Of a stretch of 64,000 nt of DNA, positions 1 through 64,000 are shown piece after piece (position 1 is the first letter of the stretch; each line of letters begins with the position of its first letter). The notes beneath the pieces are model-generated. The model had not been told where the DNA came from and ran no database searches. It was given only the letters and a program-made list of their open reading frames with translations. Where the stretch lies: positions 4,774,001 to 4,838,000 of the forward strand of contig NZ_CP108508.1 in NCBI RefSeq assembly GCF_035917275.1. Direction: 5' to 3'. The stretch is from Streptomyces sp. NBC_01237 (lineage in GTDB: Bacteria > Actinomycetota > Actinomycetes > Streptomycetales > Streptomycetaceae). A program made the position numbers and the translations under genes.

Positions 1-2
1 CC

Positions 3-1898
3 GGCGTCGGCGGCATCGTCCGCGACATCCTCGCCATGGGGGCCCGCCCGGTCGCGGTCGTCGACCCGCTGCGCTTCGGCGCGGCCGACCACCCCGACAC
101 CAAGCGCGTCCTGCCGGGCGTCGTCGCGGGCATCGGCGGCTACGGCAACTGCCTGGGGCTGCCGAACATCGGCGGCGAGGTCGTCTTCGACGCCTGCTAC
201 CAGGGCAACCCGCTCGTCAACGCCGGCTGCATCGGCGTGATGAAGCACGAGGACATCCACCTCGCGCAGGCTTCGGGTCCGGGCAACAAGGTGATCCTGT
301 ACGGCGCCCGCACCGGTGGCGACGGCATCGGCGGCGTCTCGGTGCTGGCCTCGGAGACCTTCGAGTCGACCGGTCCGGCCAAGCGTCCGGCGGTCCAGGT
401 CGGCGACCCGTTCCAGGAGAAGCTCCTCATCGAGTGCACCCTGGAGATCTTCAAGGAGAAGCTCGTCGCGGGCATCCAGGACCTCGGCGGTGCGGGTCTG
501 TCCTGCGCCACGAGCGAGCTGGCCAGCGCCGGTTCCGGCGGGATGCGCGTCGAGCTGGACACCGTGCCGCTGCGCGACTCCTCCCTCTCGCCCGAGGAAA
601 TCCTCATGAGCGAGTCGCAGGAGCGCATGTGCGCGATCGTCGAGCCGCAGCACGTCGAGCGGTTCATGGAGATCTGCGAGAAGTGGGACGTCATCGCCAC
701 CGTCATCGGTGAGGTGACCGAGGGTTCCCAGCTGGAGATCTTCTGGCACGGCGAGCAGATCGTGGACGTGCCGCCGCGGTCCGTCGCCCACGAGGGCCCG
801 ACGTACCACCGCCCGTTCGCCCGCCCGTCCTGGCAGGACGCGCTCCAGGCCGACGACGCGGGCCGGCTCGCCCGTCCGGCCGACGGTGCCGAGCTGCGCG
901 AGCAGGTCCTCAGGCTGGTCGCCTCCCCCAACCAGGCGTCCAAGGCGTGGATCACCGACCAGTACGACCGTTTCGTGCAGGGCAACACCGTGCTCGCGAT
1001 GCCCGAGGACGCCGGCATGGTCCGGATCGACGCGGAGTCGAACCTGGGCGTGGCCATGGCGACCGACGGCAACGGCCGTTACGCGAAGCTCGACCCGTAC
1101 ACGGGTGCGCAGCTCGCGCTGGCGGAGTCGTACCGCAATGTCGCCGCCTCCGGCGCCAAGCCGCTCGCGATCTCGGACTGCCTGAACTTCGGTTCGCCCG
1201 AGGACCCGGACGTCATGTGGCAGTTCGCCGAGGCCACCCGTGGTCTCGCGGACGGCTGCCTGGAGCTGGGCACCCCGGTCACCGGCGGCAATGTGTCGCT
1301 GTACAACCAGACCGGTGAGACGGCGATCCACCCGACGCCGGTCGTGGCCGTGCTCGGTGTGATCGACGACGTGACCCGGCGTACGCCGGTCGCCTTCGCG
1401 GAAGAGGGCCAGCTCCTCTACCTGCTGGGTGACACGCACGAGGAGTTCGGTGGCTCGGCCTGGTCCGAGGTCATCCACCAGCACCTCGGCGGTATGCCGC
1501 CCAAGGTGGACCTGGGCCGCGAGAAGCTGCTCGCCGAGATCCTCATCTCGGCCTCCCGCGACGGCATGATCGACGCGGCGCACGACCTGTCGGACGGCGG
1601 CCTGATCCAGGCGGTCACCGAGTCCTGCCTCCGTGGTGGGAAGGGTGCCCGGCTGGTCGTGCCGGACGGTCTCGACGCGTTCACCTTCCTCTTCTCCGAG
1701 TCGGCGGGCCGGGCGATCGTCTCGATCCCGCGCAGCGAGGAGCTCCGCTTCAACGACATGTGCGGGGCACGCGGTCTGCCCGTGGCCCGGATCGGTGTCG
1801 TGGACGGCGAGGAGATCGAGGTCCAGGGCGAGTTCGGCATCCCGCTGAGCGAGCTGCGTACGGCGCACGAGGAGATCATCCCCGCGCTGTTCGCCTGA
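3..1898 (+). CDS. purL: Phosphoribosylformylglycinamidine synthase subunit PurL, 5' end outside window
   Basis: PurL catalyses the ATP-dependent conversion of FGAR to FGAM in de novo purine synthesis, as the large subunit working with PurS and PurQ. About 631 residues are visible and the reading frame is open to the window edge, so the N-terminus (roughly 110-130 residues for this family) is missing. Visible family motifs are GVGGIVRD at the very start, [24 protein letters not shown] and AHDLSDGGL in the second AIRS-like half. A strong terminator follows at once. It belongs with purF and purM downstream, although they are separated by unrelated genes. No regulation is visible because the promoter is outside the window. 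Confidence 0.97.
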
Positions 1899-1914
1899 GC
1901 CGTTTCCGCCTCTT

Positions 1915-1951
1915 CGAAGCCCCTGCCCGGTCCGTCCGGGCAGGGGCTTCG
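1915..1951 (+). terminator. Rho-independent-type hairpin after purL
   Basis: A perfect 16-bp inverted repeat (1915-1930 and 1936-1951) with a 5-base loop, starting 16 bases after the purL stop. There is no long T run, as is usual in Streptomyces. Confidence 0.85.
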
Positions 1952-1963
1952 GCGTATCCACTG

Positions 1964-1992
1964 TTGAATGAGATTACGTAATTACGTAAGGT
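1964..1992 (+). promoter_or_regulatory. Promoter with embedded 16-bp palindromic operator of the 1999 regulator
   Basis: TTGAAT (1964-1969) and TAAGGT (1987-1992) are spaced by 17 bp. Between and across the boxes lies TTACGTAATTACGTAA (1974-1989), a perfect palindrome made of two copies of the octamer palindrome TTACGTAA. The expected transcription start falls on the ATG at 1999, implying a leaderless mRNA. A repressor bound here would block RNA polymerase directly, so autoregulation by the adjacent HTH protein is the simplest reading. Confidence 0.75.
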
Positions 1993-1998
1993 TGAGTC

Positions 1999-2505
1999 AT
2001 GGGGCTTGAAGAACGCGTCGCCGAGCTGGAACGGCGGCTCACCGCGCTGGAGGCGCCGGACCGGGAGGCGCCGCACCTCGGCGAGGGCGACTTCTGGGCG
2101 CTGGAGGGGCTGAAGGCGCAGCTCGCCGACGTGGGGAGCGCGGCCGGCGGCGGCGGAGTGCTCTACACGGGCGCGGTCCGGATGCCCACCGGCGAAGGCT
2201 ACGAATGGCAGTACGGCGTCCTCACCGAGAGCCTCATGGAAGCGGACTGGGCGGACACCGCCGAGTCGCTCGCCGCGCTGGGCCACCCGGTACGGCTGCG
2301 GCTGCTCCGCGAGATCCTCGGCGGCCGTCGCACGGCCGCCGAGCTGGCCGCACTCGACGAGGTCGGCACGACCGGCCAGATCTACCACCATCTGCGCCAA
2401 CTGACCGGCGCGGGCTGGCTGCACACGACGGGACGCGGGCGCTACGAGGTGCCGGGCGGCCGGGTGGTGCCGCTGCTGGTGGTGCTGACGGCTGCCCGGC
2501 CGTGA
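1999..2505 (+). CDS. ArsR-like winged-helix transcriptional regulator
   Basis: A 168-residue protein. Residues 1-20 form a short Leu/Glu-rich heptad-like helix. A middle segment (about 55-80) has no recognised fold. Residues 85-160 form a winged-helix ArsR-type domain with the signature ALGHPVRLRLLREI, then a recognition-helix region (IYHHLRQLTGAGWL) and a wing. No metal-binding Cys cluster is visible, so the effector is unknown and it is not a standard metal sensor. The start is fixed by the promoter layout: no Shine-Dalgarno precedes the ATG. It lies alone between purL and a peptidase gene, which it might control. Confidence 0.85.
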   Translation: MGLEERVAELERRLTALEAPDREAPHLGEGDFWALEGLKAQLADVGSAAGGGGVLYTGAVRMPTGEGYEWQYGVLTESLMEADWADTAESLAALGHPVRLRLLREILGGRRTAAELAALDEVGTTGQIYHHLRQLTGAGWLHTTGRGRYEVPGGRVVPLLVVLTAARP

Positions 2506-2514
2506 CGGGCCGCC

Positions 2515-2630
2515 CGGCGGAACGCCCGACTACGGAACGCCCGACTACGGAACGCCCGACAAAGGGCGTCCGGCAACGGGGCGCGCGACTGCGGAACGCC
2601 CGGCAACGGGCCGTACGGCAACGGAACGCA
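2515..2630. repeat. Degenerate tandem repeat, unit about 15 bp (CGGAACGCCCGACTA-like)
   Basis: The gap between the regulator and the M23 gene is filled by about seven imperfect copies of a unit around cggaacgcccgacta, drifting into cggcaacggg variants. The first copies (2517-2560) are almost exact. No gene or hairpin is evident. Similar filler occurs elsewhere in the window. Confidence 0.7.
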
Positions 2631-2650
2631 TGACCTACCAGGGGGAAGAC

Positions 2651-3493
2651 ATGTCTGTCCGCAAGGTACTGATGGTGCTGCACCGTGTGTGCTGGATCGT
2701 CTTTGTCGTCATGGCCGTCGTGGGGGTGTTCGCCGAACGGCTCTATCCGTTCTGGGCGACCTTCGTGCCCGCGGCAGCCGCGACAGCCATCGCTCTCCAC
2801 CTGAGCCGCACCGGTGTCGCGTCCCGCGCGCGGGAGCCCCGCCGCCGCCCCGCCGTGGAGGTCGGCCCCCCGGTGACGGGCCGCTGGACCGCGCTGAACA
2901 GCCCGGCGGACAAGGTGCCCAGCCATGGCACGCATGTGTACGGGCAGGCGTACGCGATCGACATCGTCGCCGAACCCGAGGGCGAGGACGCACCGGTCCG
3001 GCCGCCGTTCCGCTGGCTGTGGCCGGTCGTCCGCCGCAACCGGGACTTCCCGGCGTTCGGTGCCCCGCTGTTCTCGGTGGCCGACGCGACCGTCGTCCAC
3101 GCGAGCCACGGGCAGCGTGATCACCTGAGCCGGAACTCGGGTCTCGCCCTCGGCTATCTGATGCTGTTCGAGGCGTCCGTGCGGGACATGTTCGGCGCGA
3201 GCAGAATTGTCGGAAATCATGTCGTTCTGGACCTGGGCGACGGCGTATTCGCCCTGTACGCCCACCTCCAGCGCGGTTCGCTCCGAGTGAAGGCCGGGGA
3301 CACCGTCCGGGCGGGGCAGCAACTCGCCCGTTGCGGGAATTCCGGAAACTCCACCGAACCGCATGTGCATTTCCAGCTGATGGACGATCCGGATCTGGAT
3401 GTGGCCCGCGGAATTCCGTTCACCTGGCGGGGCATCGGCGTCCCGGCCAATGGTGACGTGTTCAGCGCGGGGGAGCCGGTCGGTCCCGCCTGA
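2651..3493 (+). CDS. Membrane-anchored M23 family metallopeptidase
   Basis: A 280-residue protein with two N-terminal hydrophobic segments (about residues 5-25 and 32-50), then a lysostaphin/LytM-type M23 domain. Visible metal-site motifs are the HVYGQAYAID region (first His and Asp, with wider spacing than the usual HxxxD), YAHLQ and the closing HVHFQ (HxH). The family cuts peptidoglycan cross-bridges or stems. The start at 2651 is chosen over an ATG 21 bases upstream because GGGGGAAG lies 3-10 bases before it. No LysM or other wall-binding module is present. The substrate is unknown; it may act on the outer face of the membrane. Confidence 0.85.
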   Translation: MSVRKVLMVLHRVCWIVFVVMAVVGVFAERLYPFWATFVPAAAATAIALHLSRTGVASRAREPRRRPAVEVGPPVTGRWTALNSPADKVPSHGTHVYGQAYAIDIVAEPEGEDAPVRPPFRWLWPVVRRNRDFPAFGAPLFSVADATVVHASHGQRDHLSRNSGLALGYLMLFEASVRDMFGASRIVGNHVVLDLGDGVFALYAHLQRGSLRVKAGDTVRAGQQLARCGNSGNSTEPHVHFQLMDDPDLDVARGIPFTWRGIGVPANGDVFSAGEPVGPA

Positions 3494-3539
3494 TCCGGGT
3501 GCGCGGGCGGTGTCGGGGGCGCCGGTTAGTCTCGGCCGT

Positions 3540-4346
3540 ATGCCACCGGCCAAGAAGCGTCCGCGCACCTACGACCACGCCAGGACCCGGACCGCGGTCC
3601 TCGCCCAGTTCGCCCATGTCCGGGAAGCCGTAAGGGTCCTGACGCCCGAGCAGCTCGCCCTGCCGACCCGGCTCGGGGACTGGACGGTGCGGGACCTGGC
3701 CGTGCACCTCACGATGGCGCTCTCCCACGTCAGCCGGAATCTGGAGCTGCCGGAGCCGTCGGGCCCGAAGCCCGAGGTCGGGCTGCTCCAGTGGCCGTCC
3801 TCCACCGCCGTGCGGGCCGGACGGATCAGCGACGACACCCTGGCCCTGGCCCTCGCCCTGGACCGCCCCGACCTCGACGCGCTGTACGCGGAGACCGCCG
3901 AGCGGTTCGCGGCGGCGGTGCCGGAGGGAGCGGGGGACCGGCTGTTGCCGACCCGGGCCGGGACGATGCGGCTCGTCGATCTCCTGGTCACCCGCACCGT
4001 CGAACTCGTCGTGCACACCGACGATCTGAACGAGGCGGCCGGGCTCGACATCCCGTACGACCGGCAGGCGCTCGCGGCCTGTACGCGGCTGCTCGCCGAT
4101 GTCCTCGCGGACCGGGCGCCCGGTGGCTCGGTCGAGGTGCGCGTCCCGCCGTTCGCCGTCGTCCAGTGCATCGGCGGCCCCAAGCACACGCGCGGTACGC
4201 CGCCCAATGTGGTGGAGACCGCACCGCTCACCTGGATCCGGCTCGCCACCGGTCGTGCGGAGTGGGCGCGGGAGCTCGACGAGGCCCGGGTCAGTGCCGG
4301 CGGTGAGCGGGCCGATCTGGCCGACCTGCTGCCGCTGATGGGCTGA
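3540..4346 (+). CDS. Maleylpyruvate isomerase N-terminal (MDMPI/DinB-like) family protein
   Basis: A 268-residue protein. Residues about 15-160 look like the MDMPI_N fold (signature LGDWTVRDLAVHLTM, with His in the metal-site helix, and a later TVELVVHTDDL). The C-terminal third (about 175-268) resembles the sterol-carrier-like C-terminal domain that often follows it. Family members include mycothiol-dependent maleylpyruvate isomerase, but most Streptomyces paralogues have no assigned substrate, so I do not claim that reaction. The start at 3540 leaves a 44-base gap from the peptidase stop. Its stop overlaps a possible upstream ATG of the next gene (4346), suggesting cotranscription. Confidence 0.8.
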   Translation: MPPAKKRPRTYDHARTRTAVLAQFAHVREAVRVLTPEQLALPTRLGDWTVRDLAVHLTMALSHVSRNLELPEPSGPKPEVGLLQWPSSTAVRAGRISDDTLALALALDRPDLDALYAETAERFAAAVPEGAGDRLLPTRAGTMRLVDLLVTRTVELVVHTDDLNEAAGLDIPYDRQALAACTRLLADVLADRAPGGSVEVRVPPFAVVQCIGGPKHTRGTPPNVVETAPLTWIRLATGRAEWARELDEARVSAGGERADLADLLPLMG

Positions 4347-4396
4347 TGGGCCGAGGGGAGGGGAACCGGATCGGCCGCTCGTTCCGTCAGAGGGCC

Positions 4397-5227
4397 ATGC
4401 GCACACAACGTATGGCTGTCAGCGTCCTGGCCCTCCTCACCCTTGCCGCCTGCGGGACACAGCCGGGCTCCGGAGCGGACTCCGGATCCGGCGACGGCAG
4501 CGGCACCGTACGGACGGACGTGCCCGTCACCGGGGTCCGGTGGAGCGTCGACGCCCTGACCGTGGGCGGCGAGAAGACCGAGGCCCCGGCCGGCGCGCAC
4601 GTCGAGATCGGCCCGAAGGGCCGGGCCACCGGCAACCTGGGCTGCAACCGCTTCACCGCCGACGTCCGTGTCGAGGGCGACGCGGTGACCGTCGGGCCGG
4701 GCACCACCACCGAGATGGGGTGCGAGAAGGATCTTCAGCAGTTCGAGAAGTCCCTGTCCCGGACGTTCAGCGGCAAGCTCACCGCGGCCGTGGACGGCAG
4801 GGACCTCACTCTCACCACGCCCAAGGGGGACTCCATCAGCCTCACTTCGCAGCCCGCCGCCCCGCTCACCGGCACCAAGTGGAGGGTGACCACGCTGGTC
4901 GGCGGCACCACCACGACCGCGCTGCCCGCCGACACCCCGCCGGACCGGGCCCCGCACCTCACCTTCGGCAAGGACGGCACCGTGGAGGGCAACCTCGGCT
5001 GCAACAGCTTCCACGGAAAGGCGACCGTGGCGGGCGCCACGATCACCTTCGGGCCGCTCGCCTCCACCCGCCGGATGTGCCCGGAGGCCGAGATGGAGGT
5101 GGAGCGGTCCGTCCTCGCCGTCCTGAAGGGGGAGACGACGTACGTGCTCAAGGGCCGGGCCCTGTCCCTCACCGCTGCCGGCGGCAAGGGGATCGGCGCC
5201 TCGGCACCCGCGCCGGACAAGGGCTGA
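4397..5227 (+). CDS. Lipoprotein with two META (HslJ-like) domains
   Basis: A 276-residue secreted lipoprotein. The signal sequence is MRTQRMAVSVLALLTLAAC with a lipobox ending in Cys19, followed by a Gly/Ser-rich linker. Two META domains follow (about residues 45-145 and 160-265), each with the core GNLGCNRF or GNLGCNSF and conserved Cys residues. META domains occur in E. coli HslJ and Leishmania META; their biochemical role is poorly known. An in-frame ATG at 4346 overlaps the previous stop, but it would add 17 residues before the signal peptide, so 4397 is preferred. Confidence 0.88.
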   Translation: MRTQRMAVSVLALLTLAACGTQPGSGADSGSGDGSGTVRTDVPVTGVRWSVDALTVGGEKTEAPAGAHVEIGPKGRATGNLGCNRFTADVRVEGDAVTVGPGTTTEMGCEKDLQQFEKSLSRTFSGKLTAAVDGRDLTLTTPKGDSISLTSQPAAPLTGTKWRVTTLVGGTTTTALPADTPPDRAPHLTFGKDGTVEGNLGCNSFHGKATVAGATITFGPLASTRRMCPEAEMEVERSVLAVLKGETTYVLKGRALSLTAAGGKGIGASAPAPDKG

Positions 5228-5268
5228 GTGGTGACGGGGGAAGGAAACGGTGAGTGCCGGCCGCTGCC

Positions 5269-6723
5269 TCAGGAACTCGCCGGGTACGGCAGCAGGCCCG
5301 CGTCCGTCCTCTCCCACGACGCCCGCAGCTCGGCCAGCAGCTCCGGCTCGGCGGCCGCGCGGTCGGCCTGTTCCCGCTGGTCGTGCGCGAGCCGGAACAG
5401 CTGATCGGCACCGCCCCTGCCCCGGTAGTACTTCCACTCGCCGCGCCGCAGCGCCCGCTCCCCGCGCACCCGCCAGAACAGGTCCCGCTCCCCGGGCTCC
5501 TCGTCCCGCAGCAGATACCCGGCGAGGCTGGTCCCGTCGAGCGGGTACGCGGGGTCGGGCCGCGCGCCGCCCAGTTCCAGCAGGGTCGCCGTCCAGTCGG
5601 GCGAGAACACCGGCAGATCGCTGACCTGGTGCGCGTCGATCCGGGCGGGCCAGCGCAGCACGGCGGGAACCCGGATGCCGCCCTCCTTGAGCGAGCCCTT
5701 GTTGCCGGACAGCGGCCAGTTGTACGAGAAGCGCTCACCGCCGTTGTCGCTGGCGAAGAAGACCAGGGTGTCCTCCTCCTGGCCGGACCGCTTCAGTGCC
5801 TTGAGGACCTCGCCGACCGAACGGTCCAGGTCCTCGACCATTTCCTTGTACTTCTCCAGCGAGCCGCCGTCGGAGTGCCAGAGCGCGCTGCGGTCCCCGG
5901 CCTTGATCCGGCGGACGATCTCGGCGCTCTCCTCATGGTCCCCGTCCGCGATCCACGGCCAGTGCGGGGTGGTGAAGTTCAGGTTGAGGAGCCACGGCCT
6001 GCCGTGGTCGCGCCGGACGTACTCGCTCGCCCGCTCGGTGAGGACGCGCGTGTAGTAGCGCAGGTCCTTGTACTCGGCGTCGCCCTCGTACAGGTCGTAC
6101 TCGCCGTTGCCGCCGAGCTTGGAGTAGTACTCCAGGGCGCCGCCGAAGTTCCCGAAGAACTCCTCCCAGCCCGACCTGGTCGGGCTGTAGTCCGGCAGGT
6201 AGCCGCAGTGCCACTTGCCGATCAGGGCGGTGGCGTAACCGCTGCCCCGCAGCAGCGAGGCGAGCGTCGGGTGCGTGGGTTCGAGGCCCACCGACCTGTC
6301 CGCGATGGGCTCGGCGAGCCCGCCCTTCGTCCGCCCCGGATAGCGCCCGGTGTAGAGGCTGAAGCGGGTGGGGGAGCAGGTGGCGGAGCCGGAGTACGCG
6401 TCGGTGAACCGCACTCCCTGACGGCCGAGCCGGTCCAGGTTGGGCGTCCGGATGTCCGGGGAGCCGTACGAGGAGAGGTCGGCCCAGCCGAGGTCGTCGC
6501 CGAGGATGAACAGGATGTTGGGGCGCCGCGCGTGCTTGCCGCGGGCCGCGCGGAAGGGCCGCTCCCGTACGGCTTCGGCGGGCGCGGCCTCCGCCGCCGG
6601 CGCGGCGGACAGACCGACGGCGGCGGCGGCCGTAGCGCCGACGGCCGTACCGAAGGCACGCCGGGTCAGCGGGGATATCGCACTTTTGTTCGAATCGGCC
6701 GCATCGTGGGCATGTGAAGGCAT
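5269..6723 (-). CDS. Tat-exported arylsulfatase-type sulfatase
   Basis: A 484-residue enzyme that should hydrolyse sulfate esters outside the cell. A twin-arginine signal is present (LTRRAFGT, residues 19-26, hydrophobic run to about 45, AEA cleavage region). The sulfatase signature C-S-P-T-R is at 116-120, where Cys116 is converted to formylglycine. Metal-site residues lie in GDDLGWADL, and FASDNGG occurs further on. The length is normal for the family. It needs a formylglycine-generating enzyme encoded elsewhere. A 30-codon leader peptide of the cysteine type lies 219 bases upstream on the same strand, suggesting a sulfur-scavenging role controlled by cysteine or sulfate supply. The exact substrate cannot be told. 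Confidence 0.92.
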   Translation of the reverse strand: MPSHAHDAADSNKSAISPLTRRAFGTAVGATAAAAVGLSAAPAAEAAPAEAVRERPFRAARGKHARRPNILFILGDDLGWADLSSYGSPDIRTPNLDRLGRQGVRFTDAYSGSATCSPTRFSLYTGRYPGRTKGGLAEPIADRSVGLEPTHPTLASLLRGSGYATALIGKWHCGYLPDYSPTRSGWEEFFGNFGGALEYYSKLGGNGEYDLYEGDAEYKDLRYYTRVLTERASEYVRRDHGRPWLLNLNFTTPHWPWIADGDHEESAEIVRRIKAGDRSALWHSDGGSLEKYKEMVEDLDRSVGEVLKALKRSGQEEDTLVFFASDNGGERFSYNWPLSGNKGSLKEGGIRVPAVLRWPARIDAHQVSDLPVFSPDWTATLLELGGARPDPAYPLDGTSLAGYLLRDEEPGERDLFWRVRGERALRRGEWKYYRGRGGADQLFRLAHDQREQADRAAAEPELLAELRASWERTDAGLLPYPASS

Positions 6724-6942
6724 GAAGGGTCTCCGGGCGGGACGACGAGAAAGGGGAAAGGGGCGGGGGAAGGAGCGGCGCGGCGCGTACCCGGTGTGCG
6801 CGTCGGTGCGCGCTCACCGGTGCCCGGGAACCGGGCGGAGCCGTGAGGGCCGGCCGCGACGGCCGACCGCGAGAACCGGCCGGGAGATCAGCCGGCGAAC
6901 GGCCCGGGAGTGGCCGGGAGCGACCAGGGACGACCGGGAGAA

Positions 6943-7035
6943 CTAGGAGCAGCGACAGATGGCGCTCGACACACGTCCCAGATCGACGTGGCGGCGCTCC
7001 ACGAGCGTGACCGAACGGTCACCGAGGGGCTGCAT
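6943..7035 (-). CDS. Actinobacterial cysteine-type leader peptide upstream of the sulfatase
   Basis: A 30-codon ORF whose product ends ERRHVDLGRVSSAICRCS. This matches the actinobacterial putative leader peptide core RRHVDLGRVSSAICR, usually found before sulfur and cysteine uptake or assimilation genes. Two Cys codons sit just before the stop, as expected for an attenuator that senses charged tRNA-Cys. The ATG at 7035 has no Shine-Dalgarno but lies 8 bases after a -10 box, so it is probably translated from a leaderless transcript. The sulfatase gene follows 219 bases later on the same strand. The core match is recalled from the family, not searched. Confidence 0.85.
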   Translation of the reverse strand: MQPLGDRSVTLVERRHVDLGRVSSAICRCS

Positions 7036-7043
7036 GGTCCAGG

Positions 7044-7072
7044 AGCCTGCCAAGCGGACATGCTCGTGTCAA
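7044..7072 (-). promoter_or_regulatory. Promoter of the leader peptide and sulfatase
   Basis: Read on the minus strand, TTGACA (7067-7072) and CAGGCT (7044-7049) are separated by 17 bp. The predicted start of transcription is at or within a base or two of the leader-peptide ATG. Confidence 0.7.
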
Positions 7073-7084
7073 CGCTGATCTCGC

Positions 7085-7600
7085 ACTCCGGACGCCCGCG
7101 CCCGAACGCCGGCCAGTGGGCCCCGCGCACAGGCCGTCCGGCCCCGTACGCCGGACGCCCGGCCCCGCACATCGGACACCGCGCACCCCGCGCTCCGGAC
7201 GCCCACGCATCCGAAGCGCACCCGATCCCCGTCCGCGCCCGCCCGATGACCCTTCTCGCAGGAGCCCCAACGGTCCCCGCGGCCGCGCTCCCGGTGTGAG
7301 GCTCACCACGAAACGAGCGTTCGGCCAGGGGCCGGCCCGCCGTCGGCGCCGGTTCACCCAGCGCCACGGCCGGGCTCCCTTCGCCCACCCGTGAACGGCG
7401 TCGGTATTCGGCCGGAAATCGGCTCCGTATCGGGGCGACGCCCGCGCCCCGTGCTTCCGGAACGCCTTCGGGACACCTCCCGGAAGCCGCCCGATGATCA
7501 CTCCCCGTGATCACACGAAGCCCCCCGAAACGCCCGCCGCGGCCCGCTTCCCGGTGCGTTCCCGGTGCTCCGGCGGTGCTTTGCCGACCGGTCCCGAATT
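7085..7600. other. Gene-free gap before purF, partly repetitive
   Basis: No gene is convincing here. Positions 7088-7215 contain drifting copies of a unit like cgccggacgcccggccccgc. The rest is GC-rich without codon bias. The purF promoter lies at its right end. Confidence 0.5.
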
Positions 7601-7622
7601 CGGACCAGTGGTCGATCTCGCC

Positions 7623-7628
7623 TACACT
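7623..7628 (+). promoter_or_regulatory. -10 box of a probable leaderless purF promoter
   Basis: TACACT ends 7 bases before the GTG of purF. No Shine-Dalgarno lies between. GGTCC-N7-GGACC (an imperfect dyad around 7590-7607) sits in the -35 region. No good -35 hexamer is present. Confidence 0.5.
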
Positions 7629-7635
7629 CGGTGCT

Positions 7636-9162
7636 GTGCCCCGTGGTGATGGACGACTCAACCACGACCTGCTCCCCGGAGAGAAAGGCCCCCAGGACGC
7701 TTGTGGCGTCTTCGGTGTCTGGGCTCCGGGTGAAGAGGTCGCCAAGCTCACCTATTTCGGACTGTATGCCCTGCAGCACCGTGGACAGGAGTCCGCGGGC
7801 ATCGCAGTGAGCAACGGGTCCCAGATCCTCGTCTTCAAGGACATGGGACTGGTCTCGCAGGTCTTCGACGAAACGTCTCTGGGATCTCTCCAGGGCCATA
7901 TCGCGGTCGGTCATGCCCGTTACTCCACCACCGGTGCCTCGGTGTGGGAGAACGCGCAGCCGACATTCCGTGCCACCGCGCACGGCTCGATCGCCCTGGG
8001 CCACAACGGCAACCTGGTCAATACGGCGCAGCTCGCCGAGATGGTCGCCGACCTTCCGCGCAAGGACGGCCGGGCCACCCAGGTCGCCGCCACCAACGAC
8101 ACCGATCTGGTCACGGCGCTGCTCGCCGGCCAGACCGATGACGACGACAAGCCGCTCACCATCGAGGAAGCCGCCACGAAGGTGCTCCCCGAGGTCAGGG
8201 GCGCCTTCTCGCTCGTCTTCATGGATGAGCACACGCTGTACGCGGCCCGCGACCCGCAGGGCATCCGCCCGCTGGTCCTCGGCCGTCTGGAGCGCGGCTG
8301 GGTGGTGGCCTCCGAGTCCGCCGCCCTCGACATCTGCGGCGCCAGCTTCGTACGCGAGATCGAGCCGGGCGAGCTCGTCGCCATCGACGAGAACGGCCTG
8401 CGCACCTCGCGATTCGCGGAAGCGAAGCCCAAGGGCTGTGTCTTCGAGTACGTGTACCTGGCTCGGCCCGACACCGACATCGCCGGGCGGAACGTGTACC
8501 TCTCCCGCGTGGAGATGGGCCGGAAGCTGGCCGCCGAGGCTCCGGTGGACGCGGACCTGGTCATAGCGACGCCGGAATCCGGTACGCCTGCGGCCATCGG
8601 CTACGCGGAAGCCAGCGGAATCCCGTTCGGCGCCGGACTCGTCAAGAACGCCTATGTCGGCCGGACCTTCATCCAGCCGTCACAGACCATCCGCCAGCTG
8701 GGCATCCGCCTCAAGCTGAACCCGCTCAAGGAAGTCATCAAGGGCAAGCGCCTGGTGGTCGTCGACGACTCGATCGTCCGCGGCAACACCCAGCGCGCGC
8801 TCGTCCGGATGCTCCGCGAGGCCGGTGCCGCCGAGATCCACATCCGGATCTCCTCCCCGCCGGTGAAGTGGCCCTGCTTCTTCGGCATCGACTTCGCGAC
8901 CCGCGCCGAGCTGATCGCGAACGGCATGTCGGTCGACGAGATCGCCACCTCGATGGGTGCCGACTCCCTCTCGTACATCTCGCTCGACGCGATGGTCGAG
9001 GCGACCACGATCGCCAAGCCGAACCTGTGCCGCGCCTGCTTCGACGGTGAGTACCCGATGGAGCTGCCCGACCCGGAGCTGCTCGGCAAGCAGCTGCTGG
9101 AGACCGAGCTGGCGGCCGGCCCCGCGGCGACCGCCGCGGCCGACGCGCTGCGCCGTCCGTGA
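7636..9162 (+). CDS. purF: Amidophosphoribosyltransferase
   Basis: PurF makes phosphoribosylamine from PRPP and glutamine, the first committed step of purine synthesis. The product is 508 residues. A propeptide ends at the catalytic N-terminal Cys (QDACGVFGV, Cys23 in the precursor), which becomes residue 1 after processing. The glutaminase domain covers roughly 23-260 (HRGQES, GHNGNLVN, RDPQGIRPL). The phosphoribosyltransferase domain carries the PRPP loop VVVDDSIVRGNT. Late Cys residues (NLCRACFDG) fit the 4Fe-4S-type subfamily. GTG at 7636 is chosen because it gives the conserved PRGDGRLNHDLLPGEKG start; a GTG at 7507 would add 43 non-conserved residues. purM follows after 60 bases. Confidence 0.97.
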   Translation: MPRGDGRLNHDLLPGEKGPQDACGVFGVWAPGEEVAKLTYFGLYALQHRGQESAGIAVSNGSQILVFKDMGLVSQVFDETSLGSLQGHIAVGHARYSTTGASVWENAQPTFRATAHGSIALGHNGNLVNTAQLAEMVADLPRKDGRATQVAATNDTDLVTALLAGQTDDDDKPLTIEEAATKVLPEVRGAFSLVFMDEHTLYAARDPQGIRPLVLGRLERGWVVASESAALDICGASFVREIEPGELVAIDENGLRTSRFAEAKPKGCVFEYVYLARPDTDIAGRNVYLSRVEMGRKLAAEAPVDADLVIATPESGTPAAIGYAEASGIPFGAGLVKNAYVGRTFIQPSQTIRQLGIRLKLNPLKEVIKGKRLVVVDDSIVRGNTQRALVRMLREAGAAEIHIRISSPPVKWPCFFGIDFATRAELIANGMSVDEIATSMGADSLSYISLDAMVEATTIAKPNLCRACFDGEYPMELPDPELLGKQLLETELAAGPAATAAADALRRP

Positions 9163-9222
9163 CCCGGACCGGCCGGCGTCCTTCCCACCAGCCCCGTATC
9201 TCCACACGAAAGATCCCAGGCA

Positions 9223-10296
9223 ATGTCTGAGACAACAGGTGCTTCCTACGCGGCAGCGGGCGTCGACATCGAAGCCGGTGACCGTGCCGTCGAGCTGATG
9301 AAGGAGTGGGTGAAGAAGACGCGTCGCCCGGAGGTCGAGGGCCTCGGCGGCCTCGGCGGTTTCGCCGGCCTCTTCGACGCCTCGGCGCTCAAGCGTTACG
9401 AGCGTCCCCTCCTCGCCTCCGCGACCGACGGTGTCGGTACGAAGGTCGACCTGGCGCGTCAGATGGGCGTGTACGACACCATCGGCCACGACCTCGTCGG
9501 CATGGTCGTCGACGACCTGGTCGTCTGCGGTGCCGAGCCGCTCTTCATGACCGACTACATCTGTGTCGGCAAGGTGCATCCCGAGCGTGTCGCGGCCATC
9601 GTGAAGGGCATCGCCGAAGGCTGTGTCCTGGCGGGCTGCGCGCTCGTCGGCGGCGAGACGGCCGAGCACCCGGGCCTGCTGGGCCCCGACGACTTCGATG
9701 TCGCCGGTGCCGGTACGGGCGTGGTCGAGGCCGAGAACCTGCTCGGACCGGACCGTATCCGTAAGGGTGACGCGGTCATCGCGATGGCGTCCTCCGGCCT
9801 TCACTCCAACGGGTACTCGCTGGTCCGCCACGTCGTCTTCGACCGGGCCGGCTGGTCGCTGGACCGTCAGGTCGAGGAATTCGGCCGCACCCTCGGCGAG
9901 GAGCTCCTGGAGCCGACCAGGATCTACTCGCTGGACTGCCTGGCCCTCACCCGTACGACCGAGGTGCACGGCTTCAGCCATGTCACCGGCGGCGGCCTGG
10001 CCAACAACCTGGCCCGGGTCGTCCCGGACGGTCTGCACGCCACGGTGGACCGTTCCACCTGGACGCCCGGCGCGGTCTTCGACCTGGTCGGCAAGGCGGG
10101 CCGGGTCGAGCGGCTGGAGCTGGAGAAGACGCTCAACATGGGCGTCGGCATGATCGCGATCGTCCCGGCCGACTCGGTGGACGCCGCCCTGACGACCCTG
10201 GCCGACCGCGGGGTCGAGTCCTGGGTCGCCGGGGAGATCACCGACCGCGGCGCGCACACCACGGGCGCCGAGCTGACCGGCGACTACGCACGCTGA
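9223..10296 (+). CDS. purM: Phosphoribosylformylglycinamidine cyclo-ligase
   Basis: PurM converts FGAM to AIR using ATP, the fifth step of purine synthesis. The 357-residue length is standard. AIRS-family motifs are visible: SATDGVGTKVDLARQ, HDLVGMVVDDLVVCGAEPLF, GGETAEHPG and SGLHSNGYSLVR. The ATG at 9223 follows a modest purine-rich stretch (AAAGATCCCAGG). It is cotranscribed with purF by spacing and closed by the hairpin at 10387. Confidence 0.97.
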   Translation: MSETTGASYAAAGVDIEAGDRAVELMKEWVKKTRRPEVEGLGGLGGFAGLFDASALKRYERPLLASATDGVGTKVDLARQMGVYDTIGHDLVGMVVDDLVVCGAEPLFMTDYICVGKVHPERVAAIVKGIAEGCVLAGCALVGGETAEHPGLLGPDDFDVAGAGTGVVEAENLLGPDRIRKGDAVIAMASSGLHSNGYSLVRHVVFDRAGWSLDRQVEEFGRTLGEELLEPTRIYSLDCLALTRTTEVHGFSHVTGGGLANNLARVVPDGLHATVDRSTWTPGAVFDLVGKAGRVERLELEKTLNMGVGMIAIVPADSVDAALTTLADRGVESWVAGEITDRGAHTTGAELTGDYAR

Positions 10297-10386
10297 GCAA
10301 CGCCCACGGGCGCCGGGCGGGTGGGATCACACCCTCCGTCCGGCGGCCTGGCGCGGCTGCGTCGCTCCTGGACCCGGGCAACACAG

Positions 10387-10417
10387 AACCCGGTCCGGGA
10401 CAGGCCCGGACCGGGTT
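10387..10417. terminator. Bidirectional terminator between purM and the DUF3073 gene
   Basis: A perfect 13-bp stem (10387-10399 with 10405-10417), 5-base loop, flanked by AA on the left and TT on the right. It can serve the convergent genes on both strands. Confidence 0.9.
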
Positions 10418-10434
10418 GTTGTGTCAGCGCGAGG

Positions 10435-10689
10435 TCAAGCGCCGCGGCGCTGTGACGACGGACCGGACTGGTCGTCCTCGTCCTCGTCGTCGTCGTTGTA
10501 CAGATCCGCGTACTGTGCGTACGGGTCATCTTCCTCGTCGTCGTCCTCGAACGGCTCAGCGTTCGGTGGTTGACTCGAAGGCGATGCGCCCAGCTCATTG
10601 GCCAGACGCGACAGGTCAGTCCCGCCGCTGCTGTACTTCAGCTGGCGGGCGACCTTGGTCTGCTTGGCCTTTGCCCGGCCGCGCCCCAT
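10435..10689 (-). CDS. DUF3073 family small protein
   Basis: An 84-residue protein starting MGRGRAKAKQTKVARQLKY, the conserved basic start of the actinobacterial DUF3073 family. A conserved TDLSRLANEL helix and a very acidic tail (EDDDEEDDPYAQYADLY, then a DDDEDEDD run) follow. The charge split from basic N-terminus to acidic C-terminus is striking. Function is unknown; cytoplasmic. The start at 10689 has GAGGGGG 8 bases upstream, which rules out the longer frame. It is convergent with purM. Confidence 0.92.
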   Translation of the reverse strand: MGRGRAKAKQTKVARQLKYSSGGTDLSRLANELGASPSSQPPNAEPFEDDDEEDDPYAQYADLYNDDDEDEDDQSGPSSQRRGA

Positions 10690-10909
10690 GGCTCGACCCC
10701 CTCGGTGACGGGGCTCGACGGCCCCAGAGTCTTGACACGCGTTCATGTTTCAGGACGGACTCCCGTGAGAGAGACCGCGCCCGTAGAGCTTTAACGGTAC
10801 CTGCTTCCGTGGCCATACGGTACGCCGCCCGCATCACGCACCCTGCCGCAGGGCCAGTGAGGAGCCCCGTCCTCCCTGGTCAACTGCGATTTTAACCTCT
10901 TCTTGGCGA

Positions 10910-10957
10910 ACGACCCGCCGACCGGCGTGAGTCTTGTCTCGCCGGTCGGCGGGTCGT
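10910..10957. terminator. Terminator of vdh
   Basis: A perfect 18-bp stem (10910-10927 with 10940-10957) with a 12-base loop, about 70 bases past the vdh stop in its direction of transcription. Confidence 0.85.
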
Positions 10958-11024
10958 CCGTGCCCGGTCCGCGCGTCGGGCCCGGCATGCCTGGGTGACG
11001 GGCCTCCGAACGGCCCGTGACCGA

Positions 11025-12107
11025 TCAGTGGCGGCGGGCTTCGGCCATGCGCTGCTCGGCGATGCGGTCGGCGGCCGCGGCCGGCGGAATCCCGTCGGCC
11101 TTCGCACGTGCGAATATGGCCAGCGTGGTGTCGAAGATCTTCGACGCCTTCGCCTTGCACCGGTCGAAGTCGAAACCGTGCAGCTCGTCGGCGACCTGGA
11201 TCACGCCGCCGGCGTTGACCACGTAGTCGGGGGCGTAAAGAACCGACCGGTCGGCAAGGTCCTTCTCGACCCCGGGGTGGGCGAGCTGGTTGTTGGCCGC
11301 GCCGCACACCACCTTCGCGGTGAGCACCGGCACGGTGTCGTCGTCGAGGGCGCCCCCGAGCGCGCACGGGGCGTAGATGTCGAGGCCCTCGGTGCGGATC
11401 AGCGCGGCGGTGTCCGCGACGACGGCGACCTCGGGGTGCAGGTCGGTGATCCGGCGTACGGACTCCTCGCGGACATCCGTGATCAGGACCTCGGCGCCGT
11501 CCCTGAGCAGGTGCTCGACGAGGTGGTGGCCCACCTTGCCGACACCCGCGACGCCGACCTTGCGGCCGCGCAGCGTCGGGTCGCCCCACAGGTGCTGCGC
11601 GGAGGCGCGCATGCCCTGGAAGACGCCGAAGGCGGTCAGGACGGAGGAGTCGCCCGCGCCGCCGTTCTCGGGGGAGCGGCCGGTGGTCCAGCGGCACTCC
11701 CGGGCGACGACGTCCATGTCGGCGACATAGGTGCCGACGTCGCAGGCGGTGACGTAGCGCCCGCCGAGCGAGGCCACGAACCGCCCGTAGGCGAGTAGGA
11801 GTTCGTCCGTCTTGATCTGCTCCGGGTCGCCGATGATGACGGCCTTGCCGCCTCCGTGGTCGAGTCCGGCCATGGCGTTCTTGTAGGACATGCCGCGCGA
11901 GAGGTTCAGCGCGTCCGCGACGGCCTCCTCCTCGGAGGCGTACGGATAGAAGCGGGTGCCGCCGAGGGCCGGGCCCAGGGCGGTGGAGTGGATGGCGATG
12001 ACGGCCTTGAGGCCGCTGGCACGGTCCTGGCAGATCACGACTTGCTCGTGGCCCCCCTGATCCGAGTGGAACAGGGTGTGCAGGACGCCGTCGGTCACAT
12101 CGGTCAC
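11025..12107 (-). CDS. vdh: Valine (Leu/Phe/Val-type) dehydrogenase
   Basis: A 360-residue NAD-dependent amino-acid dehydrogenase that deaminates branched-chain amino acids, feeding acyl-CoA precursors for polyketides in Streptomyces. Motifs: [26 protein letters not shown] (catalytic Lys), [11 protein letters not shown], a Rossmann loop [11 protein letters not shown] and [13 protein letters not shown]. It is almost identical to the Vdh sequence I recall from S. coelicolor. GTG at 12107 gives the known start ([12 protein letters not shown]) and has GGGAG 8 bases upstream; a TTG five codons earlier is less likely. It is divergent from the 12281 gene. Vdh in this genus is induced by valine and repressed by glucose or ammonium. 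Confidence 0.96.
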
Positions 12108-12280
12108 TGTGGTGACTCCCAAGTACGAAGCGGCGGAAGCCCTCCTGAAGGTGGGGAGGGCCCTGTACCGGCCGGAGCACGGCCGGTACGGGCAAGAGCG
12201 TAAGTCCTACGGACCCGTAGATCCGTGCCGGTGTGGAGGATCACCCCCTGGCGGAGTACGGGCGTGACACGATTTACCGC

Positions 12281-13126
12281 ATGTCGGTGGTGTCTTCAGT
12301 GCTCGTCCCTTACACGTCCTATCTCCGGGTGTACGAGCCCCTCGCCGCTTTCCCGGAGCCCGAACGAAGTCATTGGACCCGGTACGCGCAGCGCTCCGCC
12401 CTGCCCACGTACCAGGACGAACTGCGTCGCTCGCTGGCGGACTTGGTGCCGACCCCGCCGGTCGGGGTGCCCGTGCACGAGAGCGGGGACGCGTTCGTGG
12501 CCGAGTTGGACGGGGTGGTGTGCGTCTGTCCGTGGCGTACCCGGCTGCGCGGATGGCTGGCTCTGGAGGAGCTCGGGGGGTTGTTTCCGGCCACTGTGCT
12601 CGACGCGGTGCTGCCGCCGGTCGTCCGGGGGCAGGCGCTCGCGGACCACGAGCGCTGGCAGAAGCGGAATCCGGACGCGCGGCCATGGATCCGCTCCACG
12701 GTGTGGCACATCCCGGTGCGCTGGTTCGTGCTCTTCTCCGACGAGGAACGGGAGTACGGGGCGGCGGCCGATGACGGCGGGCCGTCCGTGCTGCGCTACC
12801 GGACGCCGATGGTGCAGGCGCGGCGCCGGCTGGCGTGGGCGCTCAGGACGCTGCGCGAGAGCGTCGACGACGGGCCGCTGTCCGAGGGGCTGGTGGATGT
12901 GGGGCGCTGGCTGGAGGAATTCCATCCGCGGTCGCTGGTCGAGCTCGACTACGGCGGTCTGGTGCACGCGCTGCCGGCGGAGCACCTCGCGGCGGACCGG
13001 TCGGCCGCGGACGTGGCCGAAGGGCTCGCGGCGCTCCGGGAAGGCGACAGCGACGGTGCGGGGGTGGCGTACGCCCGGCTCGCGGAACGCTGGCGGGCGG
13101 TAAAGGACCGCCAGTTCACCAATTGA
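12281..13126 (+). CDS. Conserved Streptomyces hypothetical protein between vdh and bldC
   Basis: A 281-residue soluble protein without signal or membrane segments. It starts MSVVSSVLVPYTSYLRVYEPL. Features are a Leu/Arg-rich middle, WHIPVRWFVLFSDEEREY around 145-162, and RTPMVQARRRLAWALRTL around 185-202, which looks like a long basic helix. I know no domain for it. The ATG at 12281 replaces an earlier in-frame ATG because the conserved-looking sequence begins here. It shares a divergent 173-base promoter region with vdh. From recollection, an unknown gene occupies this place in S. coelicolor too. Confidence 0.8.
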   Translation: MSVVSSVLVPYTSYLRVYEPLAAFPEPERSHWTRYAQRSALPTYQDELRRSLADLVPTPPVGVPVHESGDAFVAELDGVVCVCPWRTRLRGWLALEELGGLFPATVLDAVLPPVVRGQALADHERWQKRNPDARPWIRSTVWHIPVRWFVLFSDEEREYGAAADDGGPSVLRYRTPMVQARRRLAWALRTLRESVDDGPLSEGLVDVGRWLEEFHPRSLVELDYGGLVHALPAEHLAADRSAADVAEGLAALREGDSDGAGVAYARLAERWRAVKDRQFTN

Positions 13127-13460
13127 CGTGAAAAGGCACACAGCGGCATCAATCTGAGTGAACCGGGGCATCCTCCGTTCGGGACGAACCCGAACCGCGA
13201 GAGGAGGTGCCGGAAGGAGCCGGGAGGGCGGCCGGTCGTCGCGGGAGTGGCATGGGAACTCGCGTGAACCGGCAGGGTCTGATGGGAACTGACGGGGTGT
13301 GAACCTGCGTCCCGTGTGACACGTGGGATGGGCGAGGCGGAAGAGTACTCCCACGGGCCTAGGACCTACGTCCCGAACCGGGCCTTTGCCTCAAGCGTGA
13401 CGGATAGCACTAACGGGGCCCTTGCGCCCATCCCTACTCCTCGTGCCAAAATAGGACAAG
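13127..13460. other. Gene-free upstream region of bldC, left part
   Basis: No ORF with Streptomyces codon bias. There is a purine-rich strand segment around 13197-13235 (gagaggaggtgccggaagga). From about 13380 the GC content drops, which marks the start of the structured region before bldC. Confidence 0.4.
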
Positions 13461-13498
13461 GAGTCCGGGGAGGGCTCCATCCGCCCAACTATGGGCGG
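13461..13498 (+). other. Two adjacent hairpins upstream of a small ORF
   Basis: GGAGTCC-N5-GGGCTCC (13460-13478, one G-U pair) is followed at once by CCGCCCA-ACTA-TGGGCGG (13481-13498), a perfect 7-bp stem with a 4-base loop. There is no T run after it. It may be an RNA leader structure or a DNA-binding site. Confidence 0.45.
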
Positions 13499-13518
13499 AA
13501 TGCTCAGCATTGCACGCT

Positions 13519-13671
13519 ATGGGGGGTCTGGTGACTCCTGATCGCTCTGTGACTGATCGTCACGGTGGTGTGACTGTCCGCTATGGCATGGTCCATCGGC
13601 TTCCGTCGCTGATGAACACCTGGGAGGGCAATTCCATCGGTTTGGCCGAAGCGGCTGGACGGATGGTGTAG
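13519..13671 (+). CDS. Possible 50-residue small ORF upstream of bldC
   Basis: ATG to TAG, product starting MGGLVTPDRSVTDRHGG and ending NSIGLAEAAGRMV. Third-position GC is only about 60 percent, far below neighbouring genes, and no clear Shine-Dalgarno is present, so this may be chance within an RNA. It sits just after two hairpins and ahead of bldC. I do not recognise the sequence. Confidence 0.3.
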   Translation: MGGLVTPDRSVTDRHGGVTVRYGMVHRLPSLMNTWEGNSIGLAEAAGRMV

Positions 13672-13700
13672 TTGTAGTGCCGAGGACAAGCCGTTCGTCC

Positions 13701-13706
13701 TATAAC
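13701..13706 (+). promoter_or_regulatory. Possible -10 box for bldC
   Basis: TATAAC, about 100 bases before bldC, inside an imperfect GCCGAG...CTCGGC dyad (13679-13714). The best -35 at 17 bp (TGCCGA) is weak. Confidence 0.35.
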
Positions 13707-13766
13707 CGACTCGGCCCGCGTCCGCCATTTCGGGCAACGTGGGTCAAGGTGCAGAATTTAGAGGAA

Positions 13767-13788
13767 AGAACCGAGAATGTTCGGTTCT
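13767..13788 (+). promoter_or_regulatory. Inverted repeat in the bldC leader next to the ribosome site
   Basis: AGAACCGA-N6-TCGGTTCT, a perfect 8-bp dyad ending just before the GAGGAGG ribosome site of bldC. It could be a mRNA hairpin affecting initiation or an operator. Confidence 0.6.
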
Positions 13789-13804
13789 CCCGAGGAGGCC
13801 GCTC

Positions 13805-14011
13805 ATGACCGCTCGCACCCCTGATGCCGAGCCGCTGCTGACCCCGGCTGAGGTTGCCACGATGTTCCGCGTGGACCCGAAGACGGTCACCCGTTGGGCC
13901 AAGGCTGGCAAGCTCACGTCCATCCGCACGCTCGGTGGGCATCGCCGGTACCGCGAGGCAGAGGTCCGCGCACTGCTTGCGGGTATTCCGCAGCAGCGTA
14001 GCGAGGCCTGA
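13805..14011 (+). CDS. bldC: Developmental regulator BldC
   Basis: A 68-residue MerR-like DNA-binding protein without an effector domain. The sequence LLTPAEVATMFRVDPKTVT and RTLGGHRRYREAEVRALL is the known BldC helix-turn-helix and wing. BldC binds head-to-tail to direct repeats and holds Streptomyces in vegetative growth, delaying sporulation while sustaining antibiotic regulators. The start has GAGGAGG 6 bases upstream. The long upstream region (more than 650 bases) with hairpins suggests regulated expression. Two hairpins follow the gene. Confidence 0.97.
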   Translation: MTARTPDAEPLLTPAEVATMFRVDPKTVTRWAKAGKLTSIRTLGGHRRYREAEVRALLAGIPQQRSEA

Positions 14012-14094
14012 CACACCCCTGTCGCGCCGCACCACAACCGGGCAGCTGCCAGGTCCCCCAAACCTCAGCCGCCCACCCATAGCTCCACACGACG

Positions 14095-14116
14095 GACGCC
14101 CGCCCCAACGGGCGTC
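14095..14116. terminator. Hairpin downstream of bldC
   Basis: GACGCCCG-N6-CGGGCGTC, a perfect 8-bp stem about 80 bases after the bldC stop. It is weaker than the next hairpin and may pause or stabilise the 3' end. Confidence 0.55.
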
Positions 14117-14145
14117 ATTCCTTCGCAAGACGGATACGTCGTTTT

Positions 14146-14185
14146 GATCGCGCTGGACTCCGCCGGGTCCAGCGCGATCTTTTTT
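14146..14185 (+). terminator. Canonical intrinsic terminator of bldC
   Basis: A perfect 13-bp stem (14146-14158 with 14167-14179), 8-base loop, followed directly by six T residues. This is a textbook rightward terminator, unusual for Streptomyces, where T runs are rare. Confidence 0.92.
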
Positions 14186-14199
14186 GTGCCCCGACGGCG

Positions 14200-14270
14200 T
14201 CGGCGCGGGTGTCCGGCCGGGGTGTCCGGCATGGCGTCCGGCCGGGGTGTCCGGCGCGCGTCCCGGAACC
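14200..14270. repeat. Degenerate tandem repeat of a GTCCGGCCGGGGT-like unit
   Basis: Copies of gtccggccggggtgtccggc separated by short variants fill the start of the gap after bldC. No coding signal. Confidence 0.6.
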
Positions 14271-14385
14271 GCGCGGTCGGTTCGGTTCGGTGGGCTGTGG
14301 GTGGGTCTGTGGGGGACTGTGGGTGAGCGTCCGGGACGCGGTGGGGCAGCTCCGGACGGAACGGTCCGGTAGCGCTGTCGAGGTA

Positions 14386-14443
14386 GTGCAATTGCACATA
14401 TTAAATTCGCCAGTTGTAGGAAGGGTGTAAGGTCACCCCTTCC
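14386..14443 (+). promoter_or_regulatory. Promoter-like region with a 12-bp palindrome and a hairpin
   Basis: GTGCAATTGCAC (14386-14397) is a perfect palindrome. Its right half gives TTGCAC, which is 17 bp from TGTAGG (14415-14420). An imperfect stem GGAAGGGTG/CACCCCTTCC follows (about 14419-14443). No plus-strand gene lies downstream, so a small RNA antisense to the DUF6274 gene end is one possibility. Confidence 0.4.
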
Positions 14444-14534
14444 GAAAAATGTTCCCGTGACTCCCGTCACATCGCCCCGAGCTTGCCAACTACGAGCCTG
14501 CCACTGCGGGGAGGTGGAACGGTCCCGCCGTTGG

Positions 14535-14822
14535 TCATGTCGGGGCGGGACTTTCGTCCTCGGTCTCCTCCCGCGCTCCGGCGGGCCGCTTCCCCCTCTC
14601 GGGCGCCTCGGACGCCTCGGGGGCGTCCGAGGCCTCCTGGGGAGCCTCCTGGGTCTCCGGAGGTCCGTACGGGGCCCCAGGGGCCGCCAGGGGCTCCATG
14701 GCGAGCCGCAGGAGGCGATGGCAGACCGGACAGTGCCGGGTGAGGTGCCGGAAGTCGGAGGCGGCCGCGAGATGGGCCCGCAGCAGTGCGCGGGTCTCGT
14801 GCCGTGCTGTGGACGCGGACAT
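14535..14822 (-). CDS. DUF6274-like small protein with CxxC
   Basis: A 95-residue protein. N-terminal part: ARHETRALLRAHLAAASDF then RHLTRHCPVCHRLLRLAME, giving a His-x-Cys-x2-Cys-His cluster (about residues 31-36) able to bind zinc. The C-terminal half is low-complexity, rich in Ala, Pro and Glu. The match to DUF6274 is from memory. The ATG at 14822 is chosen because GGGAGG lies 8 bases upstream; a GTG three codons earlier overlaps that site. Function unknown, cytoplasmic. It is convergent with bldC. Confidence 0.75.
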   Translation of the reverse strand: MSASTARHETRALLRAHLAAASDFRHLTRHCPVCHRLLRLAMEPLAAPGAPYGPPETQEAPQEASDAPEASEAPERGKRPAGAREETEDESPAPT

Positions 14823-14923
14823 ACGAGCCACCTCCCGGTGGGCCCGGCCGCCTCTCGCCGAAGAAAACAGGGGCGGCCTCTGTCTCTACGGGTTACCCGT
14901 GGCGGATGTCGCCGTCAAGACGC

Positions 14924-14958
14924 ACGAAAGCCCGGATCCAGAGGATCCGGGCTTTCGT
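14924..14958. terminator. Terminator of tRNA-Asp
   Basis: A perfect 16-bp stem (14924-14939 with 14943-14958) with a 3-base loop, 6 bases beyond the 3' end of the tRNA on the minus strand. Confidence 0.88.
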
Positions 14959-14964
14959 CTACTG

Positions 14965-15039
14965 CGGTCCTGACGGGATTTGAACCCGCGGCCTCCACCT
15001 TGACAGGGTGGCGAGCACTCCAAACTGCTCCACAGGACC
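14965..15039 (-). tRNA. tRNA-Asp (GUC), first copy
   Basis: 75 bases, cloverleaf intact: acceptor GGTCCTG/CAGGACC, anticodon loop CTGTCAA (GTC), T-loop TTCAAAT. The 3' CCA is not encoded. It is identical in sequence to the copy at 21650. Confidence 0.97.
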
Positions 15040-15178
15040 AGGTTTTCGCTGCCTGCCTCGCGGCTGGCTGCGAAACCAGACTGTACAGGAGGTGGGAGGT
15101 CCAGGTCGACTTCACTCCTGGTGGTGACTCCGTCACTCCTCCGCGGCGCCCCCGGTCACGGGGCCGCCGCTGCGTCGG

Positions 15179-18100
15179 TCACGGGGCCGCGGCGTCGATC
15201 GCCTTCACGATCCGCTTGTCCGAGACCGGGAACGCCGTGCCCAGCGCGTGCGCGAAGTAGCTCACCCGCAGCTCCTCGATCATCCAGCGGATGTCCAGCA
15301 CCTCCTGCGGAACGGGCCTGCCCTGCGGCAGCTGTTCGAGCAGCCAGGCGTACTCGTCCGCCATCTCGTGCACCTTCTCCATGCGCGTGGTGTCGCGCTG
15401 GACGGCCGTCGGCATCTGCTGGAGCCGGCGGTCCACGGCGACCAGGTAACGCATGAGGTCGGGCAGTCTGCGCAGCCCGGTGGCGGTGACGAAACCGGGC
15501 GGCACGAGCCGGGCCAGCTGGTCGCGCACATCCGTGACGTTGTTGACCAGCGTCAGGCTGCTGGTGGACTTCAGCCGGCGCTCGCACGCCTGCCAGGCCG
15601 CCAGGATCTGCTGCACCTGGTCGATCGTGCGGACGGTCAGGTCCACCAGATCGGCGCGCACCTTGTCGAACAGCTTCCGGAACGCCTGCTCGTCCCAGGC
15701 CGGACCGCCGTGGGCGGCGATCAGCCGGTCCGCGGCGGCGGTCGCGCAGTCCTCGAAGAGTGCCTGTACGGAGCCGTGCGGATTGCGGGACAGGGCCAGC
15801 TTCTGCTGGTTGGTGAGCCGGTCCGAGGCGAACTTGGCCGGGTTCACCGGGATGTTCAGCAGGATCAGCTTCCGGGTGCCGCGCCACATCGCCTGCTGCT
15901 GCTCGGCCTCGGTGTCGAAGAGCCGGACGGCCACCGTGTCCCCCTGGTCGACCAGGGCCGGGTACGCCTTGACCGGCTGCCCGGCCCGCCGGGTCTCGAA
16001 GACACGGTCCAGCGTGCCGATCGTCCAGTCGGTGAGGCCGGAGCGCTCGATGGACTCCCCGGAGGGGCCCGCGGTCTCCGCCGCGGCCTTGGAGAGGGCC
16101 TGGCGGGCCTTGGGGCGCAGCTGGAGCTTCAGCGCCTCCAGGTCCTTGTCCTCGGCGACCTTGCGGCGCCGCTCGTCGACGATCCGGAACGTGATCTTCA
16201 GGTGATCCGGGACGCGGGTCAGGTCGAAGTCACCGGCCGTGACCGGGACGCCGACCATCCGCTGGAGCTCACGGGCCAGCGTGAACGGCAGCGGCTCCTG
16301 GAGGGGCACGGCCCGGTCCAGGAACTTGTCCGCGTAGTTCGGCGCGGGGACGTAGTGCCGGCGGATCGGCTTGGGCAGCGAGCGGATCAGCTCGGTGACC
16401 ACCTCCTCGCGCAGCCCCGGGATCTGCCAGTCGAAGCCCTCGGAGGTGACCTGGTTGAGGACCTGGAGCGGGATGTGGACGGTCACACCGTCGGCGTCGG
16501 CCCCGGGCTCGAACTGGTACGTCACCCGGAACTTGAGCTTCCCCTGTCGCCAGGAGTCCGGGTAGTCGTCCTTGGTGACGGCCCCGGCCTTCTCGTTGAT
16601 GAGCATCGAGCGCTCGAAGTCCAGCGCGTCCGGCTCGTCACGGCGCTTGTGCTTCCACCACGAGTCGAAGTGGGCTCCGGAGACGACGTGCTCCGGAATT
16701 CGCTGGTCGTAGAAGTCGAAGAGCGTCTCGTCGTCCACGAGGATGTCGCGACGCCGGGCGCGGTGCTCCAACTCCTCGACCTCGCCCAGGAGTTTGCGAT
16801 TGTCATGGAAGAACTGGTGGTGCGTGCGCCAGTCGCCCTCGACCAGGGCGTTGCGGATGAACAGATCCCGCGAGGTCTCCTGATCGATTCGGCCGAAATT
16901 GATCTTGCGCTGGGCGATGATCGGTACCCCGTAGAGGGTCACCCGCTCGAACGCCATCACCGCCGCCTGGTCCTTCTCCCAGTGCGGCTCGCTGTAGGTG
17001 CGCTTCAGCAGATGCTGGGCCAGCGGCTCGATCCACTCCGGCTCGACCCGGGCATTGACCCGCGCCCACAGCCGGGACGTCTCGACCAGCTCCGCCGACA
17101 TCACGAACCGGGGCTGCTTCTTGAAGAGGGCGGATCCGGGGAAGATCGCGAACTTGGCGCTCCGGGCGCCCAGGTACTCGTTCTTCTCCGTGTCCTTGAG
17201 CCCGATGTGCGACAGCAGCCCGGCCAGCAGCGAGGTGTGCACCGCCTGCTCGGGTGGGGCCGTGTCCGCCGCGGGCTCCTCCACCTGCATGCCCATCTGC
17301 TTCGCGACCGTGCGCAGCTGGGCGTAGATGTCCTGCCACTCACGGATGCGCAGGAAGTTCAGATACTCCTGCTTGCACATCCGGCGGAAGCTGGAGGAGC
17401 CGCGCTCCTTCTGCTGCTCGCGGATGTAGCGCCACAGATTCAGGAACGCCAGGAAGTCGGAGGTCTCGTCCCGGAACCGGGCGTGCTGCTGATCGGCCTG
17501 CGTCTGCTTCTCCGAAGGCCGCTCGCGCGGGTCCTGGATGGAGAGCGCGGCGGCGATCACCATGACCTCGCGGACACACCCGTTGCGCTCGGCCTCGATG
17601 ACCATGCGGGCCAGCCGCGGGTCGACGGGCAGCTGGGAGAGCTTGCGCCCCAGCTCCGTCAGCCTCTTCCTGGGGTCCTTCTCGTCGGGATCCAGCGCGC
17701 CCAGTTCCTGGAGCAGCTGAACACCGTCACGGATGTTGCGGTGGTCCGGCGGATCGATGAAGGGGAACTTCTCGATCTCGCCGAGGCCGGCCGCGGTCAT
17801 CTGGAGGATGACGGAGGCCAGGTTCGTCCGCAGGATCTCCGGGTCCGTGAACTCCGGGCGGGTCACGAAGTCGTCCTCGGAGTACAGCCGGATGCAGATG
17901 CCGTCCGACGTACGGCCGCAGCGCCCCTTGCGCTGATTGGCGCTGGCCTGGGAGATCCGCTCGATCGGCAGCCGCTGGACCTTCGTGCGGTGGCTGTAGC
18001 GGGAGATGCGGGCGTTGCCCGGGTCGATCACGTACTTGATGCCGGGGACGGTCAGGGAGGTCTCGGCGACGTTCGTCGCGAGGACGATCCGGCGGCCCGT

Positions 18101-19111
18101 GTGGCGCTGGAACACCCGGTGCTGCTCGGCGTGCGAGAGGCGCGCGTACAGGGGGAGCACCTCGGTGTGCCGGAGGTTGCGTTTGTTCAGCGCGTCCGCG
18201 GTGTCACGGATCTCCCGCTCGCCGGAGAGGAAGACCAGGACATCGCCGGGCCCCTCCGCGTGGAGCTCGTCGACGGCGTCGCAGATCGCGGTGATCTGGT
18301 CCCGGTCGGAGTCCTCGCTGTCCTCCTCCAGGAGCGGCCGGTAGCGCACCTCGACGGGATACGTACGCCCGCTGACCTCGACGATCGGCGCCTCGCCGAA
18401 GTGCTTGGCGAAGCGCTCGGGGTCGATGGTCGCGGAGGTGATGACGACCTTGAGGTCCGGGCGCCTGGGCAGCAGCCGGGCCAGATAGCCGAGCAGGAAG
18501 TCGATGTTCAGCGACCGCTCGTGGGCCTCGTCGATGATGATCGTGTCGTACGCGAGCAGCTCGCGGTCCGTCTGGATCTCCGCCAGCAGGATGCCGTCCG
18601 TCATCAGCTTCACGAAGGTCGACTCCGGGTTCACCTGGTCGGTGAAGCGGACCTTCCAGCCGACGGTCTCGCCGAGCGGGGTGTTCAGCTCCTCGGCGAC
18701 CCGCTCCGCGACCGTGCGCGCCGCGATCCGGCGCGGCTGGGTGTGCCCGATCATGCCCCGGACTCCGCGCCCCAGCTCCATACAGATCTTGGGGATCTGC
18801 GTGGTCTTGCCGGACCCGGTCTCACCGGCGACGATCACGACCTGGTGGTCGCGTATCGCCTCAAGGATCTCGTCCTTCTTCTGGCTGACCGGCAGCTGTT
18901 CCGGGTACGACAGGGCAGGCATCCGCGCGGCGCGCCCGGCGAGCCGCTCAGCTGCCTTCCCCGATTCGGCCGCGATCTCGTCCAGCACGGACTGTCGGGC
19001 CTCGGGCTTGCGGATGCGGCGCGCGCCTTCGAGGCGACGGCCGAGCCGGTGCGCGTCACGGAGGGAGAGCCGTCCGAGCTGGGACTGGAGATCGGCAAAG
19101 GAAGTAGACAT
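15179..19111 (-). CDS. hrpA: ATP-dependent RNA helicase HrpA (DEAH family)
   Basis: A 1310-residue DEAH-box helicase, normal length for HrpA. Domain order: short helical N-terminus; RecA1 with Walker A GETGSGKTT (96-104) and DEAH (194-197), SAT motif; RecA2 with QRKGRCGRTSDG; then the helicase-associated, OB-fold and long HrpA-specific C-terminal regions. In E. coli HrpA resolves stalled or collided ribosomes; the role in Streptomyces is inferred from that. The ATG at 19111 opens STSFADLQSQLGRLSL. It is a single gene, transcribed away from the secreted-protein gene at 19274. The equally long frame on the opposite strand is a GC artefact. Confidence 0.96.
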   Translation of the reverse strand: MSTSFADLQSQLGRLSLRDAHRLGRRLEGARRIRKPEARQSVLDEIAAESGKAAERLAGRAARMPALSYPEQLPVSQKKDEILEAIRDHQVVIVAGETGSGKTTQIPKICMELGRGVRGMIGHTQPRRIAARTVAERVAEELNTPLGETVGWKVRFTDQVNPESTFVKLMTDGILLAEIQTDRELLAYDTIIIDEAHERSLNIDFLLGYLARLLPRRPDLKVVITSATIDPERFAKHFGEAPIVEVSGRTYPVEVRYRPLLEEDSEDSDRDQITAICDAVDELHAEGPGDVLVFLSGEREIRDTADALNKRNLRHTEVLPLYARLSHAEQHRVFQRHTGRRIVLATNVAETSLTVPGIKYVIDPGNARISRYSHRTKVQRLPIERISQASANQRKGRCGRTSDGICIRLYSEDDFVTRPEFTDPEILRTNLASVILQMTAAGLGEIEKFPFIDPPDHRNIRDGVQLLQELGALDPDEKDPRKRLTELGRKLSQLPVDPRLARMVIEAERNGCVREVMVIAAALSIQDPRERPSEKQTQADQQHARFRDETSDFLAFLNLWRYIREQQKERGSSSFRRMCKQEYLNFLRIREWQDIYAQLRTVAKQMGMQVEEPAADTAPPEQAVHTSLLAGLLSHIGLKDTEKNEYLGARSAKFAIFPGSALFKKQPRFVMSAELVETSRLWARVNARVEPEWIEPLAQHLLKRTYSEPHWEKDQAAVMAFERVTLYGVPIIAQRKINFGRIDQETSRDLFIRNALVEGDWRTHHQFFHDNRKLLGEVEELEHRARRRDILVDDETLFDFYDQRIPEHVVSGAHFDSWWKHKRRDEPDALDFERSMLINEKAGAVTKDDYPDSWRQGKLKFRVTYQFEPGADADGVTVHIPLQVLNQVTSEGFDWQIPGLREEVVTELIRSLPKPIRRHYVPAPNYADKFLDRAVPLQEPLPFTLARELQRMVGVPVTAGDFDLTRVPDHLKITFRIVDERRRKVAEDKDLEALKLQLRPKARQALSKAAAETAGPSGESIERSGLTDWTIGTLDRVFETRRAGQPVKAYPALVDQGDTVAVRLFDTEAEQQQAMWRGTRKLILLNIPVNPAKFASDRLTNQQKLALSRNPHGSVQALFEDCATAAADRLIAAHGGPAWDEQAFRKLFDKVRADLVDLTVRTIDQVQQILAAWQACERRLKSTSSLTLVNNVTDVRDQLARLVPPGFVTATGLRRLPDLMRYLVAVDRRLQQMPTAVQRDTTRMEKVHEMADEYAWLLEQLPQGRPVPQEVLDIRWMIEELRVSYFAHALGTAFPVSDKRIVKAIDAAAP

Positions 19112-19273
19112 ACGGGTCCCAGGATCTCACCCGCGCCCAAGGAGTGGCGAACGCATTTCGCGCGGGCTGCGTCACCTTCCCGGTGACCGCGGGAGCGGAC
19201 GCGGTCACGGCACGTACCATTTCGGGCAACTGAACGCGTGTGCCCCGCAGGATTCCCCAGGAAGGCCGTCCCC

Positions 19274-19762
19274 GTGTCCCGTACGCAGTGGTGCTGCCTG
19301 GCGGCGGTGCTCGCGGTCGTCATGGGGCTGTTCTGCGGACCGGCGGCGACGGTGACCGGAGCGCACGGGACCCAGACTCACGAGACCTCGGCGCAAGGGA
19401 CCTCGACTCACGGGACCTCGACGCAAGGGACCGGAGCGCAAGGGGCCCCGGCGTACGGTGCCCCGGCGCGCGGGTCGGCGGTTGTGAGCGCCCCGGCCGT
19501 CTCGGCAGCCGTCCCCTCCGTCGACGAGGAGCGGCGCGGCAGCGGCATCCCGGGCTGCGGCAAGAAGCGCGGCCACGACGGCACCGAACCCGCCGTCCCG
19601 GCCCGGACCCGCACGGCGCACGACCAGGCGCCCGGCCTGGTCCACTGGGGCCTCCCCGCGGCCGTGGGCCAGGAACCGCCCCGGTCGCTCGTACGGATAC
19701 GCCCGCACGCCCCCGCACCGGCCACGCCCACCCCGGTCGAACTCTCCGTGCTGAGGGTGTAG
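19274..19762 (+). CDS. Secreted low-complexity protein upstream of dsbA-like gene
   Basis: A 162-residue protein with an N-terminal signal peptide (VSRTQWCCLAAVLAVVMGLF, cleavage near ATVTGAHG). The mature start has a Gly/Thr/Ser/Ala repeat with drifting units GTSTHGTSTQGTGAQG (about residues 30-55), encoded by 15-bp DNA repeats at about 19380-19445. A short GIPGCGKKRG motif follows. I recognise no domain. GTG at 19274 is chosen because AGGAAGG lies 8 bases upstream. It is followed within 62 bases by a thiol-disulfide oxidoreductase gene, so it may share its transcript, though only one Cys remains after signal removal. Confidence 0.7.
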   Translation: MSRTQWCCLAAVLAVVMGLFCGPAATVTGAHGTQTHETSAQGTSTHGTSTQGTGAQGAPAYGAPARGSAVVSAPAVSAAVPSVDEERRGSGIPGCGKKRGHDGTEPAVPARTRTAHDQAPGLVHWGLPAAVGQEPPRSLVRIRPHAPAPATPTPVELSVLRV

Positions 19763-19824
19763 CAGCCCCCGCTGCCCCGCCCCACCCTGCCCTTTTCTCC
19801 CGCACCACCAGCACGGAGTGCCGC

Positions 19825-20640
19825 ATGCCCACGCCCACATCCCCGTCGAAGAACTCCGCCTCCTCTTCCTCCTCCGCCAAGAAGCCGCTGCTGTACGGAG
19901 CCGTCGTCGTCCTCGCCGCCGGGCTCCTCGGTTTCGTCTCCTACCGGGCGACCGCCCCCGACTCCGGATCCGGCTCGGTGGAAACCTCCGGCGCCTCCGC
20001 ACCGGCCGCCGAGGTGTCCACCGACCCGGAGGAGGGCGTCTACCCCGAACTGGCCGGGCTCGCCCGCCGCGACGCCGGTGACAAGCTGGCCCAGGGCCGC
20101 GCGGACGCCCCCGTCGTGCTCATCGAGTACGCCGACTTCAAGTGCGGCTACTGCGGGAAGTTCGCCCGTGACACCGAGCCCGAGCTGATCGAGAAGTACG
20201 TCGGGAACGGCACCCTGCGCATCGAGTGGCGCAACTTCCCGATCTTCGGCGAGGAGTCCGAGGCCGCCGCCCGCGCCGCCTGGGCCGCCGGGCAGCAGAA
20301 CCGCTTCTGGCAGTTCCACGAGGCCGCGTACGCCGAGGGAGCCAAGGAGAAGGGCTTCGGCAAGGACCGGCTCAAGGCGCTCGCCCAGCAGGCCGGGGTG
20401 AAGGACGTCGACCGGTTCATGACCGACCTGGACGGCTCCGCGGCCCGCGCCGCGGTCAGCAAGGACCAGGAGCAGGGGTACGGCATCGGCGCCACCTCCA
20501 CCCCCTCGTTCCTGATCAACGGCCGCCCGATCGCCGGAGCCCAGCCGATGGAGACCTTCACGCAGGCCATCGAGGCGGCGGCCGAGAAGGCGAAGAGCAC
20601 GGGCCCCGGCACCGGCAACGCGGGGAACTCGGCGAAGTGA
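19825..20640 (+). CDS. Membrane-anchored DsbA-family thioredoxin-fold protein
   Basis: A 271-residue protein with one N-terminal membrane anchor (residues 21-41) and an extracytoplasmic thioredoxin/DsbA domain (about 90-260). The active site is FKCGYCGKF (Cys107, Cys110). The cis-Pro loop appears as ATSTPSFLINGRPI. It probably oxidises or shuttles thiols in secreted proteins. The ATG at 19825 has GGAG upstream. Its TGA overlaps the GTG of the next gene (GTGA), so the CcdA-like membrane partner is translationally coupled. CcdA-type proteins pass electrons to such anchored thioredoxins, so the pair could equally be reducing. Confidence 0.92.
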   Translation: MPTPTSPSKNSASSSSSAKKPLLYGAVVVLAAGLLGFVSYRATAPDSGSGSVETSGASAPAAEVSTDPEEGVYPELAGLARRDAGDKLAQGRADAPVVLIEYADFKCGYCGKFARDTEPELIEKYVGNGTLRIEWRNFPIFGEESEAAARAAWAAGQQNRFWQFHEAAYAEGAKEKGFGKDRLKALAQQAGVKDVDRFMTDLDGSAARAAVSKDQEQGYGIGATSTPSFLINGRPIAGAQPMETFTQAIEAAAEKAKSTGPGTGNAGNSAK

Positions 20641-21512
20641 CGGCGGACATCGGCTACTTCGCGGCCTTCCTCGGCGGACTGCTGGCCCTGGTCAGCCCAT
20701 GCAGCGCCCTGCTGCTCCCGGCCTTCTTCGCGTACTCCATCGACTCCACCTCGCGCCTGCTGGCCCGTACCGGCATCTTCTACGCCGGTCTGGCCACCAC
20801 CCTCGTCCCGCTGGGCGCCGCCGGGTCGTACGCGGGCCGGCTCTTCTACAGCCACCGCGACGCCCTGGTGACGGGCGCGGGCTGGCTGATCATCGGGCTC
20901 GGCGTCGCGCAGATCGTCGGCCTGGGCTTCGCCTCGCGGCGGATCGCGGCCCTCAGCGGCCGCATCCGCCCCACGACCGCGTTCTCGGTCTACGCCCTGG
21001 GCGCGGTGTACGGCCTGGCCGGTTTCTGCGCGGGTCCGATCCTGGGCAGTGTCCTCACGGTGGCGGCCGTCAGCGGCAGCCCGGTCTACGGCGGGCTGCT
21101 GCTCGCCGTCTACGCGCTGGGCATGGCCGTACCGCTGTTCGTGCTGGCGCTGCTGTGGGAACGCTTCGACCTCGGCCGCCGCGCCTGGCTGCGCGGCCGT
21201 ACCTTCCGGCTCGGCCGCTTCGAGCTGCACACCACGTCGCTGCTCTCGGGGCTGTTCTTCATCGGCCTCGGGGCGCTGTTCCTCATCTACGACGGGACGA
21301 CCGCGCTGCCCGGACTGCTGGACGTGGACGACTCGTTCGCGGTCGAGCAGTGGGCGCAGCGCCTCGGGGAACGCGTCCCGGACGTGGCGCTGCTGGGGTC
21401 CGTGGTGGCTCTGGTGGTGCTGGTTCTGGGGGTGCGGGCCTGGCGTCGGCGGGACGCCGCGGCACCGGAGCAGGCAGGGGCACCGGAGCAGAAGGAAAGG
21501 GAAGACGCCTGA
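20637..21512 (+). CDS. CcdA-type cytochrome c biogenesis/thiol transport membrane protein
   Basis: A 291-residue polytopic membrane protein with six to seven hydrophobic segments. The first is FLGGLLALVSPCSALLLPAF, holding the conserved Pro-Cys of the DsbD/CcdA family; the second redox Cys lies in LAGFCAGPILGS. CcdA moves reducing equivalents from cytoplasmic thioredoxin across the membrane. The GTG start overlaps the stop of the DsbA-like gene by 4 bases. A low-complexity tail (APEQAGAPEQ) ends the protein. A perfect terminator shared with the tRNA cluster follows. Confidence 0.9.
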   Translation: MTADIGYFAAFLGGLLALVSPCSALLLPAFFAYSIDSTSRLLARTGIFYAGLATTLVPLGAAGSYAGRLFYSHRDALVTGAGWLIIGLGVAQIVGLGFASRRIAALSGRIRPTTAFSVYALGAVYGLAGFCAGPILGSVLTVAAVSGSPVYGGLLLAVYALGMAVPLFVLALLWERFDLGRRAWLRGRTFRLGRFELHTTSLLSGLFFIGLGALFLIYDGTTALPGLLDVDDSFAVEQWAQRLGERVPDVALLGSVVALVVLVLGVRAWRRRDAAAPEQAGAPEQKEREDA

Positions 21513-21517
21513 CACGG

Positions 21518-21548
21518 CGAAGGCCCCGTCCACCGGACGGGGCCTTCG
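21518..21548. terminator. Bidirectional terminator between ccdA-like gene and tRNA-Phe
   Basis: A perfect 14-bp stem (21518-21531 with 21535-21548), 3-base loop. It serves the plus-strand operon and the minus-strand tRNA cluster. Confidence 0.92.
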
Positions 21549-21553
21549 GGTGG

Positions 21554-21627
21554 TGGCTGGGGCCGGGATCGAACCGGCGACCTATCGCTTTTCAGGCGAT
21601 CGCTCGTACCAACTGAGCTACCCAGCC
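21554..21627 (-). tRNA. tRNA-Phe (GAA)
   Basis: 74 bases, acceptor GGCTGGG/CCCAGCC, anticodon loop CTGAAAA (GAA), T-loop TTCGATC. Last gene of the Glu-Asp-Phe cluster; terminator follows 5 bases later. Confidence 0.97.
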
Positions 21628-21649
21628 ACGCAGCACACAAGGGCTGCAG

Positions 21650-21724
21650 CGGTCCTGACGGGATTTGAACCCGCGGCCTCCACCTTGACAGGGTGGCGAG
21701 CACTCCAAACTGCTCCACAGGACC
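21650..21724 (-). tRNA. tRNA-Asp (GUC), second copy
   Basis: 75 bases, same sequence as the gene at 14965 with anticodon loop CTGTCAA. Middle gene of the cluster. Confidence 0.97.
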
Positions 21725-21762
21725 AAGCAATGTGCGAGACGAGTCTCGCACACAGTAAAGCG

Positions 21763-21835
21763 TGCCCCCAACGGGATTCGAACCCGTGCTACCGCCTTGA
21801 AAGGGCGGCGTCCTGGGCCACTAGACGATGAGGGC
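21763..21835 (-). tRNA. tRNA-Glu (UUC)
   Basis: 73 bases, acceptor GCCCTCA/TGGGGGC (one G-U pair), anticodon loop CTTTCAA (TTC). First gene of the minus-strand cluster. Confidence 0.97.
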
Positions 21836-21916
21836 TAATTGGCCCACCTGTTCGCTTTGCAGCGCGTCGGGGACGTGAGAAGCATATGGGATGCGGGGAG
21901 CTATCGCCAAAACGGT

Positions 21917-23536
21917 TTACGGGGAGGTCGCGGCGGGCGTCGGCGGGGGCGAGGCGTTCTTCAGATTCTCCTCCGGCAGATGGCGGCTGACCTCGGCCGT
22001 CGTCAGGCCCAGACCGCCCAGCGTGATCTCGTCCCAGGCCTGTAGACGGCGGGTGGCCCGGTCCAGATAGAGCACCGAGGCACGCACCTTCTCGGGCTTC
22101 TCGTTCTGCACGGCGCGCAGCCCGCCGCCGCCCGTGGAGCCCTCGACCTTCAGCCGCGTACCGAGCTTCAGGAGTTCGTTCACCCGGTGGTGCACATGCC
22201 CGGCGAGGACGAGCGGGACCGTGCCGTCGGTCTCCCGGGCTGCGTTCGGGTCGTGGGCGACCGCGATGTCCACCGGGGTGCCGGCCCGTTTCTGGCCGCG
22301 GATCGCCGAGGCGAGCCGCGCGCCCGCCGCCTGTTCGGCCGCCCGGCCCTCGGCTGGGATCGAGCGGTCCGGGGTGAACTGGGGGTCGCCCGTGCCGGCG
22401 ATCCGCAGTCCGGCCACGCTCACCGCGCTGCCCTCGTCCAGGACGTGCACGTTCTCGAAGCCCTTCAGATACTGCTGGGTGACCGGGGAGTCGTGGTTGC
22501 CGCGGACCCAGACGTAGGGCGCGCCGAGATCGCGGATCGGGTCCAGGAAGCCGTTCTCGGCGGCGCTGCCGTGGTCCATGGTGTCGCCGGAGTCGATGAT
22601 CACGCCGATCTCGTACTGCTCGACGAGCGAGCCGATGATGTGCCAGGCCGCGGGGTTGAGGTGGACGTCGGAGACGTGCAGGACGCGGATGGTGCCGGGG
22701 TCGGGGCGGTAGACGGGGAGCGTGGACGTGGCGTCGTACAGCTTGGTGACGTTGGTGACGAGCCGGGCCAGTTCCTGCTGGTAGACGTCGAACTCGGTGA
22801 CGATCGAGCGGGCGTCGCCGACGACGGACGGGGCGCTGGACAGCAGCCCCGAGAACCGGGGCTCCAGGACGGACTTCGGGTTCCAGGTGGCGTACGCGCT
22901 GACGCCGGACGCGGCCAGGAGCGTCAGCGCGAGCCCTCCGGCGGCCATGGCGCGGCGCGGGCGGCGGTAGACGGCGAGGCCGAGCGCGGTGGCACCGGAG
23001 ACGACGGCCACACAGGACCGCACGGCCAGGTCACGGGTGCCGGTGGCGACGTCCCGGGTGACCTGGTCCTGGAGGCCGGAGAACTGTTCGGGGTGATCGA
23101 CCAGGGTCTGCGAGCGGGCCGGGTCGAGGCGGTCGACATCGACGTCGAGACGCAGCGGCGCGACGTGCGAGTTCAGCTCCAGGGCGCCGAGCGGGGACAC
23201 ATTGATCCTGCTGCCGCCGGTGAGGGAGGGGCGCAGGGTCATGTTCGTGTCCATGGGGCCGACCGGCGTACGGACGCTGCCCACGGCCAGCAGCCCCAGC
23301 CAGGCCCCCAGCACGACGACGGCGAGCAGGCCCAGCGCGCGGAGGTACGGGTTCGGGGCGGCGGCGAGGGGGCCGGTGGGGAGGCCGGGACGCTCGGGCG
23401 GGCCGAGGCGTCTGCGCAGCGGGTTGCGGAAGGGGCTGCGGAGGGCGTTGCGGAAGGAGTTGCGGGGGTGCGGGCGCTTGGTTCGGGAGCGGTGCCGGGT
23501 GCGGTCGACTGCGGCACGGAACGGGTCGCGGGCCAT
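21917..23536 (-). CDS. Membrane-anchored metallophosphoesterase
   Basis: A 539-residue protein. An Arg-rich cytoplasmic N-terminus (residues 1-60) leads to membrane segments (about 69-90 and two more around 175-225). The C-terminal half carries a calcineurin-like phosphoesterase domain: HVSDVHLNP, DSGDTMDHG, VRGNHDS and AGHVHHR, a complete metal-binding set. The substrate is unknown. The start at 23536 (MARDPFRAAVDRTRHRS) is preferred to longer in-frame starts, which would overlap the divergent zincin gene. It faces away from that gene, with a 121-base shared upstream region. Confidence 0.85.
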   Translation of the reverse strand: MARDPFRAAVDRTRHRSRTKRPHPRNSFRNALRSPFRNPLRRRLGPPERPGLPTGPLAAAPNPYLRALGLLAVVVLGAWLGLLAVGSVRTPVGPMDTNMTLRPSLTGGSRINVSPLGALELNSHVAPLRLDVDVDRLDPARSQTLVDHPEQFSGLQDQVTRDVATGTRDLAVRSCVAVVSGATALGLAVYRRPRRAMAAGGLALTLLAASGVSAYATWNPKSVLEPRFSGLLSSAPSVVGDARSIVTEFDVYQQELARLVTNVTKLYDATSTLPVYRPDPGTIRVLHVSDVHLNPAAWHIIGSLVEQYEIGVIIDSGDTMDHGSAAENGFLDPIRDLGAPYVWVRGNHDSPVTQQYLKGFENVHVLDEGSAVSVAGLRIAGTGDPQFTPDRSIPAEGRAAEQAAGARLASAIRGQKRAGTPVDIAVAHDPNAARETDGTVPLVLAGHVHHRVNELLKLGTRLKVEGSTGGGGLRAVQNEKPEKVRASVLYLDRATRRLQAWDEITLGGLGLTTAEVSRHLPEENLKNASPPPTPAATSP

Positions 23537-23657
23537 TGGGCCCGTATGCCCCGATACGGCCCCCGGCATGCGGGGGCACTGTGCCGGGACCCCGGCCCGG
23601 ACCGGCGGAGCCCGCCCGTTCAGGCCGGTCGTACGTGACAATGGCGGGGTGCTGGAG

Positions 23658-23999
23658 ATGACGCGGGAGCAGTTCGAAGAGCTGGTGAGCCAGGCTCTTG
23701 ACCGGATTCCGCCGGAGCTGACGCGGCTGATGGACAACGTCGCGGTGTTCGTCGAGGACGAACCGGCCCCCGGCGACCCCGAGCTGCTCGGGCTGTACGA
23801 GGGAACGCCGCTCACCGACCGCGGCGAGTGGTACGCGGGCGTGCTGCCGGACCGGATCACCATCTACCGGGGTCCGACGCTGCGGATGTGCGAGTCGCAC
23901 GAGGACGTCGTCGCCGAGACGGAGATCACCGTGGTCCATGAGATCGCCCACCACTTCGGCATCGACGACGAGCGGCTGCACGCGCTGGGGTACGGGTGA
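23658..23999 (+). CDS. Zincin-like metallopeptidase family protein
   Basis: A 113-residue small metallopeptidase of the type common in actinobacteria. The zinc site is VVHEIAHHFGIDD (HExxHxxGxxD). Earlier conserved pieces are RIPPELTRLMDNVAVFVED and LPDRITIYRGP. Substrate unknown. ATG at 23658 has a GGCGGGG stretch 8 bases upstream; a GTG at 23649 is an alternative. Its TGA overlaps the GTG of the first crcB by 4 bases, so it is coupled to the fluoride channel genes. Confidence 0.85.
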   Translation: MTREQFEELVSQALDRIPPELTRLMDNVAVFVEDEPAPGDPELLGLYEGTPLTDRGEWYAGVLPDRITIYRGPTLRMCESHEDVVAETEITVVHEIAHHFGIDDERLHALGYG

Positions 24000-24607
24000 G
24001 CTCTCCCCGGCCCGAGCGGGAGCCCGACGGCGACGGCCACGGCGACAGCGATGGCCACGGTGACGGGGGCGGGGGCGGGGGCGGGGGCGGGTTCGGCAAC
24101 GGTGACCGGGGCCGTGGCGGTCGGGCCCGGGGCCCGGCCATCGACCCCGATGTCGATCTCTCCGTTCCCGCACAACGGGCCGAGACGGCCGGCCGCGAGA
24201 AGTGGAAGGTGCTCGGGGCCATCGCGGCGGGCGGCGCGCTGGGTGCCTCCGCGCGGTACGCCGCCCTGCTGCTTTGGCCGGCCGCCGAAGGGGCGTTCCC
24301 CTGGGCGGTCCTCGGCGTCAATGTGACCGGCTGCGCCCTGATCGGCGTAGTGATGGTGCTGGTCTCCGAGCGGGGTGTGGTGACCCGTCCGCTGGTGCGG
24401 CCGTTCCTCGGGGTCGGGGTGCTCGGCGGGTTCACGACGTTCTCGACGTACGCGGCCGATGTGTCGAAGCTGCTGGTGCGCCAGGAGGCGCTGACCGCCA
24501 TGGCGTACGCGGTGGTGACCGTCGTGGGGGCGCTCGGCGCGGTGTGGGGCGCGGCCGTGGCGACGCGGGCGCTGCTGGGCGTACGCGGTGGTGGGCGGGC
24601 CGCGTGA
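23996..24607 (+). CDS. crcB: CrcB-type fluoride channel subunit 1, with extended N-terminus
   Basis: A 203-residue protein. Residues 1-70 are a hydrophilic Gly/Asp/Arg-rich extension (DGDGHGDSDGHGDGG and a Gly run) not seen in typical 125-residue CrcB. The rest is a four-helix Fluc/CrcB channel with GGALGASARY, VLGVNVTGCALIG and the signature GVLGGFTTFSTYA. CrcB exports fluoride as a dual-topology dimer; tandem genes usually encode the two opposite orientations. GTG 23996 overlaps the previous stop and its own stop overlaps the next start. I see no fluoride riboswitch upstream. Confidence 0.92.
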   Translation: MSSPRPEREPDGDGHGDSDGHGDGGGGGGGGGFGNGDRGRGGRARGPAIDPDVDLSVPAQRAETAGREKWKVLGAIAAGGALGASARYAALLLWPAAEGAFPWAVLGVNVTGCALIGVVMVLVSERGVVTRPLVRPFLGVGVLGGFTTFSTYAADVSKLLVRQEALTAMAYAVVTVVGALGAVWGAAVATRALLGVRGGGRAA

Positions 24608-24978
24608 ACTGGCTGCTGGTGGTGATCGGCGGGGCCGTCGGGGCGCCCCTGCGCTATCTGACGGACCGCGCGGTGCAGGCGCACCACGGAAGGGGACTTC
24701 CGTATGTGTTCCCGTGGGGGACGTTCACCGTCAACGCGGCGGGCAGCCTGCTGCTCGGGGTGCTGACCGGGGCCGCGGTCTCCGCACATACGTACGCCCT
24801 CCTGGGTACGGGCCTGTGCGGGGCGCTGACGACGTACTCGACGTTCTCGTACGAGACGCTGCGGCTGGCCGAGACCGGCCGGGCCTTCCTCGCCGCGGCC
24901 AATGTGGTGGTGTCCCTGCTGGTGGGACTGGGGGCGGTCTTTCTGGGCGCGGAGCTGGCGGGCGGGTTCGGGGCGTAA
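24604..24978 (+). CDS. crcB: CrcB-type fluoride channel subunit 2
   Basis: A 124-residue CrcB with standard length: GAVGAPLRYLTDRAV, WGTFTVNAAGSLLLG and CGALTTYSTFSYET. GTG at 24604 overlaps the stop of the first crcB (GTGA), so the two subunits are made in coupled fashion, as expected for a heterodimeric fluoride channel. Confidence 0.93.
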   Translation: MNWLLVVIGGAVGAPLRYLTDRAVQAHHGRGLPYVFPWGTFTVNAAGSLLLGVLTGAAVSAHTYALLGTGLCGALTTYSTFSYETLRLAETGRAFLAAANVVVSLLVGLGAVFLGAELAGGFGA

Positions 24979-25237
24979 CGCGGCGGGCGGGTGGCGCGTC
25001 GGGCGTGTCTCCGGCGGGGGTTGGGGAGTTGGGCACGGAGCCGCTCCCGTACGGCCCCGTCGGCGTAGGTCCTCGCGGACTCACGGAGCTGTCCCCGCCC
25101 CCGCCACCCGATGTGGCCGCCCCGAGCGGCCGTTCGCGCGGCTGTTCTGCGCGGCCGTCCTGTGCGGCCGTTCCGTTCCGTCGCCGTTGCGCTCCGCCGA
25201 CCCACTCCGCCGTTCCCTCGTCCCGGAGGTGCCACCC

Positions 25238-25810
25238 GTGCGCCACTTGTCCGCCCCCGTCCGATGGGCAGCCGTCACCGCGCTGACGATCGTCGCGTCC
25301 ACAGGCTGTATGAGCGTCGGCGACGACGGCGCCAGGCCGGGGCCCTCGCGGTCCGCGGACGAGAAGGGCGGCGATGCCGAGCCGGACGGCACCGTGCCGG
25401 ACTCCGGCACGGCCGGCGCCGGCCGTGGCCTCGCGCGCACGCACTCCGACCGGGAGATCCCGGGGGAGCCGGACCCGGACGCCTCGGGGGCCACCTCCTC
25501 GGCCGCCCCGGCGGACCGACGCAGGCCCCCGGTCACCCCGCCGCCCACCCTGGGAGGCCGGCCGCCGGCCCCGACCCTTTCCGCTCCGGGGCCCGCGGAG
25601 CCGTCGCCGGTCACCCCGGAGCCGCCGAGCCCGTCGGCTCCGGGACCCGATCCCGACCCCGATCCGAAGCCCTCGCAGCCCTCGGAACCGCCCACACCAC
25701 CCCCCTCGGCCTCGCCGGCCGCGCAGCTCCGTGCCGGTGCGATGACCGCACCGCGGCGGCCGGAGATGCTGCGGACTCCGGAGGCATCACCGCAGGTGGG
25801 GCCGGTGTAG
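25238..25810 (+). CDS. Proline-rich putative lipoprotein
   Basis: A 190-residue protein with a signal-like start (VRHLSAPVRWAAVTALTIVASTGC) ending in a Cys that could be lipidated, although the residue at -3 is Ser rather than Leu. The rest is low-complexity and rich in Pro, Ser, Asp and Glu, without a known domain, ending near TAPRRPEMLRTPEA. GGAGGT lies 7 bases before the GTG, which fixes the start. It may be a surface-exposed or wall-spanning protein. It stands alone between crcB and the helicase gene. Confidence 0.65.
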   Translation: MRHLSAPVRWAAVTALTIVASTGCMSVGDDGARPGPSRSADEKGGDAEPDGTVPDSGTAGAGRGLARTHSDREIPGEPDPDASGATSSAAPADRRRPPVTPPPTLGGRPPAPTLSAPGPAEPSPVTPEPPSPSAPGPDPDPDPKPSQPSEPPTPPPSASPAAQLRAGAMTAPRRPEMLRTPEASPQVGPV

Positions 25811-26019
25811 GGACGCGAGGGGAGGGGATGGTTTGCGCAATGTGGGTGAGAGTGCGTATGGTGGTAGATCGTTTGATCCCATTGCCCGGCGCCGACACAG
25901 AAGAGCGCCGTGTGGCGCGTACTCTCCCTTGCCGTGGCTGGACCGCATTGAGGCGGTCGAAATTGCGAATCACGGAGTTACGGGCGCGTGCCGAGACTCC
26001 GGAAGGTTTCGCATTTCGC
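25811..26019 (+). promoter_or_regulatory. Long, less GC-rich leader of the DEAD-box helicase gene
   Basis: About 200 bases, noticeably lower in GC than neighbours, with an imperfect GCGCC-rich dyad around 25887-25920 (cggcgccgacacagaagagcgccg). It ends with a direct repeat TTTCGCA/TTTCGCA that abuts the start codon. It is likely an untranslated leader; cold-regulated helicases often have these. No named riboswitch matches. Confidence 0.45.
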
Positions 26020-28368
26020 ATGTCAATTTCCAGTTCTGACCACACCGTCATGCCCGAGAACGTCGACAACGCAGAGCTCGCTGAGCTCGCCGAGGCCGTA
26101 GTGGCCCAGGCTTCCCAGGCACCCCGGGCCGACGAGACCGTCGCCGACACCATCACCGTCAAGGTCGCCGAGACCGCTGAGGCCGCTGAGGTCCCCGAGA
26201 CGCAGACCGTCGCAGCCGAGGTCTCCGAGACCGCGGACGCACAGGCCGCCGACGAGGCCGACGCCGAGCCGACCGTCACCTTCAGCTCGCTCGGACTGCC
26301 CGACGGCATCGTCCGCAAGCTCGCGCAGAACGGTGTGACCTCGCCCTTCCCGATCCAGGCTGCGACCATCCCGGACGCCCTGGCCGGCAAGGACATCCTC
26401 GGCCGCGGCCGTACCGGCTCCGGCAAGACCCTCTCCTTCGGTCTGCCGACCCTGGCCGCGCTGGCCGGTGGCTTCACCGAGAAGAAGAAGCCCCGCGCCG
26501 TCATCCTCACCCCGACGCGTGAGCTCGCGATGCAGGTCGCGGACGCGCTCCAGCCCTACGGCGACGTGCTCGGCCTGAAGATGAAGGTCGTCTGCGGCGG
26601 TACGTCGATGGGCAACCAGATCTACGCGCTGGAGCGCGGTGTCGACGTCCTCGTCGCCACCCCGGGCCGCCTGCGCGACATCATCAACCGGGGCGCCTGC
26701 TCCCTGGAGAACGTCCAGGTCGCCGTCCTCGACGAAGCCGACCAGATGTCCGACCTGGGCTTCCTGCCCGAGGTCACCGAGCTGCTCGACCAGATCCCCG
26801 GCGGCGGCCAGCGCATGCTCTTCTCCGCCACCATGGAGAACGAGATCGGCACCCTGGTCAAGCGCTACCTGACCAACCCGGTGAGCCACGAGGTCGACAG
26901 CGCCCAGGGCAACGTCTCGACCATGTCGCACCACGTCCTCGTCGTGAAGCCGAAGGACAAGGCACCGGTCACGGCCGCCATCGCCGCCCGCAAGGGCCGC
27001 ACGATCATCTTCGTCCGCACCCAGCTGGGTGCCGACCGCATCGCCGAGCAGCTCATCGAGTCCGGCGTGAAGGCGGACGCGCTGCACGGCGGCATGACCC
27101 AGGGCGCCCGTACCCGCGTTCTTGAGGACTTCAAGAAGGGTTACGTCAACGCGCTGGTCGCGACCGACGTCGCCGCGCGCGGTATCCACGTCGACGGCAT
27201 CGACCTGGTCCTGAACGTGGACCCGGCCGGTGACCACAAGGACTACCTGCACCGTTCGGGCCGTACCGCCCGCGCCGGCAAGTCCGGTGTCGTCGTCTCC
27301 CTGGCGCTTCCGCACCAGCGCCGCCAGATCTTCCGCCTGATGGAGGACGCGGGCGTCGACGCCTCCCGCCACCTCGTGCAGGGCGCGGGTGTCTTCGAGC
27401 CGGAGGTCGCCGAGATCACCGGCGCCCGTTCGCTGACCGAGGTCCAGGCCGACTCCGCGAACAACGCCGCCAAGCAGGCCGAGCGCGAGGTCGCCGACCT
27501 GACCAAGCAGCTGGAGCGCGTCCAGCGCCGTGCCGGTGAGCTGCGCGAGGAGGCCGACCGCCTGGTCGCCCGCGCCGCGCGCGAGCGGGGCGACGACCCC
27601 GAGGCAGCGGTGGCCGAGGTCACCGCCGAGGCGGAGGCCGCGATCGAGGCCGCCGTGTCCGTGCCGGAGCAGCCGGCCGTGCGCGAGGAGCGCCGCGACG
27701 AGCGCGGCAACTACGAGCGCCGCGACAACCGCCGTGACGACCGCGGTGGCGACCGTGGCGGTTACCGCGGTGGCAACGACCGGGGCGGCTTCCGTTCCGG
27801 TGGTGGCGACCGTCGCGACGACCGTGGCGGCGACCGTGGTGGCCGTTCGTTCGAGCGTCGTGACAACGACCGTCCGTCGTTCAACCGCGACCGTGGCGGC
27901 GACCGTCCCACCGGTGGCTTCCGCTCCGGCGGCGACCGTCGCGATGACCGTGGTGGCCGTTCGTTCGAGCGTCGTGACAACGACCGTCCGTCGTTCAACC
28001 GCGACCGTGGCGGCGACCGCCCCACCGGTGGCTTCCGCTCCGGCGGCGGCGACCGCCGTGACGACCGTGGCGGCGACCGTCGCGATGACCGTGGTGGCCG
28101 TTCGTTCGAGCGTCGTGACAACGACCGTCCGTCGTTCAACCGCGACCGTGGCGGCGACCGCCCCACCGGTGGCTTCCGCTCCGGCGGCAGCGACCGTCCG
28201 TTCAACCGTGACCGCCGTGACGACCGTCCCTCGGGCGGCTTCCGCGCCGGTGGCGCCGGCGACCGTCCGACCGGCCGCCGTGATGACCACCGTGGTGCCA
28301 ACACCGGCACCAACACCGGTTCGTTCGGCCGCCGCGACGACAAGCCGCGCTGGAAGCGCAACGGCTGA
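26020..28368 (+). CDS. DEAD-box RNA helicase with Arg/Gly/Asp-rich repeat tail
   Basis: A 782-residue DEAD-box protein. Residues 1-85 form an acidic Ala/Glu/Thr-rich extension. The helicase core (about 86-460) has a Q-motif region (PFPIQAATIPDAL), GRTGSGKT (130-137), PTRELAMQ, DEAD (in VLDEADQM), SAT and HRSGRTARAGK. A helical Glu/Arg region follows to about 555. From about 560 to the end lies an RDDRGGDRGG-type tail with the unit FERRDNDRPSFNRDRGG repeated three times. Such tails bind RNA and drive condensates in CsdA/DeaD-like proteins. ATG at 26020 has GGAAGG 13 bases upstream, rather far; ATG at 26050 is the alternative. Confidence 0.93.
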   Translation: MSISSSDHTVMPENVDNAELAELAEAVVAQASQAPRADETVADTITVKVAETAEAAEVPETQTVAAEVSETADAQAADEADAEPTVTFSSLGLPDGIVRKLAQNGVTSPFPIQAATIPDALAGKDILGRGRTGSGKTLSFGLPTLAALAGGFTEKKKPRAVILTPTRELAMQVADALQPYGDVLGLKMKVVCGGTSMGNQIYALERGVDVLVATPGRLRDIINRGACSLENVQVAVLDEADQMSDLGFLPEVTELLDQIPGGGQRMLFSATMENEIGTLVKRYLTNPVSHEVDSAQGNVSTMSHHVLVVKPKDKAPVTAAIAARKGRTIIFVRTQLGADRIAEQLIESGVKADALHGGMTQGARTRVLEDFKKGYVNALVATDVAARGIHVDGIDLVLNVDPAGDHKDYLHRSGRTARAGKSGVVVSLALPHQRRQIFRLMEDAGVDASRHLVQGAGVFEPEVAEITGARSLTEVQADSANNAAKQAEREVADLTKQLERVQRRAGELREEADRLVARAARERGDDPEAAVAEVTAEAEAAIEAAVSVPEQPAVREERRDERGNYERRDNRRDDRGGDRGGYRGGNDRGGFRSGGGDRRDDRGGDRGGRSFERRDNDRPSFNRDRGGDRPTGGFRSGGDRRDDRGGRSFERRDNDRPSFNRDRGGDRPTGGFRSGGGDRRDDRGGDRRDDRGGRSFERRDNDRPSFNRDRGGDRPTGGFRSGGSDRPFNRDRRDDRPSGGFRAGGAGDRPTGRRDDHRGANTGTNTGSFGRRDDKPRWKRNG
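27841..28195 (+). repeat. Three near-identical in-frame DNA repeats in the helicase tail
   Basis: Copies of about 100 bp begin at 27841, 27955 and 28096, each opening ggccgttcgttcgagcgtcg. They are almost identical at DNA level, including synonymous sites, which implies recent duplication or gene conversion. Confidence 0.85.
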
Positions 28369-28421
28369 TCGCGCTCCGCTGAACTGTTGAGCTGCCGCGA
28401 GGCGGCTCGGCCGAGCTGCTG

Positions 28422-28455
28422 AAGCGGGCCCGTCCTTCACGGACGGGCCCGCTTT
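28422..28455 (+). terminator. Terminator of the DEAD-box helicase gene
   Basis: A perfect 14-bp stem (28422-28435 with 28441-28454), 5-base loop, ending in TTT. Confidence 0.9.
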
Positions 28456-28601
28456 GTCGTGTCCCCGGCTCTGCGCCGTGGCGTTCCTTCGCCGCTCGCC
28501 GCTCGTCTTCGTCCTCGTGCTCGTCTCCGGGAGGAGCGCGAGGTCGTTTCCGGGCCACCTGGTACGCATGTCGGCTGCCCGGCGAGGGAATCGCTGGGGG
28601 C

Positions 28602-30215
28602 ATGACAAACGACTCTCCCGCGCCACACGCGGGACCCCCCGGCCCACCGGCATCGTCCGCCCCGCCCACCGACCGGCCCGCGTCCTCCGGTCCGTCCGCA
28701 TCCCCCGACCGGTCCGCGGCGCCCGGATCGGACGAGGCGCGGCTGGCCGAACTCGGCTACACGCAGGTCCTCGCCCGCCGGATGTCGGCCTTCTCCAACT
28801 ACGCCGTCTCGTTCACGATCATCTCGGTGCTCTCCGGCTGTCTGACGCTGTATCTGTTCGGGATGAACACCGGCGGCCCCGCCGTCATCACCTGGGGATG
28901 GGTCGGGGTCGGCCTGATGACGCTGTTCGTCGGGCTGGCGATGGCGGAGATCTGTTCGGCGTACCCGACCTCGGCGGGCCTGTACTTCTGGGCCCACCGT
29001 CTCGCCCCGCCGCGCTCGGCGGCCGCCTGGGCGTGGTTCACGGGCTGGTTCAACGTACTGGGACAGGTCGCCGTCACCGCCGGGATCGACTTCGGGGCGG
29101 CGTCGTTCCTCGGGGCGTATCTGAACCTCCAGTTCGGCTTCGAGGTCACGCCCGGCCGGACGATCCTGCTCTTCGCCGCGATCCTGGTGCTGCACGGTCT
29201 CCTCAACACCTTCGGCGTCGGCATCGTCGCGGTCCTCAACAGCGTCAGCGTCTGGTGGCACGTGTTCGGCGTGGCCGTCATCGTCGGCGCTCTGACCTTC
29301 GTGCCGGACTCGCACCAGTCGGCGTCGTACGTGTTCACCGAGTTCGTCAACAACACGGGGTGGGGCAGCGGCTTCTACGTGGTGATGATCGGCCTGCTGA
29401 TGGCGCAGTACACCTTCACCGGCTACGACGCCTCGGCGCACATGACGGAGGAGACGCGCGACGCCGCGGTGGCGGGGCCGCGCGGGATCGTGCAGTCGAT
29501 CTGGACCTCCTGGATCGCCGGTTTCGTCCTCCTGCTCGGCTTCACCTTCGCCATCCAGTCGTACGAGGGAGCCCTCACGTCCCCGACCGGCGCCCCGCCC
29601 GCCCAGATCCTCCTGGACGCCCTCGGAGCGACCACCGGCAAGCTCCTGCTGCTGGTGGTGATCGGTGCCCAGCTCTTCTGCGGCATGGCCTCGGTCACGG
29701 CCAACAGCCGCATGATCTACGCCTTCTCCCGCGACGGCGCCCTGCCGTTCTCCCACATCTGGCACACGGTCAGCCCCCGCACCCGCACCCCCGTCGCGGC
29801 GGTCTGGCTCGCCGCCCTGGGCGCCCTCGCCCTCGGCCTCCCGTACCTGATCAATGTCACCGCGTACGCCGCCGTCACGTCCATCGCGGTGATCGGTCTC
29901 TACATCGCGTACGTGATCCCCACCCTGCTCCGCCTCCTGCGCGGCGACGACTTCGCCCGCGGCCCCTGGCACCTCGGCCGCTGGTCCCGCCCGATCGGCA
30001 TCGTGGCGGTGACGTGGGTCGTGATCATCACGGTGCTGTTCATGCTGCCCCAGGTGTCGCCGGTCACCTGGGAGACCTTCAACTACGCCCCGATCGCGGT
30101 CCTGGTGGTACTCGGCTTCGCGGCGACCTGGTGGCTGGTCTCGGCCTGGCACTGGTTCCTGAAGCCGGACAACCCGGATCACAAGCGCACGATCTCCCCC
30201 GAACCCCCGCACTGA
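28602..30215 (+). CDS. APC-superfamily amino acid permease
   Basis: A 537-residue transporter with twelve predicted membrane helices after a 60-residue Pro/Ser-rich cytoplasmic start. Family features: LARRMSAFSNYAVSFTIISV, a first helix break at FGMNTGGPAVITWGW, AEICSAYPTSAGLYFW, and YTFTGYDASAHMTEET in the middle. These resemble GabP/choline/amino-acid permeases of the APC family. The substrate cannot be assigned. The ATG at 28602 has only a weak GGGG upstream. Likely a single gene, with the tRNA-Lys gene following. Confidence 0.9.
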   Translation: MTNDSPAPHAGPPGPPASSAPPTDRPASSGPSASPDRSAAPGSDEARLAELGYTQVLARRMSAFSNYAVSFTIISVLSGCLTLYLFGMNTGGPAVITWGWVGVGLMTLFVGLAMAEICSAYPTSAGLYFWAHRLAPPRSAAAWAWFTGWFNVLGQVAVTAGIDFGAASFLGAYLNLQFGFEVTPGRTILLFAAILVLHGLLNTFGVGIVAVLNSVSVWWHVFGVAVIVGALTFVPDSHQSASYVFTEFVNNTGWGSGFYVVMIGLLMAQYTFTGYDASAHMTEETRDAAVAGPRGIVQSIWTSWIAGFVLLLGFTFAIQSYEGALTSPTGAPPAQILLDALGATTGKLLLLVVIGAQLFCGMASVTANSRMIYAFSRDGALPFSHIWHTVSPRTRTPVAAVWLAALGALALGLPYLINVTAYAAVTSIAVIGLYIAYVIPTLLRLLRGDDFARGPWHLGRWSRPIGIVAVTWVVIITVLFMLPQVSPVTWETFNYAPIAVLVVLGFAATWWLVSAWHWFLKPDNPDHKRTISPEPPH

Positions 30216-30315
30216 CCCCTCCCCGCCCACACCCCGCACACCCTCCGATCACCCTCCGACCGGGACGACAGGCCCCGGCACCCGATACCGGATCGGCTGC
30301 CGGGCTCGGGCGGGC

Positions 30316-30321
30316 TATGCT
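30316..30321 (+). promoter_or_regulatory. -10 box of tRNA-Lys
   Basis: TATGCT, 17 bases before the tRNA 5' end. Confidence 0.5.
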
Positions 30322-30338
30322 CGGGGGTGATTCGCCAG

Positions 30339-30412
30339 GGGCCGTTAGCTCAATTGGTCAGAGCAGCGGACTTTTAATCCGTTGGTTGTGGGTTCGAGTC
30401 CCACACGGCCTA
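30339..30412 (+). tRNA. tRNA-Lys (UUU), edge of an accessory island
   Basis: 74 bases: acceptor GGGCCGT/ACGGCCT (one G-U pair), anticodon loop CTTTTAA (TTT), T-loop TTCGAGT. The decayed integrase that follows suggests this gene was an integration site. I found no second copy of the tRNA 3' end before 37750. Confidence 0.97.
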
Positions 30413-30452
30413 CCGTCGGCAGCGAGGGAAAACCCTCTCTGAGCTGCTATTT

Positions 30453-30486
30453 AGCGCCTCGATCGGGTTTATCCGGTCGAGGCGCT
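30453..30486. terminator. Hairpin after tRNA-Lys
   Basis: A 14-bp stem with one G-U pair (30453-30466 with 30473-30486), 6-base loop. It overlaps the 3' end of the integrase remnant and could stop transcription from both sides. Confidence 0.7.
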
Positions 30487-30940
30487 CAGCCTTCTCCGGC
30501 CTCGTGCGTGAGCGGACGGACCGGCAGCGGGGGCTACGGAAGAAGCCTTACGGGCACGTGGCACCGGCGCAGCGGGGACTTCTACCGCGGCTTTGTCGAC
30601 TTCGGTCAGCAGACCCGTGTACGTGTCCGACGTGAGCGTGATCGTGGAGTGGATCAGCGTCTCCGTGATCGTGTGGGTCGATCGCCATACCCGCCGTGGG
30701 TGAGAGCGGCCGCGACGTGACGCAGGTCTCGCAGGAGGATCGGCGGCAGGTCGGTGGCGGCGAGGAAACGGGGGAACGTCCGCCAGACGTTCGCGAAGGT
30801 CACCACACTGGAGAACGAACGTCCTCGCAGGAAGTAGGGGGGCTGATACTCGCGCCAGGTCCCCCGGTCCGTGGGAAAACCCGTGCTCCTCCCTGCCCTG
30901 TCTCAGGACAACGGCAAAGAACCTGTTCACAGGCTCCTGG
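30469..30940 (-). pseudogene. Decayed tyrosine recombinase (integrase), C-terminal part
   Basis: On the minus strand one frame reads LPPILLRDLRHVAAALTHGG, which matches the integrase box around the HxxR motif (typical LPPIRLHDLRHGAATL). A second frame then reads LIHSTITLTSDTYTGLLTEV, matching the segment with the catalytic Tyr (typical GHSTITLTSDTYTSLLPEV). A frame change and a missing stretch separate the two, and the N-terminal two thirds are absent. It ends against the tRNA-Lys gene, the usual place for integrases of actinomycete integrative elements. The frame holding the Tyr remains open for about 150 codons, but it is not a functional gene. Confidence 0.82.
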
Positions 30941-30944
30941 CCAG

Positions 30945-31358
30945 TCAGGAGGCGAGGGTCGCGTCCAAGTACTCCTGCACAGGCTCGAACAGCCCGTACG
31001 GCACGTATTCGGGGATCTCGTCGTGGGCGACCCAGGCCAGCTCGGCGAGTTCCTCGGTGTCTGCGACGTGGGCGGTACCGCTCAACACGTCACAAGCGGT
31101 GTACGACATCAGCCGACCCGTCTTCGGGTGGACCCGCTCGCCAAGCAACTTCACCTCCGCCACAGTCAGCCCGGTCTCCTCTCGAGTCTCCCGCACAGCG
31201 GCGTCCTCGCGGGCCTCGCCGGGCTCGACCTCTCCGGCCGGAAACTGCCAGGAGAGTTGTCCCTCGCTGACCCGGCGGCGCACCATGAGTACACGGCCTT
31301 CGTTCACCACAATTGCTGCGGCGATGCCCGGACGATCGTCCGTGTTCTGCTGCGTCAC
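30945..31358 (-). CDS. Nudix hydrolase
   Basis: A 137-residue Nudix protein with a complete box: GEVEPGEAREDAAVRETREE followed by TGL. The family cleaves nucleoside diphosphates linked to other moieties; the substrate is not predictable. GTG at 31358 overlaps the stop of the upstream HTH-Nudix gene by 3 bases, so the two are coupled. In the integrative element pSAM2 the Nudix-motif protein Pif blocks redundant transfer, so a link to the lost mobile element is possible. Alternatively it sanitises nucleotides for the island operon. Confidence 0.9.
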   Translation of the reverse strand: MTQQNTDDRPGIAAAIVVNEGRVLMVRRRVSEGQLSWQFPAGEVEPGEAREDAAVRETREETGLTVAEVKLLGERVHPKTGRLMSYTACDVLSGTAHVADTEELAELAWVAHDEIPEYVPYGLFEPVQEYLDATLAS

Positions 31359-32014
31359 GTCTGCTTCTCCAGGGCGGTCAGGACGGGTGGGAAGATCGTA
31401 TCGACGGGGATGAAGCGGGGTACCGCCTTTCTGGGCACCCACATGACGTCGATGTTCTCGGCCACGTCGCTATTGGTGGCCTGACCAGCCAGATATTCAC
31501 ACAGGAAGTACTCGCACAACACGCCGGTGACGGGATGGAGTCTGTCCCCGAGGCGCTGCCGGACCGCGCAGTGGACTCCCGTCTCGTCCAAGGTCTCCCG
31601 CACAGTGGCGGTCTCCGCCCTCCCTCCCGGCTTGATGACGCCGGCCGGGAATTGCCACGTAGTCCCAGTAGCGTCGTCATCTCGGCGGCACACAAGAAGG
31701 ACATCGCTTTCGCGGACGACTACCGCGATGGCCACCCGCAGCGCCTGCGCGCCGGCGGGCGGCGAGTCCGCTGGGGCCCGTTCTTTCGCCCGTAGGAGGG
31801 CGAAGCGCTGTCGCACAGCCGGAGGAGCCTGCTCATGAGCTGTGTCGAGGAGCTGTTGCATCTCCCTGCGGGGCACAAGAGAGGCGTCGGAGTGCCAGGC
31901 GGCCACGGTCCTTGCGGCGATGCCCAGGCGGGCAGCGAACTGTTCGTTGCTGAGCCGTAGGGCCGACTGCAACAGGCAGGCGTACCTGCCGCTCCAGCGC
32001 TCAACCACGTCCAT
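31355..32014 (-). CDS. HTH (XRE-like) - Nudix fusion protein
   Basis: A 219-residue fusion. Residues about 5-60 form an HTH (LRLSNEQFAARLGIAARTVA). A helical linker follows (to about 95), then a Nudix domain (about 98-215). Its box is altered: GVIKPGGRAETATVRETLDE then TGV, with Gly in place of the first conserved Glu and Asp for another; the last catalytic Glu is kept. It may be a ligand-sensing regulator with weakened hydrolysis. ATG at 32014 has GAGGGG 8 bases upstream. An inverted repeat 48-66 bases upstream is a candidate operator. Confidence 0.85.
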   Translation of the reverse strand: MDVVERWSGRYACLLQSALRLSNEQFAARLGIAARTVAAWHSDASLVPRREMQQLLDTAHEQAPPAVRQRFALLRAKERAPADSPPAGAQALRVAIAVVVRESDVLLVCRRDDDATGTTWQFPAGVIKPGGRAETATVRETLDETGVHCAVRQRLGDRLHPVTGVLCEYFLCEYLAGQATNSDVAENIDVMWVPRKAVPRFIPVDTIFPPVLTALEKQT

Positions 32015-32061
32015 AAGACTGCCCCTCGTAGCTGTCCCGGTGCAGGAATCCGCACGCCGAA

Positions 32062-32080
32062 AGTGCACTCCCACTGCACT
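32062..32080. promoter_or_regulatory. Inverted repeat upstream of the HTH-Nudix gene
   Basis: AGTGCA-N7-TGCACT, perfect arms, with a further half-site GCACTT at 32082-32087. It lies where an autoregulatory operator would be expected. Confidence 0.6.
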
Positions 32081-32089
32081 GGCACTTCA

Positions 32090-32400
32090 TGGTTGCGGGA
32101 TAGGAGCCCGGGGAGAATCGGAGTCATCGAGGCCCGAGGAAGCGCCCCAGGGCCCAGTGGGTGGGAGACATAGGAGAGGCGCGAAAGCGCCGGACGACCA
32201 CAGGGGGATTTTAGGTGCCTGTCTCCAGTGGATAACGGAGAAGGAGAAGTTGGCTGAATCGCTCCTCTTGATCAGCTGATCGGTCACGCCAGCCAGCGTT
32301 CACCCGTCCGGGGCGTTCCTCGCCCGAACCGACTTGCTGACGCCGGTAGCCTCAGCAGCTGACGGCTGATTGACCGTCATGTTCGTTTGCCGGCATGGAG
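32090..32400. other. Gene-free gap in the island, lower GC
   Basis: No ORF of note. Short hairpin GGCGC-GAAA-GCGCC at about 32179-32192 with a GNRA-type loop. The NDPK-like promoter should be at the right end, but I see no convincing -35/-10 pair. Confidence 0.4.
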
Positions 32401-32411
32401 AGAGGGAGTCA

Positions 32412-32921
32412 ATGCCCGAAGTTCAGGCACACACTGTCGAGCGCACGCTCGTCCTGCTCAAGCCCGATGCGCTGGCGCGTGGCCTGGCAGGAAGGATCAT
32501 CACGCGGTTTGAGGACGCCGCGCTGAAGATCGTCGGCACGAAGATGAAGTGGATGGACGCAGAGTTCACCCGTCGGCACTACTTCGACCTTGAGGAACGG
32601 CTGGGTCCGGAGGTCTACAACGTCACGTCGACGTTCATGCAGCAGGGGCCGGTTATTGCCCTGGTGCTGGAGGGCTTCGATGCCATCGCTACCGTCCGCA
32701 AGATCGTCGGCAGCACCTATCCGAACCAGGCTCCGGCCGGCACGGTGCGGGGCGATCTCTCGCACTACAGCGCCGCGGCAAGCATCGCCTCGGGCAAGGC
32801 GGTCGCCAACCTTGTGCATGCCTCCGGCAACGCGGAGGAGGCAAAGCAGGAGCTGGAGCTGTGGTTCGGCAAGGACGAACTGCAGGACTACAAGACGCTG
32901 GCCGAGATCTACACCTACTAG
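32412..32921 (+). CDS. Divergent nucleoside diphosphate kinase
   Basis: A 169-residue NDP kinase-like protein, longer than the usual 137-140 residues. It has LVLLKPDALARG at the start (phosphate-site Lys) and NLVHASGNAEEAKQELELWF with the catalytic His (usual core NxxHGSD; here HASG). NDP kinases move the gamma phosphate between NTPs and NDPs. GAGGGAG 3-9 bases before the ATG at 32412 fixes the start. It is clearly not the housekeeping Ndk because of the altered active-site loop, its length and its place in the island. It may supply or salvage a nucleotide for the genes downstream. Confidence 0.85.
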   Translation: MPEVQAHTVERTLVLLKPDALARGLAGRIITRFEDAALKIVGTKMKWMDAEFTRRHYFDLEERLGPEVYNVTSTFMQQGPVIALVLEGFDAIATVRKIVGSTYPNQAPAGTVRGDLSHYSAAASIASGKAVANLVHASGNAEEAKQELELWFGKDELQDYKTLAEIYTY

Positions 32922-33001
32922 CAACTGGTCGTAGCGTCACTGCGGGGACGCCGGAGCGTTGATCACCACTGGGGCACGACTGTCTGATCCGAGAGGGCAC
33001 C

Positions 33002-33301
33002 ATGACCAACTCGACCCGCCCGGCGTCCACCGAGGAACTGGAGTCGATCTTCCAGCGTGAGCTGGTGACCGACCGGTGGGCGGCCGCCGAGACGGCGTAC
33101 GCCATCGCTGTGCGCCATCGTGACCTGGGGGACCGACCCGCGTCGCGTGAGTGGGCCCAACAGTGTCTGCGTCTGCTGGAGGGCTTCTCCAGCGAGACGG
33201 AGGAGCAGGTGGCCACCGGCCGCACGTCGGTGGGAGGCGTTCAGCTGCCGACCTACCTGCATTCGGGGGTCGTCGAGGGACGCTTCGGCGCCCTTGGCTG
33301 A
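33002..33301 (+). CDS. Small hypothetical island protein
   Basis: A 99-residue soluble protein. Two helices with the pattern DRWAAAETAYAIAVRHRDLGD and ASREWAQQCLRLLEGF look like one TPR-like helical hairpin. The C-terminus has GGVQLPTYLHSGVVEGRF. GAGAGG lies just before the ATG. No function is known. It sits between the NDPK-like and CYTH genes in the same direction. Confidence 0.65.
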   Translation: MTNSTRPASTEELESIFQRELVTDRWAAAETAYAIAVRHRDLGDRPASREWAQQCLRLLEGFSSETEEQVATGRTSVGGVQLPTYLHSGVVEGRFGALG

Positions 33302-33462
33302 CGCCCAAAGATGTACCGGGGTGATGCGGTCGGTACCCGCATCGGTCGCACCACCCCGCGCACAACCACCAACCCCCACAGCGATCGCCCGACCGGACAG
33401 GCCCTCCTCGCGGCCGGGTCCGGCTAGCTTCGCCATGCCTGAAACCAGGAGGCAACAGTCCC

Positions 33463-34047
33463 GTGGCTGTCGAGATCGAGATGCGTGCGCGCTTCACCAA
33501 GGAGGCCCACGATCAGCTCGTCACCCGCCTGAAGGCGGACGGAGAGGATCTGGGCCCCGACGACAAGCACATTTACTTCTACGTGCTCCCCGACCAGCTC
33601 CTGAAGGTCACCGATAACACCGCTGTCGGCACTGCCAAGATCACCCTTAAGGGGAGCAAGATCGGGCAGGGGGCAGCCTTCGCCGAGACCGAGTTCGCCA
33701 TCGCCCCCGCCGACGTTCCCGCCGCGGTGAAGGTGTTCAACGCCCTCGGGTTCGAGACGGCAATGCACGAGGCGTTCAACTTCCGTCACAACTTCCGCAT
33801 CGACGACATCGAGATCGCGGTCAAGTGGAGCGAGGCGTGGGGCTACCACGCGGAGTTCGAGGTCCTGCTGGAGGACGGCGCCTCATACGAAGCCCGTGCC
33901 GAGGCCGAGGCCAAGATCACGGACGTCGCCACGGTGCTCGGCGTGGCTTTGATGACGGAGCAGGAGCTGGCCGACTTCACCGCCGCGTTCGAGGCGGCCG
34001 AGAAGGAAAGCAAGGAGCGCGAGCAGCAGGCCGCGCCGATCCGGTAG
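33463..34047 (+). CDS. CYTH-domain protein (class IV adenylate cyclase/triphosphatase type)
   Basis: A 194-residue CYTH (triphosphate tunnel) protein. The N-terminal signature ExExK appears as VEIEMRARF with Arg for Lys. Alternating acidic and basic beta-strands follow (HIYFYVLPDQLLKV, AKITLKGSKIG, DIEIAVKWSEAWG, YHAEFEVLLED). CYTH enzymes act on triphosphates: class IV adenylate cyclases, thiamine triphosphatase, polyphosphatases. The exact reaction is open. GTG at 33463 has AGGAGG about 11 bases upstream. A short gap separates it from the HD gene. Confidence 0.82.
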   Translation: MAVEIEMRARFTKEAHDQLVTRLKADGEDLGPDDKHIYFYVLPDQLLKVTDNTAVGTAKITLKGSKIGQGAAFAETEFAIAPADVPAAVKVFNALGFETAMHEAFNFRHNFRIDDIEIAVKWSEAWGYHAEFEVLLEDGASYEARAEAEAKITDVATVLGVALMTEQELADFTAAFEAAEKESKEREQQAAPIR

Positions 34048-34086
34048 GGAACATCACCGCGGAGACCACCAAGGGGGTGGGCACGA

Positions 34087-34851
34087 GTGAGCACAACCCC
34101 GTCAGCCGCAAGTTTGATCGACCTGGCTGCCCGACGGCAGCTTCCGCTCCACCAGCACATGGACTATGCCACCGTCGTGTGGATCAGCGACCACAGGCCC
34201 GTCCTGCCATCGGCATCGGCGTCGGCCTTGCGTCCGCAGTCGAAGGAACTGCTCGCTCGCAGCGGACTGCCCACCCGGTGGTGGGCGGACCCACGCCTGT
34301 ACACGTCGCTCCACGGAGTCCGGCACGCCATGAGGACGGCGGCGCTGGTCTCTGTCCTTGCCGAGGCGAACGGCCTCGACGACACCGACTCCGCCACGGC
34401 GATTCTCGCCGCCGCCGTGCACGATTGCCAGCGGCGGCACGACAAGGCCGACTGCGGACATGGCGCCCGCGCGGCCATCTGGCTGGCCGCGAACGCCGAC
34501 ACTGTCTGGAGCCACTTCGGCCTCGCCGCCACACCACGGCGAATCGTGCAAGCGTCCATCGCCATCCGTCTGCACGACATCCCGTACGAGGCGTTTACCG
34601 CAGACGACAAGACCGACCACACCCGGGCCGAGCGCATCACCGACGTGGTCAAGGCCGCTGATGCCCTGGACCGCTATCGCCTGCCGAAGCTGAAGTGGTG
34701 GCCGGATGCCCGGCATGTGCGTGAGCCCGCCTTCGACCAACTGCGCGGCCTCGCCTTCGACCTGGTACTGATCTCGGAGCGGGCCTATCTCGCCGGGGCC
34801 GACGACACCACGGCCGTAGGCTACGCGCTCGCCGAGAAGGGCCTGGTCTGA
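34087..34851 (+). CDS. HD-domain phosphohydrolase-like protein
   Basis: A 254-residue protein. Metal ligands of the HD superfamily are visible in order: His in TSLHGVRHAMRTA, the HD pair in AAVHDCQRRHD, a later His in DCGHGARAA, and Asp in KAADALDRYRL. HD enzymes hydrolyse nucleotides or nucleotide second messengers. GTG at 34087 has AAGGGGGTG upstream. The gap from the CYTH gene is 39 bases and the next ATG follows after 2 bases, so this is one operon. A CYTH cyclase-like enzyme followed by an HD hydrolase would suit synthesis and breakdown of a nucleotide, but that is inference. Confidence 0.8.
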   Translation: MSTTPSAASLIDLAARRQLPLHQHMDYATVVWISDHRPVLPSASASALRPQSKELLARSGLPTRWWADPRLYTSLHGVRHAMRTAALVSVLAEANGLDDTDSATAILAAAVHDCQRRHDKADCGHGARAAIWLAANADTVWSHFGLAATPRRIVQASIAIRLHDIPYEAFTADDKTDHTRAERITDVVKAADALDRYRLPKLKWWPDARHVREPAFDQLRGLAFDLVLISERAYLAGADDTTAVGYALAEKGLV

Positions 34852-34853
34852 CC

Positions 34854-36311
34854 ATGGACTTCCTCGACTCCTACCACCTGTGGGCCGACGCCCACGCATT
34901 CTTCGACTCCACCCTCAGCCCCCGCCCCGGCGATCACGCCCACTCCCTCGCCTCCCAGGCTGCGGGCTGGGACAGACGGCTCGCCGAGGAAACTCCGAAC
35001 GGCCATTTGCTACGCCAGAATGCCCTCTTCGAGGCACTGAGCGGCAGCGGCAAGCTGCACTTGCTGCACGTCACCCACGCCCTGGAGGCGATCAGCCGAC
35101 AGGGAGTGCTCTACCCGTCGGGTGGCTGCCTTGTAGGAAGCATCTACTGTGCACCGCTCACGGCGATCGACCGGGGCTTCCGCATGCACAATCTCGGCGA
35201 CTACGTCCTGACCAAGGAAGCGCCGACCTTCCTGGCCAAGCTCGGCGTCACCGATCGCGTCCCCACTCCGCTGATCTTCGAAATCGACACGCCGCCGCAG
35301 GCATACCGCGGTCTCGCCGGCGTGGACTACCTGCGGCTGGGCCTCATCCACCTGCAGATCTACAGCCACCTCGAATACCTGCTGAGCAAGAACGAACGGC
35401 ACCAGCTGCGCGAGACCGTCGTGTGCCGGGTCAAGAACTCGGCCGCGTTCCTCGCCACCGCTGCCGCCGTCGCCTATCAGAGCACTCGGATTGATGCCGG
35501 GCTGTTCCTCAAGCTGCTCGACGAGACGATCCCCCGCCTGCCGATCCTTGGCTACCTGTACTTCGAAGCGGTCGCCGAGTACCTGATGCTCCATTCGACT
35601 TCTCACCACACCCGGCGTCTGGCCGAACTCGGCGAGCTGAACAACTGGCTGTACAAGGAGATGTTGTTCGCCTCCTTCCCTGCCATGGCCGGCAAGTTCG
35701 ACCTCGCGAGTTTCCGCCCCCGGCCGAAGCAGCTGGCCGCGCTCCTCCACCGAGTCGAGCCGACCATCGACATCAGCCACGCGAACGCATACCTGGTCGA
35801 GCGAATCAGCTACCTCGTCGCAGCTCGCCTCTTCGCACCCGGTGACGCCCCCGAAGCATGGCACCACACCCGCTGGGAATTCGACTCCCTGGCCGCTCAG
35901 TTCGGACCGCTCCTGGGCCACCTCATCCACCGAGAACTGCGTACCTTCGGCCGCTACCCCGATTTCTACTTCTACTTCGACCAGCACAAGGCACTGCAAG
36001 CCTGGAACTACTGGAACCACATGGACATCGTCGCCCCGTTCAACGGCACGATGCCCAAGGGCGAGATCGGCATCAACCCGGCCTACCCCAACCTCGACTA
36101 CCGCGTCTGGCGCGCCGAGCAGGACGACGCCGGCCACCTCCACCCGGCCGAAGAGCTCTCGCTGACCATCACTCCGCGGCTCGTGGACATCAAGTACACC
36201 CTGATGCGCAACAACCAGTGGGCCGCCCTGCGCCCAGCGTCGCCTGATCATCGCCAGCGCCATCCGGGGCCCACTCGACCCCGAACGGCCTCACACGCAG
36301 GAGACCCGTGA
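34854..36311 (+). CDS. Unknown 485-residue island protein
   Basis: I do not recognise this protein. It is soluble, mostly helical by composition, with no signal peptide. The N-terminal third includes LHLLHVTHALEAISRQGVLY then PSGGCLVGS, a pattern faintly like the start of ADP-ribosyltransferase-type folds (His-Thr, then a Gly-rich strand). The middle has Leu-rich helices (GLIHLQIYSHLEYLLSKNER). Around 365-390 an aromatic run appears (DFYFYFDQHKALQAWNYW). The C-terminus (about 462-485) is basic and Pro-rich, perhaps drifted. It starts 2 bases after the HD stop and overlaps the methyltransferase start, so it is the centre of a tight operon. Confidence 0.7.
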   Translation: MDFLDSYHLWADAHAFFDSTLSPRPGDHAHSLASQAAGWDRRLAEETPNGHLLRQNALFEALSGSGKLHLLHVTHALEAISRQGVLYPSGGCLVGSIYCAPLTAIDRGFRMHNLGDYVLTKEAPTFLAKLGVTDRVPTPLIFEIDTPPQAYRGLAGVDYLRLGLIHLQIYSHLEYLLSKNERHQLRETVVCRVKNSAAFLATAAAVAYQSTRIDAGLFLKLLDETIPRLPILGYLYFEAVAEYLMLHSTSHHTRRLAELGELNNWLYKEMLFASFPAMAGKFDLASFRPRPKQLAALLHRVEPTIDISHANAYLVERISYLVAARLFAPGDAPEAWHHTRWEFDSLAAQFGPLLGHLIHRELRTFGRYPDFYFYFDQHKALQAWNYWNHMDIVAPFNGTMPKGEIGINPAYPNLDYRVWRAEQDDAGHLHPAEELSLTITPRLVDIKYTLMRNNQWAALRPASPDHRQRHPGPTRPRTASHAGDP

Positions 36312-37048
36312 TGAGTCCCTCCGGCATGCCCTCCGTCGACCTTCTCGGCGAGCAGATCTCTGCCGTACTCGCCGACCCCGCCACTACCCACGGCCTCGCC
36401 CGCACTCTCCGGGCCGCAGCGAAGGAGATCGAACTGCACTGCTACCACCACGCCAGCTGCCGCGCCTGGCCCAACGGCCGGCTCGACGAAAGGCCCATCA
36501 AGGTGCAGATCGGCGGCGGGGCTCACCGCGTCGACGGTTTCTTCAACATCGACCTAGTCCCGCCGGCCGACCTCCTGTGGGACATTCGTGAGGGCATCCC
36601 TCTCCAGGACGACAGCACCAACGAGATCTTCTCCGAGCACTTCCTGGAGCACATCGACTACCCGCACTCGGCCAAGCACTACGTTCGCGAGGCCCACCGG
36701 GTCCTCGTGCCGGGCGGCCGGATCATCACCGGCGTTCCCGACGCCGCCCTCGCCCTGAACCAGTACCCCGGCCCCCTGGACGCCAGCGACGAGACGATCG
36801 AGCGCTGGTACGCCAAGCGCGACTGCCGCAGCGACATCAACACGCGACTCGACCTGATCAACCTCGTCTTCCGCGACCAGGACGACGACCCCACTTACAC
36901 CCCACACCTGTGGGCCTACGACCACGAGAAGCTCGTCCACCTCTTCACCGAGGTCGGTTTCAGCACCGTCGAGCCCTGGACGTTCGATCCCGCCATGGCC
37001 AACCCGAAGCGCCGGTGGGGCAGCGTCTACGTCGTTGCGACGAAGTAG
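36311..37048 (+). CDS. Class I SAM-dependent methyltransferase
   Basis: A 245-residue protein. An N-terminal helical part (1-60) is followed by a Rossmann methyltransferase core: KVQIGGGAHRVDGFFNIDL (motif I region), then EIFSEHFLEHIDY (post-motif acidic/His segment typical of COG4627-like enzymes) and EAHRVLVPGGRIITGVPD. The substrate is unknown; this group often acts on sugars, lipids or small molecules. ATG at 36311 overlaps the previous stop (TGATG); a GTG one codon earlier is possible. It is the last gene of the island operon. Confidence 0.83.
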   Translation: MSPSGMPSVDLLGEQISAVLADPATTHGLARTLRAAAKEIELHCYHHASCRAWPNGRLDERPIKVQIGGGAHRVDGFFNIDLVPPADLLWDIREGIPLQDDSTNEIFSEHFLEHIDYPHSAKHYVREAHRVLVPGGRIITGVPDAALALNQYPGPLDASDETIERWYAKRDCRSDINTRLDLINLVFRDQDDDPTYTPHLWAYDHEKLVHLFTEVGFSTVEPWTFDPAMANPKRRWGSVYVVATK

Positions 37049-37166
37049 CGCCCTCACGCGGCAGCCGGAAAGTCCCGCGGGTCCTCCCTCATCTGCCGCC
37101 CAGGACTCTCCGGTCCACCACACATCACGCCGCGCCGCCCGGCCACGCCGCCGACGGAGCCACCAC

Positions 37167-37595
37167 ATGAACCAGGCGCCGCCGTCCATCAGCGAACTGA
37201 CCCTCGCTGCTGCACCGGACGCCGTCGCCTGGGCTCGCTGTCGCACCGTCGGCGTCCTACAGCAACGGCGCGCTTCCCCGCCGAGCCCCTTGCAGACGCC
37301 CGGCTCCTCGGCTCGGAACTCAGAACTCACCACCAACGCCATCCGACATGCACGCCCGACGGCGCCCCTGGTACCAACAGCGTCGAATCTGCCGGCCCCC
37401 GGCGCGATGTTGCTCGGGCTCTGGCTGAGATCCGCCAACAGCGCGAAAGCTTCTGTCTCTGACTGCCCTCGACCGGCAGAGAGCACCCAAGGGCTGGCCA
37501 TGGCCACCAACGCGCCTTTCGGTACGCCGCAGCGAGTTGAGCGCCTGCGTTCGGCCCTGGGCCTACGTAGGCCCAAGCTTCCTGCTGCGGCCTGA
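37167..37595 (+). pseudogene. Frameshifted HATPase (anti-sigma-like) ATP-binding protein
   Basis: The start reads SELTLAAAPDAVAWARCRT like the N-terminus of Streptomyces histidine-kinase-like ATPases. The frame then slips: the +1 frame reads EPLADARLLGSEL, and the first frame resumes with ELTTNAIRHARPTAP, the N-box motif (usual SELVTNAIRHA). So two compensating frameshifts lie around 37265-37325. After the N-box the sequence no longer matches in any one frame. Such genes are abundant in the genus; this copy is decayed and marks the end of the island. Confidence 0.7.
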
Positions 37596-37682
37596 CTTCG
37601 GTGTTCGACAACTCGCCGGTGAGGGTTCTGTGCCGTTGTCGCACACCGTCGCAAGGGTTACGCCCCGCGTGCCCGCGCGGCA

Positions 37683-37724
37683 CGCGAACAGCCCTTCCCG
37701 CCCGTCCGGGAAGGGCTGTTCGCG
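37683..37724. terminator. Strong terminator at the island/core boundary
   Basis: A perfect 18-bp stem (37683-37700 with 37707-37724), 6-base loop. It lies 14 bases past the stop of the minus-strand CNNM-like gene and can also stop the island transcripts. Confidence 0.92.
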
Positions 37725-37737
37725 CAGTCCGGTATCT

Positions 37738-38757
37738 CTAGGCGGTCTGCGGGTGGAGCAGCCGGGCCAGTAGGTCGTCGAGGCTGATCAGGCCCGTGAG
37801 GCGGCCGTGGTCGTCGCGGATGACGGCCAGTGACGCGCGGTTGCGGCGGAGTTGTTCCACCGCGTGGGAGATGCTGTCGTCACTCTTCAGCTCGGGTACC
37901 GGCCGGGCCAGTTGGCGGGCGGTGGTCGAGCGGTCGTGGGCGCGGGCCACCAGGGCGTCGCGGGCGTGGATCGAGCCGAGCACCCGGTCGCCGTCCCGTA
38001 CCAGGAGGCGGGTGCGGTCGGCGGTGGTCGCTCGGGCCAGGATCGCGTCGAGGCCCGCGTCGGCGGGGACGGTGATGATGTCGCCCGCCGGGATCCGGAG
38101 CTCGGATACCGGGGTCTGCGGTTCGGTCAGGGAACGGGTGATGAGCTCGGAGTCGGTCTTGTTGATCAGGCCGAGGCGCTCGGATTCGGCGACCAGCTGC
38201 GTGAGCTGTTCGCGGTTGTGGACGGAGGTCAGCTCGTCGCGTGGCTGGACGCGGCACAGGCGTACGAGGGCGTTGCTGATCGTGTTGAGGAACCGGATCA
38301 GCGGGCGCACGGTCCTGACCAGTGCGCGGAAGGGCGGCGTGAGCAGCATCGCGGAACGCTCGGGGTGGGCGATGGCCCAGGACTTCGGCGCCATCTCACC
38401 GACCACCATGTGCAGGAAGACGACGATGAGCATGGCGAGGGCGAAGGCGATGCCGTAGCTGAGGCCGCTGGGCAGGCCCAGATCGACCAGCAGCGGGTCG
38501 ATCCGGTGCGAGATGGCGGGCTTGGAGAGGGAGCCGAGGCCCAGGGTGCAGATGGTGATGCCGAGTTGGGCGCCCGCGAGCATCAGGGACAGCTCGCGCA
38601 TTCCGGCGAGGGCCGCTCCGGCGCCCCGCTGCCCTTCGGCGGCGGCCTTCTCCATACGGTGGCGCTTGGCCGCCACCAGGGCGAACTCGGCGGCGACGAA
38701 GAATCCGCTGCCGATGAGCAGCAGGACGGTGATGAGGACGGCTACGGGGAAACTCAT
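37738..38757 (-). CDS. CNNM/CorC-like transporter-associated protein, second gene
   Basis: A 339-residue protein with an N-terminal DUF21 membrane domain (three to four helices, residues 1-150: FFVAAEFALVAAKRHRMEKA, LAGAQLGITICTLGLG, HMVVGEMAPKSWAIAHPE) and a cytoplasmic CBS pair (about 205-335). The C-terminal CorC_HlyC domain of full-length relatives is missing. The family is linked to magnesium/cobalt efflux. Its ATG overlaps the stop of the upstream paralogue (ATGA), so the two are coupled and may form a heteromer. Confidence 0.9.
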   Translation of the reverse strand: MSFPVAVLITVLLLIGSGFFVAAEFALVAAKRHRMEKAAAEGQRGAGAALAGMRELSLMLAGAQLGITICTLGLGSLSKPAISHRIDPLLVDLGLPSGLSYGIAFALAMLIVVFLHMVVGEMAPKSWAIAHPERSAMLLTPPFRALVRTVRPLIRFLNTISNALVRLCRVQPRDELTSVHNREQLTQLVAESERLGLINKTDSELITRSLTEPQTPVSELRIPAGDIITVPADAGLDAILARATTADRTRLLVRDGDRVLGSIHARDALVARAHDRSTTARQLARPVPELKSDDSISHAVEQLRRNRASLAVIRDDHGRLTGLISLDDLLARLLHPQTA

Positions 38758-40070
38758 GCCTGTGCCTCCTCGGCCGGGTGCTCGGCCGGCTCGATGCGTA
38801 CGCGTTCGGGAACGTGGCGGTCCAGGCTCAGCACCTGGATGCGGACGCCGTCCGTGGTCAGGAGGTCGCCGATGGCCGGGAAGCGGCCGAGCCGGTCGAT
38901 GATCAGGCCCGCCACGGTGTCGTAGTCCTCTTCGCCGGGAAGCGCGATGCCCGTGGCCGACTCGACCTCGTCCAGGCGTCGGCCGGCGTCCACGAGCCAG
39001 CCCGCTCCGTCGGCGACCGCGAGCTCGACGACGGTGTCGCTCTCGTCGGCGATGTCGCCGACCAGCTCCTCGGCGATGTCCTCGTACGTGACGACTCCCG
39101 CGATGCCCCCGTGCTCGTCCAGGACGACCGCGAACTCGTCGTCCCGCTCCCGCATCCGCGCCACCGCGTGCGGCAGCGGAAGCGTGTCGGGCAGCAGCAG
39201 CGGCCGGTGGGCCACCTCGCCCGCGGTGGTGCGCTCGAACCGGGCGGCGGGCAGCCGCATCAGATCCCGTACGCCGAGGACTCCCGCGACATCGTCGGGG
39301 TGATCGCCCACCACCGGGTAGTTGGAGTGGCCGTGCCTGGCGATGAGTTCGACCGCCTGCGCGGCGGTGGCGTCCTGGCGGACGAACACGGCGTCGGCGC
39401 GGGGGACCATCACCTCGTCCAGGGTGCGTTCGGAGAACGCCAGCGCGTGGTCGAGGAGTTCGGCGGTGTCGGCGGGCAGATGCCCCTGCTCGTGGGACTC
39501 GCCGATGAGATGGCTGAGCTCTTCGAGGGTGGCCCCGTGATGCAGTTCCTCGACCGGCTCGATCCGCATGGTGCGCAGCAGCTTGTTCGCGGCCCCGTCG
39601 AAGACGCGCACCACGGGGCCCACGATCCTCAGATAGACGAGGGTGGACGGGGCCAGCGACTTGGCCAGCCGTTCGGGTACGGCGAGCGCCAGATTCTTCG
39701 GCGCCAGCTCGCCCAGCACCATCTGTACGAAGGTGGCGAGGACGAAGGCGAGTACGACGGAGATCGCGGAGACGGCTCCGTCCGGCAGACCGAGGCCCTC
39801 CAGTACGGGCCTGAGCAGTGCGGAGACGGACGGCTCGGCGAGGAAACCGACCACCAGCCCGGTGACGGTGATGCCCAGCTGGGCGCCCGAGAGCATGAAC
39901 GAGAGCCGCCCGAGCACCTTCAGGGCGCGTGCGGCCCGCTTGTCGCCCGCCGCGGCCTCGCGGGCGAGTGCCAGCCGGTCGACGGCGACGTACGCGAATT
40001 CCTGGGCGACGAAGTATCCGGTGCCGGCGGTCAGTACGACCACGGCCAGCAGCCCCAGCACGGCGTTCAT
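38754..40070 (-). CDS. CNNM/CorC-like transporter-associated protein, first gene
   Basis: A 438-residue protein of the same family as its neighbour but full length: DUF21 membrane domain (1-175; GYFVAQEFAYVAVDRLAL, LSGAQLGITVTGLVVG, VLGELAPKNLALAVPE), two CBS motifs (about 205-330) and the C-terminal CorC_HlyC domain (about 345-425; GEEDYDTVAGLIIDRLGRFP). Likely role: divalent cation (Mg) transport or its regulation. It is the promoter-proximal gene; a long gap with tandem repeats and no clear promoter lies upstream. Confidence 0.92.
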   Translation of the reverse strand: MNAVLGLLAVVVLTAGTGYFVAQEFAYVAVDRLALAREAAAGDKRAARALKVLGRLSFMLSGAQLGITVTGLVVGFLAEPSVSALLRPVLEGLGLPDGAVSAISVVLAFVLATFVQMVLGELAPKNLALAVPERLAKSLAPSTLVYLRIVGPVVRVFDGAANKLLRTMRIEPVEELHHGATLEELSHLIGESHEQGHLPADTAELLDHALAFSERTLDEVMVPRADAVFVRQDATAAQAVELIARHGHSNYPVVGDHPDDVAGVLGVRDLMRLPAARFERTTAGEVAHRPLLLPDTLPLPHAVARMRERDDEFAVVLDEHGGIAGVVTYEDIAEELVGDIADESDTVVELAVADGAGWLVDAGRRLDEVESATGIALPGEEDYDTVAGLIIDRLGRFPAIGDLLTTDGVRIQVLSLDRHVPERVRIEPAEHPAEEAQA

Positions 40071-40202
40071 CGGCAGGTCGATCGCGTGGGGGCACCCTGC
40101 CGCCGCCGTGCGTCACGGCGGGGGGCGGGGGGTCTCGGACTGTGCCCCGGCGAGTCGGGTGCCGTCGGTCTGGCGGACAAGGAGCGCTCCTTCTGGAGGG
40201 GT

Positions 40203-40410
40203 GGGGAGGGTGGAGGGCGGAGGGCCGGGTGCCGGGCGGGGTGTTGAGCCGGACGCCCGGCAGGGTGCTCGGGCGTACGCCGGGCGGGGTGTTGAGCCTG
40301 GTGTCGGGCCCGGTGCCGGGCCGCATGCCGGGCGGGGCGCTGAGGCGTACGCCCGGCGGGATGCTCAGGCGCACGCCGGGCGGGGCGCTGAGTCGTACGC
40401 CGGGGCGGGA
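40203..40410. repeat. 24-bp tandem repeat, about seven to eight copies
   Basis: Unit like cgccgggcggggcgctgagg followed by cgta, repeated with drift. Because 24 is divisible by three, the minus strand reads an eight-residue pattern (RLNTPPGV-like) through the array, but it has no start or ribosome site and is not taken as a gene. Confidence 0.8.
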
Positions 40411-40582
40411 GAGGGACGGTTCGCGCGGGGCCTTCAGGCACAGCTTCGTTCACCGTGTCACTCCCGTTCCGCGGTTCCTGCGCGGGAGGCGGGGAGTGGC
40501 ACGGCCGGTACTGGGAGGCTCACCCATCGCGGGTCCGTGGCTCCTTGTCAGGGGTCAGATCAGTGGGTGCCGAAGGGGCGTA

Positions 40583-40599
40583 CTTCTACACTCACTGTA
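40583..40599. promoter_or_regulatory. Imperfect BlaI-type dyad
   Basis: TTCTACA-N5-TGTAA: same arms as the perfect site at 40684 but with a 5-base spacer and a degraded right edge. Confidence 0.4.
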
Positions 40600-40679
40600 A
40601 AGGAACGGCAAACGGACCCTGCGGGGGACGGCGCTCCTCAGGTCTTCGGGTTCGGACCCGGACGGCATCTTCCCGGCCC

Positions 40680-40703
40680 TATGCTTCTACACGCGTGTAG
40701 AAG
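40680..40703 (+). promoter_or_regulatory. Promoter -10 box overlapped by a 20-bp palindrome (BlaI-type operator)
   Basis: CTTCTACACGCGTGTAGAAG (40684-40703) is a perfect palindrome. It overlaps TATGCT (40680-40685), a fair -10 box pointing to the 40836 gene. The core CTACA-N4-TGTAG resembles MecI/BlaI operators (CTACA...TGTAG). A second site with the same core lies at 43785 beside the blaI gene. Confidence 0.7.
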
Positions 40704-40835
40704 AAGTGTGGGGCGGCCCGGACTTCCGGCTTCGCCCTGCGCGCGAACGGAGTTCCGACGGGGGCGCACGACGACCGGTCCCCGGCCCGGACCGGTCGCA
40801 CGCACCATCCATCCGAATTCCGTGGGAGGACCGTC

Positions 40836-41057
40836 GTGGCTTCGATCGATCTGGACAAGGTGCTGGACAAGGCATGGGCGGACAAGAGCCTGCCGGAGAT
40901 CCTCGACGCACCCGTGTCCGCGCTGAAGGGGGTCTCCGACCGCGGCGGTGAGCTGCTCCAGGAGGCGTTCGGCGTCAAGACCGTCGCCGATCTCGCAGAG
41001 CTGAAGTACGCGCGCTGGGCGCAGGCCCTGGCGGCACTGGGCGCGACCGCCAAGTAG
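40836..41057 (+). CDS. Small helix-hairpin-helix-like protein
   Basis: A 73-residue protein with sequence SLPEILDAPVSALKGVSDRG and AFGVKTVADLAELKYARWAQ, a pattern like paired HhH motifs seen in small actinobacterial proteins. It may bind DNA or a partner; no role is known. GGAGG lies 6-7 bases before the GTG. Its promoter carries the BlaI-type palindrome, so it may be induced with the terD genes. Confidence 0.75.
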   Translation: MASIDLDKVLDKAWADKSLPEILDAPVSALKGVSDRGGELLQEAFGVKTVADLAELKYARWAQALAALGATAK

Positions 41058-41150
41058 GCATGGTGTGCGGGCCGGTGTGCCACGGACGCCCGCGGCACAC
41101 CGGCCCGCCGCTCCGGAATCACCCGCAGAGAAGAAGGAGTGAACGCCACG

Positions 41151-42236
41151 ATGGTGTTCAAACGGCTGCTCGGCTCACTCGGCGTGGGCGGGCCCACGGT
41201 GGACACGGTCCTCGACGCGGGCGCGTTCGCGCCCGGCGGCAGCCTCGACGGCCAGGTCCATCTCCAAGGCGGTGACGCCGACTTCACCATTGAGCAGATC
41301 ACCCTGGAGCTGGTGGCCCGGGTCGAGGCCGAGCGCGAGGACGGCGAACACGAGGGCACCGTCGTCTTCGACCGCTTCGCCGTCGGCGGCAACTTCCGCC
41401 TCGCCGCGGGGGAGCGGCGCAGCATCCCCTTCGGTGTGACGCTGCCGTGGGAGACCCCCGTCACCGAACTCCACGGCCAGAGTCTCGGGGTGGTCCTCGG
41501 TGTGCGTACCGAACTGTCGGTGGCGGGCGCCAAGGACAAGGGCGACCTGGACCCGCTCGCGGTGCGCCCCCTGCCCGCGCAGGAGGCGATCCTCGAAGCC
41601 TTCGGGCAGAGCAGCTTCGGCTTCAAGTCGGCCGACCTGGAACTGGGGCGGATCAGCGGGACCGGCCAGCAGTTGCCGTTCTACCAGGAGGTCGAGCTCA
41701 CCCCCTCGGCCCGGTACGCGCACGCGGTCAACGAGATCGAGGTGACCTTCCTCGCGCATCCGGGCGGGATGGAAGTGGTCCTGGAGGCCGACAAGCGCGG
41801 GGGGCTCTTCGCCGAGGGCCACGACACGGTGACCCGCTTCACCGTGAGCCACCACGATGTCGGCCGGCGTGACTGGAACGCCGAGGTCGACGGCTGGATG
41901 GGCCAACTGGTCGAGCACCGCGCCTCGTACGGCACGCATGCCTCGTACGGCACCCACGGCACCCACGGAGCCCATGACGCGTACGGCTCACACGGCACCC
42001 ACGGCTCGTACGGGCACCAGGATCCGTATCAGGCGGACCGCTTCGGCCATGGCGAGCCGCACCACGGGGAGGGGCACGGTCACCGCTCCGGACCCGGGAT
42101 GGGCACCGTCGTCGCAGCCGGTGCGGCAGGACTCGCCGTCGGGGTGGTCGGCGGGATCGTCGCGGCCGAAGTGGTCGACGAGATCGGCGACGCCTTCGAG
42201 GGCGAGGACGAGGAAGAAGAGGGCGAGGAGGGCTGA
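41151..42236 (+). CDS. Spo0M (SpoOM) family protein
   Basis: A 361-residue protein. Residues 1-240 are an arrestin-like Spo0M domain (VFKRLLGSLGVGGPTVDTVL, GGSLDGQVHLQGGDAD, LPFYQEVELTP). A low-complexity His/Gly/Tyr-rich segment with SYGTHASYGTHGTHGAH-type repeats (about 265-310) follows, then a hydrophobic Gly/Ala/Val helix (about 325-345) and an acidic tail (EGEDEEEEGEEG). The tail helix could anchor it to membrane. In Bacillus Spo0M affects sporulation and division. ATG 41151 is preferred to a GTG 12 bases earlier that overlaps the AAGGAG ribosome site. Confidence 0.88.
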   Translation: MVFKRLLGSLGVGGPTVDTVLDAGAFAPGGSLDGQVHLQGGDADFTIEQITLELVARVEAEREDGEHEGTVVFDRFAVGGNFRLAAGERRSIPFGVTLPWETPVTELHGQSLGVVLGVRTELSVAGAKDKGDLDPLAVRPLPAQEAILEAFGQSSFGFKSADLELGRISGTGQQLPFYQEVELTPSARYAHAVNEIEVTFLAHPGGMEVVLEADKRGGLFAEGHDTVTRFTVSHHDVGRRDWNAEVDGWMGQLVEHRASYGTHASYGTHGTHGAHDAYGSHGTHGSYGHQDPYQADRFGHGEPHHGEGHGHRSGPGMGTVVAAGAAGLAVGVVGGIVAAEVVDEIGDAFEGEDEEEEGEEG

Positions 42237-42275
42237 GGCGGCCCCGACGTCCCGCGAGCGCCCGGGGCCCCGCCT

Positions 42276-43208
42276 CTACATCGGTGTCGCGGCGTGCAGG
42301 ACGAAGTACAACGTGATGGCCGAGTTGGCGGAGGACAGCGCCGAGACGGTGGTGCCCGCCGCCGCTCCCCAGGCCGCCAGCCCCACCGTGGTGAAGACGG
42401 ACGGCCACACACGCGCGGCGGGGGCCGGTCCGAGCAGGGCGGCCACCCGGCGCGGCACCGGCCCGGCCGTCGCGAAACCGGCGAGCGTGGCGACCGGCGC
42501 TCCGCGTGAGACCAGGGCGGTCTTGCCGATCGCGCGGGCCACCGTGCGCCGGCTGCCGATCGCCGCCGCAGCGTCCTCGTCCGCCCACCGTTCGGCGGTG
42601 TAGATCACGGCCGTACGCAGCGGGCGCAGGAACGGGTTGGCCCGCGCGGCCAGCTGCACCGCCAGCAGGAAGCGATGGTGGCGCCCGGTCAGATGGGCAC
42701 GCTCGTGGGCGAACAGGGCCCGGCGCTCCGGGGCGTTCAGACCGGCCAGGATGCCGGTCGTCACGACGATCCGGTCACGGCGCCCACCCGGCAGGGCGTA
42801 CGCGTACGGCGTCTCGTCCGGCAGCACCGCCACCGGCCTGCTGGGCAGCCACGCCAGAGCCTGTCCGGCCCGGCGCCGCACCCGGTGATGCCGCCATGCC
42901 GTCCTCGCACACGCGATGAGCACGCAGAACAGGGCGGGGATCGCCACCTTGCCCGCCACCTCGTCGTACGGCAGGGCCTCGCGCACCTCCGGGTCCGACC
43001 AGGCGTCCGGCAACGGGTTGCCGGGCAGCTGCGCCGTGCCGACGACCATCAGCAGCGCCAGGCACAGCGTGCTGCAGACCGCGAGCACGGCGGCGACCGC
43101 CGTCAGCAACAGGGTGGCGGCGCGCGGATGGAGGTGCTGCTCGGCCAGGCGCGCGATCGGCCATGCGCTTAAGGGCAGTACGAGTGGCAGGAAGACGAAG
43201 ACCCCCAT
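42276..43208 (-). CDS. M56 family (BlaR1-like) membrane metallopeptidase
   Basis: A 310-residue integral membrane protein: helices at about 1-18, 30-57, 85-105 and near the C-terminus, with a cytoplasmic M56 domain holding the zinc motif HERAHLTGRHH and a downstream ERWADEDAAA. M56 proteins paired with BlaI-type repressors sense a signal and cleave the repressor. No penicillin-binding sensor domain is present, so the signal is probably not a beta-lactam bound in the classical way. The gene starts 4 bases after the blaI-like stop. Confidence 0.9.
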   Translation of the reverse strand: MGVFVFLPLVLPLSAWPIARLAEQHLHPRAATLLLTAVAAVLAVCSTLCLALLMVVGTAQLPGNPLPDAWSDPEVREALPYDEVAGKVAIPALFCVLIACARTAWRHHRVRRRAGQALAWLPSRPVAVLPDETPYAYALPGGRRDRIVVTTGILAGLNAPERRALFAHERAHLTGRHHRFLLAVQLAARANPFLRPLRTAVIYTAERWADEDAAAAIGSRRTVARAIGKTALVSRGAPVATLAGFATAGPVPRRVAALLGPAPAARVWPSVFTTVGLAAWGAAAGTTVSALSSANSAITLYFVLHAATPM

Positions 43209-43212
43209 GACG

Positions 43213-43617
43213 TCAGTCTTCCGCGTCGTCGGTCGTCTGGGCGAGCAGGCCGCGCAGCAGCTGTTCGTCGCCGGGGGACAGGGCGGTGACGAAGCTGGCG
43301 AGGACGGCCTCACGGTCCGACTCCCCGTCCAGCACCTTGCGCATCCGCAGGGCGGCGAGCCCCGCCTCGTCGGCGGCCGGGGTCCAGGCGAAGGACCGGC
43401 CGGTCCGCTCGCGGGCGACCGCTCCCTTGGCGTGCAGGCGCGTGAGGATGGTGATCACGGTGGTGTACGCGAGGTCTCCGACCAGCCGCTCCTGCACCCA
43501 GGCGGCGTTCACCGCGCCCGGTGCCTGGCGCAGCGCGGCCAGTACCAGTGCTTCCAGCTCTCCCTGGCCCCGGCGGCGGTGATGCCGGCCGATACCGTCC
43601 TGGCGCTGTTCCGTCAT
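43213..43617 (-). CDS. BlaI/MecI/CopY family transcriptional repressor
   Basis: A 134-residue repressor. Winged helix at about 15-90 (GELEALVLAALRQAPGAVN, LAYTTVITILTRLHAKGAV, then RERTGRSFAW) and a C-terminal dimer helix region (VLASFVTALSPGDEQLLRGL). ATG at 43617 has GGGAG nearby. It is paired with an M56 protease, the classic BlaI-BlaR1 layout. The dyad at 43785 lies 168 bases upstream, between it and terD, and matches the operator of the 40836 gene. Confidence 0.93.
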   Translation of the reverse strand: MTEQRQDGIGRHHRRRGQGELEALVLAALRQAPGAVNAAWVQERLVGDLAYTTVITILTRLHAKGAVARERTGRSFAWTPAADEAGLAALRMRKVLDGESDREAVLASFVTALSPGDEQLLRGLLAQTTDDAED

Positions 43618-43784
43618 GCCGTCTCCCGCCCGCCTCGTGGCCTCGCCTGCCGCCGCGGGGCGGTTCATCGTACTGACTGATGGCCCGGCCCTTCGCCTCC
43701 GTCCGGCCGCCGTCGGTGCGGATGCCCTGCCGCAGGGCCCGGAGGAGCGGCCCGCAGCGTTCCGTATCGGCCCCCCCAATGGTT

Positions 43785-43800
43785 TCTACAGTGCTGTAGA
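43785..43800. promoter_or_regulatory. BlaI-type operator between blaI-like gene and terD
   Basis: TCTACAGTGCTGTAGA: 7-bp perfect arms around TG. The core CTACA-N4-TGTAG is the same as at 40684. It is 76 bases upstream of terD and in the divergent upstream region of the repressor. Confidence 0.7.
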
Positions 43801-43875
43801 TTTTGGGGTGTCACTGGGAACCGGGTAACGGACCCGGCTCCTTCGCACGGGATACACGCGGGATAGGGGTACGAC

Positions 43876-44451
43876 ATGGGTGTCAGCCTGGCCAAGGGCG
43901 GCAACGTCTCGCTCAGCAAGGAGGCTCCGGGCCTGACCGCCGTACTGGTCGGTCTGGGCTGGGACGTCCGTACGACCACCGGCACCGACTACGACCTCGA
44001 CGCCAGCGCCCTGCTCGTCGACGAAGCCGGGAAGGTCCTCTCCGACCAGCACTTCGTCTTCTTCAACAACCTCAAGAGCCCCGACGGCTCGGTCGAGCAC
44101 ACCGGCGACAACCTGACCGGTGAGGGCGAGGGCGACGACGAGGTCATCAAGGTCGACCTGGCAGCCGTCCCCGCCGAGGTGTCGAAGATCGTCTTCCCGG
44201 TCTCCATCCATGACGCCGAGAGCCGCGGCCACAGCTTCGGCCAGGTACGGAACGCCTTCATCCGCGTGGTCAACCAGGCGGGCGGCGCGGAGCTCGCCCG
44301 CTACGACCTGTCCGAGGACGCCGCCACCGAGACCGCCATGGTCTTCGGGGAGCTCTACCGCAACGGTGCCGAGTGGAAGTTCCGCGCCGTCGGCCAGGGT
44401 TACGCGAGCGGGCTGGCCGGTATCGCCAAGGACTTCGGCGTCAACATCTGA
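43876..44451 (+). CDS. TerD family protein
   Basis: A 191-residue TerD protein: [20 protein letters not shown], acidic calcium-site motif [30 protein letters not shown] and [12 protein letters not shown]. TerD proteins bind calcium and take part in stress and tellurite responses; in Streptomyces they also influence development. Cytoplasmic. It lies just after the BlaI-type operator and is followed by tatA-like and second terD genes in the same direction. Confidence 0.95.
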
Positions 44452-44523
44452 CCCGCTCGGCGGCATTGCGCACGGCATCACCGCCGGTGCCACCGCCACC
44501 GCTGTCACTGTCACACCGCCGTA

Positions 44524-44559
44524 CGCACGGGGCACGGGACACATTCCGCGCCCCGTGCG
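44524..44559 (+). terminator. Possible terminator after the first terD
   Basis: A perfect 10-bp stem (44524-44533 with 44550-44559) but with a 16-base loop. Read-through into the tatA-like gene is likely. Confidence 0.45.
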
Positions 44560-44616
44560 GTATGCCCCGCCCCGTGCCCCTCGTCCTTCACGGCCACTTC
44601 AAGAAAGCGGATTCCA

Positions 44617-44886
44617 GTGCTCGGACTCAGCGAACTCGCCATCCTCCTGATCGTCGTTGTCGTCTTCCTCGGTGCCAAGAAGCTCCCGGACCTGGCCCGT
44701 AGCGCGGGAAAGGCGGCGCGCATCCTCAAGAGCGAGACCAAGGCGATGAAGTCCGAGGCGAAGACGTCCGGGACTTCCGCGGCCGACCCGCGATCGCCGT
44801 CCCCCCAGGTCATCCGGGTGCGCCCCGGCGACACCACCACCGTGCGGCCGGGCGGCGGCACGGACGGCGGGCCCGCCGGGAGCTGA
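44617..44886 (+). CDS. TatA/E-like Sec-independent translocase subunit
   Basis: An 89-residue TatA-like protein: one N-terminal membrane helix (LSELAILLIVVVVFLGAKKL), hinge Gly, amphipathic helix (LPDLARSAGKAARILKSETK) and a polar tail. TatA forms the pore of the twin-arginine export system; Streptomyces already has a housekeeping TatA elsewhere, so this is probably an accessory copy. GTG at 44617 is chosen because it begins right at the membrane helix; the Shine-Dalgarno (AAGAAAG) is fair. It is sandwiched between two terD genes, an unusual arrangement. Confidence 0.88.
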   Translation: MLGLSELAILLIVVVVFLGAKKLPDLARSAGKAARILKSETKAMKSEAKTSGTSAADPRSPSPQVIRVRPGDTTTVRPGGGTDGGPAGS

Positions 44887-44964
44887 ACCACCCGTACCCA
44901 CGCACCGCACCGACGCACCGACGCCCACGCCCTCTGCCCACCCGATCGAACGAAGAGGCGGCAC

Positions 44965-45546
44965 ATGTCCGTAAACCTGACCAAGGGCCAGCAGATCAGC
45001 CTCAGCAAGTCCGACGGCGGCGCGCTGAGCGTCGTACGGATGGGGCTCGGCTGGAAGTCCGCGCCGCGCAAGGGGTTCCTCGCCAGGCTCACCGCCCGTG
45101 AGATCGACCTGGACGCCTCCGCGGTGCTCTTCGCCGACAAGCAGCCGGTGGATGTCGTCTTCTTCCAGCACCTGGTGAGCGACGACGGTTCCGTACGCCA
45201 CACCGGTGACAACCGGGTCGGCGGAGCGGGCCAGGGCGGTGACGACGAGTCGATCGTCGTGGACCTGCAACGCGTCCCCGTCCACATCGACCAGATCGTC
45301 TTCACGGTGAACTCCTTCACCGGCCAGACCTTCGAAGAGGTCGACAACGCGTTCTGCCGCCTCCTCGACGAGAGCAACGGCCAGGAACTGGCCCGCTACA
45401 CGCTCACCGGGGGCGGGCGTCACACCGCCCAGATCATGGCCAAGGTGCGCCGCAGCGGCACCGGTTGGGAGATGGCGGCCATCGGGAGCCCGGCCGACGG
45501 GCGCACCTTCCAGGACCTCATGCCGGCCATCGCCCCGCATCTGTAG
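44965..45546 (+). CDS. TerD family protein, second copy
   Basis: A 193-residue TerD relative with insertion WKSAPRKGFLARLTAREI before the acidic motif IDLDASAVLF; other motifs FFQHLVSDDGSVRHTGDNRV and GGDDESIVVDL are present. It is clearly diverged from the first copy. GAAGAGG lies upstream of the ATG. It is third in the terD-tatA-terD row, likely the same stress-response set. Confidence 0.93.
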   Translation: MSVNLTKGQQISLSKSDGGALSVVRMGLGWKSAPRKGFLARLTAREIDLDASAVLFADKQPVDVVFFQHLVSDDGSVRHTGDNRVGGAGQGGDDESIVVDLQRVPVHIDQIVFTVNSFTGQTFEEVDNAFCRLLDESNGQELARYTLTGGGRHTAQIMAKVRRSGTGWEMAAIGSPADGRTFQDLMPAIAPHL

Positions 45547-45608
45547 GAGTCCGCCGCACCTGTACCGGCACTCCGATCCGCTGGTCAGGTGTCCGTAGCT
45601 GTTCCTGG

Positions 45609-45637
45609 TTGTCCTTTTGCTGACAGCGAATTGATAC
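45609..45637 (+). promoter_or_regulatory. Probable promoter of the WXG-like gene group
   Basis: TTGTCC (45609-45614), 17-bp spacer, TGATAC (45632-45637) in a locally AT-rich stretch 50 bases before the GTG at 45688. Confidence 0.45.
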
Positions 45638-45687
45638 GTAGTGTTGTGTTTTGATCCGAAGCAAGAAGCGAACTGTGTGGGGGAACG

Positions 45688-46152
45688 GTGTCCTTCGAAC
45701 AGGAATGGGCCGCGCACAAGAGCGAGGCGGCCATGCGCCTCAACGGGACCGGTGGCGGGCAGGGCGGCGGGGACGCCGATCTGAAGACGAACAACACCGG
45801 CAAGGCAGCCGCGGTGAGCGCGCTGACCAACCAGATACAGCCCGGCGCGGGGAAGGCCGGGGTCGTCGCCGACGAATCGACCAACAGCGCGGTGACCGGG
45901 TTCAAGGGGTGGGCGACGGGCGCCGGTCTCAAGGACGCGCTGGAGGAGTGGTCCCTCCAGGTGAAGAGCCTTCAGGGGCGGCTGGCCAATGACAGGTCCT
46001 CGCTCCAGGAGGCCAAGAAGAGCTACCTCCTGAACGACGTGCACACGGGCAACGATCTGCTGAGGCTCGGTGGCCCGCAGTCGCAGGGGCCGTACGCGCC
46101 GGGCCTCCAGTCGCCGCCCCTCTACGGGCCGTACGCGCCGGACGTCCAGTAG
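45688..46152 (+). CDS. Small WXG-like partner protein
   Basis: A 154-residue soluble protein: SFEQEWAAHKSEAAMRLNGT at the start, a Gly-rich break, then helical VKSLQGRLANDRSSLQEAKK in the middle, with TGFKGWATGAGL just before it. It has a Trp-x-Gly-like step and the two-helix layout of type VII substrates, though not a canonical WXG100. The tail has two GPYAP repeats. GTG at 45688 is preceded by GGGGGAA. It is followed by a 774-residue partner; the pair may be exported or assembled together. Confidence 0.65.
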   Translation: MSFEQEWAAHKSEAAMRLNGTGGGQGGGDADLKTNNTGKAAAVSALTNQIQPGAGKAGVVADESTNSAVTGFKGWATGAGLKDALEEWSLQVKSLQGRLANDRSSLQEAKKSYLLNDVHTGNDLLRLGGPQSQGPYAPGLQSPPLYGPYAPDVQ

Positions 46153-46154
46153 CC

Positions 46155-46285
46155 CGGCATACGGCAAGTAATCCGTCGTACGGCAAGTAGCCCGGCGTGC
46201 GGCAAGTAGCCCGGCGTGCGGAATGCAGCCCGGCTTACGGCAGCAGACCGGCGCACGGCATCGCGGAACAGCGCACGCCGTAGGA
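46155..46285. repeat. Degenerate tandem repeat of an ACGGCAAGTAGCCCGGCGT-like unit
   Basis: About five to six drifting copies of a roughly 20-bp unit in the gap between the two WXG-like genes. No gene. Confidence 0.65.
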
Positions 46286-46383
46286 CGGGAGTCCGGGGAA
46301 GCGCACGCCGAGGGCGGCAATGCGCGCCGGAGTACGGAACGAACAACCGCACCACCAGCAGCACACATCGCACGGGGGCAAGG

Positions 46384-48708
46384 ATGCTGACCTACCAGGA
46401 CGTCGTCACGACCAAGCTGGAGCCGCTGACCACGGCGGCCGGCAAGTGGGACGACATGGCGAAGGCGTTCAAGGACGTCGAGGACCTCTACAAGAGCCAG
46501 GTCCAGCCGGTGGCCGAGGACGGGGGCTGGCAGGGGATCGCGGTCGGCTCGGCCTCCGCCCAGTTCAAGGCCACGCGGGCGCAGTTGCAGGGTGCGCAGA
46601 CCGAGTCGAAGGCCATCGCCTCCCTGCTGAGGGACGCGCACACGCAGTTCGTCACGCTGTGCAAGGCCGTCACGGACATGGTCGCCAAGGCGGGCGAGGA
46701 CGGGATGACGGTCGACGCCAAGGGCGAGGCGTCGTACGACTTCAGCAAGACGGCGAAGTACCACAACGACCCCGACTACCAGGACTTCGTCCGCAAGCGC
46801 ATCGAGGCCGAGGAGACCTGGACCCGGCGGATCAAGGAAGCCGTGAAGGCGGTCGACGACGCCGACCAGGGCGCGCAGCTCGCGCTGACGAAGGCCGCCG
46901 GGGTCAAGACCGGTCTGGAGAAGATCCTGCCGGGCTCGGCGCAGCACGGCTTCAACAGCGCAGCGGTCGGGGACATCGAGATCTACGAGGCGCGCGAGGC
47001 GAAGTCGTACGCCGACAAGGTTCTCGACGGCGGCAAGCTCTCCGCGGAGGACCGCGCGAACTGGCAGCGGCTGAACCGCGACAACGCCGACAACAAGGTC
47101 TACAGCCAGACCCTGCTGAACTCCCTCGGCCCCGAGAACACCATCAAGCTGGAGAACAGGCTGACCGACCTCGGCCACTTCGACGACACGGGGAACAGGA
47201 AGGACTACCAGGCGCTGGAACGGGGCCTGGGGAACACGCTGGCCGGAGCCACCCGCGTACCGGAGTTCAAGGACGCCGACGGCAAGCCGATCGCGTACGG
47301 CTCCAAGGGCTACCAGGAGAAGCTCGACGCCTGGAAGAAGTCGGGCGACGCCACGTTCTACAACGACTGGCGCGAGGGCATGCAGAAGGCGGGCGTCAAG
47401 CAGTACGACGTCGACGTCGCGGGCGAGAAGATCTCCGTCGGCACCGGCCACGGCCAGCAGGCGCGCGGCTACCAGAGCCTGGTCACCCTCATGCAGCAGG
47501 GGGACGGGTACTCGCCCCAGTTCCTCGCCGATGTCACGGACGACATGATCGCGGCCGAACGCAAGGACAAGAACATCTGGGACCTGCACGGGTCGTTCGC
47601 GGGCAAGGACGACGGGTGGTTCGCCAACGACCCGGTCGACGGCGCGCTGCAGGTCATGGGCAGGGACCCGGTCGCGTCCACCGGCTATCTCGACCCGGGC
47701 GCGGGCGGCGCGGACGCCGAGCACCGTCCCAACGACCGGCTGAAGTACCTGATGGACCGGGACACGGACATCGTCAACAACATGGGCTGGCGCGGAAACA
47801 TCGAGTACACGGCGTCCGACAGCCGGGACGGCGACGACAGGGCGGGCCTGGGCGCCGCCATCGAGGCGGCGTCCACGGGGTCGCCCGCGGGCTCGGACAG
47901 CGGGCGCGACGGCACCCACACGGTCGAGCAGACCCGCGTCATGCAGGACACGATCAACCTCCTCGACCGGGGCGACGGCGCCGAGAGCGTCCCGTCCAAC
48001 ATGCAGACGCCGCTGGCCAGGGCCATGGCCGACTACGCCCCCGACACCCACAACACCTTCGCCCAGGAGGCGAACCACGACTGGGAGTCGGGCGGCGACG
48101 TCCGCACCGACAAGGACGGGGCCCATCTCAATGTGGGTCAGGACTCGCTGACCAGGATGCTGCGCGGCGTGGCCGAGGACCCGAAGGACTTCGCCATGCT
48201 GTACGAGGCGGAGCGGGCCCAGGCCGCCGACGGGCTGGGCAGGGCTCCCGACAGCCCCGGGCACGGCACCGAGAACTGGGACGTTCCCGCCCGCAGGACG
48301 GCCACCGGGCTCGGCGCCTTCAACGCGATCGGCGCCGACATCATTCTCGACGAGCGCGACGACCGCAAGGCGTGGGCCGACGACGTGGCCCGCTACAGCT
48401 ACCACCTCGGCGGTACGCCCCTGACGATGATCCCCGGGGTCGGTGACACCGCGCAGCGCATGCTCGACGCCGCCACGTACGAATGGTCCAAGGACATCAA
48501 GGCGGAGGCGGACCAGATAGCCAAGGCCGAGACGACCAAGGACCTGATGGCGAAGAACCACGCCTCGCACGACCTGATCAACCAGTGGGCCGCCGGGCAG
48601 GGCAAGGACTACGTGAAGGACACCGCGGTGATCAACATGCGCGACGAGGCGTCGCAGTCGTACATCACGTCCCGTACCACCGCACTCTCGGTGCTGGGCA
48701 GGGACTGA
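46384..48708 (+). CDS. Large WXG-like/DUF6571-type protein
   Basis: A 774-residue, highly charged protein without a signal peptide or membrane segment. Residues 1-100 form the WXG100-like four-helix start (LTYQDVVTTKLEPLTTAAGK, DMAKAFKDVEDLY, EDGGWQGIAVGSASAQF with Trp-x-Gly). A long central region has repeated Asp/Lys/Gly pieces, FYNDWREGMQKAGVKQYDVD and TDRELLAY-unlike helices. The C-terminal part (about 640-774) has GAFNAIGADIILDERDDRK and LTMIPGVGDTAQRMLDAATY, similar to the ends of other Streptomyces WXG-like proteins. It is probably a type VII or surface-associated protein. No nuclease or toxin motif is seen. Confidence 0.7.
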   Translation: MLTYQDVVTTKLEPLTTAAGKWDDMAKAFKDVEDLYKSQVQPVAEDGGWQGIAVGSASAQFKATRAQLQGAQTESKAIASLLRDAHTQFVTLCKAVTDMVAKAGEDGMTVDAKGEASYDFSKTAKYHNDPDYQDFVRKRIEAEETWTRRIKEAVKAVDDADQGAQLALTKAAGVKTGLEKILPGSAQHGFNSAAVGDIEIYEAREAKSYADKVLDGGKLSAEDRANWQRLNRDNADNKVYSQTLLNSLGPENTIKLENRLTDLGHFDDTGNRKDYQALERGLGNTLAGATRVPEFKDADGKPIAYGSKGYQEKLDAWKKSGDATFYNDWREGMQKAGVKQYDVDVAGEKISVGTGHGQQARGYQSLVTLMQQGDGYSPQFLADVTDDMIAAERKDKNIWDLHGSFAGKDDGWFANDPVDGALQVMGRDPVASTGYLDPGAGGADAEHRPNDRLKYLMDRDTDIVNNMGWRGNIEYTASDSRDGDDRAGLGAAIEAASTGSPAGSDSGRDGTHTVEQTRVMQDTINLLDRGDGAESVPSNMQTPLARAMADYAPDTHNTFAQEANHDWESGGDVRTDKDGAHLNVGQDSLTRMLRGVAEDPKDFAMLYEAERAQAADGLGRAPDSPGHGTENWDVPARRTATGLGAFNAIGADIILDERDDRKAWADDVARYSYHLGGTPLTMIPGVGDTAQRMLDAATYEWSKDIKAEADQIAKAETTKDLMAKNHASHDLINQWAAGQGKDYVKDTAVINMRDEASQSYITSRTTALSVLGRD

Positions 48709-48713
48709 ACCGT

Positions 48714-49874
48714 ATGACGGAGAACGGCACGCCTCACGAGAGCACCTCCGACGAGGGCACCCGTCACGGCGGATCGCCCGGGGGCGGGCGCCGGCGGGTG
48801 ATCTGGGCGTCGGCGGGTGTCGTCGCGCTCGCCCTGATCGGGGGCGGGATCTATTACGCGACCGACGACGGCCGCTCCCTCGCCTCGGCCTGCGACGGCC
48901 TGCTGGACACCTCGGAGCTGACGGACCTGCTCGGCGCGGACCGACTGCGCGGCGAGGGGGAGGATCCGGCGCACTGCTCGGTGTCCGATCCGGGTGAGGG
49001 CGCCGCTTCGCTCCAGGTGGAGATCACCCGGGGCGACGCCCCCGCGCGGCTGCTCGGCACCCTGCGGCGAGCCGACCCGCACCTCGGCGGAACGCTGATG
49101 TCGCCGCTCGGGAACGGCCGGTCCGCGGTGCTGAAGACCTCCAGGGGAACGGCCGTGGCCAGCGGGTACCTCGTCTGCGGGAAGGGCGGTTCGGCGGGGG
49201 ACGGCGAGGCGGGGAACACGGCGACCGGCGGGGCGGGGAAGGGCGGCGCCGGGAGTGAGGCGGCGGATCGGCTGACCGTCGTGATGGCGGCGGTACGCGA
49301 CGGCTCCGGCTCCCCGCTCGACCAGCCGTCCCAGCGGGCCAGGCTGGCCCGCGTGCTGGCCGGCACCCTCGACAGAACGGCGGAGAAGTGGGACTGCGGC
49401 GGCTCCGGTCCCACCGGGGGCGACAGGATCACCGAGGTTCCCGAGGACACCACGCGGACCCTCAAGGCGGAAGGCAGCGCCACGGGCACGTGCGAGGGGA
49501 TCGCCTCAGCCGTCTTCGAGGCCGCGGCGGACGGTCCCGCTCCGGTCGAGGACTGTGTGCTGACGGACGACGCGGGCAACCGGCTTTTCCAACTGTCCGC
49601 CTACTACGGTCCGTACGTGAAGGCCGCCCGCCTGGAGACGGTCCGCGGCAAGCGCTACCTCACCCGTACGGGCGGTGCGGACGGGGTGTACTGGACCACG
49701 GCCGACTGCCCGGACGGCGAGGCGCTCTTCGCCGTCGAGACCGTCCGGGACGAGGAGGCCGGTGCCTTCCGCGCCGCCGACCCGAAACTCCAGCGGGCCG
49801 CGCTGAAGACCTTCGCCACCAACTCGGCCCGGCGTCACGGCTGTCCGGCCCCGGTGTCCCCGGCCGCGGAGTAG
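48714..49874 (+). CDS. Single-pass membrane protein linked to the WXG-like gene
   Basis: A 386-residue protein with a 28-residue cytoplasmic start, one membrane helix (about residues 30-48, VIWASAGVVALALIGGGIYY) and a large extracytoplasmic part. The outer part has two related halves, each opening with a Cys-rich pattern (LASACDGLLDTSELTDLLG, then GTCEGIASAVFEAAAD) with Cys pairs likely to form disulfides. The ATG at 48714 lies 5 bases after the previous stop, so it is cotranscribed. It may be the membrane partner or immunity-like partner of the 774-residue protein; this is inference from order. Confidence 0.75.
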   Translation: MTENGTPHESTSDEGTRHGGSPGGGRRRVIWASAGVVALALIGGGIYYATDDGRSLASACDGLLDTSELTDLLGADRLRGEGEDPAHCSVSDPGEGAASLQVEITRGDAPARLLGTLRRADPHLGGTLMSPLGNGRSAVLKTSRGTAVASGYLVCGKGGSAGDGEAGNTATGGAGKGGAGSEAADRLTVVMAAVRDGSGSPLDQPSQRARLARVLAGTLDRTAEKWDCGGSGPTGGDRITEVPEDTTRTLKAEGSATGTCEGIASAVFEAAADGPAPVEDCVLTDDAGNRLFQLSAYYGPYVKAARLETVRGKRYLTRTGGADGVYWTTADCPDGEALFAVETVRDEEAGAFRAADPKLQRAALKTFATNSARRHGCPAPVSPAAE

Positions 49875-49895
49875 GGGCGGCGGCGGCCCCGCTGC

Positions 49896-51275
49896 TCAAC
49901 CGGCCGGTGCGATGTTCTGGTTGGCGTGGAAGAGGTTGTGCGGGTCGTACGTCTGCTTGACGGCGGCCAGCCGGTCGTAGTGACCGCGGTAGGTGGCCCG
50001 GACACGTTCCTGGTCCTCGCCCGCGCCGATGAAGTTGACGTACCCGCCGCCCATGGAGTGCGGGTGCAGTTCCTCCCAGTAGTCCACCGCCCACTGCCGG
50101 ATCGCCGGGGCGTTGGCCGGGTCGGGGTCGATGCCGCCGATGACCCCGGACCAGACGGCGTCCCGGTAGGCCCACGCGGTGTCGTCCGGGTCCACCCGGC
50201 CCGCCGCCGCGTCGACCGGGTAGAGGTGCATGGTCGTCAGGTCGGTGGGGAGGCTCCCGGCGTACTTGGCGTGCACGTCGATCGCCTCGTCCGTGATCCG
50301 GTCGAAGAAGTCCCCGCGCCAGTACCACTGGAGGCCCTTCGGGATCAGCTCGTCGAACATGGTCTGGAGCGCCGGGTAGGGCATCGGTGTCGTGAAGTGG
50401 AAGGCGGGCGGCCCGGGTTCGTTCACGGCGGCCAGCGCCTCGTCCAGACCGGCCGGGTCGCCGGTCGAGCACCAGACGACACCGCACATCGGCTGCCCGT
50501 GGATCTCCTCAGGGAACGGCGGGCCGGGCGGGACGGTCAGCACGGCGAAGAACCCGCTCAGCTCGTCGGGCGCCCGGGGCAGGAACTCGCGGTACCACTG
50601 GAGGACCTCACGCATGAGGTCCAGCGGCCACACGGTGATCGCGACCCCCACGGTGTCCACCGGATGCAACCGGAAGCCGAACGAGGTGACGATGCCGAAG
50701 TTCCCGCCGCCGCCGCGCAGCGCCCAGAACAGGTCGGCGTTCTCGGACGCGCTCGCGGTGACGAAGCTGCCGTCGGCGAGGACCACGTCGGCGGAGACCA
50801 GATTGTCCACCGTCAGTCCGTACGCGCGGGTGAGGTGGCCGTGCCCGCCGCCGAGCGTGAGGCCGCCGATGCCGGTGGTCGACATGATGCCGGCCGGGGT
50901 GGCGAGGCCGAAGGCGTGGGCGGCGTGGTCGAGGTCGCCGAGCTGCGCGCCGCCGCCGGCCTCCGCCGTCCTCGCGGCAGGGTCGACGCGTACGCCGCGC
51001 ATCGGCGACAGGTCGATCGTGACCCCGTCGTCCACCAGGCACAGGCCCGCGCCGCTGTGCCCGCCGCCGCGCACGGCGGCTTCGAGGCCGTGTTCCCGTA
51101 CGAAATCGACGGCGGCCATCACATCGCCCGCGTCGGAACACCGCACGACAGCCGCCGGACGGCGGTCGATCATGGCGTTGTAGACCGTGCGGGCCTGCTG
51201 GTACTCCGGGTCCTGCGGGCCGATCACCGGACCGCGCAGCGTGGTTCTCATCGCTTCGAGCGTGGCGGCGTCCAT
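49896..51275 (-). CDS. FAD-linked oxidase (berberine-bridge-enzyme type)
   Basis: A 459-residue flavoenzyme of the PCMH/BBE class. FAD-binding domain: AAVRGGGHSGAGLCLVDDG (His for covalent FAD linkage), IGGLTLGGGHGHLTRAYG and RGGGGNFGIVTSF. The C-terminal BBE motif is YVNFIGAG then YDPHNLFHANQNI. Such enzymes oxidise sugars, alcohols or polyketides. A second FAD-linking Cys is not evident. ATG at 51275 has GAGGAG 5 bases upstream. It is followed, in the same direction upstream, by a GntR-TetR fusion regulator gene that may control it. Confidence 0.92.
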   Translation of the reverse strand: MDAATLEAMRTTLRGPVIGPQDPEYQQARTVYNAMIDRRPAAVVRCSDAGDVMAAVDFVREHGLEAAVRGGGHSGAGLCLVDDGVTIDLSPMRGVRVDPAARTAEAGGGAQLGDLDHAAHAFGLATPAGIMSTTGIGGLTLGGGHGHLTRAYGLTVDNLVSADVVLADGSFVTASASENADLFWALRGGGGNFGIVTSFGFRLHPVDTVGVAITVWPLDLMREVLQWYREFLPRAPDELSGFFAVLTVPPGPPFPEEIHGQPMCGVVWCSTGDPAGLDEALAAVNEPGPPAFHFTTPMPYPALQTMFDELIPKGLQWYWRGDFFDRITDEAIDVHAKYAGSLPTDLTTMHLYPVDAAAGRVDPDDTAWAYRDAVWSGVIGGIDPDPANAPAIRQWAVDYWEELHPHSMGGGYVNFIGAGEDQERVRATYRGHYDRLAAVKQTYDPHNLFHANQNIAPAG

Positions 51276-51459
51276 GGCATCTCCTCGGTGACACGCGGAC
51301 CGCGGCGCACACCCGGCTGCTTCCCCCTGCCGCGGTGCCGTTGATCGGTCTGTTCGTACGCCGGCGCTCCGGCACCCCGAGAGCCGGCGGCGTCGTCGGA
51401 CACCGCAGGGCTGGTACATCACGTACGTCAAGCCTCTCGCCGGTCGGCGGTGCCCGCAA

Positions 51460-51532
51460 TTCGTCCGGCGCCCGCTTTCCGTCCGGTGCGCCGCGTTTCG
51501 TCCGGCGCCCGCTTTCCGTCCGGTGCGCCGCG
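51460..51532. repeat. Two-copy direct repeat, 36 bp each
   Basis: 51460-51495 and 51497-51532 are identical over 36 bp (each opens ttcgtccggcgcccgctttc). They lie just past the 3' end of the regulator gene. Confidence 0.85.
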
Positions 51533-51540
51533 AGCCGCCG

Positions 51541-52533
51541 TCAGGCGGGGCGGGGGCCCTCGACGATGCCTGCGAACCCGTCGAGCAGCGGCCCGAGCCC
51601 GAACTCGAACAGGTCGTCCAGGTCCAGGTCGTAACCGTCGGCGAGGGCGGCGGTGACCTTGGCGAAGACGGGGTAGCCGGTCGATCCGGCGATCGCGCGA
51701 AGGGATTCCACCTGGTCGGCCATCCATTCGTCCTCGGTGAGTCCGGTGGCGGCCTCGGCCTGGGCCTCCTGCTCCAGGCTGACGGCCAGCCCCTGGACGT
51801 AGCTGTAGAGCAGGACGTGGACGTCCATCATGGTGGCCGGCTCCAGCCCGTGACCGTCCAGCGCGGCGAGCGCGCACTCCGCGTGCACCATCAGGTTGGG
51901 CAGTACCAACGGGCGCGACAGCGGGGCGAGTTGGGCGAGCCACGCATGCCTGCGGTACACCTTCCAGAGGGTCCGGGCGCACAGTTCGAGGCGGGCGCGC
52001 CAGCCTTCGGGGGGCGTGACGGGGTACGTCTCCTCGCCGAAGGCCGCGTCGGCCATCAGCAGGATCAGGTCGTCCTTGCTCTTCACGTACCGGTACGGGG
52101 ACATCGCGGCGACCCCGAGCCGGGCGGCGACCCCGCGCATGGACAGACCGGACAGCCCTTCGGTGTCGGCGATGTGCATGGCGGCACGGACGATGCGGTC
52201 GCGGGTCAGGTCGTGGTCGGGGCCGGAGCCGGGACCGGGACCGGAGGAGGCGGAGGCGGGCGCGGGCGAAGGGGAGCGCGGTGCGGGAGGCGCGGAAGCC
52301 GCGGTCGGCGTACGCGTGGCGACCACCGTGCCGATCCGGGGGCGGGTCTCCACGTACCCCTCCAGGCGCAGGGTGGTCAGCACCTTGGCCGCGGTGGCCA
52401 GGGCGACACCCCAGTCCCTGACGATCTGCCGGGTCGAGGGCACCCGGTCGCCGGGGACCAGCTCGCCGGAGGTGATGCGGCGGCGGATCTCGTCGGCGAT
52501 GCGCCGGTAGGGGGGTTCGGGTGCCGCGGTCAT
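51541..52533 (-). CDS. GntR-TetR fusion transcriptional regulator
   Basis: A 330-residue regulator with two DNA-binding domains. Residues 1-70 are a GntR winged helix (RRIADEIRRRITSGELVPGD, TAAKVLTTLRLEGYVE). A Pro/Ser/Ala linker (about 72-105) joins it to a TetR HTH (RIVRAAMHIADTEGLSGLSM, RGVAARLGVAAMSPYRYV; about 110-160) and a TetR-type ligand domain to the end. Having GntR and TetR heads on one chain is unusual but recurs in actinobacteria. It is divergent from the FAD monooxygenase gene; the shared 246-base gap holds two sets of repeats. Confidence 0.9.
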   Translation of the reverse strand: MTAAPEPPYRRIADEIRRRITSGELVPGDRVPSTRQIVRDWGVALATAAKVLTTLRLEGYVETRPRIGTVVATRTPTAASAPPAPRSPSPAPASASSGPGPGSGPDHDLTRDRIVRAAMHIADTEGLSGLSMRGVAARLGVAAMSPYRYVKSKDDLILLMADAAFGEETYPVTPPEGWRARLELCARTLWKVYRRHAWLAQLAPLSRPLVLPNLMVHAECALAALDGHGLEPATMMDVHVLLYSYVQGLAVSLEQEAQAEAATGLTEDEWMADQVESLRAIAGSTGYPVFAKVTAALADGYDLDLDDLFEFGLGPLLDGFAGIVEGPRPA

Positions 52534-52596
52534 GCCCTGCTCCTTCTTCTTTCTCTCCGGATCGCTCTGCGGATTTCTTTTTCTTCTGAAGCTGTA

Positions 52597-52612
52597 CTAG
52601 TGCAGAGACTAG
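52597..52612. promoter_or_regulatory. Inverted repeat upstream of the GntR-TetR regulator
   Basis: CTAGT-N6-ACTAG, perfect 5-bp arms, about 65 bases upstream of the regulator start, in the divergent gap. Confidence 0.55.
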
Positions 52613-52684
52613 CAGGGGCGCGGGCGCGGATTCGGGCTCTGTCCTAGCTCAGATACGGGAAAAGCGCACTTGGTGGACGTGCGT

Positions 52685-52717
52685 GTACGCCGTACATTCA
52701 GCACGCGTACACCGTAC
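52685..52717. promoter_or_regulatory. Direct repeat near the monooxygenase promoter
   Basis: GTACGCCGTAC (52685-52695) and GTACACCGTAC (52707-52717), spaced 22 bp, two helical turns, so on the same DNA face. A candidate operator for the two-headed regulator. Confidence 0.55.
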
Positions 52718-52779
52718 TGGGCGGGCGTGAACAGCTCCGGCAGCTCAAGCCGCCCGAAGGAAATCGAAGGGGTTTCGCC

Positions 52780-53898
52780 ATGAGGACAGTGCTCATATCC
52801 GGCAGTGGTGTCGGCGGCGCGGCGCTGGCGTGCCTGCTGCGCGACCGGGGCTTCTCCGTCACCGTCGTGGAGCGCGCCCCCGCACCGCGCCGGGGCGGGC
52901 AGGCCATCGACATCCGTGGCGTCGCGCTCGACGTGGTCGAGCGGCTGGGCCTGCTGGAGCAGGCGCGCGGCGCCCGTACCCGGATGCGGGGCATGTCCGT
53001 CCTCGACGGGGACGGCAACGAGATCCACCGCTCCACCGAGGCCACCCTCAGCAGCGGCCGGTTCGACAGCGGCGACATCGAGGTGCTTCGCGACGACTTC
53101 GTGCCGATGCTGCACGAACGCCTGGGCGGCGGTGCGGAGTTCCGCCACGGAGACCGCATCACCGCTCTGGAGGAGGGTGGGGACGGTGTGCGCGTCACCT
53201 TCGAGCGTGCCGCTCCGCGCACCTTCGACCTGGTGGTGGGCGCCGACGGGCTGCACTCGGGGGTGCGGCGGCTGGTCTTCGGCGCGGAGGAGGAGTTCGT
53301 CCGTCACCTGGACATGCACATCGCCATCTTCAGCGTGGAGAACTTCCTGGACCTCGACAACTGGCAGGTGTGGCACCGGGAGGGCCCGGCCGGCTACGGC
53401 ATCTACCCGGTGCGCGACAACACCGAGCTGCGGGTCACGTTCGGCTTCGAGGGCGGCCCGCTCGGACCCGGCGCCCGGACCCGGGAGCAGTACCGGGCGC
53501 TGGTCGCCGAGCGGATGGCGCCCCTGCGCTGGGAGAACGCCCGCCTGCTGAAGGCGATGTGGGACGCGCCCGACTTCTACGCCGACGCGGTGGCCCAGGT
53601 GCGTATGGACAGCTGGTCGCGGGGGAGGGCGGTGCTGCTGGGTGACGCGGGGTACTGCGCGTCCGTGCTCTCCGGGCAGGGGACCAGCCTCGCTCTGGTG
53701 GGCGCGCAGGTGCTGGCGGACGAACTGGCGCGGGCCGGTGACGACCATGCCGCCGCGTTCGCCCGGTACACGGAACGGATGCGTCCGTTCGTCGCGGCCA
53801 ACCAGGCCCTGGTGACGGAGAACGGCGGCGGCGAGGCCGGTCCCGCGTCCTGGGAGGCGGTCGACCGGGCCAAGAACGCCCTCTCGCTGGACGTCTGA
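52780..53898 (+). CDS. FAD-dependent monooxygenase (PHBH fold)
   Basis: A 372-residue flavoprotein monooxygenase. FAD Rossmann start (LISGSGVGGAALACLLRDRG, then VVERAPAPRRGGQAID), the DG motif VVGADGLHSGVRRLV, and the second FAD motif RAVLLGDAGYCASVLSGQGT (GD motif). The family hydroxylates aromatic or polyketide substrates; Tet(X)-like members inactivate antibiotics. The ATG at 52780 has GGGG-rich sequence upstream (GAAGGGG). Its divergent TetR/GntR regulator suggests induction by the substrate. Confidence 0.93.
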   Translation: MRTVLISGSGVGGAALACLLRDRGFSVTVVERAPAPRRGGQAIDIRGVALDVVERLGLLEQARGARTRMRGMSVLDGDGNEIHRSTEATLSSGRFDSGDIEVLRDDFVPMLHERLGGGAEFRHGDRITALEEGGDGVRVTFERAAPRTFDLVVGADGLHSGVRRLVFGAEEEFVRHLDMHIAIFSVENFLDLDNWQVWHREGPAGYGIYPVRDNTELRVTFGFEGGPLGPGARTREQYRALVAERMAPLRWENARLLKAMWDAPDFYADAVAQVRMDSWSRGRAVLLGDAGYCASVLSGQGTSLALVGAQVLADELARAGDDHAAAFARYTERMRPFVAANQALVTENGGGEAGPASWEAVDRAKNALSLDV

Positions 53899-54053
53899 CG
53901 CCCCGCTCCATGGGGGCCTTCACGGCACGGGGGGCTCCAAGGGGCCTCCAAGGGGCCCTTGCGCGGGTCTCTGCCGGGGCCTTCGAGGGGGCGGAGGCGG
54001 GCCGGCCGGCGGCGGGGATCGGCTACGTGGTCAAGAGTGCGTCCAGCATGCCG

Positions 54054-54059
54054 TAGAGT
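54054..54059 (+). promoter_or_regulatory. -10 box of initiator tRNA
   Basis: TAGAGT, 12 bases before the tRNA 5' end; the -35 region (GTCAAG-like, about 54030) is weak. Confidence 0.45.
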
Positions 54060-54071
54060 TGTGTTTACCGA

Positions 54072-54145
54072 CGCGGGGTGGAGCAGCTCGGTAGCTCGCT
54101 GGGCTCATAACCCAGAGGTCGCAGGTTCAAATCCTGTCCCCGCTA
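54072..54145 (+). tRNA. Initiator tRNA-fMet (CAU)
   Basis: 74 bases, anticodon loop CTCATAA (CAT). Initiator marks: no Watson-Crick pair at 1-72 (C1, T72) and three G-C pairs at the base of the anticodon stem (GGG/CCC). Confidence 0.96.
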
Positions 54146-54154
54146 CTGAAGGCC

Positions 54155-54187
54155 CGGGCCCGGAACGCACACAGCGTTCCGGGCCCG
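54155..54187 (+). terminator. Terminator of tRNA-fMet
   Basis: A perfect 14-bp stem (54155-54168 with 54174-54187), 5-base loop, 9 bases after the tRNA. Confidence 0.9.
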
Positions 54188-54236
54188 AGTCGTTTCCGGG
54201 CTCCGGCACACCGTGGGCGCGCCGCATCCGCCGCGC

Positions 54237-54267
54237 TTGACCTTGACGCAGCGTAAAGATCTAGCGT
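54237..54267 (+). promoter_or_regulatory. MerR-type promoter with 19-bp spacer
   Basis: TTGACC (54237-54242) and TAGCGT (54262-54267) are 19 bp apart, the stretched spacing typical of MerR-controlled promoters. Between them lies the dyad CTTGACGCAGCGTAAAG (54242-54258). The start of transcription should be at the ATG (54275), so the mRNA is leaderless. Confidence 0.8.
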
Positions 54268-54274
54268 TTCCGGC

Positions 54275-55021
54275 ATGGAGTGGTCCATCCAGGAAATCGC
54301 CAGAAGGGCCGGCACCACGAGCCGCACGCTCAGGCACTACGGAGACTTCGGTCTTCTCGCGCCGAGCCGGGTCGGGAGCAACGGCTACCGCTACTACGGC
54401 CAGGACGCCCTCGTCCGGCTCCAGCGCATTCTGCTGCTGCGGGAGCTGGGGCTGGGCCTGCCCGCCATCAAGGACGTACTGGAGGGGCAGCGGGACACGG
54501 CCGGGGCCCTGCGGGCACATCTGCGGCTGCTGGAGCGGGAGCGCGAGCGCATCGGGCGGCAGATCGCCTCGGTGCGGACCACTCTTCACAAGACGGAGGA
54601 GGGGACGGCACTCATGGCCGAGGAAGTGTTCGACGGCTTCGACCACACCGCCCACGAGCAGGAGGTGACCGAGCGCTGGGGCCGCGACGCGTATGAGAAG
54701 GGCGACCGCTGGTGGCGTTCGCTCGGTCCGGCGGAGAGACGGGACCACATCGCCTCGCACGAGGCCATCGCCGCGGACTACGGGCAGGCCCGGAGGGACG
54801 GCCTGGCCGCGGGCAGCGGGGCCGTGCAGGACATCGCCCGCCGGCACTGCGCCTGGCTTTCGGCCACGGCGGCACCGACCCGGTCCTATGTGACCGGGCT
54901 CGGCGAGATGTATGTCGCCGATCCCCGCTTCGCGAAGAACTACGATCAGTACGGGGACGGCACCGCCGCCTTCGTACGGGATGCACTGACGATCCACGCG
55001 GAACACCGGCTCTCCGACTGA
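54275..55021 (+). CDS. MerR-family activator with TipAS effector domain
   Basis: A 248-residue regulator. MerR HTH at residues 1-70 (WSIQEIARRAGTTSRTLRHY, GSNGYRYYGQDALVRLQRIL), a coiled-coil dimer helix (about 75-115), then a TipAS antibiotic-recognition domain (about 130-245; EEVFDGFDHTAHEQEVTERW, RWWRSLGPAERRDHIASHEA, RRHCAWLSATAAP). Such proteins bind thiopeptides or other drugs and activate transcription. The ATG at 54275 has no Shine-Dalgarno; a 19-bp-spacer promoter ends just before it, indicating leaderless autoregulated expression. Confidence 0.92.
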   Translation: MEWSIQEIARRAGTTSRTLRHYGDFGLLAPSRVGSNGYRYYGQDALVRLQRILLLRELGLGLPAIKDVLEGQRDTAGALRAHLRLLERERERIGRQIASVRTTLHKTEEGTALMAEEVFDGFDHTAHEQEVTERWGRDAYEKGDRWWRSLGPAERRDHIASHEAIAADYGQARRDGLAAGSGAVQDIARRHCAWLSATAAPTRSYVTGLGEMYVADPRFAKNYDQYGDGTAAFVRDALTIHAEHRLSD

Positions 55022-55155
55022 CCTCCGGAAGGCCGGGGCTGCCGCACGCTCCCCCCTTTGGCCGATGAGGAGTCGCCGCACGGCGCGGCTCCGGCAAGCC
55101 TGGACGGGGCGCGGTACCGTCCGCAGCCGTGGGCGGACCTGGCAGGAGTGCACAC

Positions 55156-56415
55156 GTGGGGAAGCGGGACAGGCGGCGTGGGGGACCTGCCGGGCTGCCC
55201 CGCGCCTGGAGCCGGAAGGTTCCGGGCCTTCCGGCGCGCGGCCTGGGAGGTTCCGCTTTCGGTTTCCCGGCGCGTGGCGGCGGGGGGCGCCCGGGAGGCC
55301 GCGGCGCCCGGCGGTTCGTGCGTGCGCTGCCCGCCCTGATGATCGGCGGCGGGCTGCTCTTCGACATCGGGACCCCGCCCACCTTCACCGCCGTCCCGCT
55401 GTTCGTGGCGGCACCGCTGATGGCCGCACCGTTCTTCTCGCTGGCCAGCACCGTCCGTACCGGAGTGGCGGCCGTCCTGGCCGTCGTCGGGCTGCACGCG
55501 TACGCCGGAACGCTGACCCGGGCCGTCCCGGTCACCGAGCTGGCCACCGTGCTCACCGCCTCGGTCCTCGCCCTGGTCATCAATGGCGTCGTGCGGCGCG
55601 GCAACGAGCAGCTGGCCTCGGCGCGGTTCATCGCGGCGACGGCCATGCGGGCCGTGCTGCCGACCCCGGACGACCGCATCGGCGGGCTGCATGTCGCCGC
55701 GCGGTACGAGGCGGCACAGGCGGACGAGTTCGTCGGCGGTGACCTGTTCGCCGTCGCGGACACCCCGTACGGGGTACGTCTGGTGGTCGGGGACGTACGG
55801 GGCAAGGGGCTGGACGCGGTCGAGGCGGTGGCGGTGATCATCGGGGCGTTCCGGGAGGCCGCCGAGCAGGAGCGTTCGCTGGAGGGGGTCGCGCAGCGGC
55901 TGGAACGGGCGCTGGCGCGGGAGGGGACGCGGCGCGGTGGGCTGGACGCGATGGAGGGGTTCATCACGGCCGTGCTCGCGGAGATCCCGCCCGGTTCGAC
56001 GATCCTGCGCATCGTCAACCGCGGGCACCCCGAGCCGATCCTGCTCCACTCCGACGGGGCGCTGGAGGTGCTGGCCCCGTCCGTGCCCGCGCTGCCGCTC
56101 GGCATGAACCTGGGGGTGTGGCCCGACCGGGCCGATGAGTGGGCGCTGCCCGCCGGGGCGACGCTGCTGGTGTTCACGGACGGCCTCTCCGAGGCCCGGG
56201 ACCCGTCCGGGGCCTTCTACGACCCGGCGACGCGGCTGCGGGGCCGGATCTTCCCGGGTCCCGAGGAGCTGCTCTCCGCGCTCACCGACGACGTACGGCT
56301 GCACACCGGTGGCCGGTCCACTGACGACATGGCACTTCTCGCGGTGGGGCGGCCGGCCGAGGGGCAGCCCGAGCGCCGGAAGACGGTGAAGATCGTGGGC
56401 CGCGGCGGCGGATGA
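55156..56415 (+). CDS. Membrane-anchored SpoIIE/PP2C-type phosphatase
   Basis: A 419-residue protein. The Arg/Gly-rich start (1-50) is followed by three to four membrane helices (about 60-145), then a SpoIIE-type PP2C domain (about 165-400). Metal Asp motifs: ADEFVGGDLFAV, VVGDVRGKGLDAV, VFTDGLSEARD and STDDMALLAV. It should dephosphorylate an anti-anti-sigma partner of the SpoIIAA type; no partner is adjacent. GTG at 55156 has GCAGGAG 7 bases upstream; a GTG at 55129 is less likely. Confidence 0.88.
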   Translation: MGKRDRRRGGPAGLPRAWSRKVPGLPARGLGGSAFGFPARGGGGRPGGRGARRFVRALPALMIGGGLLFDIGTPPTFTAVPLFVAAPLMAAPFFSLASTVRTGVAAVLAVVGLHAYAGTLTRAVPVTELATVLTASVLALVINGVVRRGNEQLASARFIAATAMRAVLPTPDDRIGGLHVAARYEAAQADEFVGGDLFAVADTPYGVRLVVGDVRGKGLDAVEAVAVIIGAFREAAEQERSLEGVAQRLERALAREGTRRGGLDAMEGFITAVLAEIPPGSTILRIVNRGHPEPILLHSDGALEVLAPSVPALPLGMNLGVWPDRADEWALPAGATLLVFTDGLSEARDPSGAFYDPATRLRGRIFPGPEELLSALTDDVRLHTGGRSTDDMALLAVGRPAEGQPERRKTVKIVGRGGG

Positions 56416-56466
56416 GCCAGGGGCGATACCACCGTACGTGACTGAAGGACGCCGCTCCGCATAACA

Positions 56467-56495
56467 TTTGACGCAACGTCAGAAACTGGGTATTG
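56467..56495 (+). promoter_or_regulatory. Promoter-like boxes far upstream of the riboswitch
   Basis: TTGACG (about 56468), 17-bp spacer, TATTGG. The -35 overlaps the small dyad TGACG-N3-CGTCA. If used, the leader including the riboswitch would be about 325 bases. Confidence 0.4.
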
Positions 56496-56634
56496 GCCGG
56501 GCCCGGTTCAACTCGCCCGATTCCGCCCCCTTGTACCCGTTAAGTCCAGGCCAAAGTCATGAACGATCAGTCGGAAGAGCTTGGAATAGGGCCCATCAGT
56601 CTATTAACGTTCGATAACGCAGCGCGGTTGTCCC

Positions 56635-56800
56635 AGTCGTCGCAAGAGGCGGCACCGTGCGCGAGCGCCGAATCCCGCAAGGGAACCGGGGAACCACCTA
56701 CATGGGGTGAATCGGACACCTGTGTCTCGTGAGAGGCAGAGGAGCCCGTAGGAGACCTTCCTGCTCCGAACCCGTCAGCTAACCCGGTAGGCGAGAAGGA
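56635..56800 (+). promoter_or_regulatory. ydaO-yuaA (cyclic di-AMP) riboswitch
   Basis: The segment shows the conserved pieces of the ydaO class in order: GCGCCGAATCCCGC, GGGAACCGGGGAACCA, TGGGGTGAATC, GTAGGAGACCTTCCTGCTCC, GAACCCGTCAGCTAACCCGG and a closing TAGGCGAGAAGGA. It ends just before the ribosome site of the M23 gene. In Streptomyces such switches precede cell-wall hydrolase genes and turn expression off when c-di-AMP is high. The match is by eye. Confidence 0.93.
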
Positions 56801-56819
56801 AGGAAAGGAGTGCGCCCAC

Positions 56820-57851
56820 GTGGCGTCCAACAAGCCTGCCCCCGAGGCCCCGTCGCCCTTCGCCACCGACAACTTCGGTGAAGCGGACAGGACCTGGGAG
56901 GAATGGAATCCCACCGAGGAGTCCATCCGGCCCGTACGCGGCAGGCACCGCGTAGCCAAGCAGCGGGGACTCGCCCGTAGCTCCACCGTCCTCGGCGTCG
57001 GTGTCATCGCGGCCGTCGGCGCGGGCGGCATGGCCACCGCGCAGAGCAAGCCGCCGGTATCCATCTCCCTTCCTGACTCCCTCGCGGACAACCTCCCCGA
57101 TGCCAAGTCCCTTCCCGGCGTCGGCGCTTTCATGTCCGACGACGCGGACAAGACCCCGGTCTCGGCGGCTCCGCTCACCTCCGCGGGCATCACCAGCGCC
57201 GAGGCCGAGCAGGGCACGACCGACGCCGGTGAGGCGCTCCGCGCCCGCATCCTCCAGCAGGCCGAGCAGCAGCAGGCCAACGCCGACGCCGAGGCCAGGG
57301 CCGCGGAGGAGAAGGCTGCGGCCGAGAAGGCCGCGGCCGACGCCAAGGAGCAGCAGGACAAGGCCGAGGCCAAGATCGCCGCCGAGAAGAAGAAGGCGGA
57401 AGAGGCGGCGAAGAAGAAGAAGGAGGCCGAGCGCCTCGCCAAGCTCGCCGCCAGCTACGCGCTGCCGACCTCCTCGTACAGCATCAGCTCCACCTACGGC
57501 CAGTCCGGCCCGATGTGGTCCTCGGGCCACCACACCGGCCTCGACTTCGCGGCGCCGACCGGCACTCCGGTCAAGGCCGTGCACAGCGGCACGGTGAAGT
57601 CGGCCGGCTATTCCGGTGCGTACGGCTACCGCACCGTCCTCGAACTCGATGACGGCACGGAGATCTGGTACTGCCACCAGTCCACGATGAACGTCACGGC
57701 CGGCCAGAAGGTCTCCACCGGCGACACCATCGGACGCGTCGGCGCCACCGGCAATGTGACCGGTGCCCACCTCCACCTGGAGGTCCACACCGGGGGCGGC
57801 GCGGGCATCGACCCGATGAGCTGGCTGCGCAGCAAGGGGCTCACGGTCTGA
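56820..57851 (+). CDS. M23 peptidoglycan endopeptidase under c-di-AMP riboswitch control
   Basis: A 343-residue secreted protein. A 50-residue N-terminal region precedes the hydrophobic signal (LGVGVIAAVGAGGMATAQS, about 58-76). A coiled coil rich in Ala, Glu and Lys (about 140-215, e.g. AEEKAAAEKAAADAKEQQDK) leads to a C-terminal M23 domain: HHTGLDFAAPTGTPVKAVHS (HxxxD), WYCHQS and HLHLEVH (HxH). It cuts peptidoglycan peptides. GGAAAGGAG 9 bases before the GTG fixes the start. A perfect terminator follows. Confidence 0.95.
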   Translation: MASNKPAPEAPSPFATDNFGEADRTWEEWNPTEESIRPVRGRHRVAKQRGLARSSTVLGVGVIAAVGAGGMATAQSKPPVSISLPDSLADNLPDAKSLPGVGAFMSDDADKTPVSAAPLTSAGITSAEAEQGTTDAGEALRARILQQAEQQQANADAEARAAEEKAAAEKAAADAKEQQDKAEAKIAAEKKKAEEAAKKKKEAERLAKLAASYALPTSSYSISSTYGQSGPMWSSGHHTGLDFAAPTGTPVKAVHSGTVKSAGYSGAYGYRTVLELDDGTEIWYCHQSTMNVTAGQKVSTGDTIGRVGATGNVTGAHLHLEVHTGGGAGIDPMSWLRSKGLTV

Positions 57852-57886
57852 GCCCCCCGCGCCCGTCCACCGGGCGCACCCGAACC

Positions 57887-57928
57887 CCGGCAGCCCTGAC
57901 GCACACCCCCCGACGTCAGGGCTGCCGG
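57887..57928. terminator. Terminator of the riboswitch-controlled M23 gene
   Basis: A perfect 15-bp stem (57887-57901 with 57914-57928), 12-base loop, 35 bases after the stop. Confidence 0.88.
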
Positions 57929-58040
57929 TCTGCTGTCCGCAGGAGAACGCGCGTGGCGTCCGCGTCGTACGGGTGATGGGGGCACACAACGCCCCGGGCC
58001 CCGCAGCGCAGCCGGAGCCGACGCCGGCAGACGCGCATGG

Positions 58041-58100
58041 CACACAGCACACAGCACACAGCACACAGCACACAGCACATGACACACAGCACACGGCGCA
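58041..58100. repeat. Heptanucleotide (CACACAG) tandem repeat
   Basis: Five exact copies of CACACAG (58041-58075), then imperfect copies to about 58100. It lies 56 bases upstream of the aldo/keto reductase ATG, in its promoter or leader. Low GC for the genome. Confidence 0.95.
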
Positions 58101-58155
58101 GAGAGGCTCCCGCCCACGCGGAATAGTCCTCTCCGGTGCTCTCGTTGAACCCAAC

Positions 58156-59109
58156 ATGACTTCTGCGAACTCTCTGCGCCCGCTCGGCTCCTCCGGCCTC
58201 CAGGTCTTCCCCCTCGCCCTCGGCGGCAACGTCTTCGGCTGGACGGCGGACGAGGCACAGTCCTTCGCCGTCCTGGACGCGTACACCGCGGCGGGCGGCA
58301 ACTTCATCGACACCGCCGACGCCTACTCCTCCTGGGTCCCGGGCAACGAGGGCGGCGAGTCCGAGACCGTCATCGGCAAGTGGCTCGCCTCGCGCGCCAA
58401 CCGGTCCGACATCGTCGTCGCCACCAAGGTCGGCGCCCACCCCTCGTACAAGGGGCTCTCCGCCGCCACCATCAAGTCCGCCGCCGAGGAGTCGCTGCGG
58501 CGGCTCAGCACGGACCACATCGACCTGTACTACACGCACTTCGACGACGAGACCGTCCCGGTCGAGGAGATCATCACCGCCCTCGACCAGCTGGTGAAGG
58601 ACGGCAAGGTGCGGGAGATCGCCGCCTCCAACATCAGCCCGGAGCGGCTCCGGGCATCCCTGGACTTCTCCGAGCGCGAGAACCTGGCCCGGTACGTCGC
58701 CCTCCAGCCGCACTACAACCTGGTCTCCCGCGACACCTATGAGGGCGCCCTCCAGGACACCGCCGCCCGCGCCGGGCTCGCCGCCGTCCCGTACTTCGCG
58801 CTGGCCTCGGGCTTCCTCACCGGCAAGTACCGTCCGGGCACCTCGGTCGACAGCGCGCGCGCCGAGAAGGCGGGCCAGCACCTGGAGTCGGAGCAGGGCC
58901 GCAAGGTGCTGGTCGCCCTGGACCGGATCGCCCAGGAGCGCGAGGCCGAGATCGCCACGGTCGCCCTGGCCTGGCTGGCCTCCCGGCCGACCGTCGTCGC
59001 GCCGATCGCCTCGGCCCGTACGGTCGAGCAGCTGCCCGCGCTGGTCGCGGTCGCCGAGCTGCGCCTGACGGACCGGGAACTCGCGGAGCTCACCGAGGCA
59101 TCCGCCTGA
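58156..59109 (+). CDS. Aldo/keto reductase
   Basis: A 317-residue NADPH-dependent aldo/keto reductase with the usual TIM-barrel marks: LPLALGGNVFG-like start (FPLALGGNVFGWTADEAQ), FIDTADAYSSW with Asp and Tyr of the catalytic set, ATKVGAHPS with Lys, and IDLYYTHFDDE with His. The C-terminal cofactor loop is PIASARTVEQL. Substrate unknown. ATG at 58156 lacks a good Shine-Dalgarno. A heptamer repeat lies just upstream, where its copy number could alter expression. Confidence 0.93.
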   Translation: MTSANSLRPLGSSGLQVFPLALGGNVFGWTADEAQSFAVLDAYTAAGGNFIDTADAYSSWVPGNEGGESETVIGKWLASRANRSDIVVATKVGAHPSYKGLSAATIKSAAEESLRRLSTDHIDLYYTHFDDETVPVEEIITALDQLVKDGKVREIAASNISPERLRASLDFSERENLARYVALQPHYNLVSRDTYEGALQDTAARAGLAAVPYFALASGFLTGKYRPGTSVDSARAEKAGQHLESEQGRKVLVALDRIAQEREAEIATVALAWLASRPTVVAPIASARTVEQLPALVAVAELRLTDRELAELTEASA

Positions 59110-59137
59110 TCCACCCGACCGGGCAGCGGGCGCCGGG

Positions 59138-60790
59138 CTACTGCGGAGGACGCAGATAGGGGTTGTCGCCGCCGTGCTGGGGGTGCGGTGCGCCGTGCGG
59201 CTCCGTCCCGCGCTGCTGAGGCATCGGGAACGTCTGCGGCACCGGCCCGTACGGATACGGCTGCTTGGGTGCCGCGCCGTGGGGATACGGCTGCGGGGCC
59301 GGTCCCGCGTTCGGGTACGCGTAGGGGTACGTGTGCGTCCCCGCGCCCCCGTACGCGGAGGGGTACGTCTGTGTCCCGGCGCCCCCGTGCGGGTACGTCT
59401 GCGTCTGCGGTGCCCCGTACGCGTACGGCGGCCGCTGCGGGAACGGCCCGCCGTAGGGCGGGACCGGAAGGCGTAGGTGTGCGCGCAGCCGGCCCGTGGC
59501 GTGGGCCGCGTATGTCAGGGCCGGGCCCGCGATCTCCCTGCGCTGCCAGAGGTGATGCAGCAGCTCCCGTTCCCGCGCGGCGAAGTCCGGGCCCGCCGTG
59601 TCGCGGCGGGCCCGTCGGCGCAGTACGGCCAGGGACGTCGCGAACGACTCGTACTCGGCGACCGCCCGTGCCGCCGCCCTGCCCCGGTTCCGGTCCGGGT
59701 GGCCGTGCCAGTGGCGGGCCAGATCACGGGCCATGCCGCGCGCCCGCATCGAGGAGAGCGCGAGCGGCTCGGCGGGGGTCAGCCAGCCCGCCGCCGCGTA
59801 CGCGGGCAGCTCGGCGGAGAGCGTACGCAGCTCCCGCTGGCGCGAGAACACCGCCAGCCAGGTCACCAGCCCGAACGCCGGGACCATGAAGACCCCGTAC
59901 ACCGCGTAGAAGCCGTACGGGCCGAAGGCCGACGAACCGTTCCACAGGGCGTGCAGGCCCATCGCGAGGACCAGGCCCAGTACCGGCAGCGCGATCCGGC
60001 GGACCCGGTGGCGCCGCGCGCCGACCGCGGCGAACCCGAAGCCGATGCCGGTGAGCACCGTGAACAGCGGGTGCGCGAACGGCGACATCACGATCCGTAC
60101 GAAGAACGTCCCGGCGGTCACCGAGGCGAACCCGGTCATCCCCAGCTGCTGGTCCTCACCGAAGGCATTGCCCAGATAGAGGATGTTCTCGGTGAAGGCG
60201 AAGCCGGTCGCGGTGAATCCGGCGACCACGATGCCGTCGACGATGCCGCTGAACTCCCGTCTCCGGAACAGGAAGATCAGCAGCACCGCGGCCGCCTTGG
60301 CGCTCTCCTCGACGACCGGGGCGATCACCGTGGCACCCAGGGTGTCGGCGCTCGCCGGGTCGGCGGTGGCCGTGGCGATCCAGCGGGTCGCGAACGAGTT
60401 GGCGATGATCGCGACGAGTGCGGCGGCGCACGCGCCCCAGGCGAAGGAGAACAGCAGATTCCGCCAGGGGCCCGGTTCGACCCGGTCCAGCCAGCGGAAG
60501 GCCGCCATCAGCAGCGGCACGGGCAGCACGGCCAGCCCGAGCCCGACCAGGAACCCCTCCGTGCCGGTCTGCTCACGGACCAGGGACAGGATCACCAGCC
60601 CGCACAGCGCGAGCGCGACGATCACCGCACCGGCGCGGAACGCCTTGCTGCGCCACACCATGCCGACGCGGCGCGGCCGGTATCGCCAGCCACGCTCCGG
60701 CACGGCGCCCAGGATCTCGCCGAGCTGACGCTCCTCGAGAACCGGGACGGCCGGCTGCGGCTGCTGATGCTGCACGGACCCGTCGGACAC
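59138..60790 (-). CDS. PrsW-family intramembrane metalloprotease with Tyr/Pro-rich tail
   Basis: A 550-residue protein. Eight or so membrane helices lie at about 50-320. PrsW motifs: VVEESAKAAAVLLIFLFRRR (EExxK), GFAFTENILYLGN and SPFAHPLFTVLTG, then LHALWNGSSAFG. PrsW proteins clip anti-sigma factors within the membrane; the substrate is not evident. The C-terminal 110 residues are low-complexity with drifting TQTYPHGGAGTQTYPSAYGG repeats, encoded by 24-33-bp DNA repeats. GTG at 60790 starts SDGSVQHQQPQ. It is convergent with the aldo/keto reductase gene. Confidence 0.9.
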   Translation of the reverse strand: MSDGSVQHQQPQPAVPVLEERQLGEILGAVPERGWRYRPRRVGMVWRSKAFRAGAVIVALALCGLVILSLVREQTGTEGFLVGLGLAVLPVPLLMAAFRWLDRVEPGPWRNLLFSFAWGACAAALVAIIANSFATRWIATATADPASADTLGATVIAPVVEESAKAAAVLLIFLFRRREFSGIVDGIVVAGFTATGFAFTENILYLGNAFGEDQQLGMTGFASVTAGTFFVRIVMSPFAHPLFTVLTGIGFGFAAVGARRHRVRRIALPVLGLVLAMGLHALWNGSSAFGPYGFYAVYGVFMVPAFGLVTWLAVFSRQRELRTLSAELPAYAAAGWLTPAEPLALSSMRARGMARDLARHWHGHPDRNRGRAAARAVAEYESFATSLAVLRRRARRDTAGPDFAARERELLHHLWQRREIAGPALTYAAHATGRLRAHLRLPVPPYGGPFPQRPPYAYGAPQTQTYPHGGAGTQTYPSAYGGAGTHTYPYAYPNAGPAPQPYPHGAAPKQPYPYGPVPQTFPMPQQRGTEPHGAPHPQHGGDNPYLRPPQ

Positions 60791-60874
60791 CCCATGACCC
60801 TAACGAGCGGGACCGACAGCTGACCACGGGCGCCGGGAGACACGGCCGGTTCGCAACGGTCCCCGGCCGCGCGC

Positions 60875-61052
60875 CACGTCGGTCCGTGTGCCACGTCGGT
60901 CCGTGTGCCACGTCGGTCCGTGTGCCACGTCGGTCCGTGTGCCGCGTCTGCCCGTGTGCCGACCCGGACCCTGTGCCGACCCGGACCCTGTGCCGCGTCG
61001 GGACCCTGTGCCGGATCGGGCCGTGCGCCCGCGTCCGCCCGTGTGCCGCGTC
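60875..61052. repeat. 17-bp tandem repeat array
   Basis: Unit CACGTCGGTCCGTGTGC is exact in four copies (60875-60942), then drifts (cgcgtctgcccgtgtgc, cgacccggaccctgtgc) over about six more copies up to the trmB stop. No spacer-repeat alternation, so not a CRISPR. Confidence 0.93.
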
Positions 61053-61054
61053 GG

Positions 61055-61996
61055 TCAGACGCGGGCGAACAGCAGGTCGTGGACGACGTGCCCCTTGTCC
61101 AGACCCTGCCCCTCGAAGCGGGTCAGTGGCCGGAACGCGGGCCGCGGGGCGTAACCGCCGTCCGCCACGGTGTTCTCGAAGAGGGGGTGCGCGGTGAGGA
61201 CGTCCAGCATCTGTTCCGCGTACGGCTCCCAGTCCGTCGCGCAGTGGATCACGGCTCCGGGCTTCAGCCGCTGGGCCACCAGGTCCAGGAACTCCGGCTG
61301 GATCAGCCGCCGCTTGTGGTGCCGCGCCTTGGGCCAGGGGTCGGGGAAGAACACCCGGAGGCCATCGAGCGCGTCCGGTTTCAGCATCTCGCGCAGCAGG
61401 ATCACCGCGTCACCGTTGGCCACCCGGATGTTGGTCAGGCCGTTCCGGTCGGCGAGGCCGAGCAGATTGCCCTGGCCGGGGGTGTGCACATCGACGGCGA
61501 GAATCCCGGTGCCCGGGTCGTCGGCCGCCATCTGCGCGGTGGCCTCGCCCATGCCGAAGCCGATCTCCAGGACGACGGGCAGCCCGTCGAACATCTCGGC
61601 CGGGTCCAGGACGCGGAGCCCGTCGATGTCCAGGCCCCACATGGGCCACAGCCGCTGGAGGGCGTCCTCCTGTCCGGTCGTGACCCTGCTGCGGCGCGGC
61701 TGGAAGCTGCGGATCCGGCGTTCGTGGTGCGAGCCCGCCGGGTCGGCGGCGGGACCGCCGGGGAAGCGGGGCTCCTGGCGGAGCCTGCGCTGCCGCTCGA
61801 AGGAGGCGGCACGCCGGGCAGCCGCGTCGTCCGCGGCATCGTCCGCACCGGCCACACCGGTGGTACCGGAGGCACCGGCCACATCGGCCGCACCGGTGGT
61901 ACCAGGGGCACCGGCCGCGTCGTACGCACCAGTGGTACCGGGGGCACCGGGTGCGTCAGGGGCATCAGGAGTGGGGTTCACAGGCTGCTCAGACAC
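61055..61996 (-). CDS. trmB: tRNA (guanine-N7-)-methyltransferase with low-complexity N-terminus
   Basis: A 313-residue TrmB, which makes m7G46 in tRNA. The catalytic domain (about 100-313) has EIGFGMGEATAQMAADDP (SAM motif I), AVDVHTPG, RVFFPDPWPKARHHKRRLIQ and DWEPYAEQML. Residues 1-60 are a Gly/Ala/Thr/Asp-rich repeat (PGTTGAYDAAGAPGTTG) absent from typical 240-residue TrmB; it is encoded by DNA repeats. GTG at 61996 overlaps the end of lhgO by 8 bases, so translation is coupled. Confidence 0.94.
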   Translation of the reverse strand: MSEQPVNPTPDAPDAPGAPGTTGAYDAAGAPGTTGAADVAGASGTTGVAGADDAADDAAARRAASFERQRRLRQEPRFPGGPAADPAGSHHERRIRSFQPRRSRVTTGQEDALQRLWPMWGLDIDGLRVLDPAEMFDGLPVVLEIGFGMGEATAQMAADDPGTGILAVDVHTPGQGNLLGLADRNGLTNIRVANGDAVILLREMLKPDALDGLRVFFPDPWPKARHHKRRLIQPEFLDLVAQRLKPGAVIHCATDWEPYAEQMLDVLTAHPLFENTVADGGYAPRPAFRPLTRFEGQGLDKGHVVHDLLFARV

Positions 61997-63245
61997 AATG
62001 ACCCGATTCTACGGCGGGCGGCTTCCACCCCGCGCCGCGAGCCCGCATCAGTGCCCGGCGTGCCACCTCCCTGCCGATGGGCAGCGAGGCCGTGGCGGCG
62101 GGCGACGGGGCGTTCAGCACGTGCACGGTGTGCGGGGCCTCACGGATCAGGAAGTCGTCCACCAGCGTGCCGTCCCGCAGGACCGCCTGGGCCCTGACCC
62201 CGGCGGGCGACGGCCGCAGATCGTCCTCGCTCACCTCGGGCAGCAGCCGCTGGACGGCCAGAGTGAACGCGCGCTTCGACAGCGAACGGTGCACCTCGCC
62301 CGCCCCGTACCGCCAGTGCCGTCGGGCTATCCGCCAGGAGCCCGGCCAGCTCAGCGTCTCCATCAGCTCACGGGGGCGCACGACCTGCCAGCCGTACCCC
62401 TCCCGGGCGAGGGCCGGTACCGCGTTGGGGCCGACGTGGACGGAGCCGTCGAAGCCCCGCGTCAGATGCACCCCGAGGAACGGGAACGCCGGGTCCGGCA
62501 CCGGATAGACCAGCCCGCGCACCAACTCCGGCCTGGCCAGCTCGTAGTACTCCCCCCGGAACGGCACGATCCGCACTCCCGGGTCGTCGCCCGCCAGCCG
62601 TGCCACCCGGTCGCAGTGCAGCCCCGCGCAGTTGACCAGCACCCGGGCCCGGACGACGAGGCCGTCCGCCGTCCGCACCGCGACACCCCAGGGGCGCCGG
62701 TCGATCGCGGTGACCTCCGCCCCGTACCGGATGAGGCCCCCGGCCGTCGTGACCTCCGTCGCGAGCCGTGCGGCGACCGCCGTGAAGTCGCACACCCCGG
62801 TCGTCCCGACCCTGATCGCCGCGAGTCCGCGCACATGGGGTTCGTACTCCGCGATCTGCGCCGGGCCCAGCTCCCGCACCGGCAGTCCGTGCTCCCGGCC
62901 GCGCTGCACCAGGCCGTGCAGCCGGGGCAGCTCGGACCGCTCGGTCGCGACGATCAGCTTGCCGGTCACCGCGTGCGCGATGCCGTGCTCCGTGCAGAAG
63001 TCGACCATCTCGGCGGCGCCGCGCACCGCGTAGCGGGCCTTGAGGGACCCGGGGCGGTAGTAGACGCCGCTGTGGATCACTCCGCTGTTGCGCCCGGTCT
63101 GATGGCGGGCGGGGCCCCGCTCCTTCTCCAGCACCGTCACCCGGGTGCCCGGAGCGGACCGCGTGATCGCATACGCGGTCGACAGACCGACGATCCCGCC
63201 GCCGATCACCAGCACATCGCAGTCGTACGCCGCGTGCGTCATCAT
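61989..63245 (-). CDS. lhgO: L-2-hydroxyglutarate oxidase
   Basis: A 418-residue FAD-dependent oxidase/dehydrogenase of the LhgO/L2HGDH type, which returns L-2-hydroxyglutarate to 2-oxoglutarate. FAD start: CDVLVIGGGIVGLSTAYAIT, then VTVLEKERG and RHQTGRNSGVIHSGVYYRPG, the hallmark of LhgO; later VNCAGLHCDRVARL and PFRGEYYEL. GGGAGGT precedes a GTG-ATG-ATG cluster; ATG at 63245 has the best spacing. Its last 8 bases overlap the trmB start. Confidence 0.93.
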   Translation of the reverse strand: MMTHAAYDCDVLVIGGGIVGLSTAYAITRSAPGTRVTVLEKERGPARHQTGRNSGVIHSGVYYRPGSLKARYAVRGAAEMVDFCTEHGIAHAVTGKLIVATERSELPRLHGLVQRGREHGLPVRELGPAQIAEYEPHVRGLAAIRVGTTGVCDFTAVAARLATEVTTAGGLIRYGAEVTAIDRRPWGVAVRTADGLVVRARVLVNCAGLHCDRVARLAGDDPGVRIVPFRGEYYELARPELVRGLVYPVPDPAFPFLGVHLTRGFDGSVHVGPNAVPALAREGYGWQVVRPRELMETLSWPGSWRIARRHWRYGAGEVHRSLSKRAFTLAVQRLLPEVSEDDLRPSPAGVRAQAVLRDGTLVDDFLIREAPHTVHVLNAPSPAATASLPIGREVARRALMRARGAGWKPPAVESGHCV

Positions 63246-63357
63246 CACGCCACCTCCCACCCCGATAGTGCACTGACCCACTGACAACCGGCTCAAACCC
63301 GGGACGGGCAGGACGTAGCGCACATCCCGGCCCCGCGGACCCGGGGCGGGCGCCGGA

Positions 63358-64000
63358 TCAGACCGGGGCCACCAGCAGCGGCCGGGCACGTTCGCGCAGC
63401 TCAGCGACGCGCGGCTCGTCCCCGTAGGGTTCGAGCCGGTGCAGCAGATCGCGTACGTACTCCGTGGTCCGCGCCGAGGAGATCCGGCCCGCCACCTCGA
63501 CCGCCCGGGTCCCCGCCGCGCACGCCGCGTCCAGATTGCCCGACTCCAGCTCGGCCACCGCGGAGACGACGAGCCGCAGTCCGTGCGAACGGACGAACTC
63601 CTCGGTCGGCTGGGACAGTGCCTGCTCGGTGAAGCGCCGCACCTGCCGGGGCGCCTTGAGGTCGCGGTAGCACTCGGCGGCGTCGGCCGCGAACCTGTCG
63701 TACGAGTAGAAGCCGAGCCACGACGGGTCGGCGTCCCCCGCCCTGGACCGCTCCAGCCAGCCCTCGGCGGCCTTGAGCGCGGCCCCCGCGGCCGCCGCGT
63801 CCCCCGCCTTCGCGTGCGCCCGCGCCTCCACCAGCCGGAAGAAGCTCATGGTGCGGGCGGTGGCGAGCCCGCGGTTGCGTTCGACGGCGGCCTGCGCGAG
63901 GTCGACCCCTTCGTCGGCGAAGCCGCGGTAGGTCGCCTGGAGGGACATCGACACGAGCACATACCCGCCGAGCGGTACGTCGGCGGCGGCGCGGGCCAGG
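63358..64000 (-). CDS. TPR-type regulator, C-terminal part (NsdA/SCO4114-like), cut by window edge
   Basis: About 213 residues are visible and the frame stays open to the edge. The sequence is helical with TPR-like pairs: [80 protein letters not shown]. Streptomyces has several HTH-TPR proteins of this layout, including NsdA and a sporulation-associated paralogue which, from recollection, occupies this place in S. coelicolor. The N-terminal HTH, if present, is outside the window. Confidence 0.7.

Follow-up and report, generated by a model that had tools for sequence, protein, structure and literature searches.

A mobile accessory cassette of Streptomyces built around a predicted ADP-ribosyltransferase-like protein and possibly serving NAD+-dependent nucleotide chemistry

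What process would bring together an NDP kinase, a CYTH-domain protein, an HD-domain protein, a methyltransferase and a 485-residue protein (U485) in one tight array? This question is raised by a locus in the 64,000-nucleotide stretch of Streptomyces sp. NBC_01237 analyzed here (the window). A preliminary description of this DNA had noted the gene set, the tight operon at 33463-37048 and its junctions; all are present as described (CYTH/HD, 39 nt; HD/U485, 2 nt; U485/MT, 4-nt overlap), and Pfam backs the assignments of the NDK, CYTH, methyltransferase (MT) and both Nudix genes. The features, in window coordinates, are as follows.

30339..30414, plus strand: tRNA-Lys (TTT), found by ARAGORN; left border of the accessory interval
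30414..37448: accessory interval of about 7 kb, from comparison with the same-species genome G019
30945..31358, minus strand: NudixA, PF00293 E 3.4e-23, canonical Nudix box GEVEPGEAREDAAVRETREETGL
31355..32014, minus strand: NudixB, PF00293 E 4.9e-14, degenerate box
32062..32080: tentative candidate operator AGTGCA-N7-TGCACT in the divergent promoter region
32412..32921, plus strand: NDPK (ATG start), PF00334 E 1.3e-36
33002..33301, plus strand: TPR99, small helical, weakly TPR-like protein of 99 residues, TPR_10 E 0.0092, below cut-off
33463..34047, plus strand: CYTH-domain protein, PF01928 24.0 bits against a cut-off of 23.2, E 4e-05
34087..34851, plus strand: HD-domain protein, invariant HD residues, predicted fold nearest SidE-type phosphodiesterases
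34854..36311, plus strand: U485, 485 residues, predicted split ADP-ribosyltransferase fold with helical insert
36308..37048, plus strand: SAM-dependent methyltransferase (MT), Methyltransf_11 E 1.7e-05

The natural unit takes in both minus-strand Nudix genes as well, given that the exact order Nudix-Nudix-NDPK-TPR99-CYTH-HD-U485-MT recurs in 22 of the 50 loci listed; in the window this eight-gene cassette spans 30945-37048, with the starts of NudixA (GTG 31358) and NudixB (ATG 32014) placed from orthologues. The U485/MT junction is not constant: the 4-nt overlap is shared by loci L035, L055 and L062, and L002 and L005 have a 57-nt gap.

The genes also travel together elsewhere. Among 80 U485 loci, HD was found in at least 61, CYTH in 56, MT in 54, all four genes in 51 and TPR99 in 41, where presence refers to the fetched stretch rather than to adjacency and some stretches stop at contig ends. 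By tblastn the count for HD rises from the 61 of the gene calls to 67, through L054, L060, L061, L064, L067 and L076. All four genes are likewise present in 11 of the 15 low-GC loci, and 11 of these 15 loci are named Patescibacteria. The evolutionary distances of U485 co-vary with those of its partners beyond chance (Mantel r 0.93-0.98, with no permutation out of 999 reaching the observed value for any pair), though common species history adds to this signal; a mixture of two CYTH paralogues may explain the low CYTH value within the CPR alone (0.49). U485, HD, CYTH and MT are thus a conserved, co-inherited unit, usually accompanied by nucleotide kinase or Nudix genes and located at variable sites. 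Failure to co-occur in other genomes had been set beforehand as a possible refutation of the preliminary description, and the genes were found together in two distant bacterial groups.

Within Streptomyces the distribution is patchy: U485 is encoded in 19 of 199 genomes and is missing from G019. A scan of 396 genomes of the phylum with alignment A4 (34 U485 sequences) recovered only the window's own genome; among the candidates scored, 496 relatives were found at E<=0.001. The 98% match between G019 and the window ends at base 30413, and both flanks of the interval 30414..37448 enclose other DNA in that genome. The alternative DNA contains a 47-bp copy of the 3' end of tRNA-Lys (91%); the repeats found did not include a direct repeat of this end at the distal border of the window interval. 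The module also adjoins phage genes on virus-annotated contigs; none of 50,697 phage isolate records matched, and 6 of 72,556 plasmid records did, each at less than 60% identity. The best reading of these observations is that the cassette is a mobile accessory block behind tRNA-Lys.

U485 belongs to a widespread family that has no name in any library searched: it has no Pfam family at E<=1, no NCBIfam family and no PADLOC match at E<=0.1 and no match in the viral structure library, and the 120 relatives listed are named solely 'hypothetical' or 'uncharacterized protein'. Identity with a known unrelated enzyme, the other outcome that would have told against the preliminary description, did not emerge from these libraries. 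Neither Foldseek nor PDB profile search linked U485 to an ADP-ribosyltransferase (ART), and the profile link between DarT and U485 was not significant (one of three DarT loci with an open frame). In the structure model of U485, the best structural matches, at low Z, are the ART domains of diphtheria toxin and tankyrase, the ART-like part being interrupted by a helical insert of more than 200 residues between the portions that carry the Y and the E. In ADP-ribosyltransferases of the H-Y-E type, H-x-S/T on the first strand, Tyr and the catalytic Glu follow in that order. U485 has the same order, and H72-x-T74, Y98 and E404 are invariant in 35 of 35 sequences and in all 34 of A4, a set that overlaps largely with the former. 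Basic residues are invariant as well, and conservation of the helical insert equals that of the core. On this prediction U485 would have the core of an H-Y-E ADP-ribosyltransferase, into which a conserved helical domain is set, in keeping with the weak ART-like pattern seen at the outset.

For the HD protein, eight positions are invariant in 22 of 22 family members (H76, H80, H112-D113, D122, H125, H163 and D192). The HD superfamily has the metal-ligand pattern H...HD...D, which is satisfied by H80, H112-D113 and D192, the ligands being assigned from this pattern. The window protein itself does not reach the PF01966 cut-off (E 0.26); 16 of 22 members match this family at E<=1, with a best E of 6.2e-4. 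Among solved structures, those nearest to the model in VIA-align are SidE-type PDE domains, and the model has the PDE fold; membership in SidE_PDE (PF12252) by sequence was rejected (12.3 bits against a cut-off of 25, after an initial match at E 0.12, with one of 22 members at E<=1). In the SidE family, the catalytic His/Glu/His are H277, E340 and H407 in SdeA and H67, E126 and H189 in DupA (PMC6941232). The HD protein is predicted, from the model, to fold like the phosphodiesterase that acts after the ART step in SidE chemistry.

By profile, the CYTH protein matches archaeal CYTH 2een (E 2e-10), Saci_0718 (E 3.3e-4) and class IV adenylate cyclases (E 4e-4 to 0.02), and MT matches the SAM methyltransferase 1vlm (E 1e-05). 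The CYTH signature is ExExK; this family has ExExR in 26 of 26 members, and E4-x-E6-x-R8, K35, K63, E75, R108, K121, E131 and E133 are invariant in 24 of 24. The window genome (G000) has two NDK genes, of which the other, at G000:C1:2806035, scores higher; the window copy reaches 125.9 bits against a cut-off of 27. All 9 orthologues examined share its H136, which we take to be the phospho-histidine, so that the enzyme is not obviously crippled, and the loss of function implied by the initial label of an altered NDP kinase finds no support. Nine displayed rows of a 29-row alignment show that NudixA preserves its box and that NudixB lacks the GX5E glutamate. The N-terminal region of NudixB gives weak HTH-like matches (E 0.15-0.64), which makes this protein a candidate sensor or regulator combining HTH-like and degenerate Nudix parts. 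The core GTGCA-N6..9-TGCAC is found in 16 of 27 intergenic regions, and the full form in 9 of 27 including the window, all these regions being from related species; in the window alone there is one match against 0.26 expected, and a match likewise arose in 21 of 100 shuffles.

Taken together, these data lead us to favor, tentatively, the view that the cassette is a mobile accessory set for NAD+-dependent nucleotide chemistry in which an ADP-ribosyl or phosphoribosyl nucleotide is made or modified, a chemistry read from the predicted folds and gene partners. Its purpose is probably that of conflict cargo, directed at phage or competitors, or of signalling cargo. U485 would transfer ADP-ribose from NAD+, releasing nicotinamide; the acceptor would be small and specific, and is probably a nucleotide bound by the helical domain. 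The HD enzyme could then cleave the pyrophosphate of the ADP-ribosyl product, yielding a phosphoribosyl product and AMP. The CYTH protein might act on a triphosphate, removing or rearranging it, either on the acceptor or on a nucleotide that competes with it. The MT would add one carbon, and the phosphorylation level would be set by NDPK or an NMP kinase; in three loci MT is missing and a thymidylate-synthase-like (TS-like) enzyme is there. The loci of relatives add thymidylate-synthase/CMP-hydroxymethylase-like, NMP-kinase-like, deaminase-like or Ham1-like genes, which back the nucleotide theme of the preliminary description. NudixB would sense an ADP-ribose-type product and repress the divergent promoter, and NudixA would remove excess product. 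A bolder version, which we consider unlikely, is a new class of NAD+-dependent nucleotide modification: a SidE-like phosphodiesterase and a free-standing enzyme of ART-like type would jointly use NAD+ as phosphoribosyl donor to make a new modified nucleotide, either an immune signal or a chain-poisoning antimetabolite, on mobile elements of Actinomycetota and CPR bacteria.

Somewhat unlikely, too, but the foremost of the alternatives, is that U485 is an ART effector of defence or counter-defence whose target is a macromolecule (RNA, DNA or protein), with HD and Nudix trimming or reversing the mark and the remaining enzymes shielding or marking self. The ART-like fold with its H, T, Y and E residues and the mobile setting alongside phage genes fit this scenario, and an mRNA-modifying ART defence system is on record (PMC11618068). 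U485 directly follows a pPIWI-RE trio, with a 4-nt gene overlap, in L040, L041, L042 and L046 (the trio being named by Pfam/PADLOC in L040 and by clustering in the other three), and CRISPR genes adjoin the module in L035; however, the four pPIWI loci all fall in one clade and represent a single event. When the eight window proteins were scanned with PADLOC, the core proteins U485, HD, CYTH, NDPK and TPR99 had no match at E<=0.1; MT matches mad2 (E 9.6e-4), and the matches of NudixA and NudixB to the candidate model PDC-S07 (E 2.8e-16 and 1.5e-12) probably reflect merely the Nudix domain. Enrichment near defence genes had been put forward as a check. At E<=1e-8, 106 flank proteins (the first 106 of 110 listed, drawn from 200 candidates) matched 107 PADLOC families, against 40 for 106 control proteins (all called proteins of 100-800 residues in 14 random stretches of the window genome). 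Cas1 and type I methyltransferase models, each matching one or two proteins, make up most of the 25 flank families shown, and GajB-type helicase models matching one protein most of the 25 control families shown. With a single genome as control, the difference is weak. Overall, the link to known defence genes is weak. Moreover, the kinase, TS-like, deaminase and CYTH partners suit small nucleotides better than a macromolecule, and the conservation of the U485 insert at the level of the core argues in the same direction.

Less probable still is the cyclic or linear nucleotide signalling originally suggested, in which CYTH makes a cyclic nucleotide, as class IV adenylate cyclases do, HD degrades it and U485 is the regulated effector.

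An antibiotic-type nucleoside natural product, made by the cassette and exported, appears improbable. The similarity of the TS-like proteins to CMP 5-hydroxymethylase, the variants with SDR, glycosyltransferases, UDP-sugar dehydrogenase or TauD oxygenase and the patchy distribution in Streptomyces would suit such a pathway; on the other hand, the eight window genes include no exporter or resistance gene, and antibiotic clusters are, in our judgement, not usually met in low-GC CPR-type genomes or next to phage genes, as this set is. Ordinary nucleotide housekeeping or salvage, with U485 non-enzymatic or unrelated and its ART likeness due to chance, would agree with the low structural Z and the lack of sequence links but is very improbable in view of the sporadic presence of U485, its absence from G019 and the clear-cut invariance of its H, T, Y, E and basic residues.

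A literature search listed no paper whose title or opening abstract lines describe this gene set, preprints and subscription papers lying outside the scope of that search. If the favored reading holds, the outcome could be a new NAD-derived nucleotide for conflict or signalling, and the module, being conserved in two distant groups, could be tested in harmless laboratory Streptomyces.

Several known systems share parts of this design. NAD+/ADPr conflict systems with HTH-Nudix (NrtR-like) regulators, such as the ARG-centred ones (PMC9503650), resemble it in being accessory sets with HD and Nudix partners and a candidate Nudix-type sensor; here, in contrast, the hub is ART-like and joined by CYTH, MT and NDPK, and the eight window genes match no ARG, macro or NADAR. 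The pPIWI-RE three-gene defence system is met immediately upstream of U485 homologues, but in those four loci of a single clade only, and the window genes scanned include no pPIWI-RE gene. Pathways of CMP 5-hydroxymethylase/thymidylate synthase and phage base modification share the TS-like, NMP-kinase-like, deaminase-like, CYTH and Ham1-like proteins of relatives, whereas the TS-like gene is found in just 4 of 15 low-GC loci and the eight window genes encode no DNA polymerase or known DNA-modifying transferase. With H-Y-E ADP-ribosyltransferases (diphtheria-toxin type, PARP/tankyrase, DarT), U485 shares H-x-T on the predicted first strand, Y, and E beside a late strand; it differs by the large insert between the Y and E parts, and sequence similarity is not significant. 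The SidE mART+PDE enzymes and Dup phosphodiesterases of phosphoribosyl-ubiquitin chemistry differ in that the module has two separate genes, lacks SidE_PDE sequence membership and retains metal-type HD residues. The SidE ART type is distinct from the H-Y-E set, which U485 resembles, and bacteria, to our knowledge, have no ubiquitin. The likeness lies in the genetic pairing of a predicted ART fold with an HD-like PDE fold: should U485 prove to be an ART with a SidE-like PDE as its partner, phosphoribosyl-transfer logic would not be limited to Legionella effectors, and if NAD+ does serve as phosphoribosyl donor, SidE-type transfer would have a counterpart in ordinary bacteria that are not intracellular pathogens.

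The gene set around U485, the 485-residue protein of the operon, is real and conserved across two distant groups. Of the candidates scored, 496 relatives of U485 reached E<=0.001, and the 120 that are listed are named 'hypothetical' or 'uncharacterized protein'. Scanning species genomes yielded 102 confirmed places, the best 80 of which were kept as loci, and the partners around these were counted with our own gene calls and clustering and, for the HD protein, also by tblastn. The HD gene was found near U485 in 61 of the 80 loci by gene calls (67 by tblastn), CYTH in 56, the methyltransferase (MT) in 54, and the nucleoside diphosphate kinase (NDPK) and the 99-residue protein TPR99 in 41 each. 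The preliminary description linked U485 to CYTH, HD and methyltransferase genes, and the neighborhoods bear this out, with all four genes together in 51/80 loci, including 11 of the 15 low-GC loci (HD in 14, CYTH in 14, MT in 12). Eleven of these 15 carry Patescibacteria-group names and four (L062, L063, L065, L066) are titled 'bacterium' only; 11 also encode an adenylate-kinase-like P-loop protein. Given that the order of the module genes varies from locus to locus, a functional bond is favored over inherited gene order alone. The pairwise distances of U485 co-vary with those of HD (r 0.96, n=61), CYTH (0.95, n=56), MT (0.98, n=54), NDPK (0.97, n=41) and TPR99 (0.93, n=41), with none of 999 permutations as high, a correlation that shared species history also produces and that, for CYTH in the low-GC loci alone, is just 0.49. 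In the midpoint-rooted U485 tree, the 15 low-GC rows split from 66 Actinomycetota/window rows (100/99) and the full module is present on both sides; the forms adjoining pPIWI-RE, UDP-sugar dehydrogenase or SDR genes fall within the Actinomycetota part.

The reading frames and junctions described previously for the operon genes proved correct. Domain scans recognized NDK, CYTH (barely above the cut-off), HD (below threshold), a methyltransferase and two Nudix proteins, and U485 had no match in Pfam, NCBIfam or PADLOC. The NDPK, one of two in this genome, has H136, presumably the phospho-histidine, kept in 9/9 orthologues; CYTH keeps the full set of invariant charged residues, with ExExR in place of ExExK; and NudixA has a canonical Nudix box, while the catalytic box of NudixB is degenerate in the alignment rows displayed. 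The C-terminus of U485 in the window strain (36246-36311) extends about 20 residues beyond many orthologues (e.g., L002, 464 residues), and 7 of the 20 U485 matches of the Streptomyces genome scan contain a stop inside the aligned stretch.

The partner genes of U485 point to nucleotides. Four low-GC loci encode a thymidylate-synthase-like protein that also matches CMP 5-hydroxymethylase (E 3.8e-10):
L050:9347-9997, short thymidylate-synthase-like protein
L056:4656-5303, short thymidylate-synthase-like protein
L058:9350-9991, short thymidylate-synthase-like protein
L065:9337-10035, short thymidylate-synthase-like protein
C131 and R151 (L050 numbering) are kept in all four. MT is absent from the fetched stretch in L050, L056 and L058, and in these three the thymidylate-synthase-like gene lies beside a second CYTH gene. 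Second methyltransferase genes are present in some other loci, a dCMP-deaminase-like gene in L070 and a Ham1-like gene in L047, with relatives called in L035 and L038. Separately, a small protein at L079:4523-5023 (minus strand), near another CYTH protein, contains an 'LFHGS' stretch that looks ADP-ribosyltransferase (ART)-like by eye; Pfam gave no match for this protein at E<=0.01. U485 probably represents a new, split ART-like enzyme with HD as a phosphodiesterase-type partner, and the most likely chemistry would be NAD+-dependent modification of a nucleotide, then phosphodiester cleavage.

The gene set is mobile. Of 199 Streptomyces genomes, 19 carry U485, ten with at least 72% identity (one partial), eight with 41-45% and one as a short fragment. 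Among the 50 loci listed, 22 have the genes in exactly the order Nudix, Nudix (minus strand), NDPK, TPR99, CYTH, HD, U485, MT, with flanks that are mostly different at each locus; longer flanks are common to few (L024/L026, L025/L027/L029, L028/L030). U485 is absent from the same-species genome G019, which matches the window at 98% identity up to where tRNA-Lys ends, at base 30413, and again from 37449 (95%), with other DNA in between, including a 47-bp copy of the tRNA-Lys end; no repeat matching this end was found at the far side of the window cassette. By eye, the G019 cargo at this site (L126, G019:C14:42800-53000; window 30414-37448) includes an XRE-type regulator, an HD protein, a Nudix protein and a possible ATP-grasp/methyltransferase pair that is graspetide-cluster-like. 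In 13 of the listed loci (L004, L005, L006, L012, L014, L019-L022, L033, L036, L037, L048), MT is followed by a member of the small family fam7; by eye, this family resembles RsbW-type ATP-binding proteins, and a short remnant-like stretch of it follows MT in the window (~37100-37600). Two contigs of the same draft genome, S. ipomoeae 91-03 (L036 and L037), encode identical U485 proteins with the same neighbors, including two extra genes directly before TPR99, and reflect either assembly duplication or two copies.

As to purpose, we infer conflict or signalling. The comparison of flanks with controls leans toward enrichment near defence genes, but it is weak. CRISPR genes (Cas1, Cas2, Cas7) lie beside one locus, L035, and an N6 methylase with a restriction-type domain near another, L036; PADLOC has no models for U485, HD, CYTH, NDPK or TPR99. 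Among the seven virus-annotated contigs, two (L087, L088) carry the full block adjoining phage head-tail genes, identified by Pfam and by similarity, respectively, and the other five (L089-L093), with U485 next to TauD-like and glycan enzymes, represent a second, glycan-linked setting. In these five, a TauD-like oxygenase, UDP-sugar dehydrogenase, U485 and a GT4-like gene sit beside phage-structural-looking genes, with GT2 additionally called in L090 and L091.

In four loci (L040-L042, L046), which form a single clade in the U485 tree, U485 lies directly behind the pPIWI-RE trio, with genes overlapping by 4 nt, and the U485 homologue is possibly a fourth member of the pPIWI-RE system in one Streptomyces clade. 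The palindrome GTGCA-N-TGCAC occurs in 16 of 27 intergenic regions, the window included. In the window it lies ~48 bases upstream of where NudixB starts and, taken there alone, is not above chance. For NAD/ADPr conflict systems, a published account (PMC9503650) proposes HTH-Nudix repressors that sense ADP-ribose.
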